Virus record (IMG/VR): IMGVR_UViG_3300027782_000139
Location: 1-45,094 of that record
Strand: one strand, 5' to 3'
DNA length: 45,094 nt
DNA from: a virus
In this document: one piece after another, positions 1-45,094 of the stretch
How the letters are laid out: every line of letters starts with the position of its first letter
Numbering within the stretch: the stretch's first letter is position 1
Notes under the pieces: model-generated
The model's database searches: none
What the model was told of the DNA's origin: nothing
The model's input: only the letters and a program-made list of their open reading frames with translations
Translations under genes and position numbers: made by a program

Positions 1-103
1 TGATATTTTCGTAAAACCTGCAAGATCAATCAACTTCATTGGACTTACCTTCGTTGCTACTCGCACTGGAGTAAGTTTTGAAGAAGTCGTTGGAAACGTT
101 TAA
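1..103 (+). CDS. 18: Tail sheath protein gp18, C-terminal end (partial)
   Basis: Only the last 33 codons are present; the gene enters from the left edge and stops at TAA 101-103. The translated end (…SINFIGLTFVATRTGV…) resembles the C-terminus of T4-like contractile sheath proteins, in which the C-terminal strand completes the sheath domain that packs around the tube. The identification rests mainly on position, 19 bases before the tail tube gene gp19, the invariant 18-19-20 order of T4-like phages. The reading frame starts at base 2. Other tail proteins cannot be excluded from so short a piece, but the synteny is strong. Confidence 0.8.
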   Translation, partial: DIFVKPARSINFIGLTFVATRTGVSFEEVVGNV

Positions 104-122
104 TTACTAGAGGTAAAACACA

Positions 123-758
123 ATGGCAAATCAGAACATTCCAATTACAAAAGAAAGAACCCTTGAGGTATTCAAGAGAAAAATGATTGGCGGTGGAGCA
201 AGACCTAATTTATTTGAATGTGAATTATATTTTCCAGAAGCAGCACTTCCAGATGGATCTACTCCCATAGATTTATCTGATTTAACTAGATTCTTAATCA
301 AAGCAGCATCTCTTCCAGCATCAAATCTTGGTATTATTGATGTTCCTTTTAGAGGAAGAAATCTTAAAATTGCTGGCGACAGAACATTTGATCCTTGGAC
401 CATTACTGTCATTAATGATATTGATTTCAGTATCAGAAATGCATTTGAAAGATGGATGAACTTAATCAATAAACACGAAGATAATGCTGGACTTATTGAA
501 CCAGCTGCATATCAACAAGATGCCCTTATCAGGCAACTTGGAAGAGCAGGACTTAATGGATCTGCTCCAGGATCTGAAGCCACACTTCCTATTTTAAAAC
601 AATATCAGTTTTATGGAATATTCCCAACTTCAGTAAGTGATATTACAGTTTCTTATGATTCTTCAGATACAATTGAAGAATTTACTGTAGATCTCCAAGT
701 TCAATGGTGGGATGCTCTTGATAGTAATGGCAATAGTCAACTTGGGACTGGAGTATAA
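123..758 (+). CDS. 19: Tail tube protein gp19
   Basis: This 211-residue protein is the expected subunit of the inner tail tube, the DNA conduit surrounded by the gp18 sheath. It sits between the sheath and the portal genes, as in all T4-like phages. T4 gp19 is shorter (about 163 residues); marine T4-likes commonly have longer versions. The start at ATG 123 has an AGAGG ribosome site about 8 bases upstream. The sequence is beta-rich with no transmembrane segment, consistent with the tube fold. It ends in the late promoter that serves the portal gene. Confidence 0.85.
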   Translation: MANQNIPITKERTLEVFKRKMIGGGARPNLFECELYFPEAALPDGSTPIDLSDLTRFLIKAASLPASNLGIIDVPFRGRNLKIAGDRTFDPWTITVINDIDFSIRNAFERWMNLINKHEDNAGLIEPAAYQQDALIRQLGRAGLNGSAPGSEATLPILKQYQFYGIFPTSVSDITVSYDSSDTIEEFTVDLQVQWWDALDSNGNSQLGTGV

Positions 759-761
759 ATA
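754..761 (+). promoter_or_regulatory. Late promoter TATAAATA before portal gene
   Basis: A perfect T4-type late -10 element, TATAAATA, overlaps the gp19 stop codon and lies about 23 bases before the gp20 start. In T4-like phages this box is recognised by RNA polymerase carrying gp55, which is encoded in this window. Confidence 0.6.
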
Positions 762-783
762 CTAAAAAGTAGTTTAATATTTG

Positions 784-2460
784 ATGGCTAAATTATTTGG
801 TTTTAAAATACAGAATACTGGAGAAGATAAGTCTAAAAAACTTATTTCTCCAGTTGCCCCTAATGATGAGGATAAATCAGATTTTTATGTCTCTAGTGGA
901 TTTTATGGGCAATATGTAGATATTGAAGGAGTATATAAAAACGAACAGGATTTGGTGAGAAGATATCGTGAGATGTCTCTTCATCCAGAGTGTGATAGTG
1001 CTATTGAAGATGTAGTAAACGAAGCAATTGTATCAGATTTAAATGATTCTCCGGTAGAAATTGATCTATCAAATCTTCCAGCGTCAGATAAACTAAAAGC
1101 CATTATTAGAGACGAGTTTAAATATATAAAAGAAATAATGGACTTTGATAAAAAGTCCCACGAAATTTTTAGAAATTGGTATGTAGATGGAAGAATCTTT
1201 TACCATAAAGTAATTGATATGAAAGATCCCAGTTCTGGGATTCAAGAGATAAGATTTATTGATCCATTAAAAATTAGATTCATTCGTAAAGCAGAACAAA
1301 CAAATAATAATAATCAATCTTCAATGTTTGTAAACAAAGAAGGTTTAGAGCAATATCAAGCACCAAATATTGAAGAATATTATTTGTATGATCCAAATAG
1401 TCCAACTTCAAGTGGTGGAACAATTTCATATAGAAACGAATCAAAAAGTGTAAAAATTGCAAAAGATTCAATTACATATGTAACTTCTGGATTGGTAGAT
1501 AGAAATAAACAAACAATACTTTCATACCTACACAAAGCAATTAAGGCACTCAATCAATTAAGAATGATTGAGGATAGTTTAGTCATTTATAGACTTTCTC
1601 GTGCCCCAGAACGTCGTATATTCTATATTGATGTTGGCAATCTCCCCAAGATTAAAGCAGAGCAATATTTACGAGATGTGATGAATCGTTATCGCAATAA
1701 ACTTGTTTATAATGCTGATACTGGAGAAATTCGTGATGACCGTAAGCATATGGCGATGCTTGAGGACTTTTGGTTACCACGTAGAGAAGGTGGTCGTGGA
1801 ACTGAAATTACCACACTTCCTGGTGGACAGAATCTTGGAGAACTTGCCGACATTGAGTATTTCCAAAAGAAGTTATACAAATCCCTAAATGTTCCATCAA
1901 GTAGAATTGATGTTGGTGGTGGTGGATTCAATTTGGGAAGATCTTCAGAAATTTTGAGAGATGAGTTAAAATTCACAAAATTTGTAGGAAGACTTAGAAA
2001 AAGATTTTCTGGAATTTTCAATGATATGCTGAAAACGCAGCTTATCTTAAAGAATATTGTTACTCCAGAAGATTGGCAAATTTTAAACGACCACATCCAA
2101 TATGATTATGTTTATGATAATCATTTCTCAAATCTTAAAGATAATGAATTATTAAATGATCAATTGGGTGTTGTTGCAGCAATGGAACCATATCTTGGAA
2201 GATATTTTTCTGCACAATATATCAGAACTAAAGTATTGAAGCAGTCTGATACAGAAATGTTAGAAATTGATAAGCAGATCAAAAAAGAGATTGAAGATGG
2301 TATTATTCCAGATCCTAATCAACCAATAGATCCAACAACTGGAATGCCTATGCAAGATATGAATGGTTCTATGGATTTGGGACAACCAATGATGGAACCA
2401 GGATTAGAAAATCAAGCAAAAGCAACGCAAGTTCAAATGCCGAAAGGTGGAGAGATATAA
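784..2460 (+). CDS. 20: Portal vertex protein gp20
   Basis: The protein (558 residues from ATG 784; T4 gp20 is 524) forms the dodecameric portal ring through which DNA enters and leaves the head and on which the prohead is nucleated. Recognisable features are the DxALxDxVxEAI-like N-terminal helix region near residues 75-90 (HPECDSAIEDVVNEAIV), the conserved APERR motif followed by IFYIDVGNLP near residues 275-290, and a hydrophilic Met/Gln/Pro-rich C-terminal tail. A TTG lies one codon earlier, but ATG 784 is the more likely start. It is preceded by a late promoter and followed by prohead genes. Confidence 0.95.
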   Translation: MAKLFGFKIQNTGEDKSKKLISPVAPNDEDKSDFYVSSGFYGQYVDIEGVYKNEQDLVRRYREMSLHPECDSAIEDVVNEAIVSDLNDSPVEIDLSNLPASDKLKAIIRDEFKYIKEIMDFDKKSHEIFRNWYVDGRIFYHKVIDMKDPSSGIQEIRFIDPLKIRFIRKAEQTNNNNQSSMFVNKEGLEQYQAPNIEEYYLYDPNSPTSSGGTISYRNESKSVKIAKDSITYVTSGLVDRNKQTILSYLHKAIKALNQLRMIEDSLVIYRLSRAPERRIFYIDVGNLPKIKAEQYLRDVMNRYRNKLVYNADTGEIRDDRKHMAMLEDFWLPRREGGRGTEITTLPGGQNLGELADIEYFQKKLYKSLNVPSSRIDVGGGGFNLGRSSEILRDELKFTKFVGRLRKRFSGIFNDMLKTQLILKNIVTPEDWQILNDHIQYDYVYDNHFSNLKDNELLNDQLGVVAAMEPYLGRYFSAQYIRTKVLKQSDTEMLEIDKQIKKEIEDGIIPDPNQPIDPTTGMPMQDMNGSMDLGQPMMEPGLENQAKATQVQMPKGGEI

Positions 2461-2463
2461 ATA
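2456..2463 (+). promoter_or_regulatory. Late promoter TATAAATA before prohead core gene
   Basis: A perfect TATAAATA overlaps the gp20 stop codon, 29 bases before the start of the acidic prohead-core-like gene. It suggests that the small prohead genes can be transcribed separately from gp20. Confidence 0.55.
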
Positions 2464-2491
2464 GTTTTTAGTTATTATATACCAAAACAGT

Positions 2492-2698
2492 ATGGATGAT
2501 CTACTAGATATGATTGTTTCTGATGAATCCCCTTCACAAATTGCAGATAAAATTAAAGAAATTCTTTTTGCTAAAAGTGCAGAAAGAGTTGAGGCAGTAA
2601 GACCTCAAGTTTCTGCTGGTCTTTTTGATGAAGAAGATTCGGAAACTGATGAAGATGATGAAAATGATGATGAAGATTACACAGAGGACGAAGAATAA
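2492..2698 (+). CDS. 67: Prohead core protein, gp67-like
   Basis: A 68-residue acidic protein whose last 20 residues are almost all Asp/Glu. Size, acidity and position between portal and prohead protease match T4 gp67, a minor prohead core component cut to small peptides by gp21 during maturation. The stop overlaps the next start (TAATG). Sequence similarity alone is weak at this length, so the name depends on synteny and composition. Confidence 0.65.
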   Translation: MDDLLDMIVSDESPSQIADKIKEILFAKSAERVEAVRPQVSAGLFDEEDSETDEDDENDDEDYTEDEE

Positions 2699-3246
2699 TG
2701 ACAGTTCACAAACCAGTTGGTCTTGGTAGTTCTATTTCGGTTGTTTCTGGAACTGCAACAACTTCATCTACATTATCAATTCAAACAAAAGCATTAAGAG
2801 TTGTAGCAACTGCTCCAGCTTTTATTGCAATTGGAACAAACCCATCAGCAACAATTGCAGATTATTATGTGCCAAGTGGAGGAACTGCAGTTCTTGCATT
2901 AAGTCCAGCATCACAAAGAATTGTTGGAATCACAACAGGGACTACAACTACAATCACTTTTCCTGAAGGAACTGGATCACCATTTGAAGTTGGAGATTAT
3001 GTATCTTTAACTTCTGTGGGACAAACATACTACAACTTTACACATCAACCTGTGACGGCAGTTGATTCTTCAACTGGTTATAATGGTTATTATTCTACTA
3101 GAGTTAGTATTGGAACAAATACTTCAGGAATTTTAACTGCATTCTCTACTGATGGTAATTTGAGAAAATCTGTAAAAGTATCTGCATATGGAACTGGAGC
3201 AGGAACTTTATATTATCAACAAATTCAAATTGCTGGAGACGCATAA
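2698..3246 (+). CDS. Probable virion structural protein, unknown function
   Basis: A 182-residue Thr/Ser/Gly/Ala-rich, beta-strand-rich protein with no charged clusters, no signal and no membrane helix. It has GTTTTITFPEGTGSPF-type turns and resembles, in composition, the structural protein at 30642-31670. It lies between the prohead core gene and the protease, where T4 has gp68; it does not look like gp68, which is small and charged. A capsid-decorating or other head protein is plausible but not shown. It is translationally coupled to the upstream gene by a TAATG overlap. Confidence 0.6.
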   Translation: MTVHKPVGLGSSISVVSGTATTSSTLSIQTKALRVVATAPAFIAIGTNPSATIADYYVPSGGTAVLALSPASQRIVGITTGTTTTITFPEGTGSPFEVGDYVSLTSVGQTYYNFTHQPVTAVDSSTGYNGYYSTRVSIGTNTSGILTAFSTDGNLRKSVKVSAYGTGAGTLYYQQIQIAGDA

Positions 3247-3250
3247 ACAA

Positions 3251-3901
3251 ATGAAACTAATCACAGAAGAAGTACAAAAAGTTGAATTTATCGTTGAAGG
3301 AAAGGGTTCTGAAAAGAAAATGTTTATTGAAGGTATTTTCCTTCAAGGTGATCTAGAAAATAGAAACAAAAGACGTTATCCAACTCAAATTCTTTCCCGT
3401 GAAGTAAAAAGATATAATGAATCATTTGTAGAAAAAGGTCGTGCTCTTGGAGAGTTAGGACATCCAGATGGTCCTACAGTAAATCTTGATAGAGTTTCTC
3501 ATAAAATTGTTTCTCTCACTCAAGAAGGAAACAATTTTAGAGGAAAAGCACAACTTTTAGAAACACCAATGGGTAAGATTGCAAAATCTTTAATTGGTGA
3601 AGGTGTTATGTTAGGTGTTTCTTCTCGTGGTATTGGTTCATTAACTCCAACAAATGAAGGATATTCAGTAGTTGGTGAAGATTTTATGCTTGCTACTGCT
3701 GCTGATATTGTTGCAGATCCTTCTGCGCCAGATGCTTTTGTGAATGGGATTATGGAAGGAAAGGAATGGATTTGGGAAGGAACTATTTTGAGAGAAAAGA
3801 ATGCAACTAGCATTCAAAGAAGAATAAATACATTAGTTGATCAAAAGAGATTGGATGAACAGAAACTTAATCTGTTCAATGAATTTCTATCAAATTTATA
3901 A
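3251..3901 (+). CDS. 21: Prohead maturation protease gp21
   Basis: This 216-residue serine protease assembles in the prohead core and, after head assembly, cuts scaffold, capsid and internal proteins after (Ile/Leu)-X-Glu. Conserved family landmarks are NRNKRRYP near residues 38-44, LGELGHPDG near 66-74 (probable catalytic His71) and GVSSRGIG near 122-129 (probable catalytic Ser124/125), in the order of the T4 gp21/herpesvirus-protease-like family. ATG 3251 was chosen over upstream in-frame codons because it lies just after the preceding stop and begins the conserved MKLI sequence. T4 gp21 is 212 residues, a close match. Confidence 0.93.
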   Translation: MKLITEEVQKVEFIVEGKGSEKKMFIEGIFLQGDLENRNKRRYPTQILSREVKRYNESFVEKGRALGELGHPDGPTVNLDRVSHKIVSLTQEGNNFRGKAQLLETPMGKIAKSLIGEGVMLGVSSRGIGSLTPTNEGYSVVGEDFMLATAADIVADPSAPDAFVNGIMEGKEWIWEGTILREKNATSIQRRINTLVDQKRLDEQKLNLFNEFLSNL

Positions 3902-3903
3902 TT

Positions 3904-3911
3904 TATAAATA
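3904..3911 (+). promoter_or_regulatory. Late promoter TATAAATA before scaffold gene
   Basis: A TATAAATA box follows the gp21 stop by two bases and lies 38 bases before the gp22 start, in a good position for late transcription of gp22 and gp23. Confidence 0.6.
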
Positions 3912-3948
3912 AATATAGATTTAACAAAGGTTTAATCGGAGAGTTCAA

Positions 3949-5127
3949 ATGTCCCGTGGTAACAATTTACAAGAAATGGAAACAGGCACTTCACAATCTC
4001 GCACTGCTGTAAATGCGAATGCAAAGGCAGGCGAGTCAATGCAGAAATTAGATGCAGGAGCAGTTGCTGGTCAAACTGGCAGTTGGGAAGATCTTGGTGG
4101 TCCTACCCCCGAGAACTACAAATCAACTGATGATTCAGCAAAATTAAAAACTCCTGGCGCAACGCTTAAGCAAGTTAAGGACGTTATCAACAAAGGTGCA
4201 AAACCTGCTGAAGCAATGAAGTCTATGAAGGAAGAGGAAGAACTTGAAGATGAAGATCTTCTTTCCGAAGCAGAAGAAAAAGAAGATGAAGGTAGTGAGG
4301 AAGATGATGCAGAAGATGCAAAAGAAAAGAAAAATAAAAAGTCCAAAAAGTCAGAAGACGAAGAGGATGGTGAAGAAGAAGATAAGCCTATGAAGGAAGC
4401 ATATGACATTGAAGAAGATGTTAATGCTCTTCTGGGTGGAGAAGATCTTTCCGAAGAATTCAAAGAAAAAGCAAAAATTATCTTTGAGTCAGCAATCAAT
4501 TCAAAGATTGTTGAAATTCAAGAATCACTAGAAGAATATTATGAAGCTCAATTAATTGAGCAAGTTGAAGATATGAAAATTCAACTTGCTGAAAGAGTTG
4601 ATTCATATCTTGAGTATGTATCTGATGAATGGATGCAGGAAAATGCACTTTCAGTAGAAAGAGGACTTCAGGCAGAAATGACTGAATCGTTCCTTTCTGG
4701 TCTGAAAGGACTTTTTGAAGAACATTATGTAACAATCCCTGAAGATAGATATGATGTACTTGAGAGTATGGTAGACAAACTTGATGAAATGGAGACAAAA
4801 CTCAATGAGCAAATTTCAAAGAACGTTGCTCTTAATCAAAAACTAGCAGAATCAGTTGCTGATGTAATTTTCAGTGATATTTCTGAGGGACTTGCAGTTT
4901 CGCAGAAAGATAAACTTGCTTCTCTAGCAGAAAGTGTTGAGTTTGAAAGTGAAGCAGAGTATCGTGAGAAACTAGTAACATTGAGGGAAGCTTATTTTCC
5001 AAAGAATGCTGGTACTCAAAGAGATCATTCAGAAACATTAACTGAAGAAGGTTTAACTTACAATCAACCAGTTTCTGGTTTGATGGAATCATATCTTCAG
5101 ACTCTGAATAGAGTTTCAAAAAAGTGA
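3949..5127 (+). CDS. 22: Major prohead scaffold protein gp22
   Basis: A 392-residue, highly charged scaffold protein. Residues about 95-155 form a run of Glu/Asp/Lys (EEELEDEDLLSEAEEKEDE and following), then long predicted coiled-coil helices to about residue 330. Scaffold gp22 fills the prohead core and is destroyed by gp21; LLSEA is one visible (Ile/Leu)-X-Glu cut site. T4 gp22 is 269 residues, so this is longer, as in marine relatives. A GGAGAG ribosome site lies 6 bases before ATG. A serine-rich open frame on the opposite strand over the acidic run is only its shadow. Confidence 0.88.
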   Translation: MSRGNNLQEMETGTSQSRTAVNANAKAGESMQKLDAGAVAGQTGSWEDLGGPTPENYKSTDDSAKLKTPGATLKQVKDVINKGAKPAEAMKSMKEEEELEDEDLLSEAEEKEDEGSEEDDAEDAKEKKNKKSKKSEDEEDGEEEDKPMKEAYDIEEDVNALLGGEDLSEEFKEKAKIIFESAINSKIVEIQESLEEYYEAQLIEQVEDMKIQLAERVDSYLEYVSDEWMQENALSVERGLQAEMTESFLSGLKGLFEEHYVTIPEDRYDVLESMVDKLDEMETKLNEQISKNVALNQKLAESVADVIFSDISEGLAVSQKDKLASLAESVEFESEAEYREKLVTLREAYFPKNAGTQRDHSETLTEEGLTYNQPVSGLMESYLQTLNRVSKK

Positions 5128-5176
5128 TTTTTAAATCATAAATCAAACTAACAAATTTCCAAAAGAGGCAAAACAA

Positions 5177-6574
5177 ATGCAAATGTTCAATGCAGAACAA
5201 TTGCAGGAAAAGTGGGCACCACTTCTAAACTATGAGGGTCTTGATAAAATCAAAGACTCGCATCGCAGAATGGTAACTGCAGTCCTGCTAGAAAACCAAG
5301 AAAAATTCTTAAGAGAGGAGCGTGACTTCCTCTATGAAGCACCAACCAACTCAGCTGGTACTGGTGGTTTCTCAAACACTGGAACTGGTGCAGTTGCTGC
5401 TGGTCCAGTTGCTGGTTTTGATCCAGTTCTTATTTCATTGATCAGACGTTCAATGCCTAACTTGGTCGCTTATGACCTCGCTGGCGTTCAACCAATGAAC
5501 GGTCCTACTGGACTCATCTTCGCAATGCGTTCACGTTATACTAACCAGTCTGGAACTGAAGCACTCTTCAACGAAGTAGATACTTCATTCTCTGGCGAAA
5601 ACGCAGGTCAGAACCTCACGGGTTCCTTCACTGATGGTGTTGCTGGTTTTGGTACTACTTCAAGCCCAGCAGGAACAAATCCAGGTCTTCTCAACCCAGT
5701 TGGAACCGCTGCAACCAATAGCTATGCTACTGGTCAAGGAATGAACACTGGCGATTCTGAAAATCTTGATGGTAGTGGCGCTAGTGCGTTCAACCAGATG
5801 GCATTCTCAATTGAGAAAGTCACTGTTACTGCAAAGTCAAGAGCACTCAAAGCTGAGTATTCATTAGAACTCGCACAAGACCTCAAGGCTATCCACGGTC
5901 TAAACGCAGAAGCAGAACTTGCTAACATTCTCTCAACTGAAATCCTCGCTGAAATCAACAGAGAAGTTATCCGCACAATCTACAAGATTGCAGAGCAAGG
6001 CGCTGCTGTTAACACTGCTACCGCTGGTATTTTTGACCTTGACGTTGATTCCAACGGTCGTTGGTCAGTTGAGAAGTTCAAAGGACTTCTATTCCAAATC
6101 GAGCGCGATGCTAACGCAATCGCACAAAGAACTCGTAGAGGAAAGGGTAACATGATCCTCTGCTCGGCAGACGTTGCTTCGGCACTCACCATGGCAGGTG
6201 TTCTTGATTACACCCCAGCACTTAACGCTAACCTCAACGTTGATGACACCGGAAGCACCTTCGCTGGTGTTCTCCAAGGTAAGTATCGTGTTTATATCGA
6301 TCCTTATGCTGCTAACGTTTCATCTAACCAATACTACGTTGTTGGTTATAAGGGTTCTTCACCTTATGATGCAGGACTATTCTACTGCCCATACGTTCCC
6401 CTTCAAATGGTTCGTGCAGTTGGCGAGAACAGCTTCCAGCCAAAAATCGGGTTTAAGACTCGTTATGGCATCGTTGCTAACCCATTCGCTGAAGGCACTG
6501 CACAAGGTTCTGGTCGTCTTCTTGCTAACGCAAACCGTTACTACAGAAGAGTCCGCGTTGACAATTTAATGTGA
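5177..6574 (+). CDS. 23: Major capsid protein gp23
   Basis: The HK97-fold capsid subunit, 465 residues (T4 gp23 is 521). Landmarks are the N-terminal MFNAEQLQEKWAPLLNYE and the propeptide junction FLYE/APTNSAG, which fits the gp21 site (Leu-X-Glu, then Ala) and predicts cleavage after Glu54. An AAAGAGG ribosome site lies 8 bases before ATG 5177; a second ATG at 5183 is possible. Codon use is richer in C-ending codons than in neighbouring genes (for example AAC and TTC), as expected for the most highly expressed protein. A strong terminator follows immediately. Confidence 0.97.
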   Translation: MQMFNAEQLQEKWAPLLNYEGLDKIKDSHRRMVTAVLLENQEKFLREERDFLYEAPTNSAGTGGFSNTGTGAVAAGPVAGFDPVLISLIRRSMPNLVAYDLAGVQPMNGPTGLIFAMRSRYTNQSGTEALFNEVDTSFSGENAGQNLTGSFTDGVAGFGTTSSPAGTNPGLLNPVGTAATNSYATGQGMNTGDSENLDGSGASAFNQMAFSIEKVTVTAKSRALKAEYSLELAQDLKAIHGLNAEAELANILSTEILAEINREVIRTIYKIAEQGAAVNTATAGIFDLDVDSNGRWSVEKFKGLLFQIERDANAIAQRTRRGKGNMILCSADVASALTMAGVLDYTPALNANLNVDDTGSTFAGVLQGKYRVYIDPYAANVSSNQYYVVGYKGSSPYDAGLFYCPYVPLQMVRAVGENSFQPKIGFKTRYGIVANPFAEGTAQGSGRLLANANRYYRRVRVDNLM

Positions 6575-6597
6575 TCCATTGGTTCACACAATTACTG

Positions 6598-6623
6598 GAG
6601 GGTCCTTCGGGACCCTCTTTTTT
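6598..6623 (+). terminator. Rho-independent terminator after gp23
   Basis: An 8-bp GC-rich stem, GAGGGTCC with GGACCCTC, closed by a stable TTCG tetraloop and followed by six T. It ends the morphogenesis operon. Confidence 0.95.
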
Positions 6624-6628
6624 ATGCA

Positions 6629-6636
6629 AATAAATA
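6629..6636 (+). promoter_or_regulatory. Late promoter (AATAAATA) before gp3
   Basis: AATAAATA, one base from the T4 late consensus, lies between the gp23 terminator and the next gene, 10 bases before its ATG. The leader would be very short. Confidence 0.4.
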
Positions 6637-6645
6637 CAAATAAAA

Positions 6646-7194
6646 ATGTCGCAGACACCATTCTCAAAACAATTATCAAATAGAAATTTCTTATCTCCAG
6701 CTGGATTTAAATTTTCTATTACAAAGATTCCAAAAGCAGATTTCTTTTCTAATTCTGCAAATATTCCAGGAATCAATCTTGGTGTTGCAATGCAACCAAC
6801 TTATCTAAAAGATATTCCTGTTCCTGGTGATAAAATAACTTATGATGATTTATCTTTTAGTTTTTTTGTAGATGAAAATTTAGAAAATTATCTTGAAGTT
6901 CATAATTGGATAAGAGGACTTGGTTATCCAGAAAGTATTCAAGAATTTTCTAGTTTAAAAGAAAATGATCAATATTTTCCTACTAACTCGGCAAGAAATC
7001 CTTATAATGAATATTCTGACGCTTCTTTGTCAATCTATAATAGCAATTTCAATATAATTGCACAAATACATTTCAAAGATGTCTTTCCTGTAAGTTTATC
7101 TCCTGTAAATTTTGATGCAAAATCAGGTGATATTAATTATGTTGAAGCAGAGGTCACTTTTAAGTATTCTATATATGATATAGTTGTTTTATGA
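6646..7194 (+). CDS. 3: Tail completion and sheath stabiliser protein, gp3-like
   Basis: A 182-residue protein, close in length to T4 gp3 (176), in the position gp3 occupies in cyanomyoviruses, between the capsid gene and uvsY. T4 gp3 caps the end of the tail tube and is structurally related to the tube subunit; here the sequence likewise suggests a compact beta-rich domain (GFKFSITKIPKADFF, VEAEVTFKYSIYDI). The synteny is the main support. A gp19-like tube-terminator role would amount to the same thing. Confidence 0.65.
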   Translation: MSQTPFSKQLSNRNFLSPAGFKFSITKIPKADFFSNSANIPGINLGVAMQPTYLKDIPVPGDKITYDDLSFSFFVDENLENYLEVHNWIRGLGYPESIQEFSSLKENDQYFPTNSARNPYNEYSDASLSIYNSNFNIIAQIHFKDVFPVSLSPVNFDAKSGDINYVEAEVTFKYSIYDIVVL

Positions 7195-7197
7195 TTT

Positions 7198-7626
7198 ATG
7201 AACCTTGATGAAATTCAATTATTATGGGAAGAAGATTCAAAAATAGATCAAGATAATCTCCACACAGAATCATTAAAAATACCTTCTCTCCACGCAAAAT
7301 ATTATAAAATTTATAACAATATTTTAACTCTCAAAAAATCTCAAGAGAACAAATATAAAATTTTAAAAAAAGAAAAATGGCAATATTACACAGGAAAATC
7401 TGATCCTGATGTTTATATTAAAAAACCATTTGATCATAAAGTATTAAAGCAAGATTTAGATAAGTATCTTGATGCTGATGAAGAATTAATTACTTGTTTA
7501 ACAAAAATTGAATATTACCAAATGATGGTAGATTATTTGGAAAGTATTTTAAAAACAGTATTAAACAGAACATATCAATTAAAAAATGCCATTGATTGGT
7601 CAAAATTTGTTGCAGGATATAGTTAA
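7198..7626 (+). CDS. uvsY: Recombination mediator UvsY
   Basis: A 142-residue Lys-rich, mostly helical protein (T4 UvsY is 137) directly before uvsW. UvsY loads the UvsX recombinase onto single-stranded DNA covered with gp32 in recombination-dependent replication. The N-terminus MNLDEIQLLWEEDSKID and the following KYYKIYN region match the family pattern. It is separated from uvsW by only three bases, so the two are co-translated. Confidence 0.88.
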   Translation: MNLDEIQLLWEEDSKIDQDNLHTESLKIPSLHAKYYKIYNNILTLKKSQENKYKILKKEKWQYYTGKSDPDVYIKKPFDHKVLKQDLDKYLDADEELITCLTKIEYYQMMVDYLESILKTVLNRTYQLKNAIDWSKFVAGYS

Positions 7627-7629
7627 AAT

Positions 7630-9096
7630 ATGACTGACATTATTATCAAAAAGAAGAATGAAATTTTCCTCACAATAAAGGCAGAACCACATATATTTCA
7701 AGAATTGTCAGATCATTTTACTTTTGACATTCCTGGTGCAAAGTTTATGCCGCAGTATCGCAGTAAGCATTGGGATGGAAAAATAAGATTATTTTCTACA
7801 CATAATGGTGAGATTTATGTGGGTCTTTTGGATAAAATTATTTCTTGGGCAAAAAATCATCAATACTCAATTGAGTTTGAAAATAATAAATTTTATGGAA
7901 CTCCATTTGAAGAAAATGAGATGATCTCATATGAAGGAGTTTCTGATTATATGAATAAAATATCAAAACATAAACCAAGAGATTATCAAATTGATGCTGT
8001 TTATGATGCATTAAAATACAATCGTAAACTTTTAGTATCTCCCACTGCTTCAGGAAAATCTTTAATGATTTATTCTGTTGTTAGGTATTATATTGAATTA
8101 AGTAAAAGAATTTTACTTATTGTTCCAACAACTTCTCTTGTTGAACAAATGTATAAAGATTTTGAAGATTATGGATGGAATGCAGAAGAATATTGTCATA
8201 AAATCTATTCAGGTAAAGAAAAGATAACTGATCTTCCTGTAGTGATTACTACTTGGCAGTCAATATACAAATTAGATAGAAAATTCTTTAAAGATTTTGA
8301 AGTTGTAATTGGAGATGAGGCACATCAATTTAAATCAAAGTCTCTAATAAGCATCATGACCAAGTTGGATGATGCCAAGTATAGATTTGGTTTCACTGGA
8401 ACTTTAGATGGGTCACAGACGCACAAATGGGTCTTGGAGGGCTTATTTGGTCCTAGTTACAAAGTAACTCAAACAAAAGATCTAATTGATAAGGGTCATT
8501 TATCAAAACTACAAATTCGTGTTCTTTTATTAAAGCATGATGAACATCAATTTAATGATTATGAAGAAGAAATTCAATATCTTATCAATCATCAAAAAAG
8601 AAATAATTTTATTAAAAATCTTGTAATTGATTTAAAAGGAAATACATTGGTTCTTTTTAATCGTGTTGAATCTCATGGAACTCCTCTTTATGAGTTGATA
8701 AATAATTCAGTAGATAAAAATCGTAAAGTATTTTACGTTCATGGTGGAATAAGTACAGAAGAAAGAGAAAAAGTAAGAGAAATTACAGAAAAAGAAAGCA
8801 ATGCAATTATTGTTGCTTCTTATGGAACATTCTCAACTGGAATCAATATTAAAAATTTGCATAATGTAGTCTTTTCTTCACCAAGTAAATCTAGAATAAG
8901 AAATTTACAATCTATAGGCAGAGTTTTAAGAAAAGGGGATAGTAAAACCAAAGCTATTCTTTATGATATTGCCGATGATATTACATACAAATCAAAGAAA
9001 AATTATACGTTAAATCATTTAATTGAAAGAATAAAAATCTACAATGAAGAAAAATTTAACTATGAAATTATACAAGTTAATTTTAAAGAAAAATGA
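7630..9096 (+). CDS. uvsW: DNA/RNA helicase UvsW
   Basis: A superfamily-2 helicase, 488 residues, which unwinds R-loops and branched DNA and moves T4 from origin-dependent to recombination-dependent replication. The N-terminal DNA-binding domain (residues 1-110) is followed by the RDYQ Q-motif near 117, Walker A SPTASGKS (137-144), DEAH (229-232), FGFTGTLDG (motif III region) and the C-terminal helicase lobe with motif VI near QSIGRVLRKG. All catalytic motifs look intact. Its stop overlaps the start of the next gene. Confidence 0.95.
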   Translation: MTDIIIKKKNEIFLTIKAEPHIFQELSDHFTFDIPGAKFMPQYRSKHWDGKIRLFSTHNGEIYVGLLDKIISWAKNHQYSIEFENNKFYGTPFEENEMISYEGVSDYMNKISKHKPRDYQIDAVYDALKYNRKLLVSPTASGKSLMIYSVVRYYIELSKRILLIVPTTSLVEQMYKDFEDYGWNAEEYCHKIYSGKEKITDLPVVITTWQSIYKLDRKFFKDFEVVIGDEAHQFKSKSLISIMTKLDDAKYRFGFTGTLDGSQTHKWVLEGLFGPSYKVTQTKDLIDKGHLSKLQIRVLLLKHDEHQFNDYEEEIQYLINHQKRNNFIKNLVIDLKGNTLVLFNRVESHGTPLYELINNSVDKNRKVFYVHGGISTEEREKVREITEKESNAIIVASYGTFSTGINIKNLHNVVFSSPSKSRIRNLQSIGRVLRKGDSKTKAILYDIADDITYKSKKNYTLNHLIERIKIYNEEKFNYEIIQVNFKEK

Positions 9097-9482
9097 ACGA
9101 AGACTTTTACGCAGTTATAAAATTAATATCAGGTGAAGAAATATTTTCGCAAGTATGTTCTTGTGAAGAAAAAGATAAAACTATTTTAATTCTTGATACT
9201 CCAGTAGTTATTGAAACAATTAATATTCGTCAACTAGGAGTTAGCGCAGTTCGTGTTAATCCTTGGTTAAAATATGCAAATGATTCAGTTTTAGTTATTA
9301 ATATGGATAGAGTAATTACAATTACTGAAATAAATGATGAATCAATAATTAAAGTGTATAATAAATTCTTAAGAGATAAAGATAAAAAAACTTCTATGAG
9401 CAATATTACTCCCAATATGGGATTCTTATCATCTATTGCTGAAGCAAGAGTATCTTTAGAGAAGTTATACAAAAATACTTGA
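9093..9482 (+). CDS. Sm-like (LSm-type) small protein, copy A
   Basis: A 129-residue protein whose first 95 residues have a beta pattern resembling Sm/LSm folds: IKLISGEEIFSQV near the start, then ILDTPVVIE, then WLKYANDSVLVINMDRVITI. The pattern SGEE…P…W…D…I…D.V.TI.E recurs in the proteins at 18334 and 18626, so the three look paralogous. Sm-like domains often bind RNA, but no function is demonstrated here. It overlaps uvsW by four bases and ends at a divergent promoter region that may transcribe antisense into it. Confidence 0.55.
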   Translation: MNEDFYAVIKLISGEEIFSQVCSCEEKDKTILILDTPVVIETINIRQLGVSAVRVNPWLKYANDSVLVINMDRVITITEINDESIIKVYNKFLRDKDKKTSMSNITPNMGFLSSIAEARVSLEKLYKNT

Positions 9483-9521
9483 AGATATAGCTGATCTTCA
9501 ACCCTAACAGAGTGATTATAG
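9483..9521 (-). repeat. 39-nt promoter/leader element, copy 1 (minus orientation)
   Basis: Read on the minus strand this element begins at the -10 box TATAAT and continues about 30 bases into the transcribed region. It matches the plus-strand copy at 39879-39917 in 37 of 39 positions. Its 5'-distal part can form the hairpin GAAGAT/ATCTTC with a 7-base loop, followed on the minus strand by AAGTATTTTT, so a very short RNA ending near 9467 is conceivable. Confidence 0.85.
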
Positions 9522-9543
9522 ACAGATTCAAACTGTTTGTCAA
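9515..9543 (-). promoter_or_regulatory. Consensus sigma70-type promoter, antisense to copy A/uvsW
   Basis: On the minus strand there is TTGACA (9538-9543), a 17-base spacer and TATAAT (9515-9520), a perfect consensus host-type promoter. It points left, into the 3' end of the Sm-like gene and uvsW, which are coded on the plus strand. Confidence 0.7.
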
Positions 9544-9566
9544 CTACTTGATCTATGTGCTATAAT
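9537..9566 (+). promoter_or_regulatory. Promoter for gp55 operon
   Basis: TTGTCA (9537-9542), an 18-base spacer and TATAAT (9561-9566) preceded by TGC, which makes an extended -10. It lies 26 bases before gp55. Its -35 box overlaps almost completely the -35 of the minus-strand promoter. Confidence 0.75.
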
Positions 9567-9591
9567 GAACAAAGATTAATAAGACTTATAA

Positions 9592-10059
9592 ATGAAAGAA
9601 AAGAAAAAGAATCCTAATTATGTGAATAATAAAGATTTTCATGATGCATTGATTACTCATAAGAGAAGACTGGAAGAATCAAAAACTAATGGTCTTCCAC
9701 CACCAAGGATTTCTAATTATCTTGGCGATTGTTTTTTGAAAATTGCTACTCACTTATCATATCGTCCAAACTTTGTAAATTATATGTTTCGTGAAGATAT
9801 GATTTCAGATGGTGTAGAAAATTGTGTTCAATACATTAACAATTTTGATGTCAATCGTTCAAATCCATTTGCTTACTTTACTCAAATTGTTTGGTATGCT
9901 TTCTTAAGACGCATTTCAAGAGAAAAGAGACAAATGGAAATTAAAGAAAAGATTATTGAACGCAGTGGATTTGAAGAAGTGTTTACTGCTGATCAAGGAT
10001 TTAATAGATCAGATTATAATACAATTAAAGATAATATTCAAATTAAATTGAGTCAATGA
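9592..10059 (+). CDS. 55: Late-transcription sigma factor gp55
   Basis: A 155-residue divergent sigma-70-family protein (T4 gp55 is 185). It directs host RNA polymerase to TATAAATA late promoters, several of which occur in this window. The conserved core is visible as YLGDCFLKIATHLSYRPNF, MISDGVENCVQYINNFD and NPFAYFTQIVWYAFLRRI, matching sigma region 2, which binds the polymerase beta' subunit and the -10 DNA. The C-terminal clamp-binding tail is short. It has its own host-type promoter, and its stop overlaps gp47 by four bases. Confidence 0.95.
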   Translation: MKEKKKNPNYVNNKDFHDALITHKRRLEESKTNGLPPPRISNYLGDCFLKIATHLSYRPNFVNYMFREDMISDGVENCVQYINNFDVNRSNPFAYFTQIVWYAFLRRISREKRQMEIKEKIIERSGFEEVFTADQGFNRSDYNTIKDNIQIKLSQ

Positions 10060-11099
10060 AGATCGGTTTGATAACAGACAGTCATTATGGGTTCCGCAAA
10101 GCAAATAAATCTTTCCACGAGTATTTTGCTAAATTTTATGATGACATATTTTTTCCTACATTAGAAAAACGTAAAATCAAAACTGTCATTCATTTGGGTG
10201 ATGCTTTTGATAGTCGTAAAGGTGTTGATTATTGGGCTCTTGATTGGGCAAAGGAAAATGTTTATGATAGATTTCAAGATTTAGGAATTACTGTTTATAA
10301 TATTGTAGGAAATCACGATGCTTATTATAAAAACAGTAATGAAATCAATGCCATAGACACACTTCTTCAACAATATTTCAATGTAGTTAGAGTTTCTAAA
10401 CCAGCAGAATATATTATTGAGGGAATGAAAACTGTTCTTCTTCCTTGGATATGTGCTGATAATGAAAAAGAAACTTTTAAACTTCTTGAACAAACAGAAG
10501 CAAAAGTTGTTTTTGGTCATCTTGAACTAAATGGATTTACAGTTTATCCAGGTCAATATCAACAAGAAGGACTGGACAAAAAAGTATTTCAAAAGTTTGA
10601 TAGAGTTTATTCTGGACATTATCATACTCGTAGTGATGATGGAAAAATATTTTATCTTGGAAATCCATATCAAATGTTTTGGAATGATGTAGATGATATT
10701 AGAGGATTTAATATTTTTGATACTAATGAATATGAATTAGAAAAATTTGATAATCCATATAGTATGTTTGAAAGAATATATTATGATGAGACAGATTATA
10801 AGAAATTTGATACTTTATACCTAACAAATAAAATGGTTAAGATAGTTGTTAGAAAAAAAGAAGATCATTTGAAGTTTGATAAATTTATAGATAGTATACT
10901 TAAAGTTAATCCTTTAGAACTTAAGATAGTTGAAAATATTGATGTTTTTGATGATGATGTAGATTGTTCTGATATTACTACAGAAGATACATTAGGCATT
11001 TTGGATAAATATGTGCAAGAAGCAGACTTTGATTTAAATAAAGATATGGTCAAAAAACTTTTACGAGATGTATATAAAGAAGCATTAGAAATAGAATAA
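10056..11099 (+). CDS. 47: Recombination nuclease subunit gp47 (Mre11-like)
   Basis: The 347-residue calcineurin-like phosphoesterase of the gp46/gp47 complex, which resects DNA ends to start recombination-dependent replication and degrades host DNA. Metal-binding motifs are all present: DSH (residues 8-10), GDAFDSR (48-54), GNHDAYY (85-91) and GHYH in the second half. T4 gp47 is 339 residues. The start ATG overlaps the gp55 stop, and the stop overlaps the next start, so the operon is tightly coupled. Confidence 0.95.
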   Translation: MKIGLITDSHYGFRKANKSFHEYFAKFYDDIFFPTLEKRKIKTVIHLGDAFDSRKGVDYWALDWAKENVYDRFQDLGITVYNIVGNHDAYYKNSNEINAIDTLLQQYFNVVRVSKPAEYIIEGMKTVLLPWICADNEKETFKLLEQTEAKVVFGHLELNGFTVYPGQYQQEGLDKKVFQKFDRVYSGHYHTRSDDGKIFYLGNPYQMFWNDVDDIRGFNIFDTNEYELEKFDNPYSMFERIYYDETDYKKFDTLYLTNKMVKIVVRKKEDHLKFDKFIDSILKVNPLELKIVENIDVFDDDVDCSDITTEDTLGILDKYVQEADFDLNKDMVKKLLRDVYKEALEIE

Positions 11100-11386
11100 T
11101 GTTTATACTTACTATCAAAGAAAAAGAGGATGAAGGCGCATATGCAGTAATTGATGATGATGGTGAGAAAGCATTGTATTTTTTTGAAGAAGAAGATGAT
11201 GCAGAAAGATATGCTGGTCTTTTAGAAGCAGAAGATTATCCACAAATGTCTGTAATTGAAGTTGAAGATGAACCAGCAATAAAAACTTGTGAGATGTATG
11301 GATATCATTATGTTATAATTACCCCAAATGAACTTGTAATTCCTCCGCGAGAAAATGATTGTATTCAAGCAAATAACTTATCGTAA
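11099..11386 (+). CDS. Small acidic protein, DUF3110-like
   Basis: A 95-residue acidic protein resembling the DUF3110 family found in cyanobacteria and their phages: a short beta strand (MFILTIKEKEDEGAYAV), a central LYFFEEEDDAERYAGLLEAE and a second strand around MSVIEVED. No function is known. It lies between gp47 and gp46 and its 3' end overlaps the start of gp46 by 32 bases. It is one of the better indications of a cyanobacterial host. Confidence 0.65.
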   Translation: MFILTIKEKEDEGAYAVIDDDGEKALYFFEEEDDAERYAGLLEAEDYPQMSVIEVEDEPAIKTCEMYGYHYVIITPNELVIPPRENDCIQANNLS

Positions 11387-13073
11387 TTTTTTATCATCAG
11401 GGAATCAACCGACTCAAATTAAATTTACAGATACGCAAACTGCATTAATTGTTGGTGCAAATGGATCTGGAAAGAGCACGATGTTAGATGCTTTGTGCTT
11501 TAGTTTGTTTAATAAAGCATTTCGTAAAATTACAAAAGGGCAATTGGTCAATTCAACCAATGAAAAAGAATGCTTGGTTGAGATTGAATTTAGTATTGGA
11601 ACAAGAGAGTATAAAGTTGTAAGGGGAATTAAACCAAATATTTTTCAAATTTGGATTGATGGTGTTTTGCAAAATCAAGCTGCAGCATCTACAGATCAAC
11701 AAAAACAACTGGAAGATAATATCTTAAAATTAAATTATAAGTCATTTACTCAAATTGTAATTTTGGGTAGTGCTTCTTTTGTGCCTTTTATGCAATTATC
11801 TACTGCACACCGTAGAGAAGTTGTAGAAGATTTATTGGATATTAAAATCTTTTCTGCGATGAATGCGGTGATTAAAGATAGAATTAAAAATACAAATGAT
11901 AAAATTAAAGAACTTTCTTTGAAGCAATCTATGACCGAAGAAAAGGTTGAGATGCAAAAAGAATTTATTGAAAGTATTGAAAAAAGTGGTAAAGAAAATA
12001 TAGAAAAGAAAAAGGATAAAATAACTTCTATTTCTACCTATATTGACCAGTTAACAGCAGAGAATGGACAAAAGGTGTCAGTGGTGTCAGAAACCCTTCA
12101 ACCTCAATTGGAAGACCTTCTGGATGCATCTAAAAAATTAAAAAAACTTTCTAATTTGAAGGGCAAGATTTCTGAAAAAGTATCAAGTATTACAGAACAG
12201 CATAAGTTTTTCAATAATAATTCGGTATGCCCCACTTGCACTCAAACAATTGAAGAAGATTTTAGGTTAAATAAAGTTAGTGAATCTGAAATTAAAGCAA
12301 AGGAACTTCAGCAAGGTTATAATGAGTTAAAAGAAGCAATTCAACAAGAGGAAAAAAGAGAACGTGAATTTAATGTCGTTTCAAAAGAAATCAATTCTTT
12401 AAATAATGAAATTTCTAACAATAATGTTAAAATTTCCCAACTTAATAAACAATCAAGAGACCTGGAACAGGAAATTCAAGACATTGCCAACAAAATTAAA
12501 AACAGAAATGTTGAAAGAGAAGCATTAACTGAACTGGAACAATCTTTAAATTTAATTGAAATTGAAAAAGCAAATCAAAAAGAAAATATAACTTACTATG
12601 ATTTTGCTAATTTTTTAATGAAAGATGGTGGCATAAAAAGTAAAATCATAAAGCAATATTTACCATTGATGAATAAGCAGATTAATAAGTATCTGCAGAT
12701 GATGGATTTCTATATTAATTTTACTTTGGATGAAGAATTTAAAGAAAATATTAAATCTCCAATTCATGAAGATTTTACATATGAAAGTTTTAGTGAAGGA
12801 GAAAAGATGAGAATTAATCTTGCAATTTTGTTTACTTGGAGAGAACTTGCAAGAATGAAAAATTCAGTCAATACCAATCTTCTTATTTTGGATGAAGTAT
12901 TTGATAGTTCTTTGGATTTTATGGGAACAGATTACTTCACAAAAATTATTAAATATGTGATAAAAAATACTAATATATTTGTGATTTCACATAAGACAGA
13001 CGAATTGATTGATAAGTTTGATAGGATTGTTAAGTTTGAAAAGATTAAAGGATTTAGCAAAATGGTTGACTGA
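11355..13073 (+). CDS. 46: Recombination nuclease subunit gp46 (Rad50-like)
   Basis: An SMC/Rad50-type ATPase of 572 residues (T4 gp46 is 560) that pairs with gp47. Walker A GANGSGKS is at residues 34-41. A long coiled coil follows, with a zinc hook CPTC near residue 292; then the ABC signature FSEGEK near 480 and Walker B LLILDEVFD near 510. All are intact. The start at ATG 11355 lies inside the 3' end of the preceding gene. Confidence 0.95.
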   Translation: MIVFKQITYRNFLSSGNQPTQIKFTDTQTALIVGANGSGKSTMLDALCFSLFNKAFRKITKGQLVNSTNEKECLVEIEFSIGTREYKVVRGIKPNIFQIWIDGVLQNQAAASTDQQKQLEDNILKLNYKSFTQIVILGSASFVPFMQLSTAHRREVVEDLLDIKIFSAMNAVIKDRIKNTNDKIKELSLKQSMTEEKVEMQKEFIESIEKSGKENIEKKKDKITSISTYIDQLTAENGQKVSVVSETLQPQLEDLLDASKKLKKLSNLKGKISEKVSSITEQHKFFNNNSVCPTCTQTIEEDFRLNKVSESEIKAKELQQGYNELKEAIQQEEKREREFNVVSKEINSLNNEISNNNVKISQLNKQSRDLEQEIQDIANKIKNRNVEREALTELEQSLNLIEIEKANQKENITYYDFANFLMKDGGIKSKIIKQYLPLMNKQINKYLQMMDFYINFTLDEEFKENIKSPIHEDFTYESFSEGEKMRINLAILFTWRELARMKNSVNTNLLILDEVFDSSLDFMGTDYFTKIIKYVIKNTNIFVISHKTDELIDKFDRIVKFEKIKGFSKMVD

Positions 13074-13094
13074 CCTTTGGATTTTTGGTATGAT
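13066..13094 (+). promoter_or_regulatory. Host-type promoter at the end of gp46
   Basis: TTGACT (13066-13071), a 17-base spacer and TATGAT (13089-13094). The -35 overlaps the gp46 stop codon. The next ATGs are at 13107 and 13119, so the promoter would give the DUF3310-like gene and the clamp a separate start. Confidence 0.65.
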
Positions 13095-13106
13095 TGGTAA
13101 AGGTAA

Positions 13107-13445
13107 ATGTGCCTTTTTATGACTTACTCTGAATTTACTGTTACTATGCCCGAAAACACAAATGCTAATGGTTTCTGGAAATACAACGAAGATAAAATCC
13201 TAAAACAACTTGAACAATATATTGCTGGTACTTATAGTCAGCATTATGTTGATAGGACTGGTGGTGGAACAGAACAAACCCTTGATAAAATTAAACACAA
13301 TCGTCGTGAAGGATTCTGTGCTGGAAACATAACCAAATATACTGATCGTTATGATACCAAGGGAACTCCTCGTGCTGATCTTTTCAAAGTGTTGCATTAT
13401 ACTATTCTTTTAATTAATCATCTCAATCTCGTTGAAAACAATTGA
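13107..13445 (+). CDS. DUF3310 / SaV-like protein
   Basis: A 112-residue protein with the DUF3310-type pattern: HYVDRTGGG…, then FCAGNITKYTDRYDTKG and DLFKVLHYTILLI. Such proteins are common in phages and sometimes annotated as nucleotide-kinase-like, but the biochemical role is unsettled. ATG 13107 is the first start; ATG 13119 (MTYSEF) is an alternative. It overlaps the region before the sliding clamp and has its own promoter. Confidence 0.7.
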   Translation: MCLFMTYSEFTVTMPENTNANGFWKYNEDKILKQLEQYIAGTYSQHYVDRTGGGTEQTLDKIKHNRREGFCAGNITKYTDRYDTKGTPRADLFKVLHYTILLINHLNLVENN

Positions 13446-13462
13446 AACTTAAACCCCAAATT

Positions 13463-14113
13463 ATGAAACTTTCTGAATCTACTATTACTATTTTAAAAAA
13501 CTTTTCTTCAATCAATCAGTCTATTTTGGTTAAGGAAGGTTCCAAACTTCGCACAATTTCTGTGATGAAGAACATTCTTGCAGAAGCAGAAATTAAAGAA
13601 GAATTCCCAAAAGATTTTGCAATCTATGACCTTAACCAATTTCTAAATGGATTAGGACTGCATCAAGACCCAGACCTTGATTTTGAAAATAATTCTCACG
13701 TTATTATTCGTGAAGGAAAACGTCGTGTGAAGTATTTCTTTGCCGATCCAGAAGTTATTGTGTCTCCTCCAGAAAAAGATATTGTTCTTCCTTCTCAAGA
13801 TGTTTGTTTTCAACTAGAACATTCACAATTGGATAATTTGAAGAAAGCGGCAGCAGTGTATCAACTTCCAGATCTTTCTGTTATTGGTGAAGCAGGTGTA
13901 ATTCGTTTGGTTGTTCGTGATAAAAAGAATGATACTTCTAACGAATATTCAATTGTGGTTGGTGAGACTGATAAAGAATTCACTTTTAACTTCAAGGTGG
14001 AGAACCTTAAGATTATTCCTGGTTCTTATGATGTGGTTGTGTCAGAAAAACTTCTGTCTAAATTCACAAACGAACGTTATAATTTGACCTATTATATTGC
14101 TCTTGAACCCTGA
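13463..14113 (+). CDS. 45: Sliding clamp gp45
   Basis: The 216-residue DNA polymerase processivity clamp (T4 gp45 is 228), a homotrimeric ring loaded by gp44/62 and also the mobile enhancer of late transcription through gp55. The N-terminus MKLSESTITILKNFSSIN aligns with T4 MKLSKDTTALLKNFATIN, which places the start at ATG 13463 rather than at the in-frame TTG 13442. FAIYDLNQFLNGL is another conserved block. Confidence 0.93.
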   Translation: MKLSESTITILKNFSSINQSILVKEGSKLRTISVMKNILAEAEIKEEFPKDFAIYDLNQFLNGLGLHQDPDLDFENNSHVIIREGKRRVKYFFADPEVIVSPPEKDIVLPSQDVCFQLEHSQLDNLKKAAAVYQLPDLSVIGEAGVIRLVVRDKKNDTSNEYSIVVGETDKEFTFNFKVENLKIIPGSYDVVVSEKLLSKFTNERYNLTYYIALEP

Positions 14114-14132
14114 TTAATTTTTATCTTATATT

Positions 14133-14660
14133 ATGAATATTTTTGTGACTGATGAGTGTCCTGTTCTTTCTGCTGTGTCACTTCCTGACAAGCATATTGT
14201 CAAAATGCCTCTAGAGACTTGTCAGATGATTTCCGTCATCTACTCCAAGTGGTATCATAACTGGGGAACTATTCCGAAAAAAGATGGAACCCCTTATAGT
14301 ACAGAAAAAGGAGCATTCAGAAATCATCCTTGTACTGTGTGGGCAGCAGAGAACTATGAAAACCTTGCCTGGTTAATTCGGCACGGTTATGCTCTTTGTA
14401 ATGAGTATCGGCATCGTTATGGTAAAGTTCATTCTTGCTTTGATAGTCTTTTAGCAGCAGAAGTTATCTTTTTGGATAACTCGCAAGAAAGTCTTGAAAT
14501 TTATAAGAATGTAAAATCTTTTACTCGTGCAATGCCTGATGAGTTCAAACTTGATGAAAGTATTGATACACCAACAGCATACCAAAAGTATGTTGTGTCT
14601 AAACCTTGGGTTGCGGATAACTATCTCCGTATGCCCCAGCGTAAACCTGATTGGATATGA
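14133..14660 (+). CDS. Conserved phage protein of unknown function
   Basis: A 175-residue protein beginning MNIFVTDECPVLSAVSLPDK, followed by HIVKMPLETCQM, NHPCTVWAAENYENLAWLI and LCNEYRHRYGKVH. This His/Trp/Cys-rich arrangement is shared by a phage family I recognise but for which I know no assigned function. The conserved His residues could be catalytic or metal-binding. It sits between clamp and clamp loader, and its stop overlaps the next small gene (ATGA). Confidence 0.6.
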   Translation: MNIFVTDECPVLSAVSLPDKHIVKMPLETCQMISVIYSKWYHNWGTIPKKDGTPYSTEKGAFRNHPCTVWAAENYENLAWLIRHGYALCNEYRHRYGKVHSCFDSLLAAEVIFLDNSQESLEIYKNVKSFTRAMPDEFKLDESIDTPTAYQKYVVSKPWVADNYLRMPQRKPDWI

Positions 14661-14791
14661 ACTATCAAAAAGGTGATATTTTCCTTGATAAGGATACATA
14701 TAAGTTGTATATTTTTGATGGGAATGAATGGTGGGAAATTGTCCCTACTTCTGAATTGAAAAAACCTGATTGGATTTATAATTATGCGTGA
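14657..14791 (+). CDS. Small protein, 44 residues
   Basis: A 44-residue open frame that starts in the ATGA overlap with the preceding gene and ends eight bases inside gp44, so it fills the gap exactly. The sequence MNYQKGDIFLDKDTYKLYIF then DGNEWWEIVP looks like a small beta domain. Its tail (KKPDWIYNYA) repeats the KPDWI that ends the previous protein, encoded by the same 14 bases. No function recognised. Confidence 0.6.
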   Translation: MNYQKGDIFLDKDTYKLYIFDGNEWWEIVPTSELKKPDWIYNYA

Positions 14792-15728
14792 AGATTTTTT
14801 GTGGGTGGAAAAATGGCGCCCAAAGACGATTGAAGATTGTATTCTTCCAGAAAATATTAAGAAGACTTTTACAGATTTTCTAAATAAGGGTGAAATTCCA
14901 AATTTGCTTCTTGCTGGTCCTCCTGGTGTCGGCAAGACCACAGTAGCAAAAGCATTATGTAATGAGTTAGGAGTAGATTTTTATGTCATTAACGGATCTG
15001 ATGAAGGACGATTTCTGGACACGGTACGGAACCAAGCAAAGAATTTTGCTTCGACCGTCTCACTTCAAGCAACTGGTAAACACAAAGTCATCATCATTGA
15101 CGAAGCAGATAACACAGGAAACGACGTACAACTCCTTCTACGGGCTAATATTGAGACGTTTTATAACAACTGTAGATTCATCTTTACCTGTAATTACAAA
15201 AACAAAATCATTGAACCTCTCCACTCCCGATGTGCAGTTGTTGAGTTCAGTATCAAGGGAAGAGAAAAAGCGCAGTTGGCAGGATCCTTCTTCAAGCGTT
15301 TACAAAACATCTTGGATGAAGAGAGCATCAAATATGATCCGAAAGTACTTGCCGAACTAATCAATAAACATTTTCCTGATTGGAGAAGGGTACTTAATGA
15401 ATGTCAAAGGTACTCTGTTGGTGGTGAGATAGATAGTGGAGTTCTTGCATCTTTTTCTGATATTGCTGTAAATGACCTTATCTCTCATCTCAAAAATAAA
15501 AACTTTCCTGAAGTCCGAAAGTGGGTGGTCGCCAACTTGGACAACGATCCTGGTGTCGTTCTTCGTAGGGTGTATGACGCCTGTTATGGTTGTCTTTCAC
15601 CCCAAACTATCCCTGCTGCCGTTCTTATTATTGCGAAATATTTGTATCAGGGGAGTTTTGTAGCAGACCAAGAGATTAACCTCCTAGCAGCACTTACAGA
15701 GATTATGTGTGAGTGTGAGTTCCAATGA
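14784..15728 (+). CDS. 44: Clamp loader ATPase gp44
   Basis: The AAA+ large subunit of the clamp loader, 314 residues (T4 gp44 is 319). Walker A GPPGVGKT is at residues 45-52, Walker B IIIDEAD at 103-109, and the SRC arginine-finger motif at 148-150. Four copies combine with one gp62 to open and load the gp45 ring. It overlaps the small gene before it and the small gene after it. Confidence 0.95.
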   Translation: MREDFLWVEKWRPKTIEDCILPENIKKTFTDFLNKGEIPNLLLAGPPGVGKTTVAKALCNELGVDFYVINGSDEGRFLDTVRNQAKNFASTVSLQATGKHKVIIIDEADNTGNDVQLLLRANIETFYNNCRFIFTCNYKNKIIEPLHSRCAVVEFSIKGREKAQLAGSFFKRLQNILDEESIKYDPKVLAELINKHFPDWRRVLNECQRYSVGGEIDSGVLASFSDIAVNDLISHLKNKNFPEVRKWVVANLDNDPGVVLRRVYDACYGCLSPQTIPAAVLIIAKYLYQGSFVADQEINLLAALTEIMCECEFQ

Positions 15729-15892
15729 GACCAGAAACTAGAGAAGCAATGGAAATGCTTTTTACTGCTAAATGGAATCTTCCAAAAGCAGCACAGCATT
15801 GTAATCTTACTCATAAGGAGTGTAAGATTGTGTTTAATGAGTATTGTAATTTTCACCCTAAGACTTATGAAAATAACACAGAAGTCGCTTAA
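15725..15892 (+). CDS. Small helical protein, 55 residues
   Basis: A 55-residue frame beginning in the ATGA overlap with gp44. MRPETREAMEMLFTAKWNLP and AAQHCNLTHKECKIVFNEYC suggest a helix-turn-helix-like fold that could bind DNA or act as an adaptor. Its 3' end overlaps the Dam start by 26 bases. Function unknown. Confidence 0.6.
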   Translation: MRPETREAMEMLFTAKWNLPKAAQHCNLTHKECKIVFNEYCNFHPKTYENNTEVA

Positions 15893-16721
15893 AACTTGTT
15901 TACGTTATCCTGGCGGCAAGTCCCGTGCTTGCGTCAAGATGGACCCATACTTTCCCGACCTACGAGACTATGATGAGTTTCGGGAACCATTTCTTGGAGG
16001 TGGAAGTGTTGCAATTCACATTACGAAAAAGTATCCAAATTTAAAAATTTGGGTGAATGACCTTTATGAACCTCTGGTAAATTTCTGGCAGCAACTTCAG
16101 ATGTTTGGATATGATTTGAAGAGTGAATTGGTTGATTATAAACTTGCTTATAATACTCCTGAACTTGCAAGAGAACTTTTTCTAAAGTCAAAGGATCATA
16201 TTAACGATAAAACTCAATCAAACTTTAATCGTGCTGTTGCCTTCTATATTGTCAATAAATGTTCTTTTAGTGGTCTAACAGAAAGCTCATCTTTTTCGGA
16301 ACAAGCAAGTAATTCTAATTTCTCTTTGAGGGGAATCTATAAATTGCCAGAGTACTCTAAACTCATTGCAAAGTGGCGTATAACTAATTATTCCTATGAT
16401 TATTTGATGGATGGAAATGAAGGTGCGTTTTTGTATCTTGATCCTCCTTATGATATTAAGGATAATCTCTATGGCAACAAAGGATCAATGCATAAAGGAT
16501 TTGATCACGATAAGTTTGCTGCTGATTGTGATAATAATTATATGGATCAGTTGATAAGTTATAATTCTGACCAACTTGTGAAAGATAGATTTAAAAACTG
16601 GAATGCTGCAGAGTTTGATTTAACTTATACGATGCGTTCAGTTGGTGAATATATGCGTGAGCAAAAACAACGTAAAGAACTCTTGCTTTTAAATTATGAA
16701 TATGGGACCAAAATTACTTAG
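15867..16721 (+). CDS. dam: DNA adenine-N6 methyltransferase (Dam, D12 class)
   Basis: A 284-residue DNA methylase. Motif X, RYPGGKSR, is at residues 13-20; motif I, EPFLGGGSVA, at 40-49 (S-adenosylmethionine binding); catalytic DPPYD at 192-196; C-terminal ELLLLNY. The order X-I-IV is that of Dam and DpnM. ATG 15867 begins the conserved KTCLRYPGGKS block; earlier in-frame codons only read through the previous gene. It would methylate phage adenines, perhaps against restriction. It lies inside the clamp-loader operon, between gp44 and gp62, as an insertion relative to T4. Confidence 0.92.
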   Translation: MKITQKSLKTCLRYPGGKSRACVKMDPYFPDLRDYDEFREPFLGGGSVAIHITKKYPNLKIWVNDLYEPLVNFWQQLQMFGYDLKSELVDYKLAYNTPELARELFLKSKDHINDKTQSNFNRAVAFYIVNKCSFSGLTESSSFSEQASNSNFSLRGIYKLPEYSKLIAKWRITNYSYDYLMDGNEGAFLYLDPPYDIKDNLYGNKGSMHKGFDHDKFAADCDNNYMDQLISYNSDQLVKDRFKNWNAAEFDLTYTMRSVGEYMREQKQRKELLLLNYEYGTKIT

Positions 16722-16872
16722 TTATTCACGTAATAATAAATTAGAAATTTGTGCTTGGAAGAATCCAAAAAATTGGACACAGGAAGAAGTTGATATTTGT
16801 ATTAAATATTATCAATTGCAAGCAAAAAAACTTGATATGAATATTCAAAGATATATGAGTGAATTTTATTAA
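16696..16872 (+). CDS. Small protein, 58 residues
   Basis: A 58-residue frame that overlaps the end of dam by 26 bases and shares TAATG with gp62. The sequence MNMGPKLLSYSRNNKLEICA then WKNPKNWTQEEVDICIKYYQ is charged and probably helical in its second half. The exact fit between two genes supports its being real. Function unknown. Confidence 0.6.
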   Translation: MNMGPKLLSYSRNNKLEICAWKNPKNWTQEEVDICIKYYQLQAKKLDMNIQRYMSEFY

Positions 16873-17252
16873 TGGAATTAAAGGACTGGTTAAACTCAAT
16901 CAATCAAACAAAAAAGAATCTGATTGATGAAGATCCTTCACTTGAGAAGGATTATGCGCCATACATTATCAATCGCTGTCTTTCTGGACATATTGATTGT
17001 TTGATGTTTGCAAATGAAATGAATAAGTATAACTTTTTGCCAAAAAAATTACAATATGATTTTTTTATAAATACTATTAGGAACAAGAAGAGATTTTCTC
17101 CTTGGATCAAAAAAGAAACAATTAAAGATCTTGATTATGTTAAAAATTACTATGGATATAGTAATGAAAAAGCACAGCAAGCTTTAAAAATTTTATCTAA
17201 AGAACAAATCGACTTTATTAAATCTAAATTTGAAACTGGAGGAAAAAGATGA
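16872..17252 (+). CDS. 62: Clamp loader small subunit gp62
   Basis: A 126-residue protein in the invariant 44-62-regA order. It is shorter than T4 gp62 (187) as is usual in marine relatives. NRCLSGHIDCLMFANEMN, KLQYDFFINTIR and KKRFSPWIKK are recognisable family blocks. It forms the collar of the gp44 complex and touches the clamp. The start overlaps the preceding stop; the stop overlaps regA (ATGA). Confidence 0.88.
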   Translation: MELKDWLNSINQTKKNLIDEDPSLEKDYAPYIINRCLSGHIDCLMFANEMNKYNFLPKKLQYDFFINTIRNKKRFSPWIKKETIKDLDYVKNYYGYSNEKAQQALKILSKEQIDFIKSKFETGGKR

Positions 17253-17686
17253 TTGCTGAACCTGAAGTAAAATGGTCTCCCGACCAAATGATTGAAGTGT
17301 CTTTGAATGAACCTGATGATTTTCTTAAGGTTCGTGAAACTTTAACTCGCATTGGAGTTGCTTCACGAAAGGAGAAAAAGATTTATCAGTCTTGTCATAT
17401 TCTGCATAAACAGGGAAGGTATTTTATTGTTCATTTTAAAGAATTGTTTGCACTTGATGGCAAACACGCAAATCTTACTGTAAATGATGTACAACGCAGA
17501 AATCGCATTGTGCAACTACTTTCTGATTGGGGACTAATAACTGTTATTTCTCCAGAAAAAGTTACTGATATCGCACCACTCAATCAAATCAAAGTTTTAT
17601 CTTATAAAGATAAAGATGAATGGGAACTTGAAACCAAGTATAATATTGGGAAGAAAAAAGTTAAACCAGAAGAGGAAACCGAATAA
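17249..17686 (+). CDS. regA: Translational repressor RegA
   Basis: An RNA-binding repressor that blocks ribosome binding on early phage messages. Residues 14 onward align closely with T4 RegA: MIEVSLNEPDDFLKVRETLT, KIYQSCHILHKQGRYFIVHF, LLSDWGLI and DEWELETKYNIG. The length is 145 residues against 122 in T4, with an N-terminal 13-residue extension and a charged tail. ATG 17249 has a GGAGG ribosome site and overlaps the gp62 stop; initiation at the internal Met14, equal to the T4 start, cannot be excluded. Confidence 0.96.
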   Translation: MIAEPEVKWSPDQMIEVSLNEPDDFLKVRETLTRIGVASRKEKKIYQSCHILHKQGRYFIVHFKELFALDGKHANLTVNDVQRRNRIVQLLSDWGLITVISPEKVTDIAPLNQIKVLSYKDKDEWELETKYNIGKKKVKPEEETE

Positions 17687-17692
17687 AAAAGT

Positions 17693-17718
17693 GAGGAGAG
17701 CAACACTCCTCTTTTTTT
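17693..17718 (+). terminator. Terminator after regA
   Basis: GAGGAG/CTCCTC hairpin with a seven-base loop, followed by seven T. It closes the gp55-regA operon. Confidence 0.9.
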
Positions 17719-17741
17719 ATGTTCTCTGATATATACTAATG

Positions 17742-17760
17742 ATGTTGCCTTCGGGGACAT
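17742..17760 (+). promoter_or_regulatory. Leader hairpin before hsp20
   Basis: ATGT…ACAT with CC/GG pairs around a TTCG loop can form a small hairpin in the leader of hsp20, downstream of a weak TATACT (17732-17737). It ends about 20 bases before the strong ribosome site AAGGAGGT, so a role in message stability is possible. No clear -35 box was seen. Confidence 0.35.
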
Positions 17761-17792
17761 TATTAATTTACAGACGCTCAAGGAGGTCTATT

Positions 17793-18236
17793 ATGTTCGG
17801 AACAAGTTCGCTTACTCTATCAGTACCAGAAACTGCAAAGTATCTGATGGAGATTCAAAGAAATAGTATTGGGATGGATGAGTGGTTTAAAAGGTTAGAT
17901 ACTTCGCTAGAATCACATACTAACTATCCACCATACAATCTAATCAAAGAAACTGATGTTAATTTTAGATTAGAAATTGCACTTGCTGGATATAAAAAAG
18001 AAGACATTGAAGTTATTACCGAGTGGAATAAACTTTTTGTAGAAGCAAAAAAAATTGGTGATACTGATGATGAATATCTACACCAAGGATTAGCAAAGAG
18101 AGCATTTAAACGTACCTGGACTCTCTCTGATGATGTTGAAGTGTGTGATACTACATTTGTTGATGGTCTTCTGATTATTAAACTCAAAAGAGTCATTCCA
18201 GAGCATCAAAAGAAAAAGGTTTATGAACTCAAATAA
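17793..18236 (+). CDS. hsp20: Small heat-shock protein Hsp20
   Basis: A 147-residue alpha-crystallin-domain chaperone. The domain spans about residues 45-140: YNLIKETDVNFRLEIALAGY, KKEDIEVITEWNKLFVEAKK, then LAKRAFKRTWTLSDDVEV and VDGLLIIKLKR, the last being the usual G-x-L motif. The final residues lack a typical I-x-I. AAGGAGGT lies just before ATG 17793, one of the strongest ribosome sites here. Phage Hsp20 is typical of T4-like marine cyanophages and may stabilise scaffold or virion proteins during assembly. Confidence 0.93.
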   Translation: MFGTSSLTLSVPETAKYLMEIQRNSIGMDEWFKRLDTSLESHTNYPPYNLIKETDVNFRLEIALAGYKKEDIEVITEWNKLFVEAKKIGDTDDEYLHQGLAKRAFKRTWTLSDDVEVCDTTFVDGLLIIKLKRVIPEHQKKKVYELK

Positions 18237-18260
18237 ATACTTCTGAATATTGTTGCCGCA

Positions 18261-18304
18261 GGGGAGCAACTGGCAAAAACCAGTTGACGCTCCCCCATTT
18301 TTTT
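18261..18304 (+). terminator. Terminator after hsp20
   Basis: A two-part stem: GGGGAGC with GCTCCCC, enclosing AACTGG with CCAGTT and a six-base loop, with GAC bulged on the 3' side, followed by seven T. The -35 box of the next promoter lies in its 3' arm. Confidence 0.88.
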
Positions 18305-18312
18305 GTTATAAT
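18284..18312 (+). promoter_or_regulatory. Promoter overlapping terminator, before Sm-like/gp43 operon
   Basis: TTGACG (18284-18289), a 17-base spacer containing the terminator T-run, and TATAAT (18307-18312) with an extended TGT before it. It would drive the two Sm-like genes, gp43, uvsX and gp41. Confidence 0.75.
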
Positions 18313-18333
18313 AATTAAAGGTATAAATGAATT

Positions 18334-18735
18334 ATGACTATTAAACTAGCACTTTTAAAATCTGGTGAAGAAGTTATTTCTGATATTAAAGAATTTAGAG
18401 ATCCTGATGATAATTTAGTATCTTATCTTTTTAAAAGTCCACATTATGTTAAATTGTCTTCTTCTCAAGTATTAGTTGAAGAAGTAGAACAAACAAAATA
18501 TAATGCGTCATTTTACAAATGGATGGCATTATCAAAAGATAATGATATTGTTGTTAATTATGATTGGGTTGTTTGTATTGTTGAACCAATTGATGAAATT
18601 AAAAAATCTTATGAGGAGAAAATGAATGGAACAAGAAATGATGGAAATGGAAATGGAATCGGAGATTCTGACACAAGTAATAGTCTTACTGAATCAGTCA
18701 ATTTTGATCAGCAAGATTCAGGAAGTATTGGCTGA
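18334..18735 (+). CDS. Sm-like small protein, copy B
   Basis: A 133-residue protein. The first 95 residues carry the same pattern as the protein at 9093: LALLKSGEEVISDIKEF, then FKSPHYVKL, then FYKWMALSKDNDIVVNYDWV and VEPIDEIKKSYEEKM. The C-terminal 38 residues are Gly/Asn/Ser-rich and lie wholly within the overlap with the next gene. An Sm-like fold is inferred. It is the first gene of the polymerase operon. Confidence 0.55.
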   Translation: MTIKLALLKSGEEVISDIKEFRDPDDNLVSYLFKSPHYVKLSSSQVLVEEVEQTKYNASFYKWMALSKDNDIVVNYDWVVCIVEPIDEIKKSYEEKMNGTRNDGNGNGIGDSDTSNSLTESVNFDQQDSGSIG

Positions 18736-18928
18736 TATTGGTCAACCAGACTGTAGACTTATTTCACCATATGAAGTTGTGACCAGCGAATCTGGGGAAA
18801 AAACTTTGGTAAAGTGGTTAAACAATATTACCAATGATGTTGAAATTATGATTAGTTCGGATAAGATTTTAACTCTTGCTGAACCAAGTGGAAAATTACT
18901 TGATGATTATCTAGAACTTACAAAATGA
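18626..18928 (+). CDS. Sm-like small protein, copy C
   Basis: A 100-residue protein that starts 110 bases inside the preceding gene in another frame. The SD GAGGAG (18613-18618) is 7 bases before ATG 18626. Residues about 15-97 follow the Sm-like pattern: VIVLLNQSILISKIQEV, QPDCRLISPYEVV, then VKWLNN, DVEIMISSDKILTLAEP and LLDDYLEL. The Met/Glu repeat at the start (MEQEMMEMEMESE) is low-complexity and later ATGs in it are possible starts. Its stop overlaps gp43 by four bases. Confidence 0.6.
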   Translation: MEQEMMEMEMESEILTQVIVLLNQSILISKIQEVLADIGQPDCRLISPYEVVTSESGEKTLVKWLNNITNDVEIMISSDKILTLAEPSGKLLDDYLELTK

Positions 18929-21420
18929 GATTTTATACCAACGTCTATGAAAAATTTAATAAAATGTTGGTTCGTGGTTATGAAGACGGTAGGTATTTTC
19001 AGTCAGAAGAAGAGTTTCAACCAACTCTTTATGTGACTTCCAAAAAACAAAGTAAGTATAAAACTCTTGATGGGTTGAGTGTTGAACCAATTCAACCTGG
19101 AAAAATTTCTGATTGTAAGGAGTTTTTGAAGAAATATGAAAATGTAGAAGGATTTACTGTTTATGGTAATGATAATTACAAAGCACAATATATTTCTCAA
19201 ACATATCCAGAAGACGAAATTAAGTTTGATATTAAAAAAATTCGTCTTGTGACAATTGACATTGAGGTTGCTTCGGAGAATGGATTTCCAAATGTATTTG
19301 ATTGTGCTGAAGAACTTCTAGCAATCACATTACAAAATTACGCAACAAAGCATATCATTTGCTTTGCTTCTCGTCCTTATATCAATACTCGTAAGGACGT
19401 TGTGTATGTTGAATGTAGAGATGAAATTGATTTAATTCATCACTTTCTTGCATTTTGGGAAAAGGAAACTCCTGATGTAATTACAGGTTGGAACTGTGAG
19501 TTGTATGATATTCCTTATATTGCTGGAAGAATTGATAGAATTCTTGGTGAAAAGGAAGCACGTCGTCTTTCTCCTTGGGGAAATATTCGAAAAAGAGAAC
19601 TTGTAATTAAAGGTAGAGATCAAATTTCTTATGAAGTTTCTGGAATTTCTGTAATTGATTATCTTGATCTTTATAAGAAATTTACTTATAAAGCACAGGA
19701 ATCTTATCGTCTAGACCATATTGCAAATGTGGAATTAGGTCAAAAGAAATTAGACCACTCCGAGTTTGAGACTTTTAAAGATTTTTATACAAAAGATTGG
19801 CAGAAATTTATTGATTATAATATCCGAGACGTAGAACTTGTAGACCAATTGGAAGACAAGATGAAACTCATTGAACTATGTTTTACAATGGCATATGATG
19901 CAAAAATAAATTTTAATGATGTGTTTTTTCAGGTAAGAACTTGGGATGCAATCATTTTTAATTACTTAAAGAAAAGGAATATTGTTATTCCCCCCAAAGA
20001 CCGTTCAGAAAAGAGTGATAAATTTGCTGGTGCTTATGTAAAAGAACCAAAACCTGGAAAGTATGATTGGGTTGTCTCGTTTGACCTTAACTCTTTGTAT
20101 CCTCATTTGATTATGCAATATAACATCTCTCCAGAAACTCTTCTGGATGAAAGACATCCCAGTGCAACTGTTGATAAAATTTTACAACGACAAGTTGATC
20201 TTGAGAAATATAGTGATTATGCTGTGTGTCCGAATGGTGCGATGTATCGTAAAGACGTTCGTGGTTTTCTTCCAGAACTAATGGAGAAAATGTATAATGA
20301 CCGTGTAGTCTTCAAGAAAAAGATGTTGGAGGCAAAACAACAATACGAAAAGACCAAAACGAAAGAATTGGAAAGAGAAATTTCAAGATGCAACAACATT
20401 CAAATGGCAAAAAAGATTTCTCTTAATAGTGCTTATGGTGCTATTGGAAATCAGTATTTCAGGTATTATAAACTAGCAAATGCTGAAGCAATCACAATGT
20501 CTGGACAAGTTTCCATTCGTTGGATTGAATGTAAAATGAATTCATACCTAAACAAAATTCTTAAAACAAATGATGTTGATTATGTTATTGCTTCAGATAC
20601 TGATTCTATCTACCTTAATATGGGTCCTTTTGTTGAGACTGTATACAAGGGAAGAGAGAAAACTACTGAAGAAATTGTTGGGTTCCTTGATAAGGTCTGT
20701 GCGATGGAATTTGAAAAATATATTGAGAGTTCTTACCAAGAATTGGCGGACTATGTAAATGCATACGATCAGAAGATGCAGATGAAACGAGAGAATATTG
20801 CCGACCGTGGCATCTGGACTGCCAAGAAACGTTATATCTTGAATGTTTGGGATAGTGAAGGTGTTCGTTATGATGAACCTAAATTAAAGATTATGGGATT
20901 AGAAGCAGTTAAATCTTCAACTCCTGCACCTTGTCGTCAAAAAATTAAGGATGCCCTTAAAATTGTGATGACCAAAACAGAAGACGAAATGATTTCTTTT
21001 ATAGATAATTTTCGTAAAGCATTTAATGAACTTCCTCCAGAAGAAATTTCATTTCCACGTTCAATTAATGATGTAAATAAACATAAATCTTCATCAACTC
21101 TTTATTGTAAGGGAACTCCTATTCACGCAAGAGGAGCAATTCTTTATAATCATCTAATTAAAGAAAAGAAATTAGATAAGAAGTATGCAAAGATTCAAAA
21201 TGGTGAAAAGATTAAATTTTGTTATTTAAAACTTCCAAATCCAATTCGTGAGAATGTTATTTCTTATATTCAAGAATTCCCAAAGGAATTTGGACTAGAC
21301 AAATATATTGATTATGATCTACAATTCAGTAAAGCATTTTTAGAACCAATGAAAGTAATTTTGGATGCAATTAATTGGAAAGTAGAAAAAACTGTAAACC
21401 TTGAATCATTTTTTAGCTAA
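18925..21420 (+). CDS. 43: DNA polymerase gp43 (family B)
   Basis: The replicative polymerase, 831 residues (T4 is 898), intact, neither split nor interrupted by an intein. The exonuclease has Exo [12 protein letters not shown] near residue 110, Exo [12 protein letters not shown] near 190, and Exo [14 protein letters not shown] near 310. The polymerase has motif [12 protein letters not shown] near 385, motif [14 protein letters not shown] near 500 and motif [11 protein letters not shown] near 556. The C-terminal [13 protein letters not shown] and LESFF end fits the clamp-binding peptide of the family. Overlaps with the genes on both sides show translational coupling. Confidence 0.98.
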
Positions 21421-22424
21421 TGGACTTTTTAAAAGATATTGTAAAAGAAATCGGTGGAGAATACACACAACTGGCAGCAGATATTGAAGAGACTGAATCT
21501 TATGTGGACACGGGTTCGTACATATTTAATGCTCTTGTATCTGGGAGTATATTTGGTGGTGTATCTGGTAACAAAATCACTGCAATCGCAGGTGAAAGTT
21601 CTACTGGAAAAACTTTCTTTAGTTTGGCAGTGGTCAAAAATTTTCTTGATAATAATCCTACTGGATACTGCCTGTATTTTGATACTGAAGCTGCAATCAC
21701 CAGATCCTTATTGGAAAGCAGAGGCATTGACACAACTAGAGTCGTGGTGGTCAATGTTGTTACAGTTGAAGAGTTTCGTGGCAAGGCACTGAAGGCAGTT
21801 GACCTTTACTTGAAGAAGCCAGAAGGAGAACGCAATCCTTGTATGTTTGTGCTAGACTCTTTGGGTATGCTTTCAACCAGCAAGGAGATTAATGATGCTC
21901 TAAATGATAAGGAAGTTAGGGATATGACCAAATCCCAACTGATTAAAGGAGCATTTAGGATGCTTACTCTGAAACTTGGTCAAGCAAGCATTCCGATGAT
22001 TGTGACTAATCACATATATCAAGTTATAGGATCTTATGTTCCTATGCAAGAAATGGGAGGTGGCAGTGGTCTTAAGTATGCTGCTTCTACCATCATTCAC
22101 CTTTCAAAGAAAAAAGAAAAAGATGGAACTGATGTGATTGGGAATATCATTAAGTGCAAAACTGCCAAATCACGTTTAAGTAAAGAGAATCAAGATGTTG
22201 AAGTTCGTCTTTATTATGATGAGCGTGGTCTTGATAGATATTATGGTTTGCTTGAATTGGGTGAACTAGGTGGAATCTGGAAGAATGTTGCAGGTAGGTA
22301 CGAAATGGATGGTAAGAAGATTTATGCAAAACAAATTCTTGCAGAACCAGAAAAGTATTTTACTCCAGAAGTAATGCAAGCACTTGACGAAATAGCAAAA
22401 AAAGAATTTAGTTATGGTGCATGA
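21420..22424 (+). CDS. uvsX: Recombinase UvsX (RecA-like)
   Basis: A 334-residue strand-exchange recombinase (T4 UvsX is 391) that forms filaments on single-stranded DNA and starts recombination-dependent replication with UvsY, UvsW and gp46/47, all encoded here. Walker A is GESSTGKT (58-65); [11 protein letters not shown] is the Walker B region; [12 protein letters not shown] and [12 protein letters not shown] are RecA-core segments. The start shares TAATG with gp43 and the stop overlaps the next gene by four bases. Confidence 0.96.
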
Positions 22425-22966
22425 AGAATATTCGCATCATAAAAACTGGTGTTGATGTATCCAAGATACTAGAACAACTCAAACAATACCCAGAAGATTG
22501 GGGATCTCAAAAAAGAATTGAAGGAACAGAACAGTTAGATCCAAAAAAATATATTACAACTGTTGATGTTCTTCAACTGATAATGGGAGGAATAGAAAAG
22601 GAAGGGCAGTATGTTGGTAATACTGAAATTTGCATAAAAACACCTGCATATGAAAAGCACACAGAAGTTCTTAAATTCTTAAAGACATATTTTAAGAAAA
22701 TACGTCGTTGTGCTTTTCTCTCTTTGCCTGTTGGTCAAATTGTTGGAACTCATATTGACGAAGGTACTTATTATCTTACAAAAGACAGATACCACCTTTC
22801 CATTCAGGGAAAATACGAGTATACTGTTGGGGATGAAACTGTGATTGTTGAACCTGGAACGTTCTTTTGGTTTAATAATAAACTTCCCCATAGTGCTGAA
22901 AATATTGGTGATGAGGTTAGAATTACTTTTGTATTTGATGTTCCCCACCACAAACAAAATCCATAG
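22421..22966 (+). CDS. 2-oxoglutarate/Fe(II) oxygenase (Asp/Asn hydroxylase-like)
   Basis: A 181-residue jelly-roll oxygenase. Iron ligands fit HxD…H: His111-Ile-Asp113 ([10 protein letters not shown]) and His157 (LPHSAENIG). Arg123 and His125 (DRYHLSIQG) and Arg167 (EVRITFVFD) match the aspartyl/asparaginyl beta-hydroxylase family, where an Arg binds 2-oxoglutarate. The substrate is unknown. Such enzymes are frequent in marine myoviruses; its location between uvsX and gp41 is shared with cyanophages. A GAGGAG site for gp41 follows. Confidence 0.8.
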
Positions 22967-22977
22967 ATAGAGGAGCA

Positions 22978-24354
22978 ATGGAAAAAGTAGAAACTACTAT
23001 TTTAAGAAATTTACTTTTCAATAATGATTATTGTAGAAAAGTATTACCTTTTATTAAAAATGAATATTTTGAAAACCTTCACGAGAAAGTAGTTTTTGAA
23101 GAGATTTGTAAATTTATTGTTGCTTATGAACAACTCGCAACAAAAGAAGTTCTTTTAATTGAAACAGAAAAAAGAACTGATATTACAGAAGATACTTACA
23201 AAATTATTTGTGATTATATTTCCAATCTTAATGATGACCCAGCAGATAAGCAATGGTTGGTAGATACTACTGAAAAGTGGTGTAAAGACCGAGCAATTTA
23301 CCTTGCTCTTATGGAAAGTATCAAAATTGCTGATGGGCAAGACGAAAAGAAGTCTAGAGATTCCATTCCAACAATTTTACAAGAAGCACTTGCTATTGGA
23401 TTTGATAGCCACATTGGACACGATTATTTAAAAGATTACCAAGAACGATATGACTCTTATCATAGAAAAGAAGACAAAATCCCATTTGATTTGGAATATT
23501 TTAACAAAATTACCAAAGGGGGTATCCCTAGCAAAACTCTTAATATCGCACTTGCTGGTACTGGCGTCGGGAAATCTTTATTCATGTGCCATGTGACTAG
23601 CTCCGTCTTGCTCCAAGGACGGAACGTATTGTACATTACGCTTGAAATGGCAGAAGAAAAAATTGCTGAACGAATTGACGCAAATCTTTTAAATATAAAC
23701 ATCAAAGATATTGAAACATTGCCAAAAATGATGTTTGATACGAAAGTGAATAATATTGCGAAGAAGACACAAGGAACTTTAATTATTAAAGAATATCCAA
23801 CTGCTTCCGCACACGCAGGACATTTTAGAGCACTTCTAAATGAACTCTCTCTTAAGAAATCATTTAAACCTGATATTATTTTCATTGACTATCTTAATAT
23901 TTGTGGGTCCTCAAGATATAAAAGTAATTTTTCAGTCAATTCTTACTCTTATGTTAAAGCAATTGCAGAAGAACTTCGTGGTCTTGCAGTTGAAGCAAAT
24001 GTTCCTATCGTTAGTGCTACACAAACGACAAGAAGCGGTTTTGGATCATCTGATCCAGAATTAACCGATACTAGTGAATCCTTTGGTCTTCCTGCTACTG
24101 CTGACCTTATGTTTGCCCTTATTAGCACAGAAGAGTTAGAAGGATTGGGGCAGATTATGGTGAAACAATTGAAGAATAGATATAATGACCCAACAATGAA
24201 TAAAAGATTTGTTGTTGGGATTGATAGAGCAAAGATGCGTCTTTATGATGTAGAACAAAGTGCTCAAACTGATATACTTGACTCTGGACAAGAGGAAGAG
24301 TATAATTACGAAGAAAACAAAAAAACAGACAAATTTTCTGGATTTAAATTTTAA
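22978..24354 (+). CDS. 41: Replicative helicase gp41 (DnaB-like)
   Basis: The hexameric 5'-3' helicase, 458 residues (T4 gp41 is 475), which works with primase gp61 encoded at 32682. Walker A is ALAGTGVGKSLF near residues 190-201; PDIIFIDYLNI carries Walker B; VPIVSATQTTRSG is the DnaB H3/H4 region. The C-terminus is acidic and Lys-rich and may bind partner proteins. It is expressed from the same operon as the polymerase. Confidence 0.96.
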   Translation: MEKVETTILRNLLFNNDYCRKVLPFIKNEYFENLHEKVVFEEICKFIVAYEQLATKEVLLIETEKRTDITEDTYKIICDYISNLNDDPADKQWLVDTTEKWCKDRAIYLALMESIKIADGQDEKKSRDSIPTILQEALAIGFDSHIGHDYLKDYQERYDSYHRKEDKIPFDLEYFNKITKGGIPSKTLNIALAGTGVGKSLFMCHVTSSVLLQGRNVLYITLEMAEEKIAERIDANLLNINIKDIETLPKMMFDTKVNNIAKKTQGTLIIKEYPTASAHAGHFRALLNELSLKKSFKPDIIFIDYLNICGSSRYKSNFSVNSYSYVKAIAEELRGLAVEANVPIVSATQTTRSGFGSSDPELTDTSESFGLPATADLMFALISTEELEGLGQIMVKQLKNRYNDPTMNKRFVVGIDRAKMRLYDVEQSAQTDILDSGQEEEYNYEENKKTDKFSGFKF

Positions 24355-24359
24355 CTAAT

Positions 24360-24770
24360 ATGACACAACGAATTGATTTTGGTAAATATCAAAATTTTGT
24401 AGATGCAGTAACATCTGATGCTTCTAAAGATTTTGTAGCACTTGCTGATCGTCTAGTTGCTCTAGATGAAAAGGGTGCAAACATTGAGCGTCTTTTGACT
24501 GCTGGTGTTGGCATTAATGCTGAAGGTGGTGAGTTTCTTGAAATTGTAAAGAAACTGATTTTCCAAGGTAAGTCTTGGAATAATGAAAATCGCACTCATC
24601 TAATTAAAGAACTTGGTGATATTATGTGGTATGTTGCCCAAGCTTGTATTGCTCTTGAAGTTTCTTTTGATGAAGTAATTCAGACAAATATTGATAAACT
24701 GATGAAGCGTTATCCTGACGGTTTCTTTGATGCTTATTACAGTGAAAATCGTGAAGTGGGAGACATCTAA
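24360..24770 (+). CDS. mazG: MazG-like nucleotide pyrophosphohydrolase
   Basis: A 136-residue all-alpha NTP pyrophosphatase-like protein. The metal-binding pattern ExxE(22)ExxD is visible: Glu58-x2-Glu61 in GGEFLEIVKK and Glu84-x2-Asp87 in KELGDIMWYV. MazG-type enzymes hydrolyse (d)NTPs; phage versions were proposed to alter host (p)ppGpp or nucleotide pools, but that role is disputed. It follows gp41 and precedes a small gene at a TAATG overlap. Confidence 0.85.
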   Translation: MTQRIDFGKYQNFVDAVTSDASKDFVALADRLVALDEKGANIERLLTAGVGINAEGGEFLEIVKKLIFQGKSWNNENRTHLIKELGDIMWYVAQACIALEVSFDEVIQTNIDKLMKRYPDGFFDAYYSENREVGDI

Positions 24771-24949
24771 TGGCAAAAACAGTATCTATTAAAATTGATG
24801 TTCGTGCTGCTGCAGCAGTTCGTCAAATCTTGTTTGATGCACAAAAAGGATATACTTATGATGAGGGTTCTGTTCCTCCTCGTATTGTTGATATTCGTAG
24901 TGTAATTGCAGATATTGATTCAAAAATTGAAGAACAAGTAAAAGAATAA
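24770..24949 (+). CDS. Small conserved-looking protein, 59 residues
   Basis: A 59-residue frame that starts in the mazG stop (TAATG) and ends seven bases before the operon terminator. MAKTVSIKIDVRAAAAVRQI and then SVPPRIVDIRSVIADIDSKI suggest a strand followed by two helices. The placement and the absence of internal frame breaks support it. Function unknown. Confidence 0.65.
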   Translation: MAKTVSIKIDVRAAAAVRQILFDAQKGYTYDEGSVPPRIVDIRSVIADIDSKIEEQVKE

Positions 24950-24956
24950 ATTGATC

Positions 24957-24990
24957 CCCTCTTTCTAAATATAAGAAAGAGGGATTTTTA
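24957..24990 (+). terminator. Terminator after mazG operon
   Basis: A perfect 10-bp stem CCCTCTTTCT/AGAAAGAGGG with a seven-base loop, followed by ATTTTTAT. It closes the gp43-gp41-mazG operon just before the next ATG. Confidence 0.9.
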
Positions 24991-24991
24991 T

Positions 24992-26080
24992 ATGCTTACG
25001 GAAAAGCAGAAAGAACTAATTCGGAGGATGGAGTCTGCTGGAAAAAATTTAGAAGAAACTGGACTTCCAGAAAAAACTGATATTATAAGTGGAAATGCGG
25101 CAAAAACTTTGAACTCTACCATTACAGAACTTTTTCCTTGTATTGCATTTTTGGAAAATATAAATGAAACTGACCCAATAAAATTTTATCAAAAAATAAC
25201 AGAAAAAAATAATTCACAAATTGGATGTTATATAAACAATATTGATGCAGCAAATGCAGAAAAATATATTAAACAAGCTCCAAAGTCTGTTTTGTTTGAA
25301 GAAAAAATTAAAAATGCTATGGCTGTATTGAAATATATTAGAAAAAAAAATAATGAAAAAACAATTTCAAAAGTTTATTGGTCTTATAGATTAAAACCAA
25401 ACGGCATAGAAGCAAATCATCCAGCAGATATTTTTATTAAGTATTCTGATGGTACAAAATTGGGAATATCTATAAAAACTGGAGAAGAAAAAACAAAGGA
25501 ACCACTTTTTAATACTTTTGTCAAACCAGTTTTGGAATATTTTGAAAAATCAATTGCAGAGTGGAATGTTGAGTCATATAATAAATTTTATTCTAAAATA
25601 GTGGGAATTGGACCATTTTCAGAATATGGAAAACCAAATATGATAAATTTTCTTGGTGGATATGAAAAAAAAAATAGAAAAGAATATAATAAAATTTATG
25701 ATGAACAATTAGAATGGATTAGATCTAAAATTATTAATTTGCTCAAAGAAGATACTGAAAAAACAAAAAAATTCATTTTGGAAAAAATTGCCCCATCATA
25801 CTCTTCTGCACCATTGATATTAATAAAAGCAATTGGAAATGATTATCAAAAATTATCAACAATTGATATTGTTAGAGAATCTATTCAAACTTCAAAAAAA
25901 ATAGGAGGGATTGCAATAAAAGAATCAACAAAATCAAAACAAGATTTTCATATTGAATTGAAAACAGAAGACAATAAAACGACAAAACTTTTATTTTCTA
26001 TAAGAACAAATAAATCAGGAAATAATCACAAACTTGGACAGTTTGTAAATCTTGCATTCAAATTTAATGGAATTGATTGA
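24992..26080 (+). CDS. Unknown protein, possible PD-(D/E)XK-type nuclease
   Basis: A 362-residue Lys/Ile/Asn-rich protein. Residues about 140-165 read HPADIFIKYSDGTKLGISIK followed by TG; an Asp in a strand, a turn and a strand ending S-x-K is a common variant of the restriction-endonuclease fold active site. Outside that region I recognise nothing. The gene starts two bases after a terminator without a clear ribosome site and is more AT-rich than its neighbours (long A runs), which suggests later acquisition. The nuclease assignment is tentative; an uncharacterised virion protein is equally possible. Confidence 0.45.
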   Translation: MLTEKQKELIRRMESAGKNLEETGLPEKTDIISGNAAKTLNSTITELFPCIAFLENINETDPIKFYQKITEKNNSQIGCYINNIDAANAEKYIKQAPKSVLFEEKIKNAMAVLKYIRKKNNEKTISKVYWSYRLKPNGIEANHPADIFIKYSDGTKLGISIKTGEEKTKEPLFNTFVKPVLEYFEKSIAEWNVESYNKFYSKIVGIGPFSEYGKPNMINFLGGYEKKNRKEYNKIYDEQLEWIRSKIINLLKEDTEKTKKFILEKIAPSYSSAPLILIKAIGNDYQKLSTIDIVRESIQTSKKIGGIAIKESTKSKQDFHIELKTEDNKTTKLLFSIRTNKSGNNHKLGQFVNLAFKFNGID

Positions 26081-26082
26081 CT

Positions 26083-26090
26083 GATAAATA
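26083..26090 (+). promoter_or_regulatory. Late promoter (GATAAATA) before head protein genes
   Basis: GATAAATA lies just after the stop of the preceding gene and 19 bases before the nucleotidyltransferase-like gene. It differs from the T4 late consensus at one position. Confidence 0.5.
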
Positions 26091-26108
26091 ACTAAAAATC
26101 CTGTGTAG

Positions 26109-27296
26109 ATGAAAAGTTTTTCCCAATTTATTAAAGAAGCAGTAGATACACTTGCATCTACTGAAGCAAAGAATCGTGGTCTTAAGGGAGATGGTCATGG
26201 AGACTGGTATGATAAACAGGGCAATCTTGTAGCAAAAACTGTAGGTGGAAAGTTAAAATATTTCGGTCAGGGTGGTGCTGGAACTCAACAACAACAAGCA
26301 CCACAACAACAAGCAACATCACAACAGAAACAGGCAGCACCACAACAAGCAACACAGCAACAAGAAACAGAACCAGAACAAATTAATGGTGTTACAATTG
26401 TAATTGGAAGATTTAATCCTCCATCTAAAAATCACGGAGCATTATTGAAAGCAGGATTTGCTCAAGCAAGAAGAAGAGGATTTGAGTATCGCATTTATCC
26501 AAGTCGTATTCAGGATGATAAAACAAATCCATTAAATCCAAAATTAAAGATTTCTTACATGCAGTCAATGTTTCCAGATTATGCTGATTATATTGTAGAT
26601 AGTCAAGATTCAAAATCTATTTTTGATGTATTGGCATCTTTATATGAAGATGGATATACTGATGTCGTAATTGTTGCTGGACAGGATAGACTTGGTGAAT
26701 TCCAAAGTCTTGTTCATAAGGGTGATGGTCAAGCATACCAATTCAATAATATTGAAGTTGTTACATCTGGAGTAAAAGATCCTGATAGTGAAGTAGAAAC
26801 TGCTGGTTCTTCTGCTTTGATGAGAGCTGCTGCAGCAATTGGAGATTTTGCTAGATTCTCCACTGGACTTCCACCAACAATGAAAAAAAGTGAGCAGAAA
26901 GAAATGTTTAATACTATTCGTAGATCTATGAGTGTTCAAGAAGACACTGAAATATGGAGAATTGCTCCAGAATTAGATTATGAAGGATTAAGATGGAATT
27001 ATAAAAATAAAGGTCTTTATGAAGTTGGTAATTTAATTGAAAATTTGAATAGCGGATTGGTTGGTAAAGTGATTCGTCGTGGAACAAATTATTTGATTTG
27101 TGTTACAGAAGATGGGATAATGTTTAAGAATTGGTTGAAAGATGTTCGTGAAGTATATGAGATTGGAACTGATGAATATAGAGCACACGTTCAGGGAGAA
27201 ACTCCAGAACAAGAAGTTAAATCATATACCAATGTGAGAATCAAACCTACAGTGTCAAAAAAATCTATAAATATCAATAGAAAAAGAAGTATCTAG
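26109..27296 (+). CDS. Nucleotidyltransferase-like protein with capsid-targeting-like N-terminus
   Basis: A 395-residue modular protein. Residues 1-11, MKSFSQFIKEA, closely resemble the capsid-targeting sequence of T4 internal proteins (MKTYQEFIAEA), including the gp21 cut Ile-X-Glu before Ala. Residues about 57-92 are a Gln/Ala/Pro-rich linker. Residues about 95-285 are a cytidylyltransferase/NMN-adenylyltransferase-type Rossmann domain (VTIVIGRFNPPSKNHGALL, GQDRLGEFQSL). The usual TxGH/HxGH signature is SKNH here. Residues about 300-375 look like a small beta-barrel (GLVGKVIRRGTNYLICV). It may be a head protein ejected with DNA; substrate unknown. Confidence 0.7.
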   Translation: MKSFSQFIKEAVDTLASTEAKNRGLKGDGHGDWYDKQGNLVAKTVGGKLKYFGQGGAGTQQQQAPQQQATSQQKQAAPQQATQQQETEPEQINGVTIVIGRFNPPSKNHGALLKAGFAQARRRGFEYRIYPSRIQDDKTNPLNPKLKISYMQSMFPDYADYIVDSQDSKSIFDVLASLYEDGYTDVVIVAGQDRLGEFQSLVHKGDGQAYQFNNIEVVTSGVKDPDSEVETAGSSALMRAAAAIGDFARFSTGLPPTMKKSEQKEMFNTIRRSMSVQEDTEIWRIAPELDYEGLRWNYKNKGLYEVGNLIENLNSGLVGKVIRRGTNYLICVTEDGIMFKNWLKDVREVYEIGTDEYRAHVQGETPEQEVKSYTNVRIKPTVSKKSININRKRSI

Positions 27297-27301
27297 GTAA
27301 A

Positions 27302-28522
27302 ATGAGAACTTGGAAAGAAATCATAAAAGAAGCAACTGCTCGTGAAACACGCAAGGCAGGTGAAGCAGCTTTGAAGGAAATACAAGCAGAAAATAAAAAA
27401 GACAAAAAGACAAAAGATGAATCTGCATATACAAAATATTTAAATAAGCAACATAAATTTAAAGTAAAAAAATATGAAGAACAAAAGAAAGCACAAATTG
27501 AAAAGTTGAGACAAAAAGGAGTTCAACAGCACGTAGATAAAGCAAAAGCATCTATTTCTGGAATCAAAACTCAACAAATTAGCGATAAAGAAGGAGATGC
27601 TACTGCATATTCAAAAGCAATTGGAAATGTAGGTTCTGCTGCTGCTGGTGTTGCTGGTGCTGCATATCACGGGACACGAGCATTATTGGCAAAAAGATCT
27701 GCTGCAAAAAAGGCAGCAGAAGTAAAAGCAAATCAAATAGAAAAAAAACAACCAAAAGCAGGAGGTAGACCTTCTGCTCCTGCACCAGCAACTCCTGGAA
27801 CTGGTGCTCCAAAACCAACTGGTCCTGTCCGTCCTTCAATTGGTAATGTAACTGGACCTGCTTCTAATCCTAAACGTCCTAATCCTCCAGCAAAACCAAC
27901 TGGTCCTGTCCGTCCTTCAATTGGTAATGTAACTGGACCTGCTTCTAATCCTAAACGTCCTAACGGAATGAGAACGGAAGAATATTCTAATTGGAGAGAA
28001 GAATTTCTCTATGAAGTTGATACTGAAAAAGCAAATACTAAAGAAAAAAAGAAAGATATTGTTGATGTGATGAAAGGTAAAAATAAAATTGAACTCAATC
28101 CAAAAGAAGGACAAGTAAAAGAATCAATTGAAACGGAAAATACTGGAATGGATGTAAAAAAAAAACAGCAACTGACGCAACAAATTGCACTTCAAAAAAA
28201 AATTCAAATGGCTAAATTGACACAATTGAATAAAGGAATTCCACTTGAATCTTATGAATTGGAAGGAAATTCAATTGATGAAGAAGGTCCAGTATTATCT
28301 GTTGGAAGAGGTGAGAAACTTTCAGTAGAAAGAGGTGGTGGACTTACTCAAAAAGGTAGAGATAAATACAATCGTGCAACTGGTTCAAATCTTCAAGCAC
28401 CAGTAACTGGTGATGTAAAACCAGGAAGTAAAGCAGCACAACGCCGTAAGAATTTCTGTTCTCGTAGTAGAAGTTGGAAAGGCGAAAGAGGTTTAGCAGC
28501 AAGAAGACGTTGGAAGTGTTAA
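27302..28522 (+). CDS. Basic head-associated protein with DUF6321-like C-terminus
   Basis: A 406-residue Lys/Ala/Pro-rich protein. The N-terminus MRTWKEIIKEA resembles a capsid-targeting peptide with a gp21 site (Ile-X-Glu before Ala). Residues about 5-80 are charged helix; about 171-221 hold two identical Pro-rich repeats; FLYEV near residue 238 is another possible protease site. The last 60 residues (GLTQKGRDKYNRATGSN … NFCSRSRSWKG … ARRRW) are strongly basic and match the DUF6321 pattern of phage proteins. DNA binding inside the head is plausible; nothing is demonstrated. Confidence 0.6.
   Translation: MRTWKEIIKEATARETRKAGEAALKEIQAENKKDKKTKDESAYTKYLNKQHKFKVKKYEEQKKAQIEKLRQKGVQQHVDKAKASISGIKTQQISDKEGDATAYSKAIGNVGSAAAGVAGAAYHGTRALLAKRSAAKKAAEVKANQIEKKQPKAGGRPSAPAPATPGTGAPKPTGPVRPSIGNVTGPASNPKRPNPPAKPTGPVRPSIGNVTGPASNPKRPNGMRTEEYSNWREEFLYEVDTEKANTKEKKKDIVDVMKGKNKIELNPKEGQVKESIETENTGMDVKKKQQLTQQIALQKKIQMAKLTQLNKGIPLESYELEGNSIDEEGPVLSVGRGEKLSVERGGGLTQKGRDKYNRATGSNLQAPVTGDVKPGSKAAQRRKNFCSRSRSWKGERGLAARRRWKC
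27811..27963 (+). repeat. Perfect 72-bp direct repeat within head protein gene
   Basis: Bases 27811-27882 recur identically at 27892-27963, period 81 bp (27 codons), so the reading frame is kept. Each copy encodes a Pro/Gly/Asn-rich segment of 24 residues beginning KPTGPVRPSIGNVTGPASNP. Complete nucleotide identity, including third positions, indicates a recent duplication or ongoing homogenisation. Confidence 0.97.
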
Positions 28523-28523
28523 T

Positions 28524-29510
28524 GTGTCTGAAGAATTATCTGATTTTTTTAAATTATTAGCAGAAGACAAAAAAAAGAAAAAAGAAGAATTTAATTCCAT
28601 AGTTGGTGACTTGGGATTGAATTCTCTTTTTGAAGAATTTGCTACAATAAAAAAGGAACAAAAAGAAAAAAAGAAAAAAGAAGAATCTATTATAGGTGAA
28701 ATTACTTTAGATTCTGTTTTTAATGAGGTTGCAAATCTAAAGAAAGAAACTAAAAAGAAAAAAGTACAAGAAGAAAAGACTGTTAAGGCATTTGAAAAAT
28801 GGTTGTATTCTGATTCTGTTTCAAAGCAAGAAGAAATAATTAATGAAGTTATTGAAGAATCTTTAGAAGAAGTTCTTGAGGTTCTTGATGACCATAAAGA
28901 GGAACTTGAAGAACCAACATTAATTGAAAAGTCATTAGGTCTTCTTTCTGAACCATCAGATACTAAAGTTCAGCAAGATCCAATTACTCCATTAGATCAA
29001 AAGTTCGCAACACTTGATGATTTACAAAAACATTACAGTACTTTCCTTTCTCGTATTCAACAACAACTTTCCACATTAGGTGGAGGGGGAGAAACCAGAT
29101 TAAGATACTTGGATGATATTGTAGGTATTGCAACGAATTCTGGTGCTTATGATGGAAAGTATTTGCAATGGAACTCTACTACTAATAAAGCAGAATTTAC
29201 TGACCCAAGTGATTCAGAATCTACAACAATAGTTTCAATTACTGGAATTACCACTTACTATCAGGCAACCGATAATGATGATTATATTGGTGTCAATGCT
29301 AGTGTTCCTGTAACAATAGTTCTTCCAACATCTCCAAATACTGGAAAAAAAATCATCGTCAAAGATGAGGGAAATAATATATCTACATATAGTATTAGAG
29401 TTCAATCAGGTATTGGTAAAAGTGTAGAAAACGATACTTCTGTGATTATGTCTATCAATCATCAATCACTAACATATTTTTATAACGGTTCAAATTGGTT
29501 CTTAATCTAA
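28524..29510 (+). CDS. Fiber-like virion structural protein
   Basis: A 328-residue protein. The first 150 residues are Lys/Glu-rich with coiled-coil character and two related segments (FNSIVGDLGLNSLFEEFATI and SIIGEITLDSVFNEVANL). The C-terminal half is beta-rich: SGAYDGKYLQWNSTTNKAEF, then YQATDNDDYIGVNASVPVTI and GKKIIVKDEGNN, a pattern common in trimeric phage tail fibers. The start appears to be GTG 28524, directly after the previous stop. It probably forms a fibrous appendage or whisker; the exact part is unknown. Confidence 0.6.
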   Translation: MSEELSDFFKLLAEDKKKKKEEFNSIVGDLGLNSLFEEFATIKKEQKEKKKKEESIIGEITLDSVFNEVANLKKETKKKKVQEEKTVKAFEKWLYSDSVSKQEEIINEVIEESLEEVLEVLDDHKEELEEPTLIEKSLGLLSEPSDTKVQQDPITPLDQKFATLDDLQKHYSTFLSRIQQQLSTLGGGGETRLRYLDDIVGIATNSGAYDGKYLQWNSTTNKAEFTDPSDSESTTIVSITGITTYYQATDNDDYIGVNASVPVTIVLPTSPNTGKKIIVKDEGNNISTYSIRVQSGIGKSVENDTSVIMSINHQSLTYFYNGSNWFLI

Positions 29511-29511
29511 T

Positions 29512-30288
29512 ATGTCTTATAATCCACTTCCCCAACCAGCACAATCCGTAGTTTTTACTGGGGCAGGAAATACAGTAGTAAGTTTTTCCAATCCATTTCC
29601 AGTATCGTTGGGTTCTTCCAATATTACGATTACTGGTAATGTAAATGTTGGAACCACAGTATCAGTCACAAGTTCTCCACAAAATCCAAATCATGTACAT
29701 CTTACAGAAGTTGGAACATCAGGAATTCTAACAACACCATACCTTCCAGTAGGTATATCAACTTTTAATAATATTATAGTTGTCAAACAACCTGAAGGCA
29801 GTTTATATTCATTTAACAATCACGCAACAAATACAAATCGTGGTTGGACTATGGATGATACAATGAGACCCGTAATGAGTATTAGAGTAAATAGTTCTGG
29901 AACTACTATATCAGATTTGGCAGAAATTACAGAATATGAAATTGGAAATAATAACGCCAATCAAAGCACTATCATTTATGAATGGTATGAGGGTGATATT
30001 AATATTGCTGGAGCAGCAATTCCTGCTTGGAATTCATTAGGAACAAAATTACAATATAGAGTATATCAAGATAAGTATAGTACTAATACGGGAAATACCT
30101 TCACACAAAATAGTTCTGTTATGAGACATAGTGGAGTTATTATTGGAAAAAATACTTCAGGTGATGAAGGACCATCAACTATGCATGGTGGAGCATCTCC
30201 AAATATGCTTACACTTTGTATGAAAAGAGTTGATAATTCAACAAAATTAGATGTTTGGTTTGCTTTTACTTGTAAGGAATTATCGTAA
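29512..30288 (+). CDS. Probable fiber/adhesin structural protein
   Basis: A 258-residue Ser/Thr/Asn-rich beta protein beginning MSYNPLPQPAQSVVFTG. No membrane helix or enzyme motif. A repetitive N-terminal part (SNITITGNVNVGTTVSVTSS) suggests beta-helix or stalk structure; the C-terminal 170 residues look globular with Trp and Tyr clusters (YEWYEGDINIAG). It starts one base after the preceding fiber-like gene, so both probably belong to the same structure, and it could be the receptor-binding tip. Function inferred from context only. Confidence 0.5.
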   Translation: MSYNPLPQPAQSVVFTGAGNTVVSFSNPFPVSLGSSNITITGNVNVGTTVSVTSSPQNPNHVHLTEVGTSGILTTPYLPVGISTFNNIIVVKQPEGSLYSFNNHATNTNRGWTMDDTMRPVMSIRVNSSGTTISDLAEITEYEIGNNNANQSTIIYEWYEGDINIAGAAIPAWNSLGTKLQYRVYQDKYSTNTGNTFTQNSSVMRHSGVIIGKNTSGDEGPSTMHGGASPNMLTLCMKRVDNSTKLDVWFAFTCKELS

Positions 30289-30332
30289 ATAGTAATAATT
30301 ACTTCTATGAATGTTATTGAGAACTTATAACA

Positions 30333-30340
30333 AATAAATA
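30333..30340 (+). promoter_or_regulatory. Late promoter (AATAAATA) before 59-residue gene
   Basis: AATAAATA, one base off the late consensus, lies 31 bases before ATG 30371. With the terminator at 30577 it makes the small gene a separate unit. Confidence 0.45.
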
Positions 30341-30370
30341 AGATAGGATCATTCTTCACACGAGGTTATT

Positions 30371-30550
30371 ATGTCAGCACTCATCGCATGGGCACTTGCT
30401 AATCAAGCACTTATCGCAACTGTTCTTTTTGCAGTTTCGGAAGCACTTGGAGCAAATCCAAAAATCAAAGCAAACGGTCTTCTTTCACTCATTCTTTTAC
30501 AAGTCCAAGGACAACTAAAAGCAAAGGGTGGTAAAGATTTAACTCCTTAA
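30371..30550 (+). CDS. Small hydrophobic protein, 59 residues
   Basis: MSALIAWALANQALIATVLF and AVSEALGANPKIKANGLLSL contain one probable membrane helix (residues about 3-27) and a second moderately hydrophobic segment (about 38-49). It is flanked by a late promoter and a strong terminator and therefore monocistronic, which is unusual in this packed region. A holin or minor virion membrane-active protein is possible, but no family is recognised with certainty. Codon use (many CTT, GCA, ATC) is consistent with good expression. Confidence 0.7.
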   Translation: MSALIAWALANQALIATVLFAVSEALGANPKIKANGLLSLILLQVQGQLKAKGGKDLTP

Positions 30551-30576
30551 TAATTTATTGATTAATATTTGGGAAG

Positions 30577-30601
30577 GGGGAGTTTGGTACTCCCCTATTT
30601 T
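30577..30601 (+). terminator. Terminator after 59-residue gene
   Basis: GGGGAGT/ACTCCCC stem with a five-base loop, followed by TATTTTTA. A late promoter begins in the next base. Confidence 0.9.
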
Positions 30602-30609
30602 TATAAATA
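30602..30609 (+). promoter_or_regulatory. Late promoter TATAAATA before structural gene
   Basis: Perfect TATAAATA directly after the terminator T-run and 33 bases before ATG 30642. Confidence 0.65.
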
Positions 30610-30641
30610 AGTTTAGGAAAAAAAATTAACGAGAAAAACAC

Positions 30642-31670
30642 ATGGCACTTTGGGGTATTTCAACAGCATCTGAAACTGCGGCAAATAATTACGCTATTCC
30701 AAAATTTCAAAAAGAAACGGACCGTAACACGAGCCCTTGGAATACTTTTGCAGATGTTCGTGGTTGGATTCAAAGAAGATACAAAACTAAAGAGAATTCA
30801 GGAATTTCTACTCGTTATTTTGATGAAGTTTTAGTTCCAGTTGTTGGATTGAATAGTACTAGTGCAGTAGGTGGAACTACTGGCATTGGAACTGCTGGAC
30901 CAATTGCAGTGTTCTTTGAAGATCCAAACCAAGCATCACCGATTTCTGTTGGTGGTGGTGGAACTACTGGTATTGCTACAAATACTACTGGATACGTTCA
31001 TGTGGTATTCAATGAACTTGTTTTTGCTGGTGCTGGTGCAACAGTTAGAATTCGTACTTTTGATGCAAATAACGCTAACGAATCAACTCCAATTATTGGA
31101 TATTCAACAGCCAATACTGGTACTCAATATGCTTGGTCAGGACCTGCTGCTGCTCATGGATCACCAGGAGTATATACAAGTTTCAGTGGTCAGATCACAA
31201 ATAGAGTAGCATTTGCATTCACTTCACCAAGCACTGTTCTGACTGCACAAGTTGCAATCTCAACAACATTAACCACAACAGGACAAACTGTTGCGGTTGG
31301 TGCAACTAACATTTTTGTTGATTCAGTAACGGGTGTTTCTATTGGAAGTTCTCTTACCGTAGCAGGTAAGCTTACTAATGTTCCTATTGTTGCTGTTGGA
31401 ACTACTTCTGTTCAGATTGGAACTGCAAGTACAATTGCAAGTACAATTACCCAAGGACTTCTTGTTACATACAGCACAAGAACTAATGCCACAAAAATGT
31501 TTATTGATATTCCAAATGGATTTGTTGGTGTAATTACAGATGGATCAAATGGTGTTGGTGTAATTAGTTCGTTTATAACACAATTTGGAGATGTTATTCT
31601 TCGCAACGTTGGTGGTGCTGGAACCACTGGTTCAGTTGGACTTGGAACCACTGCATTAACAGTTAGATAA
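30642..31670 (+). CDS. Virion structural protein
   Basis: A 342-residue Gly/Thr/Ala/Val-rich protein beginning MALWGISTASETAANNYAIP, a start motif I associate with structural proteins of marine T4-like phages. Residues about 70-340 are beta-rich, low in charge, with repeated GTTGIGT, TTGSVGLGTT turns. No enzyme motif, no membrane helix. It has its own late promoter, consistent with abundant virion production. It may be a neck, fiber or head-decoration component; the sequence does not decide. Confidence 0.65.
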   Translation: MALWGISTASETAANNYAIPKFQKETDRNTSPWNTFADVRGWIQRRYKTKENSGISTRYFDEVLVPVVGLNSTSAVGGTTGIGTAGPIAVFFEDPNQASPISVGGGGTTGIATNTTGYVHVVFNELVFAGAGATVRIRTFDANNANESTPIIGYSTANTGTQYAWSGPAAAHGSPGVYTSFSGQITNRVAFAFTSPSTVLTAQVAISTTLTTTGQTVAVGATNIFVDSVTGVSIGSSLTVAGKLTNVPIVAVGTTSVQIGTASTIASTITQGLLVTYSTRTNATKMFIDIPNGFVGVITDGSNGVGVISSFITQFGDVILRNVGGAGTTGSVGLGTTALTVR

Positions 31671-31678
31671 AATAAAAT

Positions 31679-32050
31679 ATGAAATTTGATGAATTGAATG
31701 ATGAAAACTACATAATGTTTGCAATTAAACATTACGAAAATCCTCAAGCCGTAACGCAAGAGGATTTTTTTGAAGATATGAAAAGGTTTAAATGGATTAA
31801 ACGATTGTTAAATAAGTATAAAAATACTGGTGATTTGAATATTCATTTGACTATTAATCATTTTATTGTATTGTATAATATTTTTGGAGAAGCAACTACA
31901 CCTTTGCTGTTTTTTAAAATTGATAAAAATCTTTGGAGTGTATTGAAAACATTTATTGTTTATCTTGGTAGAATTCCTGAATATCCAAAAACATCATTAA
32001 ATGATATACCTATTGATGAAAAATGTTTTAATATACTTAAATCACTTTAA
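31679..32050 (+). CDS. Conserved phage protein of unknown function
   Basis: A 123-residue mainly helical protein: NYIMFAIKHYENPQAVTQED, FFEDMKRFKWIKRLLNKY, then LNIHLTINHFIVLYNIFGEA. This pattern is shared by T4-like and many other myoviruses, but I know no assigned role. It lies among late genes and shares a TAATG overlap with the following gene. Confidence 0.65.
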   Translation: MKFDELNDENYIMFAIKHYENPQAVTQEDFFEDMKRFKWIKRLLNKYKNTGDLNIHLTINHFIVLYNIFGEATTPLLFFKIDKNLWSVLKTFIVYLGRIPEYPKTSLNDIPIDEKCFNILKSL

Positions 32051-32262
32051 TGAAAAACAAAAGTCTTCAAAAAATTATTGATATTATTCATTCTCTTCAT
32101 GAAGAAGGTGAAAGTGGTGCTCCCACTAATAGTCTTGCTGGTGGAAAGATTGCGGGTACAGTGGAAGCAGGCGATAATCCTCCAGTAAGAAAGAAGAATA
32201 AATACATTTATGGAGCGGGATTCCGCAAAAATTGGTTACAAAAAAGAAAACCACCCCAATAA
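32050..32262 (+). CDS. Small basic protein, 70 residues
   Basis: A 70-residue frame starting in the previous stop. The N-terminal helix MKNKSLQKIIDIIHSLHEEG is followed by a Gly/Asn-rich segment (GAPTNSLAGGKIAGTVEAGD) and a basic end (KKNKYIYGAGFRKNWLQKRK). The overall plan, a LHEEG protease-like site followed by a basic tail, fits small head proteins of this phage group. No firm function. Confidence 0.6.
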   Translation: MKNKSLQKIIDIIHSLHEEGESGAPTNSLAGGKIAGTVEAGDNPPVRKKNKYIYGAGFRKNWLQKRKPPQ

Positions 32263-32270
32263 AGAATCCA

Positions 32271-32669
32271 ATGTATACTCCCCCTCAACCACAAGCAATA
32301 GAAACAAAAGTAGCGATTCTTGAGGAGAAGATTCATACTACCGAGCAGTTGATGCAACGTATTGAGAGTGCAATTGAAAAGATGAGTGAAGTAAGTGCGA
32401 ATGTGACTAAAATGTTGGCAGTTCATGAGCAAAAGATTGAAGGTAATGATAAAGTAGACGCTATTCTTTTTACAAAAATTGATCAGTTAAGTGCTAAAAT
32501 GGATACTGACCATAATGCAGTATTGGATAAATTACAAGGATTAGAAAAAAAAGTTTGGATTGGTATTGGGATTTTTGCAGTAGTAACTCTAATCATCAAT
32601 AATTCAGAAATGCTCTCAAATATCTTGACAACCAGTCAAGACAACGGTAGAATGGAGAGACTGAAATAG
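32271..32669 (+). CDS. Coiled-coil protein with C-terminal membrane helix
   Basis: From ATG 32271 the product is 132 residues: a Pro-rich start, a coiled coil from about residue 11 to 94 (ETKVAILEEKIHTTEQLMQR and following), one membrane helix at about 95-113 (VWIGIGIFAVVTLIINN) and a short tail. This layout is like XhlA-type holin-associated proteins, but sequence identity was not tested. A TTG at 32232 would add 13 residues and overlap the previous gene. Possible lysis or membrane-contact role. Confidence 0.6.
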   Translation: MYTPPQPQAIETKVAILEEKIHTTEQLMQRIESAIEKMSEVSANVTKMLAVHEQKIEGNDKVDAILFTKIDQLSAKMDTDHNAVLDKLQGLEKKVWIGIGIFAVVTLIINNSEMLSNILTTSQDNGRMERLK

Positions 32670-32681
32670 TATTCTTTTGTA

Positions 32682-33683
32682 ATGAGTTTTGTTGATTCCA
32701 AATATATTGGGTTGGTTTCTTCCCGATTGGATAAGTTTGCCAAGAAAAAAGAAGGTCTTTATAACTTTAGATGTCCTTACTGTGGTGATAGTCAAAGGAC
32801 AAAAAGTAAAACAAGAGGGTATATTTACCAATTAAAGAATGATCACAATTTCAAATGTCATAATTGTGGGACTTCTAGAACATTTACAAACTTTTTAAAA
32901 GATATGGATACTGTTCTTTATGATCAGTATGTAATGGAAAGATATAAAGAGGGAACTACTGGAAAAAGGTCTCAAACAAAAATGCCAGAGTTTAATTTTG
33001 AGAAACCAATTTTTTCAAAAAAAGCATTTGACCTCCCTACTATCGCAGAACTAAATAAAGAACACTCCGCAAGAAAATACCTAGAGGATAGAAAAATACC
33101 CAACAACTATCTGCGTGAATTGTATTTCTGTGAGAAGTTTAAAGAATGGACAAATACTCAAAAACACACCTTTGATAAAGTAGAAAAAGACGAACCAAGA
33201 ATTATTATTCCTCTAATCAATAAAGGGGAAATATTTGGATTCCAAGGTCGCAGTTTAAATAAAAATTCAAAGGTAAAATACATTACGATTATTCTTAATG
33301 ATACACATCCAAAAATTTACAATTTGGATAAACCAGATTACGACAAAACTGTTTATGTTGTTGAAGGACCATTTGATAGTATGTTTTTAGATAATTCAAT
33401 TGCTATGGTTGGTGCAGACATTGACAAAATGTTTTTTATATCTAACTTTGGAACAGATTTTGTAATGGTGTATGATAATGAAAAACGAAACAAACAGATT
33501 GTGGATAGAATGGAAAAAGCAATACAAATGCGATTTCCAATTGTCATTTGGCCAAATGACTTGAAAGAAAAGGATATTAATGATATGATCCTTTCAGGAA
33601 TTGATGCCACAAAAATCATCAAGGAAAATACTTATATGGGACTAGAAGCAAAAGCAAAACTTATTGGATGGAAACGAGTATGA
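32682..33683 (+). CDS. 61: DNA primase gp61
   Basis: A 333-residue DnaG-type primase (T4 gp61 is 342), partner of gp41. An N-terminal zinc ribbon is formed by CPYC (near 29-32) and CHNC (near 59-62). The TOPRIM core has KTVYVVEGPFDSMFL (Glu) and VMVYDNEKRNKQ (Asp). MSFVDSKYIGLVSSRLDKF matches the family N-terminus. It lies away from gp41, next to nrdA, and its stop overlaps the nrdA start (ATGA). Confidence 0.95.
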   Translation: MSFVDSKYIGLVSSRLDKFAKKKEGLYNFRCPYCGDSQRTKSKTRGYIYQLKNDHNFKCHNCGTSRTFTNFLKDMDTVLYDQYVMERYKEGTTGKRSQTKMPEFNFEKPIFSKKAFDLPTIAELNKEHSARKYLEDRKIPNNYLRELYFCEKFKEWTNTQKHTFDKVEKDEPRIIIPLINKGEIFGFQGRSLNKNSKVKYITIILNDTHPKIYNLDKPDYDKTVYVVEGPFDSMFLDNSIAMVGADIDKMFFISNFGTDFVMVYDNEKRNKQIVDRMEKAIQMRFPIVIWPNDLKEKDINDMILSGIDATKIIKENTYMGLEAKAKLIGWKRV

Positions 33684-35977
33684 GCAACGGTACAAAGGTA
33701 ATTAAAAGAAGTGGTGATAATGAACCTCTTGATCTAAATAAACTCCACTTGATGGTTGAGGAGGCATGTAGGGACCTCTCTGGTGTTTCTGCCTCACAGG
33801 TTGAGATGCAATCTGGTATTCAATTTTATAATGGAATTACCACAGCAGAAATTCAAGAGATTTTAATTCGTTCGGCATCTGATTTGATTGATTTGGATAA
33901 TCCAAATTATCAATTTGTTGCAGCAAGACTACTTTTGTTTTCTGTAAGAAAATCTTTGTATGGAAGAGTTCAAGATCATCCTGCTTTTGTAGACCATATT
34001 AAGAATTGTGTTGATGTTGGAGTTTATGATCCAGAAATTTTGATCAATTACACAAAAGAAGAACTTGATAAACTTGGTAGTTATATCAAGCATAGTAGAG
34101 ATTATTTGTTTACTTATGCTGGTCTTCGCCAAGTAGTTGATAAGTACTTGGTTCAGGATCGCAGTAGTGGTCAAGTATATGAAACTCCCCAGTTCATGTA
34201 TATGATGATTGCTGCTACTATTTTTGCTAGATATCCAAAAGAAACACGTCTTTCATATGTGAAGAGGTATTATGACGCAATCTCAAAACACAGAATCAAC
34301 ATTCCTACCCCAATCATGGCAGGAGTTAGAACACCACTTCGTCAATTTGCAAGTTGTGTTCTTGTTGATGTTGATGACACCTTGGATAGCATCTTCAGTA
34401 GTGATATGGCTATTGGGAGGTATGTTGCTCAAAGGGCAGGTATCGGCATCAACGCAGGTCGCATCCGTGGCATCAACGCTAAAATCAGAGGCGGAGAGGT
34501 ACAGCACACAGGTGTGGTCCCCTTCCTTAAGAAGTTTGAGGCAACTGTGCGATGCTGCACACAAAACGGCATCAGAGGTGGTTCTGCTACAGTCCACTTT
34601 CCTATCTGGCACCAAGAAATAAGTGATATTCTAGTCTTAAAAAATAACAAAGGAACCGAAGACAATCGTGTTCGTAAGTTGGATTATTCTATCCAAATTA
34701 GCAAAATCTTCTATGAGCGATTTATTCAGAACGGAGAAATCACACTCTTCTCCCCACACGATGCTCCCGGTCTGTATGATGCTTTTGGAACCGACCAGTT
34801 TGACGAGTTATACGTTCAATACGAGAACAATTCGTCTATTCCGTCAAAAACTATTGGTGCTCAAGAACTCTTTTTGGACCTCCTGAAAGAACGTGCAGAA
34901 ACTGGTCGTTTGTATATTATGAATATTGACCACTGTAACTCTCACTCATCATTTACTGATAAGGTTGAGATGAGCAACCTGTGCCAAGAAATCACACTTC
35001 CTACAGTCCCACTTCAACATATTGATGACCCTAATGGAGAGATTGCACTTTGTATTCTTTCTGCTATTAACGTCGGTAAAGTAAAAGATGATGAAGAGTT
35101 TGAAGACCTTTGCAATCTTTCTGTTCGTGGTTTAGAAGAACTGATTGATTATCAAAACTATCCTGTAGTTGCTGCAGAGATTGGAACTAAAGCACGTAGG
35201 TCTTTGGGTGTTGGGTATATTGGTTTGGCACATTATCTTGCTAAACTTGGTTTTAATTATGATACTCAAGAATCTTGGGATGCAGTTCATCAATTGTCTG
35301 AATCATTCCAATATTTCCTTCTCAAAGCATCAAATGAAGTTGCTAAAGAAAAGGGTGCTTGCGAATACTTCAATCGTACCAAGTATTCTCAAGGTATTCT
35401 TCCAATTGATACTTATAAGAAAGATGTAGATGAAGTATCTTCTGCTCCTCTTCAACACGATTGGGAAGCATTGAGACAATCAATCAAAGAGTTTGGATTG
35501 AGACACTCTACTCTTACGGCACAGATGCCATCTGAATCAAGTTCTGTAGTTTCAAATGCAACAAATGGAATTGAACCTCCTCGTGGATTCTTATCAATTA
35601 AAAAATCAAAGAAAGGACCTCTTAAGCAAATTGTTCCACAGTATCAACATCTCAAAAACAATTATACGTTGCTTTGGGATATGCCTAGCAATCGTGGTTA
35701 TATTAATATTGTTGCAGTTATGCAGAAATTCTTTGACCAAGCGATTTCTGGAAACTGGTCGTATAATCCAGAGAATTATGCCAATAATGAAGTTCCTGTT
35801 AGCGTAATGGCACAAGATCTTCTTACAACTTATAAACTTGGATGGAAGACTTCTTATTATCAAAATACATACGATAATAAGACTGATGAAGTTAAAGAAG
35901 ATAAAACAAGCATTGATGATTTGGTTAAAGAACTTTTAGACGGAGGAGAAGAGGATTGTGAATCCTGTAAAATTTAA
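33680..35977 (+). CDS. nrdA: Ribonucleotide reductase large subunit NrdA (class Ia)
   Basis: A 765-residue alpha subunit that reduces ribonucleoside diphosphates for phage DNA synthesis. The N-terminal ATP-cone-like region is present. Conserved core segments include ASCVLVDVDDTLDSIFSS, NLCQEITLPT and IALCILSAINVG (active-site cysteines) and RSLGVGYIGLAHYLAKLG. The C-terminus EEDCESCKI carries the redox CxxC tail that regenerates the active site. ATG 33680 overlaps the gp61 stop; an in-frame ATG at 33668 is less likely. nrdB follows directly. Confidence 0.97.
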   Translation: MSNGTKVIKRSGDNEPLDLNKLHLMVEEACRDLSGVSASQVEMQSGIQFYNGITTAEIQEILIRSASDLIDLDNPNYQFVAARLLLFSVRKSLYGRVQDHPAFVDHIKNCVDVGVYDPEILINYTKEELDKLGSYIKHSRDYLFTYAGLRQVVDKYLVQDRSSGQVYETPQFMYMMIAATIFARYPKETRLSYVKRYYDAISKHRINIPTPIMAGVRTPLRQFASCVLVDVDDTLDSIFSSDMAIGRYVAQRAGIGINAGRIRGINAKIRGGEVQHTGVVPFLKKFEATVRCCTQNGIRGGSATVHFPIWHQEISDILVLKNNKGTEDNRVRKLDYSIQISKIFYERFIQNGEITLFSPHDAPGLYDAFGTDQFDELYVQYENNSSIPSKTIGAQELFLDLLKERAETGRLYIMNIDHCNSHSSFTDKVEMSNLCQEITLPTVPLQHIDDPNGEIALCILSAINVGKVKDDEEFEDLCNLSVRGLEELIDYQNYPVVAAEIGTKARRSLGVGYIGLAHYLAKLGFNYDTQESWDAVHQLSESFQYFLLKASNEVAKEKGACEYFNRTKYSQGILPIDTYKKDVDEVSSAPLQHDWEALRQSIKEFGLRHSTLTAQMPSESSSVVSNATNGIEPPRGFLSIKKSKKGPLKQIVPQYQHLKNNYTLLWDMPSNRGYINIVAVMQKFFDQAISGNWSYNPENYANNEVPVSVMAQDLLTTYKLGWKTSYYQNTYDNKTDEVKEDKTSIDDLVKELLDGGEEDCESCKI

Positions 35978-37142
35978 AGTTACTACAGAGAAAGAAAAAA
36001 TGATAGAAGGAATGACCGTATTTAATACTCAAGAGGTAGATGCCAAAAAGCAACCTATGTTTTTTGGTGCTCCTCTTGGGGTTCAAAGATATGATACTTA
36101 TAAGTATCCAGTTTTTGATAAACTGACTCAACAACAATTGGGATATTTTTGGAGACCAGAAGAAATTTCTTTACAAAAAGATCGTGGGGATTATCAATCT
36201 CTTCGTCCCGAGCAAAAGCACATCTTTACTTCTAATTTGAAGTATCAAATTCTTTTGGATTCAGTTCAGGGTCGTGGTCCCGGAATGGCTTTTGCTCCTT
36301 ATTGCTCTCTTCCCGAATTGGAAGCGTGTATGAAAGTTTGGGAGTTTATGGAGATGATACATAGTCGTTCCTATACATATATTATTAAGAATGTTTACTC
36401 TGATCCTACAGAAGTTTTTGATTCCATTTTGAGTAATGAAAAAATTCTTGAAAGGGCGTCATCAGTAACTGGTGCTTATGATGATTTTATTAATTCCGCA
36501 CAACATTATGGAAACTCAAATCTTTGGATTCACGCACAAGAAGGTGCTGGATCAGCAAAAGAAGAAAGGTATGAACTCAAAAGAAAACTTTATCGTGCAG
36601 TAGCAAATGTCAACATTCTTGAAGGTATTAGATTCTATGTCTCATTCGCTTGCTCGTTTGCATTTGGTGAACTCAAGATTATGGAAGGATCCGCTAAAAT
36701 TATCTCTCTCATCGCAAGAGACGAAAATCAGCACCTTGTCATTACTCAAAACATCCTCAATAAGTGGCGTGAAGGAGATGATCCAGAAATGCAACAAATT
36801 GCTAAAGAAGAAGAGGAATGGGTAAAAGGTGCTTTTGAGAATTGTGTAAATGAAGAAAAGAGGTGGGCAGAATATTTGTTTAAGGATGGTTCAATGATTG
36901 GATTGAACGACAAACTTCTTTGGAGTTATGTTGAGTGGATTGCGAATCGTCGTATGAAGTCTATTGGTATTAAACCACTTTATGATATTGCTGCGAAGAA
37001 CAACCCACTTCCTTGGACTTCTCACTGGATTGAATCTAAAGGATTGCAAGTAGCACCACAAGAAACAGAAGTTGAAAGTTATATGGTTGGTGGTATTAAA
37101 CAAGATGTTGAAAAAGATACATTTGCTGGATTTCAACTATGA
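35958..37142 (+). CDS. nrdB: Ribonucleotide reductase small subunit NrdB
   Basis: The diiron-tyrosyl radical subunit (394 residues from GTG 35958). Ligands and radical Tyr are visible in LKYQILLDSVQG (Asp), WEFMEMIHSRSYTYII (Glu, His, Tyr) and FGELKIMEGSAKI with RDENQHLVITQNIL (Glu, Glu, His). The GTG start has a good GGAGGAG site and overlaps nrdA, but homology to T4 (MSTVFNT…) points to ATG 36012 (MTVFNTQEVD), so the first 18 residues are uncertain. It ends at a strong terminator. Confidence 0.96.
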   Translation: MNPVKFKVTTEKEKMIEGMTVFNTQEVDAKKQPMFFGAPLGVQRYDTYKYPVFDKLTQQQLGYFWRPEEISLQKDRGDYQSLRPEQKHIFTSNLKYQILLDSVQGRGPGMAFAPYCSLPELEACMKVWEFMEMIHSRSYTYIIKNVYSDPTEVFDSILSNEKILERASSVTGAYDDFINSAQHYGNSNLWIHAQEGAGSAKEERYELKRKLYRAVANVNILEGIRFYVSFACSFAFGELKIMEGSAKIISLIARDENQHLVITQNILNKWREGDDPEMQQIAKEEEEWVKGAFENCVNEEKRWAEYLFKDGSMIGLNDKLLWSYVEWIANRRMKSIGIKPLYDIAAKNNPLPWTSHWIESKGLQVAPQETEVESYMVGGIKQDVEKDTFAGFQL

Positions 37143-37145
37143 TAT

Positions 37146-37170
37146 GAGGGGTTTTGACCCCTCTTTTTTT
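37146..37170 (+). terminator. Terminator after nrdB
   Basis: GAGGGG/CCCCTC hairpin with a six-base loop and a run of seven or more T. A late promoter starts at the end of the T run. Confidence 0.93.
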
Positions 37171-37178
37171 TATAAATA
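37171..37178 (+). promoter_or_regulatory. Late promoter TATAAATA before head protein gene
   Basis: Perfect late box directly after the nrdB terminator, 24 bases before ATG 37202. It separates early nrd transcription from late transcription of the next gene. Confidence 0.65.
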
Positions 37179-37201
37179 AAAAGAAGGTATTGCTTACTCA
37201 T

Positions 37202-38968
37202 ATGTCTGGAACTTTTAAGTTTAAAAGATTTTACAGTGAAGGTGTTGCAGCAGAACATCCAGATATTGCAGGGCAAAAAGAATTTGCAAATAAAGCAGAT
37301 GCTGAAGTTGCTCGTAGAAGAGCAGCAAGAGCAAAGAAAGCAGGACCACAACTTCCTGGTTTTGTTGCGTCAGTAAAGAAAGAAGAAGTAGAAGTTAGTG
37401 AAGCAAAGGTTGATAATAGTCTATCAAGAAGTGAAAAGGAAACAGCAAGAAATAAAAGAGCAGGAATAACAAATAATCCTTATATTGGAAATGAAAGAGG
37501 ACAAAACAGATATAGAACAGATAGGCATATGTTTAACTGGGGAGAAAAAAAACAAAGAGGAAAAAAAGAAGATAATTGGACGAAAACCAAATTTATTAGA
37601 GATAAGACAGGTAAAGTTACAAAATATCAAGATTGGCACGTAAGCAATCAAAATGATAGAAGAGCAAGAATAGAAACCGAAGAGTTTGAACTTGGTGAAA
37701 AGATTGATGTAGGTGCTGATGTTAGTAAAACAATCAGTGATTTTGTTCATTCAAAAAACAAAACCTTTAAGGGTGATAGTAAGAAGCAAAGAATTAATAG
37801 AGCACTTGGCGCTTATTATGGTGCTCAAAAAGAAGAAACTGAAATGAAAGATAAAGATCCTTGCTGGAAAAATTATAAAATGGTTGGCACCAAAAAGAAA
37901 GGATCAAAAACAGTTGCAAATTGTGTTCCAGAAGAAATTGATTATAGTGATGCTTATGATTATGTAATTGAAACTTTGATTGAATGTGAATTTGTAGAAG
38001 ATGTTGATTCTGCAGAAAATATGTTTGATGCTTTAAGTGAAGGTTTTGTGTCTGTAATTCTTGAAGAGTATATTGAAGAAGCAAAACGTCCAAAATCTCA
38101 AACAAGAACAGCAAATGCTGGAAAAAAAGGATATGATGCTAAAGGAAATCCAATTCCCAAAGTAAGCACAACACACGTTATACACGATGTAGATGATAAT
38201 CTTGCAGATCAAAGATCCAAAGATGCTGCTAAAATTGATGTGATGAGAAATAACACTAAAACAAAATCATTAACTCCTGGCCAGTTTGCTCATCATAAAT
38301 TGGAACCTGGTGATAAATATGGATTTAATGCTTTTAGAGATGCTAAACTTTTTAAAGATACTACTAAACCAATTAAACCAGTAGCTAGAATAGGAGATAG
38401 CAAAAAAAGATCAGCAAAAAAATCTGTTGTTACTGCTCGTGGCGGATCTGCATTTGGAAGCAATAAACCCAGCACTCCTATGGACGAATCGTTTGCAAAA
38501 GATTTGAGAGACAGAATTGGAGTAAGAGGTATAGAAAAACCAAATATTCATTTTACTGGTGGAATGAGTAAGGGATCAAATAAAGGTCTTTCTGGTCCTG
38601 AAAAAAAGGCTAAAGTAGTTGCACAGATTGTAAAACCAGATACCAAAAAGGTAATTACAACTGATGATCACCTTGGCAATACAAGAGCTATGGCTGCTGC
38701 CGCAAGTGCTGCTGCACCACAGGCTAAAGTTATAGCATACCAATCAAGACCTTCTACAAGAAAACCAAAAGGAAAAGGAAAGGTTGGAGATATAGTTCCA
38801 TCCAGAGTTGGTAAAGAAAATAAACCAGAAGATACAAATATAGGAATAAGATCCAAACCAGATGCTCCAAAATCTACTACAGAAACACAAAGAGCACGTA
38901 AAAAAGCAAGAAAGAATATGGGAGAAGAAATGACTCCATACGAATACTGGAAGCAATATATTGCTTGA
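37202..38968 (+). CDS. Large basic virion protein, probable internal head protein
   Basis: A 588-residue Lys/Arg/Ala-rich protein from ATG 37202. The N-terminal 120 residues are charged and low-complexity. Residues about 255-300 form a helical module (YDYVIETLIECEFVEDVDSA … LSEGFVSVILEEYIEEA), also found once in the protein at 39150. EYIEEA fits a gp21 site (Ile-X-Glu before Ala). The rest is disordered, basic and Pro-rich, ending MGEEMTPYEYWKQYIA. A late promoter, the protease site and basic composition suggest a packaged head protein. Function unknown. Confidence 0.55.
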   Translation: MSGTFKFKRFYSEGVAAEHPDIAGQKEFANKADAEVARRRAARAKKAGPQLPGFVASVKKEEVEVSEAKVDNSLSRSEKETARNKRAGITNNPYIGNERGQNRYRTDRHMFNWGEKKQRGKKEDNWTKTKFIRDKTGKVTKYQDWHVSNQNDRRARIETEEFELGEKIDVGADVSKTISDFVHSKNKTFKGDSKKQRINRALGAYYGAQKEETEMKDKDPCWKNYKMVGTKKKGSKTVANCVPEEIDYSDAYDYVIETLIECEFVEDVDSAENMFDALSEGFVSVILEEYIEEAKRPKSQTRTANAGKKGYDAKGNPIPKVSTTHVIHDVDDNLADQRSKDAAKIDVMRNNTKTKSLTPGQFAHHKLEPGDKYGFNAFRDAKLFKDTTKPIKPVARIGDSKKRSAKKSVVTARGGSAFGSNKPSTPMDESFAKDLRDRIGVRGIEKPNIHFTGGMSKGSNKGLSGPEKKAKVVAQIVKPDTKKVITTDDHLGNTRAMAAAASAAAPQAKVIAYQSRPSTRKPKGKGKVGDIVPSRVGKENKPEDTNIGIRSKPDAPKSTTETQRARKKARKNMGEEMTPYEYWKQYIA

Positions 38969-38980
38969 TGGTGTAGTAAA

Positions 38981-39112
38981 ATGAATGAGGAGTTTCAAAA
39001 ACCTCATAAAAAGAAAACTCTTTCTCAACAAGAGAAATTTTTGAAACTCCAAAATTTATTAAAACAATTAGAAAACAAGAAAAAATGTAGTTATAAAACA
39101 AATAATACCTAA
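38981..39112 (+). CDS. Possible small Lys-rich protein, 43 residues
   Basis: ATG 38981 opens a frame of 43 residues (MNEEFQKPHKKKTLSQQEKF, then a Leu/Lys/Gln-rich helix). There is no clear ribosome site and most of the frame coincides with a long inverted repeat at 38989-39051. It may therefore be an RNA structure rather than a gene. Listed with low confidence. Confidence 0.3.
   Translation: MNEEFQKPHKKKTLSQQEKFLKLQNLLKQLENKKKCSYKTNNT
38989..39051 (+). repeat. 13-bp perfect inverted repeat with nested hairpin
   Basis: GGAGTTTCAAAAA (38989-39001) is the exact reverse complement of TTTTTGAAACTCC (39039-39051). Inside lies a second stem TTTCTC/GAGAAA with a five-base loop, directly abutting the outer arm. 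No T run follows, so it is not a typical terminator. Confidence 0.85.
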
Positions 39113-39149
39113 ATATTATGAGAAATAACAAAATTTCCACATTTTTAAA

Positions 39150-39830
39150 ATGAATCACGAAGACCTCAATGTAACTACCTCAAATAACTGGGGAACAACA
39201 AAGACCTTAAGGGATATTGCTGAAGCTTATTCTGCAGTTTATGAAGGTAAGGGTGATGGCAATCTTGCTAATAACTATCCTCCTTATGACAAAGTAACCA
39301 GAGGAGACGTTATTGCTGGTGCTTTAGGTAAGGATCAAGAAGGTGGAAAGAAAAAGAAGAAGGTGAAGGAAATTGATGAAGCAACTGCGATGGCTAAGAG
39401 AGGTTATGATGAAACCGAAATTCGTAATAGGATTGCTAAAAACACAAAAGGTGGAGAGGTTGCTGATAGAGCAACTGCATTAGCAGACAGACCAACTTTT
39501 GGAGATAAGTCAAAGCAAGCAGCAAGAGATACTCTTGCAAGAACGCAGAGAGGTGATTTCCGCAGAACAAATTCTTCTGATTATGGTCTTCGTTTGGGTG
39601 CCCATAAGTCTGCTGACCCTGCCGTAAAAGCAAAGCAGGCAGCAAGAGGAAAGCAGAGAAGTCCTCTGACCCCTAAAGAGAAAAAGATGCTTAATAGAGA
39701 GGCATATGAAACATATGAATTTGTGGCATCATATCTTCTTGAAAACAACTTTGCAACAACAGTTGATGACGCAAATGCAATTATCAATAATATGAGTGAG
39801 AATTGGTTCAATCAAATTATTGAAGGTTGA
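39150..39830 (+). CDS. Basic virion protein with gp21-type cleavage sites
   Basis: A 226-residue Lys/Arg/Ala-rich protein. DIAEA (near residue 24), EIDEA (near 75) and the terminal IIEG fit (Ile/Leu)-X-Glu before Ala/Gly, the gp21 cut pattern. Residues about 187-226, YEFVASYLLENNFATTVDDA then NAIINNMSENWFNQIIEG, are the helical module seen in the protein at 37202. The middle is basic and likely disordered. Together with that neighbour it is a candidate internal head protein. A terminator follows. Confidence 0.55.
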   Translation: MNHEDLNVTTSNNWGTTKTLRDIAEAYSAVYEGKGDGNLANNYPPYDKVTRGDVIAGALGKDQEGGKKKKKVKEIDEATAMAKRGYDETEIRNRIAKNTKGGEVADRATALADRPTFGDKSKQAARDTLARTQRGDFRRTNSSDYGLRLGAHKSADPAVKAKQAARGKQRSPLTPKEKKMLNREAYETYEFVASYLLENNFATTVDDANAIINNMSENWFNQIIEG

Positions 39831-39850
39831 TATAATATTACAATTTATTA

Positions 39851-39874
39851 AGCACCTTGACAGGTGCTTTTTTT
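39851..39874 (+). terminator. Terminator overlapping a promoter
   Basis: AGCACCT/AGGTGCT stem with loop TGAC and a run of six to seven T. Its 5' arm and loop contain the -35 of the following promoter. Confidence 0.92.
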
Positions 39875-39885
39875 ATGACTATAAT
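39857..39885 (+). promoter_or_regulatory. Perfect consensus sigma70-type promoter
   Basis: TTGACA (39857-39862), 17 bases, TATAAT (39880-39885). The -35 lies in the terminator hairpin and the T run is inside the spacer. It reads toward the truncated GIY-YIG frame. Confidence 0.8.
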
Positions 39886-39917
39886 CACTCTGTTAGGGTT
39901 GAAGATAAGTTATATCT
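39879..39917 (+). repeat. 39-nt promoter/leader element, copy 2 (plus orientation)
   Basis: The same 39 bases as the minus-strand element at 9483-9521, with two mismatches (a and t here for c and c there). Similarity begins at the -10 box and does not extend to the -35 or the spacer. The 3' part can pair as AGATA/TATCT. Confidence 0.85.
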
Positions 39918-39924
39918 ATAAATA
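39917..39924 (+). promoter_or_regulatory. Late promoter TATAAATA after leader element
   Basis: A perfect late box overlaps the last base of the 39-nt element and lies 25 bases before ATG 39949, so the downstream frame has both a host-type and a late-type promoter. Confidence 0.55.
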
Positions 39925-39948
39925 ACTTGAATATTATTAGGGACCCGA

Positions 39949-40047
39949 ATGAGTTATGAAAACCCTTGGTTATATCAAGGAAAAGTTTTTGAGACAGAAG
40001 ATATTCAAGAGAATTTTGGATTTGTTTATTTGATAGAATGTTTGTAG
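39949..40047 (+). pseudogene. Truncated GIY-YIG protein N-terminus
   Basis: A 32-residue frame, MSYENPWLYQGKVFETEDIQ then ENFGFVYLIECL, stops where a GIY-YIG domain would continue (…FVYLIxN…KYIGKK). The piece up to the first beta strand matches full-length GIY-YIG-like proteins of related phages that begin MSYENPW. It ends ten bases before the 3' end of the opposite-strand nuclease gene, whose own N-terminus (EGFVYLITNLTNNKKYVGKK) shows the missing part. It is most likely the remnant of a resident gene. Confidence 0.65.
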
Positions 40048-40056
40048 AATGATAAA

Positions 40057-40914
40057 TCATTTAAACTCTTTTCTTTGTAAAATATCAATATTTCTATTTT
40101 TTTGATATATTGAAAGACCAGCAGCAGTAGAAATATATCCAGTGATTAAACATTCCCATAATTTTAAATTATGATTTATTTTATTTTTTATTGTTTTTAA
40201 ATTTATAGGATTTCCATCAACATAAAATATTTTATTTTTTTCTATTAATTCTATATACTTGTTCCAATGAATATCTTTTTCTTTCATGTAAGAAATTACA
40301 CTATCCCAAGTGTTAATTCCATCTGTTATTTGTTTTTTCCTTGATAAAAATAATTTTTCTTTATGTTCATCAGTAAGTTTTGAACCATACATAGGATTTC
40401 CTTCACCAGAAAACATTTCACTCAATCTTTGTCTAACTTCTGGTCTTTTTGCTGGATTATTATCTCCAATCATTCTATCTTTTACCAATTCTCTAAATTT
40501 ATCATTCCTTAATACTACTTCATATATTCCTGTTCTTTCACTTACAAAAAATCTTCCCTCAATATTTGTATTGTAGTATTCATCAGTCATTAATACATTT
40601 CGGTTAAATTGTTCATAGGTTTCATAATAAGACATAGATTTTTTATGAGCACATATGTATAATATTTCCCTTAAAAAATATTCTTTTCCAATCAAATTAA
40701 TATCTTCTTTTAATCCATCACAAGAACCATAATAATTTCTCCAATCACTTTCTTTCTTTTTTCTCCTTCCAGTTTTTCTATCTTTTTGACGAGTCCAAAA
40801 ATGTTTCTTGCCAACATACTTTTTATTATTCGTGAGATTAGTAATTAAATATACAAACCCTTCCATATTTTTTGGAATTTCAATAAAATCTTTTTCGTTA
40901 TATTTCCATTCCAT
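40057..40914 (-). CDS. GIY-YIG homing endonuclease with NUMOD3 motifs
   Basis: The only minus-strand gene I support in this window, 285 residues. Residues about 18-38 hold the GIY-YIG core (GFVYLITN…KKYVGKKHFW); ESDWRNYYGS and KEYFLREILYIC continue the domain, and YYETYEQ may supply the catalytic Glu. Residues about 150-195 contain NUMOD3 DNA-binding motifs (MIGDNNPAKRPEVRQRLSEM, GEGNPMYGSKLTDEHKEKL), and the C-terminal part has a further DNA-binding-like region. It has its own late promoter and a GGAAG ribosome site. Probably a mobile homing gene of Seg type. Confidence 0.85.
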   Translation of the reverse strand: MEWKYNEKDFIEIPKNMEGFVYLITNLTNNKKYVGKKHFWTRQKDRKTGRRKKKESDWRNYYGSCDGLKEDINLIGKEYFLREILYICAHKKSMSYYETYEQFNRNVLMTDEYYNTNIEGRFFVSERTGIYEVVLRNDKFRELVKDRMIGDNNPAKRPEVRQRLSEMFSGEGNPMYGSKLTDEHKEKLFLSRKKQITDGINTWDSVISYMKEKDIHWNKYIELIEKNKIFYVDGNPINLKTIKNKINHNLKLWECLITGYISTAAGLSIYQKNRNIDILQRKEFK

Positions 40915-40938
40915 AAAAATACTTTCTTCCGTTAAAAT

Positions 40939-40946
40939 TATTTATA
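40939..40946 (-). promoter_or_regulatory. Late promoter for the GIY-YIG nuclease
   Basis: TATAAATA on the minus strand, 25 bases upstream of the nuclease ATG (40914). It shows that the inserted gene is wired into the late programme. Confidence 0.6.
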
Positions 40947-40993
40947 GAAAATACTTTTGGTCTTTTGTGGTATAGAACACCATAAAGGATATG

Positions 40994-41022
40994 TTGCTAA
41001 AATTTTGAACGTGTGATAAGAT
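40994..41022 (+). promoter_or_regulatory. Host-type promoter before small gene
   Basis: TTGCTA (40994-40999), 17 bases, TAAGAT (41017-41022). It starts plus-strand transcription again after the minus-strand nuclease gene. Confidence 0.55.
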
Positions 41023-41062
41023 ATGAATGTCATGGACCGATATTTCAGGAAGGATTACTTTA

Positions 41063-41257
41063 ATGCGACTTCATATCAAGAAAATCTGTAATGATACGAT
41101 ACAACAACATATTGATCGTATGCACGACTTGTGTGATGAGGGTAGATCAAGAGATGCGGAATGTATCTATAGTGAAATCCGTGATTGGGTAATTCAAAAA
41201 GAAAACCTTGAAGTATTATCACTTGATTATATCAGCGGAAACTTTTTAGATTTTTAA
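41063..41257 (+). CDS. Small helical protein, 64 residues
   Basis: The ribosome site AGGAAGGA (41047-41054) lies 8 bases before ATG 41063, which I prefer to the in-frame ATG at 41027 (no ribosome site, would add 12 residues). The product MRLHIKKICNDTIQQHIDRM then HDLCDEGRSRDAECIYSEIR is helical with three Cys. No function recognised. Its own promoter and short size suggest an early host-interaction gene. Confidence 0.65.
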   Translation: MRLHIKKICNDTIQQHIDRMHDLCDEGRSRDAECIYSEIRDWVIQKENLEVLSLDYISGNFLDF

Positions 41258-41282
41258 CCATTTCTAAATACTGTGATATAAT
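41254..41282 (+). promoter_or_regulatory. Host-type promoter before lysozyme leader
   Basis: TTAACC (41254-41259), 17 bases, TATAAT (41277-41282) with extended TGA. It produces a leader of about 140 bases before the lysozyme-like gene. Confidence 0.6.
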
Positions 41283-41355
41283 GTAAAAATCCATTTTTGG
41301 ATTCCTATTATGAGTAGGTTTTAATATTATGAGAATTTGATTGTGAAAATTAGAG

Positions 41356-41404
41356 CCCAGGAAAGTGCCTCCCGAGAGGGTTGGTGTACCCCCTTTCTAT
41401 TGGG
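41356..41404 (+). promoter_or_regulatory. Possible structured leader RNA
   Basis: CCCA (41356-41359) and GAAAG (41361-41365) pair with CTTTC (41393-41397) and TGGG (41401-41404), enclosing CCTC/GAGG with a CCGA loop. This GC-rich block stands out in an AT-rich 169-base gap (41258-41426), and lies 23 bases before ATG 41427. It does not match a riboswitch that I know. Confidence 0.4.
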
Positions 41405-41426
41405 ATGTAGAATTCAGTAAAACTTA

Positions 41427-42065
41427 ATGCAAAATTTCTTTACAGTAACCTTGCCCCTTTTGGCATCGGTTACAACCAGTTCGGCAACACTGCCTATGGT
41501 ATTTGCTCCTCCCCCTTTGAGTGCTCCGCCACCATATTCTATTATTAAGGAGTTTAATATAAAGACAGCGACCAAAGAGGTTGCTCCCGAAAAGTCAAAA
41601 GAGAAAAGGTTAATTTGTAAAGGGTGTAATGAAAATGAAAATGTTGCCCTGAATTATTTTCAGGACATTGGAATTAAAGATAAAAACGCCCTTGCTACTA
41701 TCATGGGCAACATTAAACAGGAATCAACATTTCAGTCTAATGTTTGCGAAGGTGGTAGTAAAAGATCCTACTATAACTGCTACGGTGGTTATGGTTTGAT
41801 TCAATGGACATCTACTAATCGTTATTATGGATTGGGTGATTTTGCCAAAAAGTATGGTGGTTCTCCATCATCACTTCAAACGCAACTTCGTTATCTTACA
41901 AATGAAGTTCAATGGAAGAAAATTGAAGATCGCATGAAAAAAGGTGGTCGGTCAATTTACTCTTACATGGATACTGCATATAGTTGGATTGGTTGGGGGC
42001 ATCATGGTGCTCGCACATCCTATGCCCATGATTATGCATCCCGACTGATTCAAGTAGAAGTCTAA
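41427..42065 (+). CDS. Secreted tail-lysozyme-like peptidoglycan hydrolase
   Basis: A 212-residue protein with an N-terminal hydrophobic, Ala/Ser-rich segment resembling a signal peptide (residues 1-27), a Pro-rich linker (28-37) and a C-terminal phage tail-lysozyme-type domain from about residue 70: NALATIMGNIKQESTFQSN with probable catalytic Glu99, then GGYGLIQWTSTNRY (121-134). Cys64/67 and Cys107/118 could form disulfides. It is probably the endolysin or a peptidoglycan hydrolase exported by the host Sec system. A terminator follows. Confidence 0.78.
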   Translation: MQNFFTVTLPLLASVTTSSATLPMVFAPPPLSAPPPYSIIKEFNIKTATKEVAPEKSKEKRLICKGCNENENVALNYFQDIGIKDKNALATIMGNIKQESTFQSNVCEGGSKRSYYNCYGGYGLIQWTSTNRYYGLGDFAKKYGGSPSSLQTQLRYLTNEVQWKKIEDRMKKGGRSIYSYMDTAYSWIGWGHHGARTSYAHDYASRLIQVEV

Positions 42066-42071
42066 TATATA

Positions 42072-42098
42072 AGGGGAGTGTTTCTGCTCCCCTTTCTT
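42072..42098 (+). terminator. Terminator after lysozyme-like gene
   Basis: AGGGGAG/CTCCCCT stem with an eight-base loop, followed by TTCTT. It ends immediately before ATG 42099 of the next gene, whose translation signals it would occlude. Confidence 0.8.
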
Positions 42099-42497
42099 AT
42101 GTTTAATTTTAACTTCGGAAATAAGAAACCAGATATAAAGCAGTATGCAATTATAGGAATTGTATTGAGTTCTATTGTAGGATTACTTTCCCAATGTACT
42201 GGAATTAAACAGAATAATATTTGGGATTTACTTGATGAAGTTCAAAGAAGATATTTTCCTCATAGCATTATCAACGACTTTATTATTAAAGATCCAGAGA
42301 AACTTGACCGAAGAATACATCGTGATGTTGATGCAGCAATCGCAGAGTATGAACGCTTGACAGGGGATGATGGAAAGGTTAGAATATCTAAACCACGATA
42401 CTCAGAGAAACCACCAGACGGGTCTTATGCCCAATCAGTTCTTGGAGGTGAAATGAGATTGTGTGCTCCTTGGGTTGAAGATTGCCCAAAAAATTAA
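42099..42497 (+). CDS. Membrane-anchored protein of unknown function
   Basis: A 132-residue protein with one N-terminal membrane helix (residues about 14-34, KQYAIIGIVLSSIVGLLSQC) and a soluble rest. The helix ends in LLSQC, near but not matching a lipobox. A Cys pair near the C-terminus (LCAPWVEDC) could form a disulfide, suggesting a periplasmic location. Its position after the lysozyme-like gene suggests a lysis role such as a spanin, without direct evidence. GTG 42078 is an alternative start inside the terminator hairpin. Confidence 0.6.
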   Translation: MFNFNFGNKKPDIKQYAIIGIVLSSIVGLLSQCTGIKQNNIWDLLDEVQRRYFPHSIINDFIIKDPEKLDRRIHRDVDAAIAEYERLTGDDGKVRISKPRYSEKPPDGSYAQSVLGGEMRLCAPWVEDCPKN

Positions 42498-42499
42498 AT

Positions 42500-42571
42500 G
42501 CGAATGTAGTTCAGTGGTAGAACGCTATCCTTCCAAGTTAGATGTCGTCGGTTCAAGTCCGATCATTCGCT
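42500..42571 (+). tRNA. tRNA-Gly (anticodon UCC)
   Basis: A full cloverleaf: acceptor GCGAATG/CATTCGC, D arm containing GTTCAGTGGTAGAAC, anticodon loop CTTCCAA with TCC at 42532-42534, T arm GTCGG TTCAAGT CCGAT and discriminator T. The anticodon stem CTATC/GTTAG has one T-T mismatch. CCA is not encoded. It reads GGA, a frequent glycine codon in this genome. It begins three bases after the preceding stop. Confidence 0.95.
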
Positions 42572-42579
42572 TATAAATA
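42572..42579 (+). promoter_or_regulatory. Late promoter TATAAATA abutting tRNA-Gly
   Basis: A perfect late box begins at the base after the tRNA discriminator, 14 bases before the Dps-like ATG. Confidence 0.6.
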
Positions 42580-42592
42580 CTTAAAAAGGATA

Positions 42593-43027
42593 ATGGAAAC
42601 TTTATTCAAATCACTTAGTGATGCTCAAGCGTCACTTTTTGTTTTATTCCAAAAAACTTGGATTTATCATTGGAATGTTGTTGGTTCTGATTTTCAACAA
42701 CTTCATACTCTTTTTGGTGGACAATATGAAACAATGTTTGAAGAGATTGATACTCTTACAGAACATATGAGATATCTTGATATGAAGCCAGTCAGCACTC
42801 TCACGCGAGTTGTAGAGGTTTCGGAAGTCAAAGAGGCATCAAGTTCAATTGATGCTAACGAAATGGTCTCTGACCTGCTAGAGAGCAATAAAAAATTGAT
42901 TGAAATGCTTACTGCAACATCAGAAGAAGCAGATAGTCAAAAGCAATACGCAACTTCAAATTTAGTTCAAAGTTTAATGGAAACACATGGTAAATTTGTT
43001 TGGATGTTGAGATCTTTTTTAAAATAA
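42593..43027 (+). CDS. Dps-like ferritin-family protein
   Basis: A 144-residue four-helix protein of the Dps type. Residues 26-57 (HWNVVGSDFQQLHTLFGGQY … EEIDTLTEH) align without gaps to E. coli Dps His51-Glu82. His26, His38, Asp53 and Glu57 match the ferroxidase positions, but the position of Asp67 is Gly42. It lacks the long N-terminal DNA-binding tail. Dps proteins store iron and protect DNA from oxidants; here ferroxidation may be impaired. It has its own late promoter and an AAGGA ribosome site. Confidence 0.8.
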   Translation: METLFKSLSDAQASLFVLFQKTWIYHWNVVGSDFQQLHTLFGGQYETMFEEIDTLTEHMRYLDMKPVSTLTRVVEVSEVKEASSSIDANEMVSDLLESNKKLIEMLTATSEEADSQKQYATSNLVQSLMETHGKFVWMLRSFLK

Positions 43028-43037
43028 AATTTAATGA

Positions 43038-43043
43038 TATAAT
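43038..43043 (+). promoter_or_regulatory. Extended -10 promoter before zinc-ribbon gene
   Basis: TATAAT preceded by TGA forms an extended -10; no convincing -35 is visible. It lies 36 bases before ATG 43079. Confidence 0.4.
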
Positions 43044-43078
43044 TTGAATACTTGACTAATTTAAAGGAATGAATCAAA

Positions 43079-43333
43079 ATGTTAAAAGTTAGATGCAAAA
43101 TGTGCAACAAAGAATTGCACTCACATCCAACACAAACTAAATGTTGTGGGTGTGATAATTTAACAACAGTAAAAGATAATAAAATTACTGCATTAGATTT
43201 GACTTTGGTAGAGTTAATATCAAAACCAAATCAACAAAATAATTCTTCTTCTCTTTTTTCAAGAGAAGATCTTGCATATCAAGAAGCAAGAAGAAACCGT
43301 AAAATTAGAAAAATGGAGTTTGAAATTAAATGA
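43079..43333 (+). CDS. Small zinc-ribbon-like protein
   Basis: An 84-residue protein. Two Cys pairs, CKMC (residues 6-9) and the CCGC cluster (residues 22-25), could bind zinc. The C-terminal part (SREDLAYQEARRNRKIRKME) is a charged helix. The plan resembles small cyanophage proteins that I recognise only as conserved and of unknown function. AAAGGA lies about 9 bases before ATG. Its stop overlaps the next small gene (ATGA). Confidence 0.7.
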   Translation: MLKVRCKMCNKELHSHPTQTKCCGCDNLTTVKDNKITALDLTLVELISKPNQQNNSSSLFSREDLAYQEARRNRKIRKMEFEIK

Positions 43334-43488
43334 GTTGGGAATCCCCAAAATTTTCAAAAAATGATATTGAATTGCTTACTGTATCATTGGATGATTATAT
43401 TTTTTATGCTAAACAAGATGGTGGTCCAGATACACAAGATGTGGAACGTCTTTTGAGTAGATTGGAAGATCATTTAAACAAATTTTAA
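43330..43488 (+). CDS. Small acidic protein, 52 residues
   Basis: A 52-residue frame starting in the ATGA overlap with the zinc-ribbon-like gene: MSWESPKFSKNDIELLTVSL then DDYIFYAKQDGGPDTQDVER and a short helix. Overlap and lack of alternative frames support it. Function unknown. Confidence 0.65.
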   Translation: MSWESPKFSKNDIELLTVSLDDYIFYAKQDGGPDTQDVERLLSRLEDHLNKF

Positions 43489-43520
43489 TAACTATTAGTA
43501 TCCTATTGATATAAAAACAA

Positions 43521-43670
43521 ATGGATCAACATACCTATGATAATTGGATGAAGATAAAAGAAACATTTGAAAAGTCTGGAAATATAAAAAATATGTTTTA
43601 TATGAGAGCTTGTGAAATTGCTAAAACCAAAAAAGATCCTCTTGCTAAATTTCTTGGGGATCAAAAATAA
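43521..43670 (+). CDS. Small basic protein, 49 residues
   Basis: A 49-residue frame: MDQHTYDNWMKIKETFEKSG then NIKNMFYMRACEIAKTKKDP, probably two helices. It fits between the previous gene and the antitoxin promoter, but has no strong ribosome site. Function unknown. Confidence 0.6.
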   Translation: MDQHTYDNWMKIKETFEKSGNIKNMFYMRACEIAKTKKDPLAKFLGDQK

Positions 43671-43673
43671 ATC

Positions 43674-43702
43674 TTGACAGACTTCCCAATCCCTGATAAA
43701 AT
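43674..43702 (+). promoter_or_regulatory. Host-type promoter before antitoxin-like gene
   Basis: TTGACA (43674-43679), 17 bases, TAAAAT (43697-43702), 22 bases before ATG 43724. One of the strongest host-type promoters in the window. Confidence 0.75.
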
Positions 43703-43723
43703 ATTTTTATATTGATTTTTGAA

Positions 43724-43927
43724 ATGGAAAAGTTTACAGTAGAAGAATTCCAAGCAGACTTTGATAATCTACTAGAAAAAGTAGAAAATGGGGAGTCTTT
43801 TATCATCACCAGTGAAGGAAAGGAAGTGGTTATAATGCCTGCAAAAGATTATGAATACATAGTGGATGGTTTAGAAGAACACGACGACCTGATCCGAATA
43901 CACACGGATCACGAAGAAGGTTGTTGA
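43724..43927 (+). CDS. Phd/YefM-type antitoxin-like protein
   Basis: A 67-residue protein with the Phd/YefM N-terminal DNA-binding pattern: FTVEEFQADFDNLLEKVENG, ESFIITSEGKEVVIMPAKDY, then EYIVDGL. The acidic, His-rich end (DDLIRIHTDHEEGC) is where such antitoxins bind their toxin. No toxin gene lies beside it: a tRNA follows. It may neutralise a host toxin or repress a promoter. A strong host-type promoter implies early expression. Confidence 0.78.
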   Translation: MEKFTVEEFQADFDNLLEKVENGESFIITSEGKEVVIMPAKDYEYIVDGLEEHDDLIRIHTDHEEGC

Positions 43928-43974
43928 TTCAAGACCACATATAGGTCTTATACGTTGCTTTGTGATAACTTTAT

Positions 43975-44045
43975 GGGCGGGTACTTTAATGGTAAAAGAG
44001 GCTCCTTATAAGGGCTCAATCTGAGTTCAATTCTCGGTCCGCCTA
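43975..44045 (+). tRNA. tRNA-Ile (anticodon UAU), probable
   Basis: The fold is GGGCGGG/TCCGCCT acceptor with two wobble pairs, TA, D stem CTTT/AAAG, anticodon stem GGCTC/GGGCT (two wobbles), loop CTTATAA with anticodon TAT at 44007-44009, T stem CTGAG/CTCGG with loop TTCAATT, and discriminator A. It would read ATA, a common codon in this AT-rich phage. Stem quality is moderate; CCA is not encoded. Confidence 0.7.
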
Positions 44046-44150
44046 TTATTAACATAGTCACGGAGAGACTTTAAAAGTACTGGTGGAGTCAATTATGATC
44101 CTCTTGGGTTTGCAATTTCCTTAAAAAATTGTTGATGAAAGATCTAAGGA

Positions 44151-44179
44151 AGGAGAGTTGCATAAACTCTCCTTTTTTT
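44151..44179 (+). terminator. Terminator overlapping epimerase promoter
   Basis: AGGAGAGTT/AACTCTCCT stem with a five-base loop and a run of seven T. The region 44046-44150, before it, shows no supported gene. Confidence 0.92.
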
Positions 44180-44186
44180 GTATAAT
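44158..44186 (+). promoter_or_regulatory. Host-type promoter before epimerase
   Basis: TTGCAT (44158-44163) in the loop side of the terminator, 17 bases, TATAAT (44181-44186). It is 29 bases upstream of the epimerase ATG. Confidence 0.6.
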
Positions 44187-44215
44187 ATATAATACATACA
44201 CTAACAAATTGATTT

Positions 44216-45094
44216 ATGAGTCAATATCAAAAAACCGCACTTGTACTTGGTGCGGGTGGTTTCATTGGAAGTCATATGGTTAAGAGACTACGATCCGAAG
44301 GATATTGGGTTCGTGGTGTAGATATTAAAAGACCTGAGTTCTCGGAAACAGAAGCACACGAGTTTATTCAAGGAGACCTTACTGATTTTTATTTTACCGA
44401 ACGTGTAGTTCAATTTAAAGGATACCTGGGAAACTTTTATAATTTTGTTCCTTCAAGATATATTTTACCATTTGATGAAGTTTATCAGTTTGCTGCTGAT
44501 ATGGGTGGAGCAGGGTATATATTCACAGGAGAGCACGATGCTGATGTGATGCAAAACTCTGCATCAATTAATCTAAATGTTCTTCGTACTATTAAAGAAT
44601 TGAATGAACATTGTGGAGTAAATAAGACTAAGGTGTTCTACAGTAGTTCAGCTTGCATGTATCCAGAGCACAATCAGTTAGATCCTGATAATCCTGATTG
44701 TCGTGAAGATTCTGCCTACCCTGCTGCTCCAGACTCTGAGTATGGATGGGAGAAACTCTTCTCAGAGCGTCTGTACTTTGCTTATCATCGCAATTGTGGT
44801 ATTCCAGTAAGAGTTGCTCGTTATCATAATATTTTTGGACCAGAAGGTACTTGGACTGGTGGAAGAGAAAAGGCACCTGCTGCTATTTGTAGAAAGGTTG
44901 CAGAACTTCCTGATGTAGGTGGAACGATTGAAGTATGGGGAGATGGACTTCAAACTCGTTCATTCCTTTATATTGATGAATGCATTGAAGCAACTCGTAG
45001 ATTGATGAATTCTGACTTTATTGGACCAGTCAATATTGGTTCAGAAGAAATGGTAACTATCAATCAACTTGTAGAAACTGCTGCAAAAGTTGCC
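44216..45094 (+). CDS. GDP-mannose 3,5-epimerase-like sugar nucleotide enzyme (partial)
   Basis: An extended short-chain dehydrogenase, 293 codons to the window edge and still open. The NAD-binding motif GAGGFIGS is at residues 12-19. FAADMGGAGYIFTG, the active-site Ser segment VFYSSSACMYPE and SEYGWEKLFSERL (Tyr-x3-Lys) follow, then ARYHNIFGPEGTWTGGREKA and TRSFLYIDECIEA. These fit plant-type GDP-mannose 3,5-epimerases (about 377 residues). It may alter nucleotide sugars for host surface polysaccharide or virion modification. No strong ribosome site is seen before ATG 44216. Confidence 0.85.
   Translation, partial: MSQYQKTALVLGAGGFIGSHMVKRLRSEGYWVRGVDIKRPEFSETEAHEFIQGDLTDFYFTERVVQFKGYLGNFYNFVPSRYILPFDEVYQFAADMGGAGYIFTGEHDADVMQNSASINLNVLRTIKELNEHCGVNKTKVFYSSSACMYPEHNQLDPDNPDCREDSAYPAAPDSEYGWEKLFSERLYFAYHRNCGIPVRVARYHNIFGPEGTWTGGREKAPAAICRKVAELPDVGGTIEVWGDGLQTRSFLYIDECIEATRRLMNSDFIGPVNIGSEEMVTINQLVETAAKVA

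Follow-up and report, generated by a model that had tools for sequence, protein, structure and literature searches.

The DNA between a gene for an Sm-like protein and gp55, the gene for a late sigma factor homologue, is best explained as holding a putative divergent pair of sigma70-type (early) promoters, set at the point where the uvsW/Sm-like unit of Kyanoviridae-type T4-like phages meets that of gp55, gp47 and gp46. As judged by comparison among relatives, the leftward member of this pair is a real promoter under selection, and backward transcription at the site very probably matters. In T4-like cyanophages, which occur widely in sunlit ocean waters, the timing of early and middle transcription has been described as unclear (PMC2984593). 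If our interpretation is true, a fixed antisense promoter would stand at the gp55 switch as part of a small promoter class that has its own start-site element. The antisense start is predicted to the base, was present in 149 of 149 loci, and lends itself to an immediate check against any strand-specific data from an infection.

Promoter architecture upstream of gp55

The window, by which we mean the whole 45-kb virus contig (every count given for it refers to all 45,094 nt), carries gp23, a gp3-like gene, a uvsY-like gene, uvsW, the Sm-like gene, gp55, gp47, a small ORF and gp46 in that order, the genes being named by position relative to related phages. The gp55 region matches 396 phage records, which are cyanophages nearly throughout. 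Both promoters fall between the stop codon of the Sm-like gene (9093-9482, plus strand; PF16243, phrog_471) and the start codon of gp55 (9592-10059, plus strand). The leftward promoter consists of TTGACA (9543-9538), a 17-base spacer and TATAAT (9515-9520, minus strand), and it scores 12/12 in a promoter scan, with the hexamers and the 16-18 bp spacing of the sigma70 type. In relatives its -10 element is mostly TANAAT, seldom with T at the third base. The rightward promoter of gp55 scores 11/12 and comprises TTGTCA (9537-9542), an 18-base spacer and TATAAT (9561-9566), with TG one base ahead of the -10; its extended -10, TGCTATAAT, spans 9558-9566 on the plus strand and is evident from both the sequence and the scan.

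A preliminary description of this DNA had proposed these two promoters and had assigned both -35 boxes to the single heptamer TTGTCAA (9537-9543), read on opposite strands. Sequence and scan bear out both promoters, and the dual use of the heptamer is exact to the base. The leftward start had been placed at 9508, where there is indeed a G on the minus strand, seven bases past the -10 as expected from standard sigma70 geometry. With the rightward start expected near 9573, the two starts would lie about 65 bp apart. The pattern TTGACA-N16..18-TANAAT occurs five times in the window versus 0.58 times (sd 0.75) in shuffles, and its only minus-strand occurrence is the one at 9515-9543. Loose sigma70-like sites (9/12) are not enriched, with 37 in the window versus 35.8 in shuffles, so the case that can be made from this single sequence depends on the high score.

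The same description had called for the intergenic region to be compared among related phages, and this comparison carries most of the argument. The first set comprised 80 IMG/VR loci found by gp55 similarity and 15 named phages; with the window included, 94 of 96 loci had enough upstream DNA. A second, more distant set of 80 loci contributed 64 new ones, the rest being 15 duplicates and one that was too short. When the two are pooled, every distinct locus (149 of 149) has a leftward promoter of 10/12 or better behind the Sm-like gene, although the association with gp55 is partly by design, because the loci were gathered by gp55 similarity. The score is at least 11/12 in 120 loci, and TTGACA is present in 148. 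The 29 loci that score exactly 10 mostly have TAGACT or TACACT as the -10, which is therefore the weaker match in them.

Within the first set, we took the highest-scoring antisense promoter from the 170 bp preceding gp55; it reaches 11 or 12/12 in 87 of 94 loci, and at least 11/12 in 24 of the 29 clusters formed at 85% gp55 identity. Among controls, 11/12 is reached by 0.5-0.7% of shuffles and by 0.1-0.4% of antisense windows elsewhere. A stricter rule, exact TTGACA with at least 4/6 -10 matches at 16-18 bases, antisense and within 200 bp upstream of gp55, is satisfied by 92 of 94 loci. Among controls, it holds for 17 of 1880 shuffles and for 16 of the 3330 antisense windows taken from other parts of these loci. 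In the second set, 62 of 64 new loci score at least 10/12 near gp55. The other two (L334 and L357), like L033 of the first set, have the promoter directly behind the Sm-like gene and extra DNA before gp55. Even Pelagibacter phage HTVC008M has a leftward promoter that scores 12/12. Perfect promoters are rare in the antisense direction in these genomes (Syn9 has 10 sense versus 2 antisense). On this comparative evidence, the leftward promoter is not due to chance.

Several local features accompany this conservation. Among 24 cluster representatives with 17-bp spacers, positions 9-11 of the leftward spacer (about -21 to -19) form a conserved A-rich patch that reaches 1.4 bits at position 10; the rest of the spacer is mostly not conserved. 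Upstream of gp55, the Prochlorococcus phages P-SSM4 and P-SSM7 have TACACT as the leftward -10 and a different inverted repeat, TACAC-N5..6-GTGTA, that overlaps it, and P-HM2 has the repeat ACACT-ATG-AGTGT. The extra DNA between the divergent promoter and gp55 in L033, L334 and L357 amounts to about 100 to 600 bp, and in L033 and L334 it opens with a forward ORF.

The leftward arm of the pair is better kept than the rightward arm. The plus-strand heptamer TTGTCAA is found in 135 of the 148 relatives that have the leftward TTGACA, and the gp55 promoter uses the shared heptamer as its -35 in 99 of 148 loci. Elsewhere, gp55 has a separate or crossed -35 (for example in L003, L007, L017, L027, Syn9, P-SSM4 and P-SSM7), and the leftward TTGACA is still perfect. 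Only 6 of 94 loci have an exact TTGACA with a 4/6 -10 on the rightward side. In L334, the start of an inserted gene lies three bases beyond TTGTCAAG; the leftward promoter is intact, and no rightward -10 can be seen in the sequence beside the insert. Because the leftward promoter is intact both where gp55 has another -35 and in L334, it is not a mere by-product of the gp55 -35, nor is it kept solely to compete with gp55. Its -10 is TATAAT in 10 of 90 gp55-side copies versus 16 of 26 copies elsewhere among the matches listed, and the weakness is located at the third base. A leftward arm with a strong -35 and a weak -10, facing a gp55 arm with the reverse, fits a tuned pair.

The start-site inverted repeat and its other copies

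Directly past the leftward -10 lies a conserved block that the preliminary description did not include, just as it did not include the reuse of this block elsewhere in the genome. In the window, it is the inverted repeat CACTCTGTTAGGGTT (9500-9514, minus strand), which adjoins the -10, and its consensus on the leftward strand is AACTCTGTnAGGGTT. The expected start is the G at block position 7. Across 90 loci, T occupies -1 (position 6) in 98% and G occupies +1 in 86%. The corresponding start is predicted at about position 123698 of the Syn9 record (NC_008296.2) and 124805 of the P-SSM2 record (NC_006883.2), on the minus strand. The two arms of the block covary, with a mean of 3.98 Watson-Crick pairs out of five in 53 distinct blocks versus 3.70 (sd 0.07) when arms are exchanged between phages. 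In 88 blocks the mean is 3.91 versus 3.35 (sd 0.06), and 0 of 2000 exchanges reached the observed value in either case; these figures are to be taken as evidence and not as a probability, because the test ignores relatedness. Perfect stems include AACTC/GAGTT, AACTT/AAGTT, AACCT/AGGTT, ACCCT/AGGGT, AACAG/CTGTT and ATGAG/CTCAT, and HTVC008M has AGGCA/TGCCT. Some loci do not conform, with fewer than four pairs in 21 of 88 blocks.

The repeat may be either a hairpin on the transcript strand or a site for a dimeric protein. An operator with one fixed spacing is not a clean match, as the arms stand 2-7 bases apart among relatives. Among 46 stems with a single non-Watson-Crick pair on the leftward strand, 28 have T-G, 3 have G-T and none has A-C or C-A, the other 15 being A-G, G-G or T-T; the excess of T-G without A-C or C-A counts for a hairpin on the leftward strand, although T instead of C in the first arm may simply suit the promoter. 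RNA folding likewise favours the leftward strand (39 versus 6 of 49). Against the hairpin count the weaker strand bias obtained with DNA energies (26 versus 12) and the position of the expected start inside the loop, by which an ordinary RNA would miss the first arm. A hairpin would form as the initially transcribing complex opens that stretch, or in the RNA if the start lay further upstream.

The same block recurs away from gp55. In the window, a second promoter in gene direction (39857-39900, plus strand) has TTGACA, TATAAT at 39880-39885 and an identical start-site repeat at 39886-39900; from -10 to the end of the repeat (39880-39900), it is an exact copy of the gp55-side sequence. Its TTGACA sits in the loop of a terminator-like GCACC-TTGACA-GGTGC-TTTTTTT (39852-39874). 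A late-promoter-like box, CTATAAATA (39916-39924, plus strand), follows shortly downstream, with a motif core that occurs at chance-level frequency in the window. Further on comes a short ORF beginning MSYENPWLYQG. Related IMG/VR copies are followed by longer ORFs with the same start, and the S-CREM1 equivalent is annotated as GIY-YIG. We take the GFVYLI-type sequence of these ORFs to be that of a GIY-YIG endonuclease. The ORF in the window (MSYENPWLYQG...GFVYLIECL; 39949-40047) ends after 32 codons; it has 149 codons in L159 and L162. A 285-codon ORF on the minus strand (40057-40914), also with a GFVYLI stretch, converges on it and has a CTATAAATA box upstream at 40947.

At least 120 loci have the block: at least 118 from an IMG/VR scan with a pattern that excluded the -35, plus the window and L038. 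Among the matches listed there are 121 copies, of which 90 are on the gp55 side, 26 are elsewhere and 5 are at contig edges. In that same listing, TTGACA stands ahead of the block in 90 of 90 gp55-side copies (at 16-17 bases) and in 24 of 26 copies elsewhere. Downstream of these latter copies lie ORFs of GIY-YIG type, one nuclease-like ORF with a weak RusA-like match, and conserved small ORFs, phrog_718 among them. In nine complete phage records, all matches to the phage's own block with 0-1 mismatch lie in promoter register. Variants agree within a phage, with AACACTG twice in Syn9, ACCTTTG twice in S-SKS1 and AACTCTGCC three times in S-PRM1. By the 0-1 mismatch test, P-SSM2, P-HM2, P-SSM7 and HTVC008M have the gp55 copy alone. 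In S-PRM1, the gene run behind one forward copy includes a candidate regulator, gp129 ('transcriptional regulator', phrog_385), which has a BRK match below threshold only.

The best explanation of this recurrence is that the leftward arm belongs to a distinct putative promoter class, TTGACA-17-TANAAT followed by a start-site inverted repeat. Because the same promoter block also drives forward genes, the repeat would not be specific to antisense control. A late-type ATAAATA box lies within 45 nt of 11 of 26 forward copies and 0 of 90 gp55-side copies among the matches listed, versus 0.6% of random stretches, which suggests that forward copies are paired early and late promoters. A more ambitious proposal, which we offer tentatively and regard as somewhat unlikely, is that the repeat is a new promoter element: a transcript-sense hairpin from about -6 to +9 that would govern escape from a class of phage-specific early promoters, or their recognition; the member of this class that is universal would run antisense to uvsW and against gp55.

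Possible roles of leftward transcription

The preliminary description envisaged a defined small antisense RNA of about 40 bases that ends near 9467, and a product of this kind now appears very improbable. The proposed terminator, GAAGAT/ATCTTC arms at 9494-9499 and 9481-9486 with a T run at 9472-9476 (9472-9499 overall, minus strand), is present in the window. However, relatives have not retained this hairpin and T run, and no terminator was found within 600 nt leftward in the window or in most cluster representatives. The hairpin folds no better than shuffles (z -0.47), and a related GAAGAT..ATATCT occurs in an mRNA leader, that of the 39.9 kb forward copy, upstream of the ORF. No conserved leftward ORF was found in the window and 26 other cluster representatives: the window has an antisense frame of 80 codons from TTG, the longest frames in the others are 6-68 codons with one of 109, and five weak pairwise matches among them all lie opposite the Sm-like coding region. 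A search of 8900-10100 returned no Rfam family above gathering score (best E about 1). Because neither an antisense ORF nor a terminator is conserved, selection would appear to act on the promoter and start and not on the body of the RNA.

The explanation that best accounts for the whole, and to which we would give about an even chance, is that the leftward site is an early-class promoter that acts antisense to the uvsW/Sm-like unit and would also compete with gp55 by steric exclusion. Unmodified host RNA polymerase would start the leftward RNA near 9508 early in infection, which is in line with the view, expressed in PMC2984593, that cyanophage early genes use sigma70 promoters. The orientation agrees with the earlier proposal that this predicted RNA is antisense to the Sm-like gene and to the uvsW-type helicase gene further left (7630-9096, plus strand), whose positional counterparts in Syn9, P-SSM2 and other phages carry the annotation uvsW or DNA helicase. 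Antisense transcription would enter both genes ahead of late transcription, and its most likely job would be to keep both down; to act on uvsW, it would need to reach 400 or more bases away without a defined RNA end. As a second consequence, where the promoters overlap, polymerase bound for one would exclude the other, tempering gp55.

An early hold-down of UvsW makes sense by analogy with T4, from which the lateness of uvsW is carried over here. In T4, a late promoter directs synthesis of UvsW, and the protein unwinds the origin R-loops from which early replication is primed (PMC3016281). The gp3-like gene of the window is preceded by a late box, AATAAATA (6629-6636), but this motif is at chance level and stands only 9 bases from the start codon; it comes directly after a strong terminator-like GAGGGTCC-TTCG-GGACCCTC-TTTTTT behind gp23 (6598-6623). 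In T4 and five relatives, uvsW.1 is met from behind by leftward genes, the two converging at a conserved bidirectional terminator (PMC1524935), and opposed transcription at this place may thus have a long history.

Other accounts of the leftward promoter can be weighed against antisense control of uvsW. It might mainly occupy polymerase and thereby delay gp55 until it is switched off and gp55 rises, either because sigma70 transcription declines or because a regulator acts at the start-site repeat. The -35 shared in 99 of 148 loci, perfect for the leftward promoter and weaker for the rightward one, is consistent with such a timer. Overlapping divergent promoters are known to form a switch on plasmid pLS20 (PMC4207663), and polymerases compete at E. 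coli bidirectional promoters when one side is strongly active (PMC12825309). However, basal competition in E. coli is too weak to matter at the five bidirectional promoters tested in that second report, and the leftward promoter is retained where inserted DNA separates it from gp55, including in L334 with no visible rightward -10. We therefore consider a timer unlikely. The preliminary description had emphasized that both promoters cannot be occupied at once. This exclusion stands as ordinary steric reasoning for the 99 of 148 loci with shared bases, but competition with gp55 does not hold up as the purpose of the leftward promoter, which is perfect where gp55 has its own -35 and stays behind the Sm-like gene in L033, L334 and L357. 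Competition is thus possible but is not the root cause.

A replication origin, at which the leftward RNA would serve as an R-loop primer like those of T4 oriF and oriG, would explain why a promoter without an ORF is conserved. The T4 origins combine a promoter with an A+T-rich unwinding element and share little sequence homology (PMC3016281). Yet in none of the three genomes analysed (Syn9, S-PRM1 and P-SSM2) does the cumulative GC skew, with or without detrending, reach an extremum at gp55, and the same promoter class precedes ordinary genes elsewhere, which makes an origin improbable. We assign an equally low probability to the idea that the leftward early promoter was left over from a T4-like arrangement with leftward-pointing genes behind uvsW and now yields incidental RNA only. 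All 149 loci have kept the promoter and 148 have an unchanged -35, whereas the spacers and the sequence of the repeat have been replaced repeatedly. This pattern is unlike drift.

Comparison with known systems

The bidirectional promoters of E. coli and other prokaryotes described by Warman, Grainger and colleagues likewise consist of two opposed sigma70 promoters that are not jointly occupiable. In that work (PMC12825309), the shared element is a symmetric -10 and starts are commonly 10, 18 or 23 bp apart. At gp55, it is the -35 that is shared, with starts expected near 9508 and 9573. The pairing is constant throughout a phage family and comes with an added start-site repeat, and we do not class it with the Warman type. 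The Pc/Pr pair of pLS20 comes close in having mutually exclusive opposed promoters, a property that would hold at gp55 as well. There, however, the second promoter drives a regulator gene (PMC4207663), whereas the leftward promoter at gp55 faces no leftward gene and hence the two do not each drive one.

The cyanophage S-PM2 provides an antisense RNA in a T4-like cyanophage, CfrI (PMC2984593 and PMC5931967). CfrI is an RNA of about 225 nt, experimentally shown, at psbA in one phage, whereas the gp55 site lies elsewhere, is family-wide and has a predicted RNA. With no conserved terminator within 600 nt and no Rfam family in 8900-10100, a CfrI-like cis-antisense small RNA does not describe the gp55 site. 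T4 oriF and oriG resemble the gp55 site in having a promoter close to genes of recombination and replication, with a transcript that may be important as RNA, but they use MotA middle promoters with an unwinding element (PMC3016281), whereas the gp55 promoter is of sigma70 type, is repeated at other genes and has no skew signal.

The PeSL cassettes of T4-type phages join an early promoter to a stem-loop terminator. The forward copy at 39.85 kb resembles them, its -35 occupying the loop between the arms of a terminator-like stem. The gp55-side copy lacks a stem of this kind and is not a PeSL cassette, and the conserved part here is downstream of the -10. In the literature searched, which did not cover the published Syn9 transcriptome, we found no description of an antisense promoter at gp55. 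Compared with known divergent, partly overlapping promoters, what is new at this site is that the -35 is the shared element, that the arrangement is family-wide, that the leftward promoter faces no gene, and that a repeat marks it as one of a small promoter class.

Follow-up and report, generated by a model that had tools for sequence, protein, structure and literature searches.

The protein encoded at positions 26109-27296 (plus strand, 395 amino acids) of a T4-type cyanophage contig is, in our judgement, quite probably a head cargo: it would be made late, docked into the prohead by an N-terminal tag, cut by the prohead protease gp21 and ejected with the DNA. A preliminary description of this DNA had noticed that its first 11 residues, MKSFSQFIKEA (encoded by 26109-26141, plus strand), resemble the peptide MKTYQEFIAEA of T4 internal proteins. 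Comparison with T4 IpII and IpIII (AF158101), which share this N-terminus, confirmed the resemblance, and shuffles and position-specific conservation exclude chance as its source.

The window analysed here is the whole of IMG/VR contig IMGVR_UViG_3300027782_000139 (45,094 bases). Its gp23 is 80% identical to those of S-SSM7 and Sf-FS3 and 79% identical to that of P-SSM2, which by sequence places the phage as a P-SSM2/S-SSM7-like T4-type cyanophage. Portal, gp21, gp22, gp23 and the late sigma factor gp55 are all encoded on the contig; the earlier statement that gp21 lies in the same DNA was borne out, with gp22 and gp23 adjoining it:

3188-3901, plus strand: gp21 prohead protease (Peptidase_S77, E = 1.2e-37; PHROG 207)
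3949-5127, plus strand: gp22 scaffold with several [LIF]xE sites (T4_CASP, E = 2.1e-76; site scan)
5177-6574, plus strand: gp23 major capsid protein with a predicted gp21 cut at DFLYE54/A55 (Gp23, E = 2.7e-150; a slash marks the cut here and below)
9592-10059, plus strand: gp55-type late sigma factor (PHROG 234 late sigma, E = 3.2e-61)

The gene at 26109-27296 lies downstream of mazG and adjoins a gene for a DUF6321 protein. It was assigned to PHROG 395/3041 'cytidyltransferase' (PHROG 395, E = 2.4e-77), and P-SSM2_194, annotated T4-GC190, aligns with it from residue 1 in an identical gene order. It is thus homologous over its full length, and syntenic, with the cyanophage T4-GC190/PHROG 395 family, a core gene of cyanophages. 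The following features were recognized in and around it:

26083-26090, plus strand: T4-type late promoter box GATAAATA (also given as NATAAATA; family-wide upstream scan)
26109-26138, plus strand: capsid-targeting-type propeptide MKSFSQFIKE, with predicted removal by gp21 (conservation; comparison with T4 IpII/IpIII; predicted helix 4-11)
26139-26270, plus strand: leader mini-domain, residues ~11-54, a helix and a small beta sheet (AF2 pLDDT ~85 for residues 20-50; HMM)
26271-26381, plus strand: Gln/Pro/Ala-rich disordered linker, residues ~55-91 (pLDDT 37-50)
26382-26933, plus strand: HIGH-type nucleotidylyltransferase domain, residues ~92-275, with GRFNPPSKNH and GSSALMR (Foldseek; PHROG 395/3041)
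26934-27293, plus strand: C-terminal region, in which a small stretch resembling a beta barrel is conserved at residues ~305-348 (AF2 secondary structure)
27302-28522, plus strand: neighbouring ORF with a weaker capsid-targeting-like N-terminus MRTWKEIIKE/A, a DUF6321 C-terminus (Pfam), a mature pI of 10 and its own late box

Mutagenesis of T4 IPIII has shown that residues 4 and 7 serve mainly targeting, and residues 8 and 10 processing (PMC9026906). The window protein has the same arrangement, with aromatic residues at 4 and 7, a hydrophobic residue at 8 and Glu at 10. Among 120 distinct N-termini of its relatives, Phe stands at position 4 in 119 and at position 7 in all 120, position 8 is I, L, F or V in all 120 and position 10 is Glu in 118; residue 11 is largely held and mostly small (Ala in 87, Ser in 22), and residues 3, 5, 6 and 9 are free to vary. 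As read from this alignment, the positions under constraint are precisely those that govern targeting and processing in T4. The first set of relatives was gathered partly through a leader pattern (HGDWYDKQ), and because such selection could bias the motif count, the search was repeated with the enzyme domain alone. The motif was present in 76 of the 79 untruncated relatives found in this way, the other three being near misses, and selection bias was rejected as the source of the conservation.

We also searched all loci with the strict form of the pattern. Among ~6,000 ORFs that are 70 amino acids or longer it matched 187, with 0-3 matches per round when the residues after the initial Met were shuffled. 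Most matches belonged to the nucleotidyltransferase family (164/187); two were T4 IpII and IpIII themselves, and others were ORFs at the neighbouring position that begin MTYWEKYI[FS]E, the virion-detected protein gp136 of S-CREM2 and a handful of small proteins. A looser pattern also matched uvsX (21420), which was judged a false positive, and the aromatic form was for this reason used for all claims. The homologues of enteric jumbo phages have no tag, their N-terminus being that of the enzyme domain itself, and the homologue in Pelagibacter phage HTVC008M lacks Glu10. In open papers we found no literature linking cyanophages to a capsid-targeting sequence; the sole overlap of the two terms was one paper with a cyanophage study in its reference list.

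The predicted cut in the window protein, FIKE/A, has the same form as that of the window gp23, FLYE/A. The predicted gp23 sites of S-CREM2 (LLTE/A) and S-SZBM1 (ILTE/A) extend this agreement, such that over three phages the gp23 cuts FLYE/A, LLTE/A and ILTE/A match the tag cuts FIKE/A, FLTE/A and FIIE/A. With gp21 encoded on the contig and a cut motif shared with other gp21 substrates, the window protein is likely trimmed by this protease; we know of no N-terminal peptide that demonstrates cleavage in any cyanophage.

The T4 late promoter box is read by gp55. The ATAAATA core of the box before the window gene starts 25 nt upstream of the start codon, and of 127 distinct family members 58 have a late box in the 60 nt before the gene, as compared with 3.2 at random positions. 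In the window ATAAATA appears 20 times on the plus (coding) strand and once on the minus strand, an asymmetry from which late boxes can be read directly. Of 30 non-replication genes, 8 have such a box in front, and of 17 replication or nucleotide genes none has one (p = 0.019); the genes with a box include those for portal, gp22, the tail tube, the window protein and its neighbour at 27302.

Two further products of the window have possible gp21 sites. The basic protein at 27302-28522 is likely a second head cargo or a core protein; similar neighbouring ORFs in 12 loci begin MTYWEKYI[FS]E. It also contains an internal site, NWREEFLYE/V, which resembles the gp23 site. The long protein at 37202-38968 has the N-terminus MSGTFKFKRFYSE/G and a TATAAATA box 30 nt upstream, and is a possible further gp21 substrate.

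Published proteomes allow the family to be followed into particles. Orthologues of the window protein (T4-GC190, 'cytidylyltransferase/NMNAT') were found by mass spectrometry in virions of S-SM1, S-SCSM1 (ORF91), S-SZBM1 (S-SZBM1_140) and S-CREM2 (ORF154), with small peptide support for some (3 peptides in S-CREM2, 2 in S-SZBM1). The proteome authors suggested that proteins of this kind may be carried into the host to act on NAD, or may be contaminants, and the idea of virion carriage and host entry has been published without the tag (PMC9602691, PMC10665884). The virion association of the family is therefore already known, and the tag is what is new relative to the literature searched.

In S-CREM2 (218 usable CDS, 52 of them detected by mass spectrometry) the aromatic motif is present in five CDS, four of which are virion-detected. 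After removal of known structural genes, the motif marks 4 of the 28 detected proteins but only 1 of the 166 that were undetected (p = 0.0016; p = 0.0008 when the motif may start anywhere within the first 20 residues). The tagged and detected proteins include a SAM hydrolase/lyase, an APH-like kinase, the cytidylyltransferase and, with a loose motif, a Cas9-like annotated protein. In S-SZBM1 the motif is present in four ORFs, of which only the nucleotidyltransferase was detected, with no enrichment. The rule that the tag predicts virion proteins is thus supported by the S-CREM2 proteome and not by that of S-SZBM1. Two adjacent small ORFs of S-SZBM1, S-SZBM1_191 and _192 (L005:22314-23125), begin MKSFKSFLSES and MKTFKQYITEA and are good candidates for capsid targeting; neither was detected by mass spectrometry.

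Behind the tag lies the leader mini-domain, about 40 residues with the motif AKxxGLxGDGHGxWYDxxGxxVAKTxxGKLKYF. An HMM profile trained on nucleotidyltransferase leaders only matched the S-CREM2 kinase gp14 (3.6e-12, the better of two copies), S-CREM2 gp12 (4.9e-13), ACG-2014f gp190 (6.5e-16) and S-CRM01 g128 (3.6e-14), and weakly the S-CRM01 kinase (0.006). A capsid-targeting-like peptide stands upstream of the module in each of these matches. S-CREM2 gp12 and ACG-2014f gp190 belong to PHROG_3561, and both the leader-bearing kinase and the nuclease-like PHROG_3561 protein of S-CREM2 are virion-detected. Because the same module is found in nucleotidyltransferases, kinases and PHROG_3561 proteins, the leader is, by profile comparison, modular across three unrelated protein types.

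The kinases with the loading leader are S-CREM2 gp14 (L007:10579-12846, module twice) and S-CRM01 g130 (L094:3701-6166), and the PHROG_3561 proteins with the leader, or with a diverged version, are S-CREM2 gp12 (L007:7704-10313), ACG-2014f gp190 (L095:774-3452) and an S-B05 protein (L092:3983-6046). The PHROG_3561 leader proteins are variously annotated as Cas9-like, cytidyltransferase or hypothetical; in S-CREM2 gp12 an HNH-like stretch, DHVIGRS...NLVLDRRGLNQFK, was spotted by eye. The cytidyltransferase annotation of ACG-2014f gp190 probably stems from the leader alone. Searches for relatives in viral contigs returned one locus for ACG-2014f gp190 and none for the S-CREM2 kinase.

The preliminary description further proposed that an injected enzyme could act on host cofactors or proteins, and here the evidence is divided. 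The fold stood: Foldseek of the predicted structure returned the NadD/NMNAT/CoaD fold (best E = 8.6e-6). The catalytic (T/H)xGH motif did not, as the window protein has SKNH in its place and its clade SKNH or SKLH, a replacement that appears as a single change on the long branch leading to this clade; (T/H)xGH is kept in 46 of 60 aligned relatives. The active-site region of the clade (26382-26933) is otherwise conserved. The window protein had no Pfam or NCBIfam match, while PF01467 was matched by 43 of the 60 relatives. A sequence search of solved structures returned nothing for the window protein, and the family profile gave weak NMNAT matches only. In the C-terminal region G316, G319, R323, G325 and W342 are invariant. 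Since the window clade has lost (T/H)xGH, an enzymatic role for the modelled domain is uncertain.

The protein can be compared with several known systems. It shares with T4 IpI, IpII and IpIII the MKx[YF]xxF[I/L]xE propeptide with the same determinant positions, as well as gp21 and gp22 in the genome. However, the T4 internal proteins are small (~8-20 kDa) and basic and inhibit GmrSD enzymes, whereas the window protein is 43 kDa, near-neutral, of nucleotidyltransferase fold and equipped with an extra leader mini-domain. It also resembles T4 Alt, a large enzyme-like head cargo whose short N-terminal propeptide is removed by gp21; yet Alt is a packaged and injected ADP-ribosyltransferase of different fold and chemistry, with a 7-residue propeptide and an additional C-terminal cut (PMC9026906). 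A further counterpart is T4-GC190, which is orthologous and virion-detected, and whose P-SSM2 gene occupies the same place between gp41/mazG and gp61/nrdA; it was reported without a targeting tag, and the window clade differs by SKNH against (T/H)xGH. NadD, NadM and NadR share the HIGH-type fold, but at 12-18% identity, and the window clade has a degenerate HIGH motif and no Nudix or kinase partner domain.

It is conceivable, and in our view unlikely, that the tag does bring the protein into the prohead, where it serves as a core or assembly component with the nucleotidyltransferase fold as a binding module and no injected effector. The effect of T4 IPIII on the rate of head assembly (PMC9026906) fits such a role, as do the retention of the C-terminal barrel and leader in a clade that lost (T/H)xGH and the status of T4-GC190 as a cyanophage core gene. 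However, the persistence of (T/H)xGH and PF01467 in most relatives suggests an enzyme, and a leader that also sits on kinases and nuclease-like proteins is implausible as a scaffold.

It is far less probable that the N-terminus is an amphipathic helix with another role, such as binding a membrane or partner, and that the virion detections are abundant late contaminants. Two proteome papers raise contamination, the authors of the S-CREM2 study noting that such proteins may be co-purified, and the tag peptide is predicted to be helical; but an amphipathic helix would have no need of Glu10, followed mostly by small residues as in gp23, the constraint matches the T4 positions, and such proteins were detected again in each of four or more independent phage preparations. 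The motif is short, with five constrained positions, and a coincidental likeness to the T4 tag might be suspected from this; the shuffle controls reject it (10 of 200,000 shuffles of the window N-terminus fit the pattern, and the 187 ORFs matched compare with 0-3 in shuffled sets), leaving it practically no weight.

We therefore return to the protein as ejected head cargo. Capsid targeting, as first proposed, is strongly supported by the match to the T4 determinants, the near-invariant motif, the gp23-like cut, the late box and the orthologues in published virion proteomes. We infer docking, cleavage, ejection and host action of the window protein as follows. The gene would be transcribed late from its own gp55-type promoter, and MKSFSQFIKE would dock the product into the prohead core formed by gp22, in the manner of T4 capsid targeting. 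A gp21 cut after Glu10 would leave in the head a protein of ~43 kDa, comprising the leader domain, a flexible linker, the NadD/NMNAT-like nucleotidylyltransferase domain and the C-terminal barrel. At infection the protein would exit the head with the DNA and act in the first minutes. Packaging in the head is likely, and injection into the host is probable by analogy with T4. More tentatively, at somewhat under even chances, the capsid-targeting peptide and mini-domain may form a transferable leader swapped among unrelated enzymes, delivering variable effectors into cyanobacteria at infection, with the nucleotidyltransferase of the window clade shifted to a new activity or a non-catalytic role.

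Cyanophages shape ocean photosynthesis, and to our knowledge the proteins that they inject are essentially unknown. The tag offers a reason for the recurrence of NMNAT-like enzymes in cyanophage virion proteomes, where they were previously suspected to be cargo or contamination. Being near-invariant in this family and present on unrelated enzymes, it can be used to find proteins carried in particles, and with such an N-terminal sequence rule the genome of any T4-like marine phage could be scanned for candidate injected effectors.
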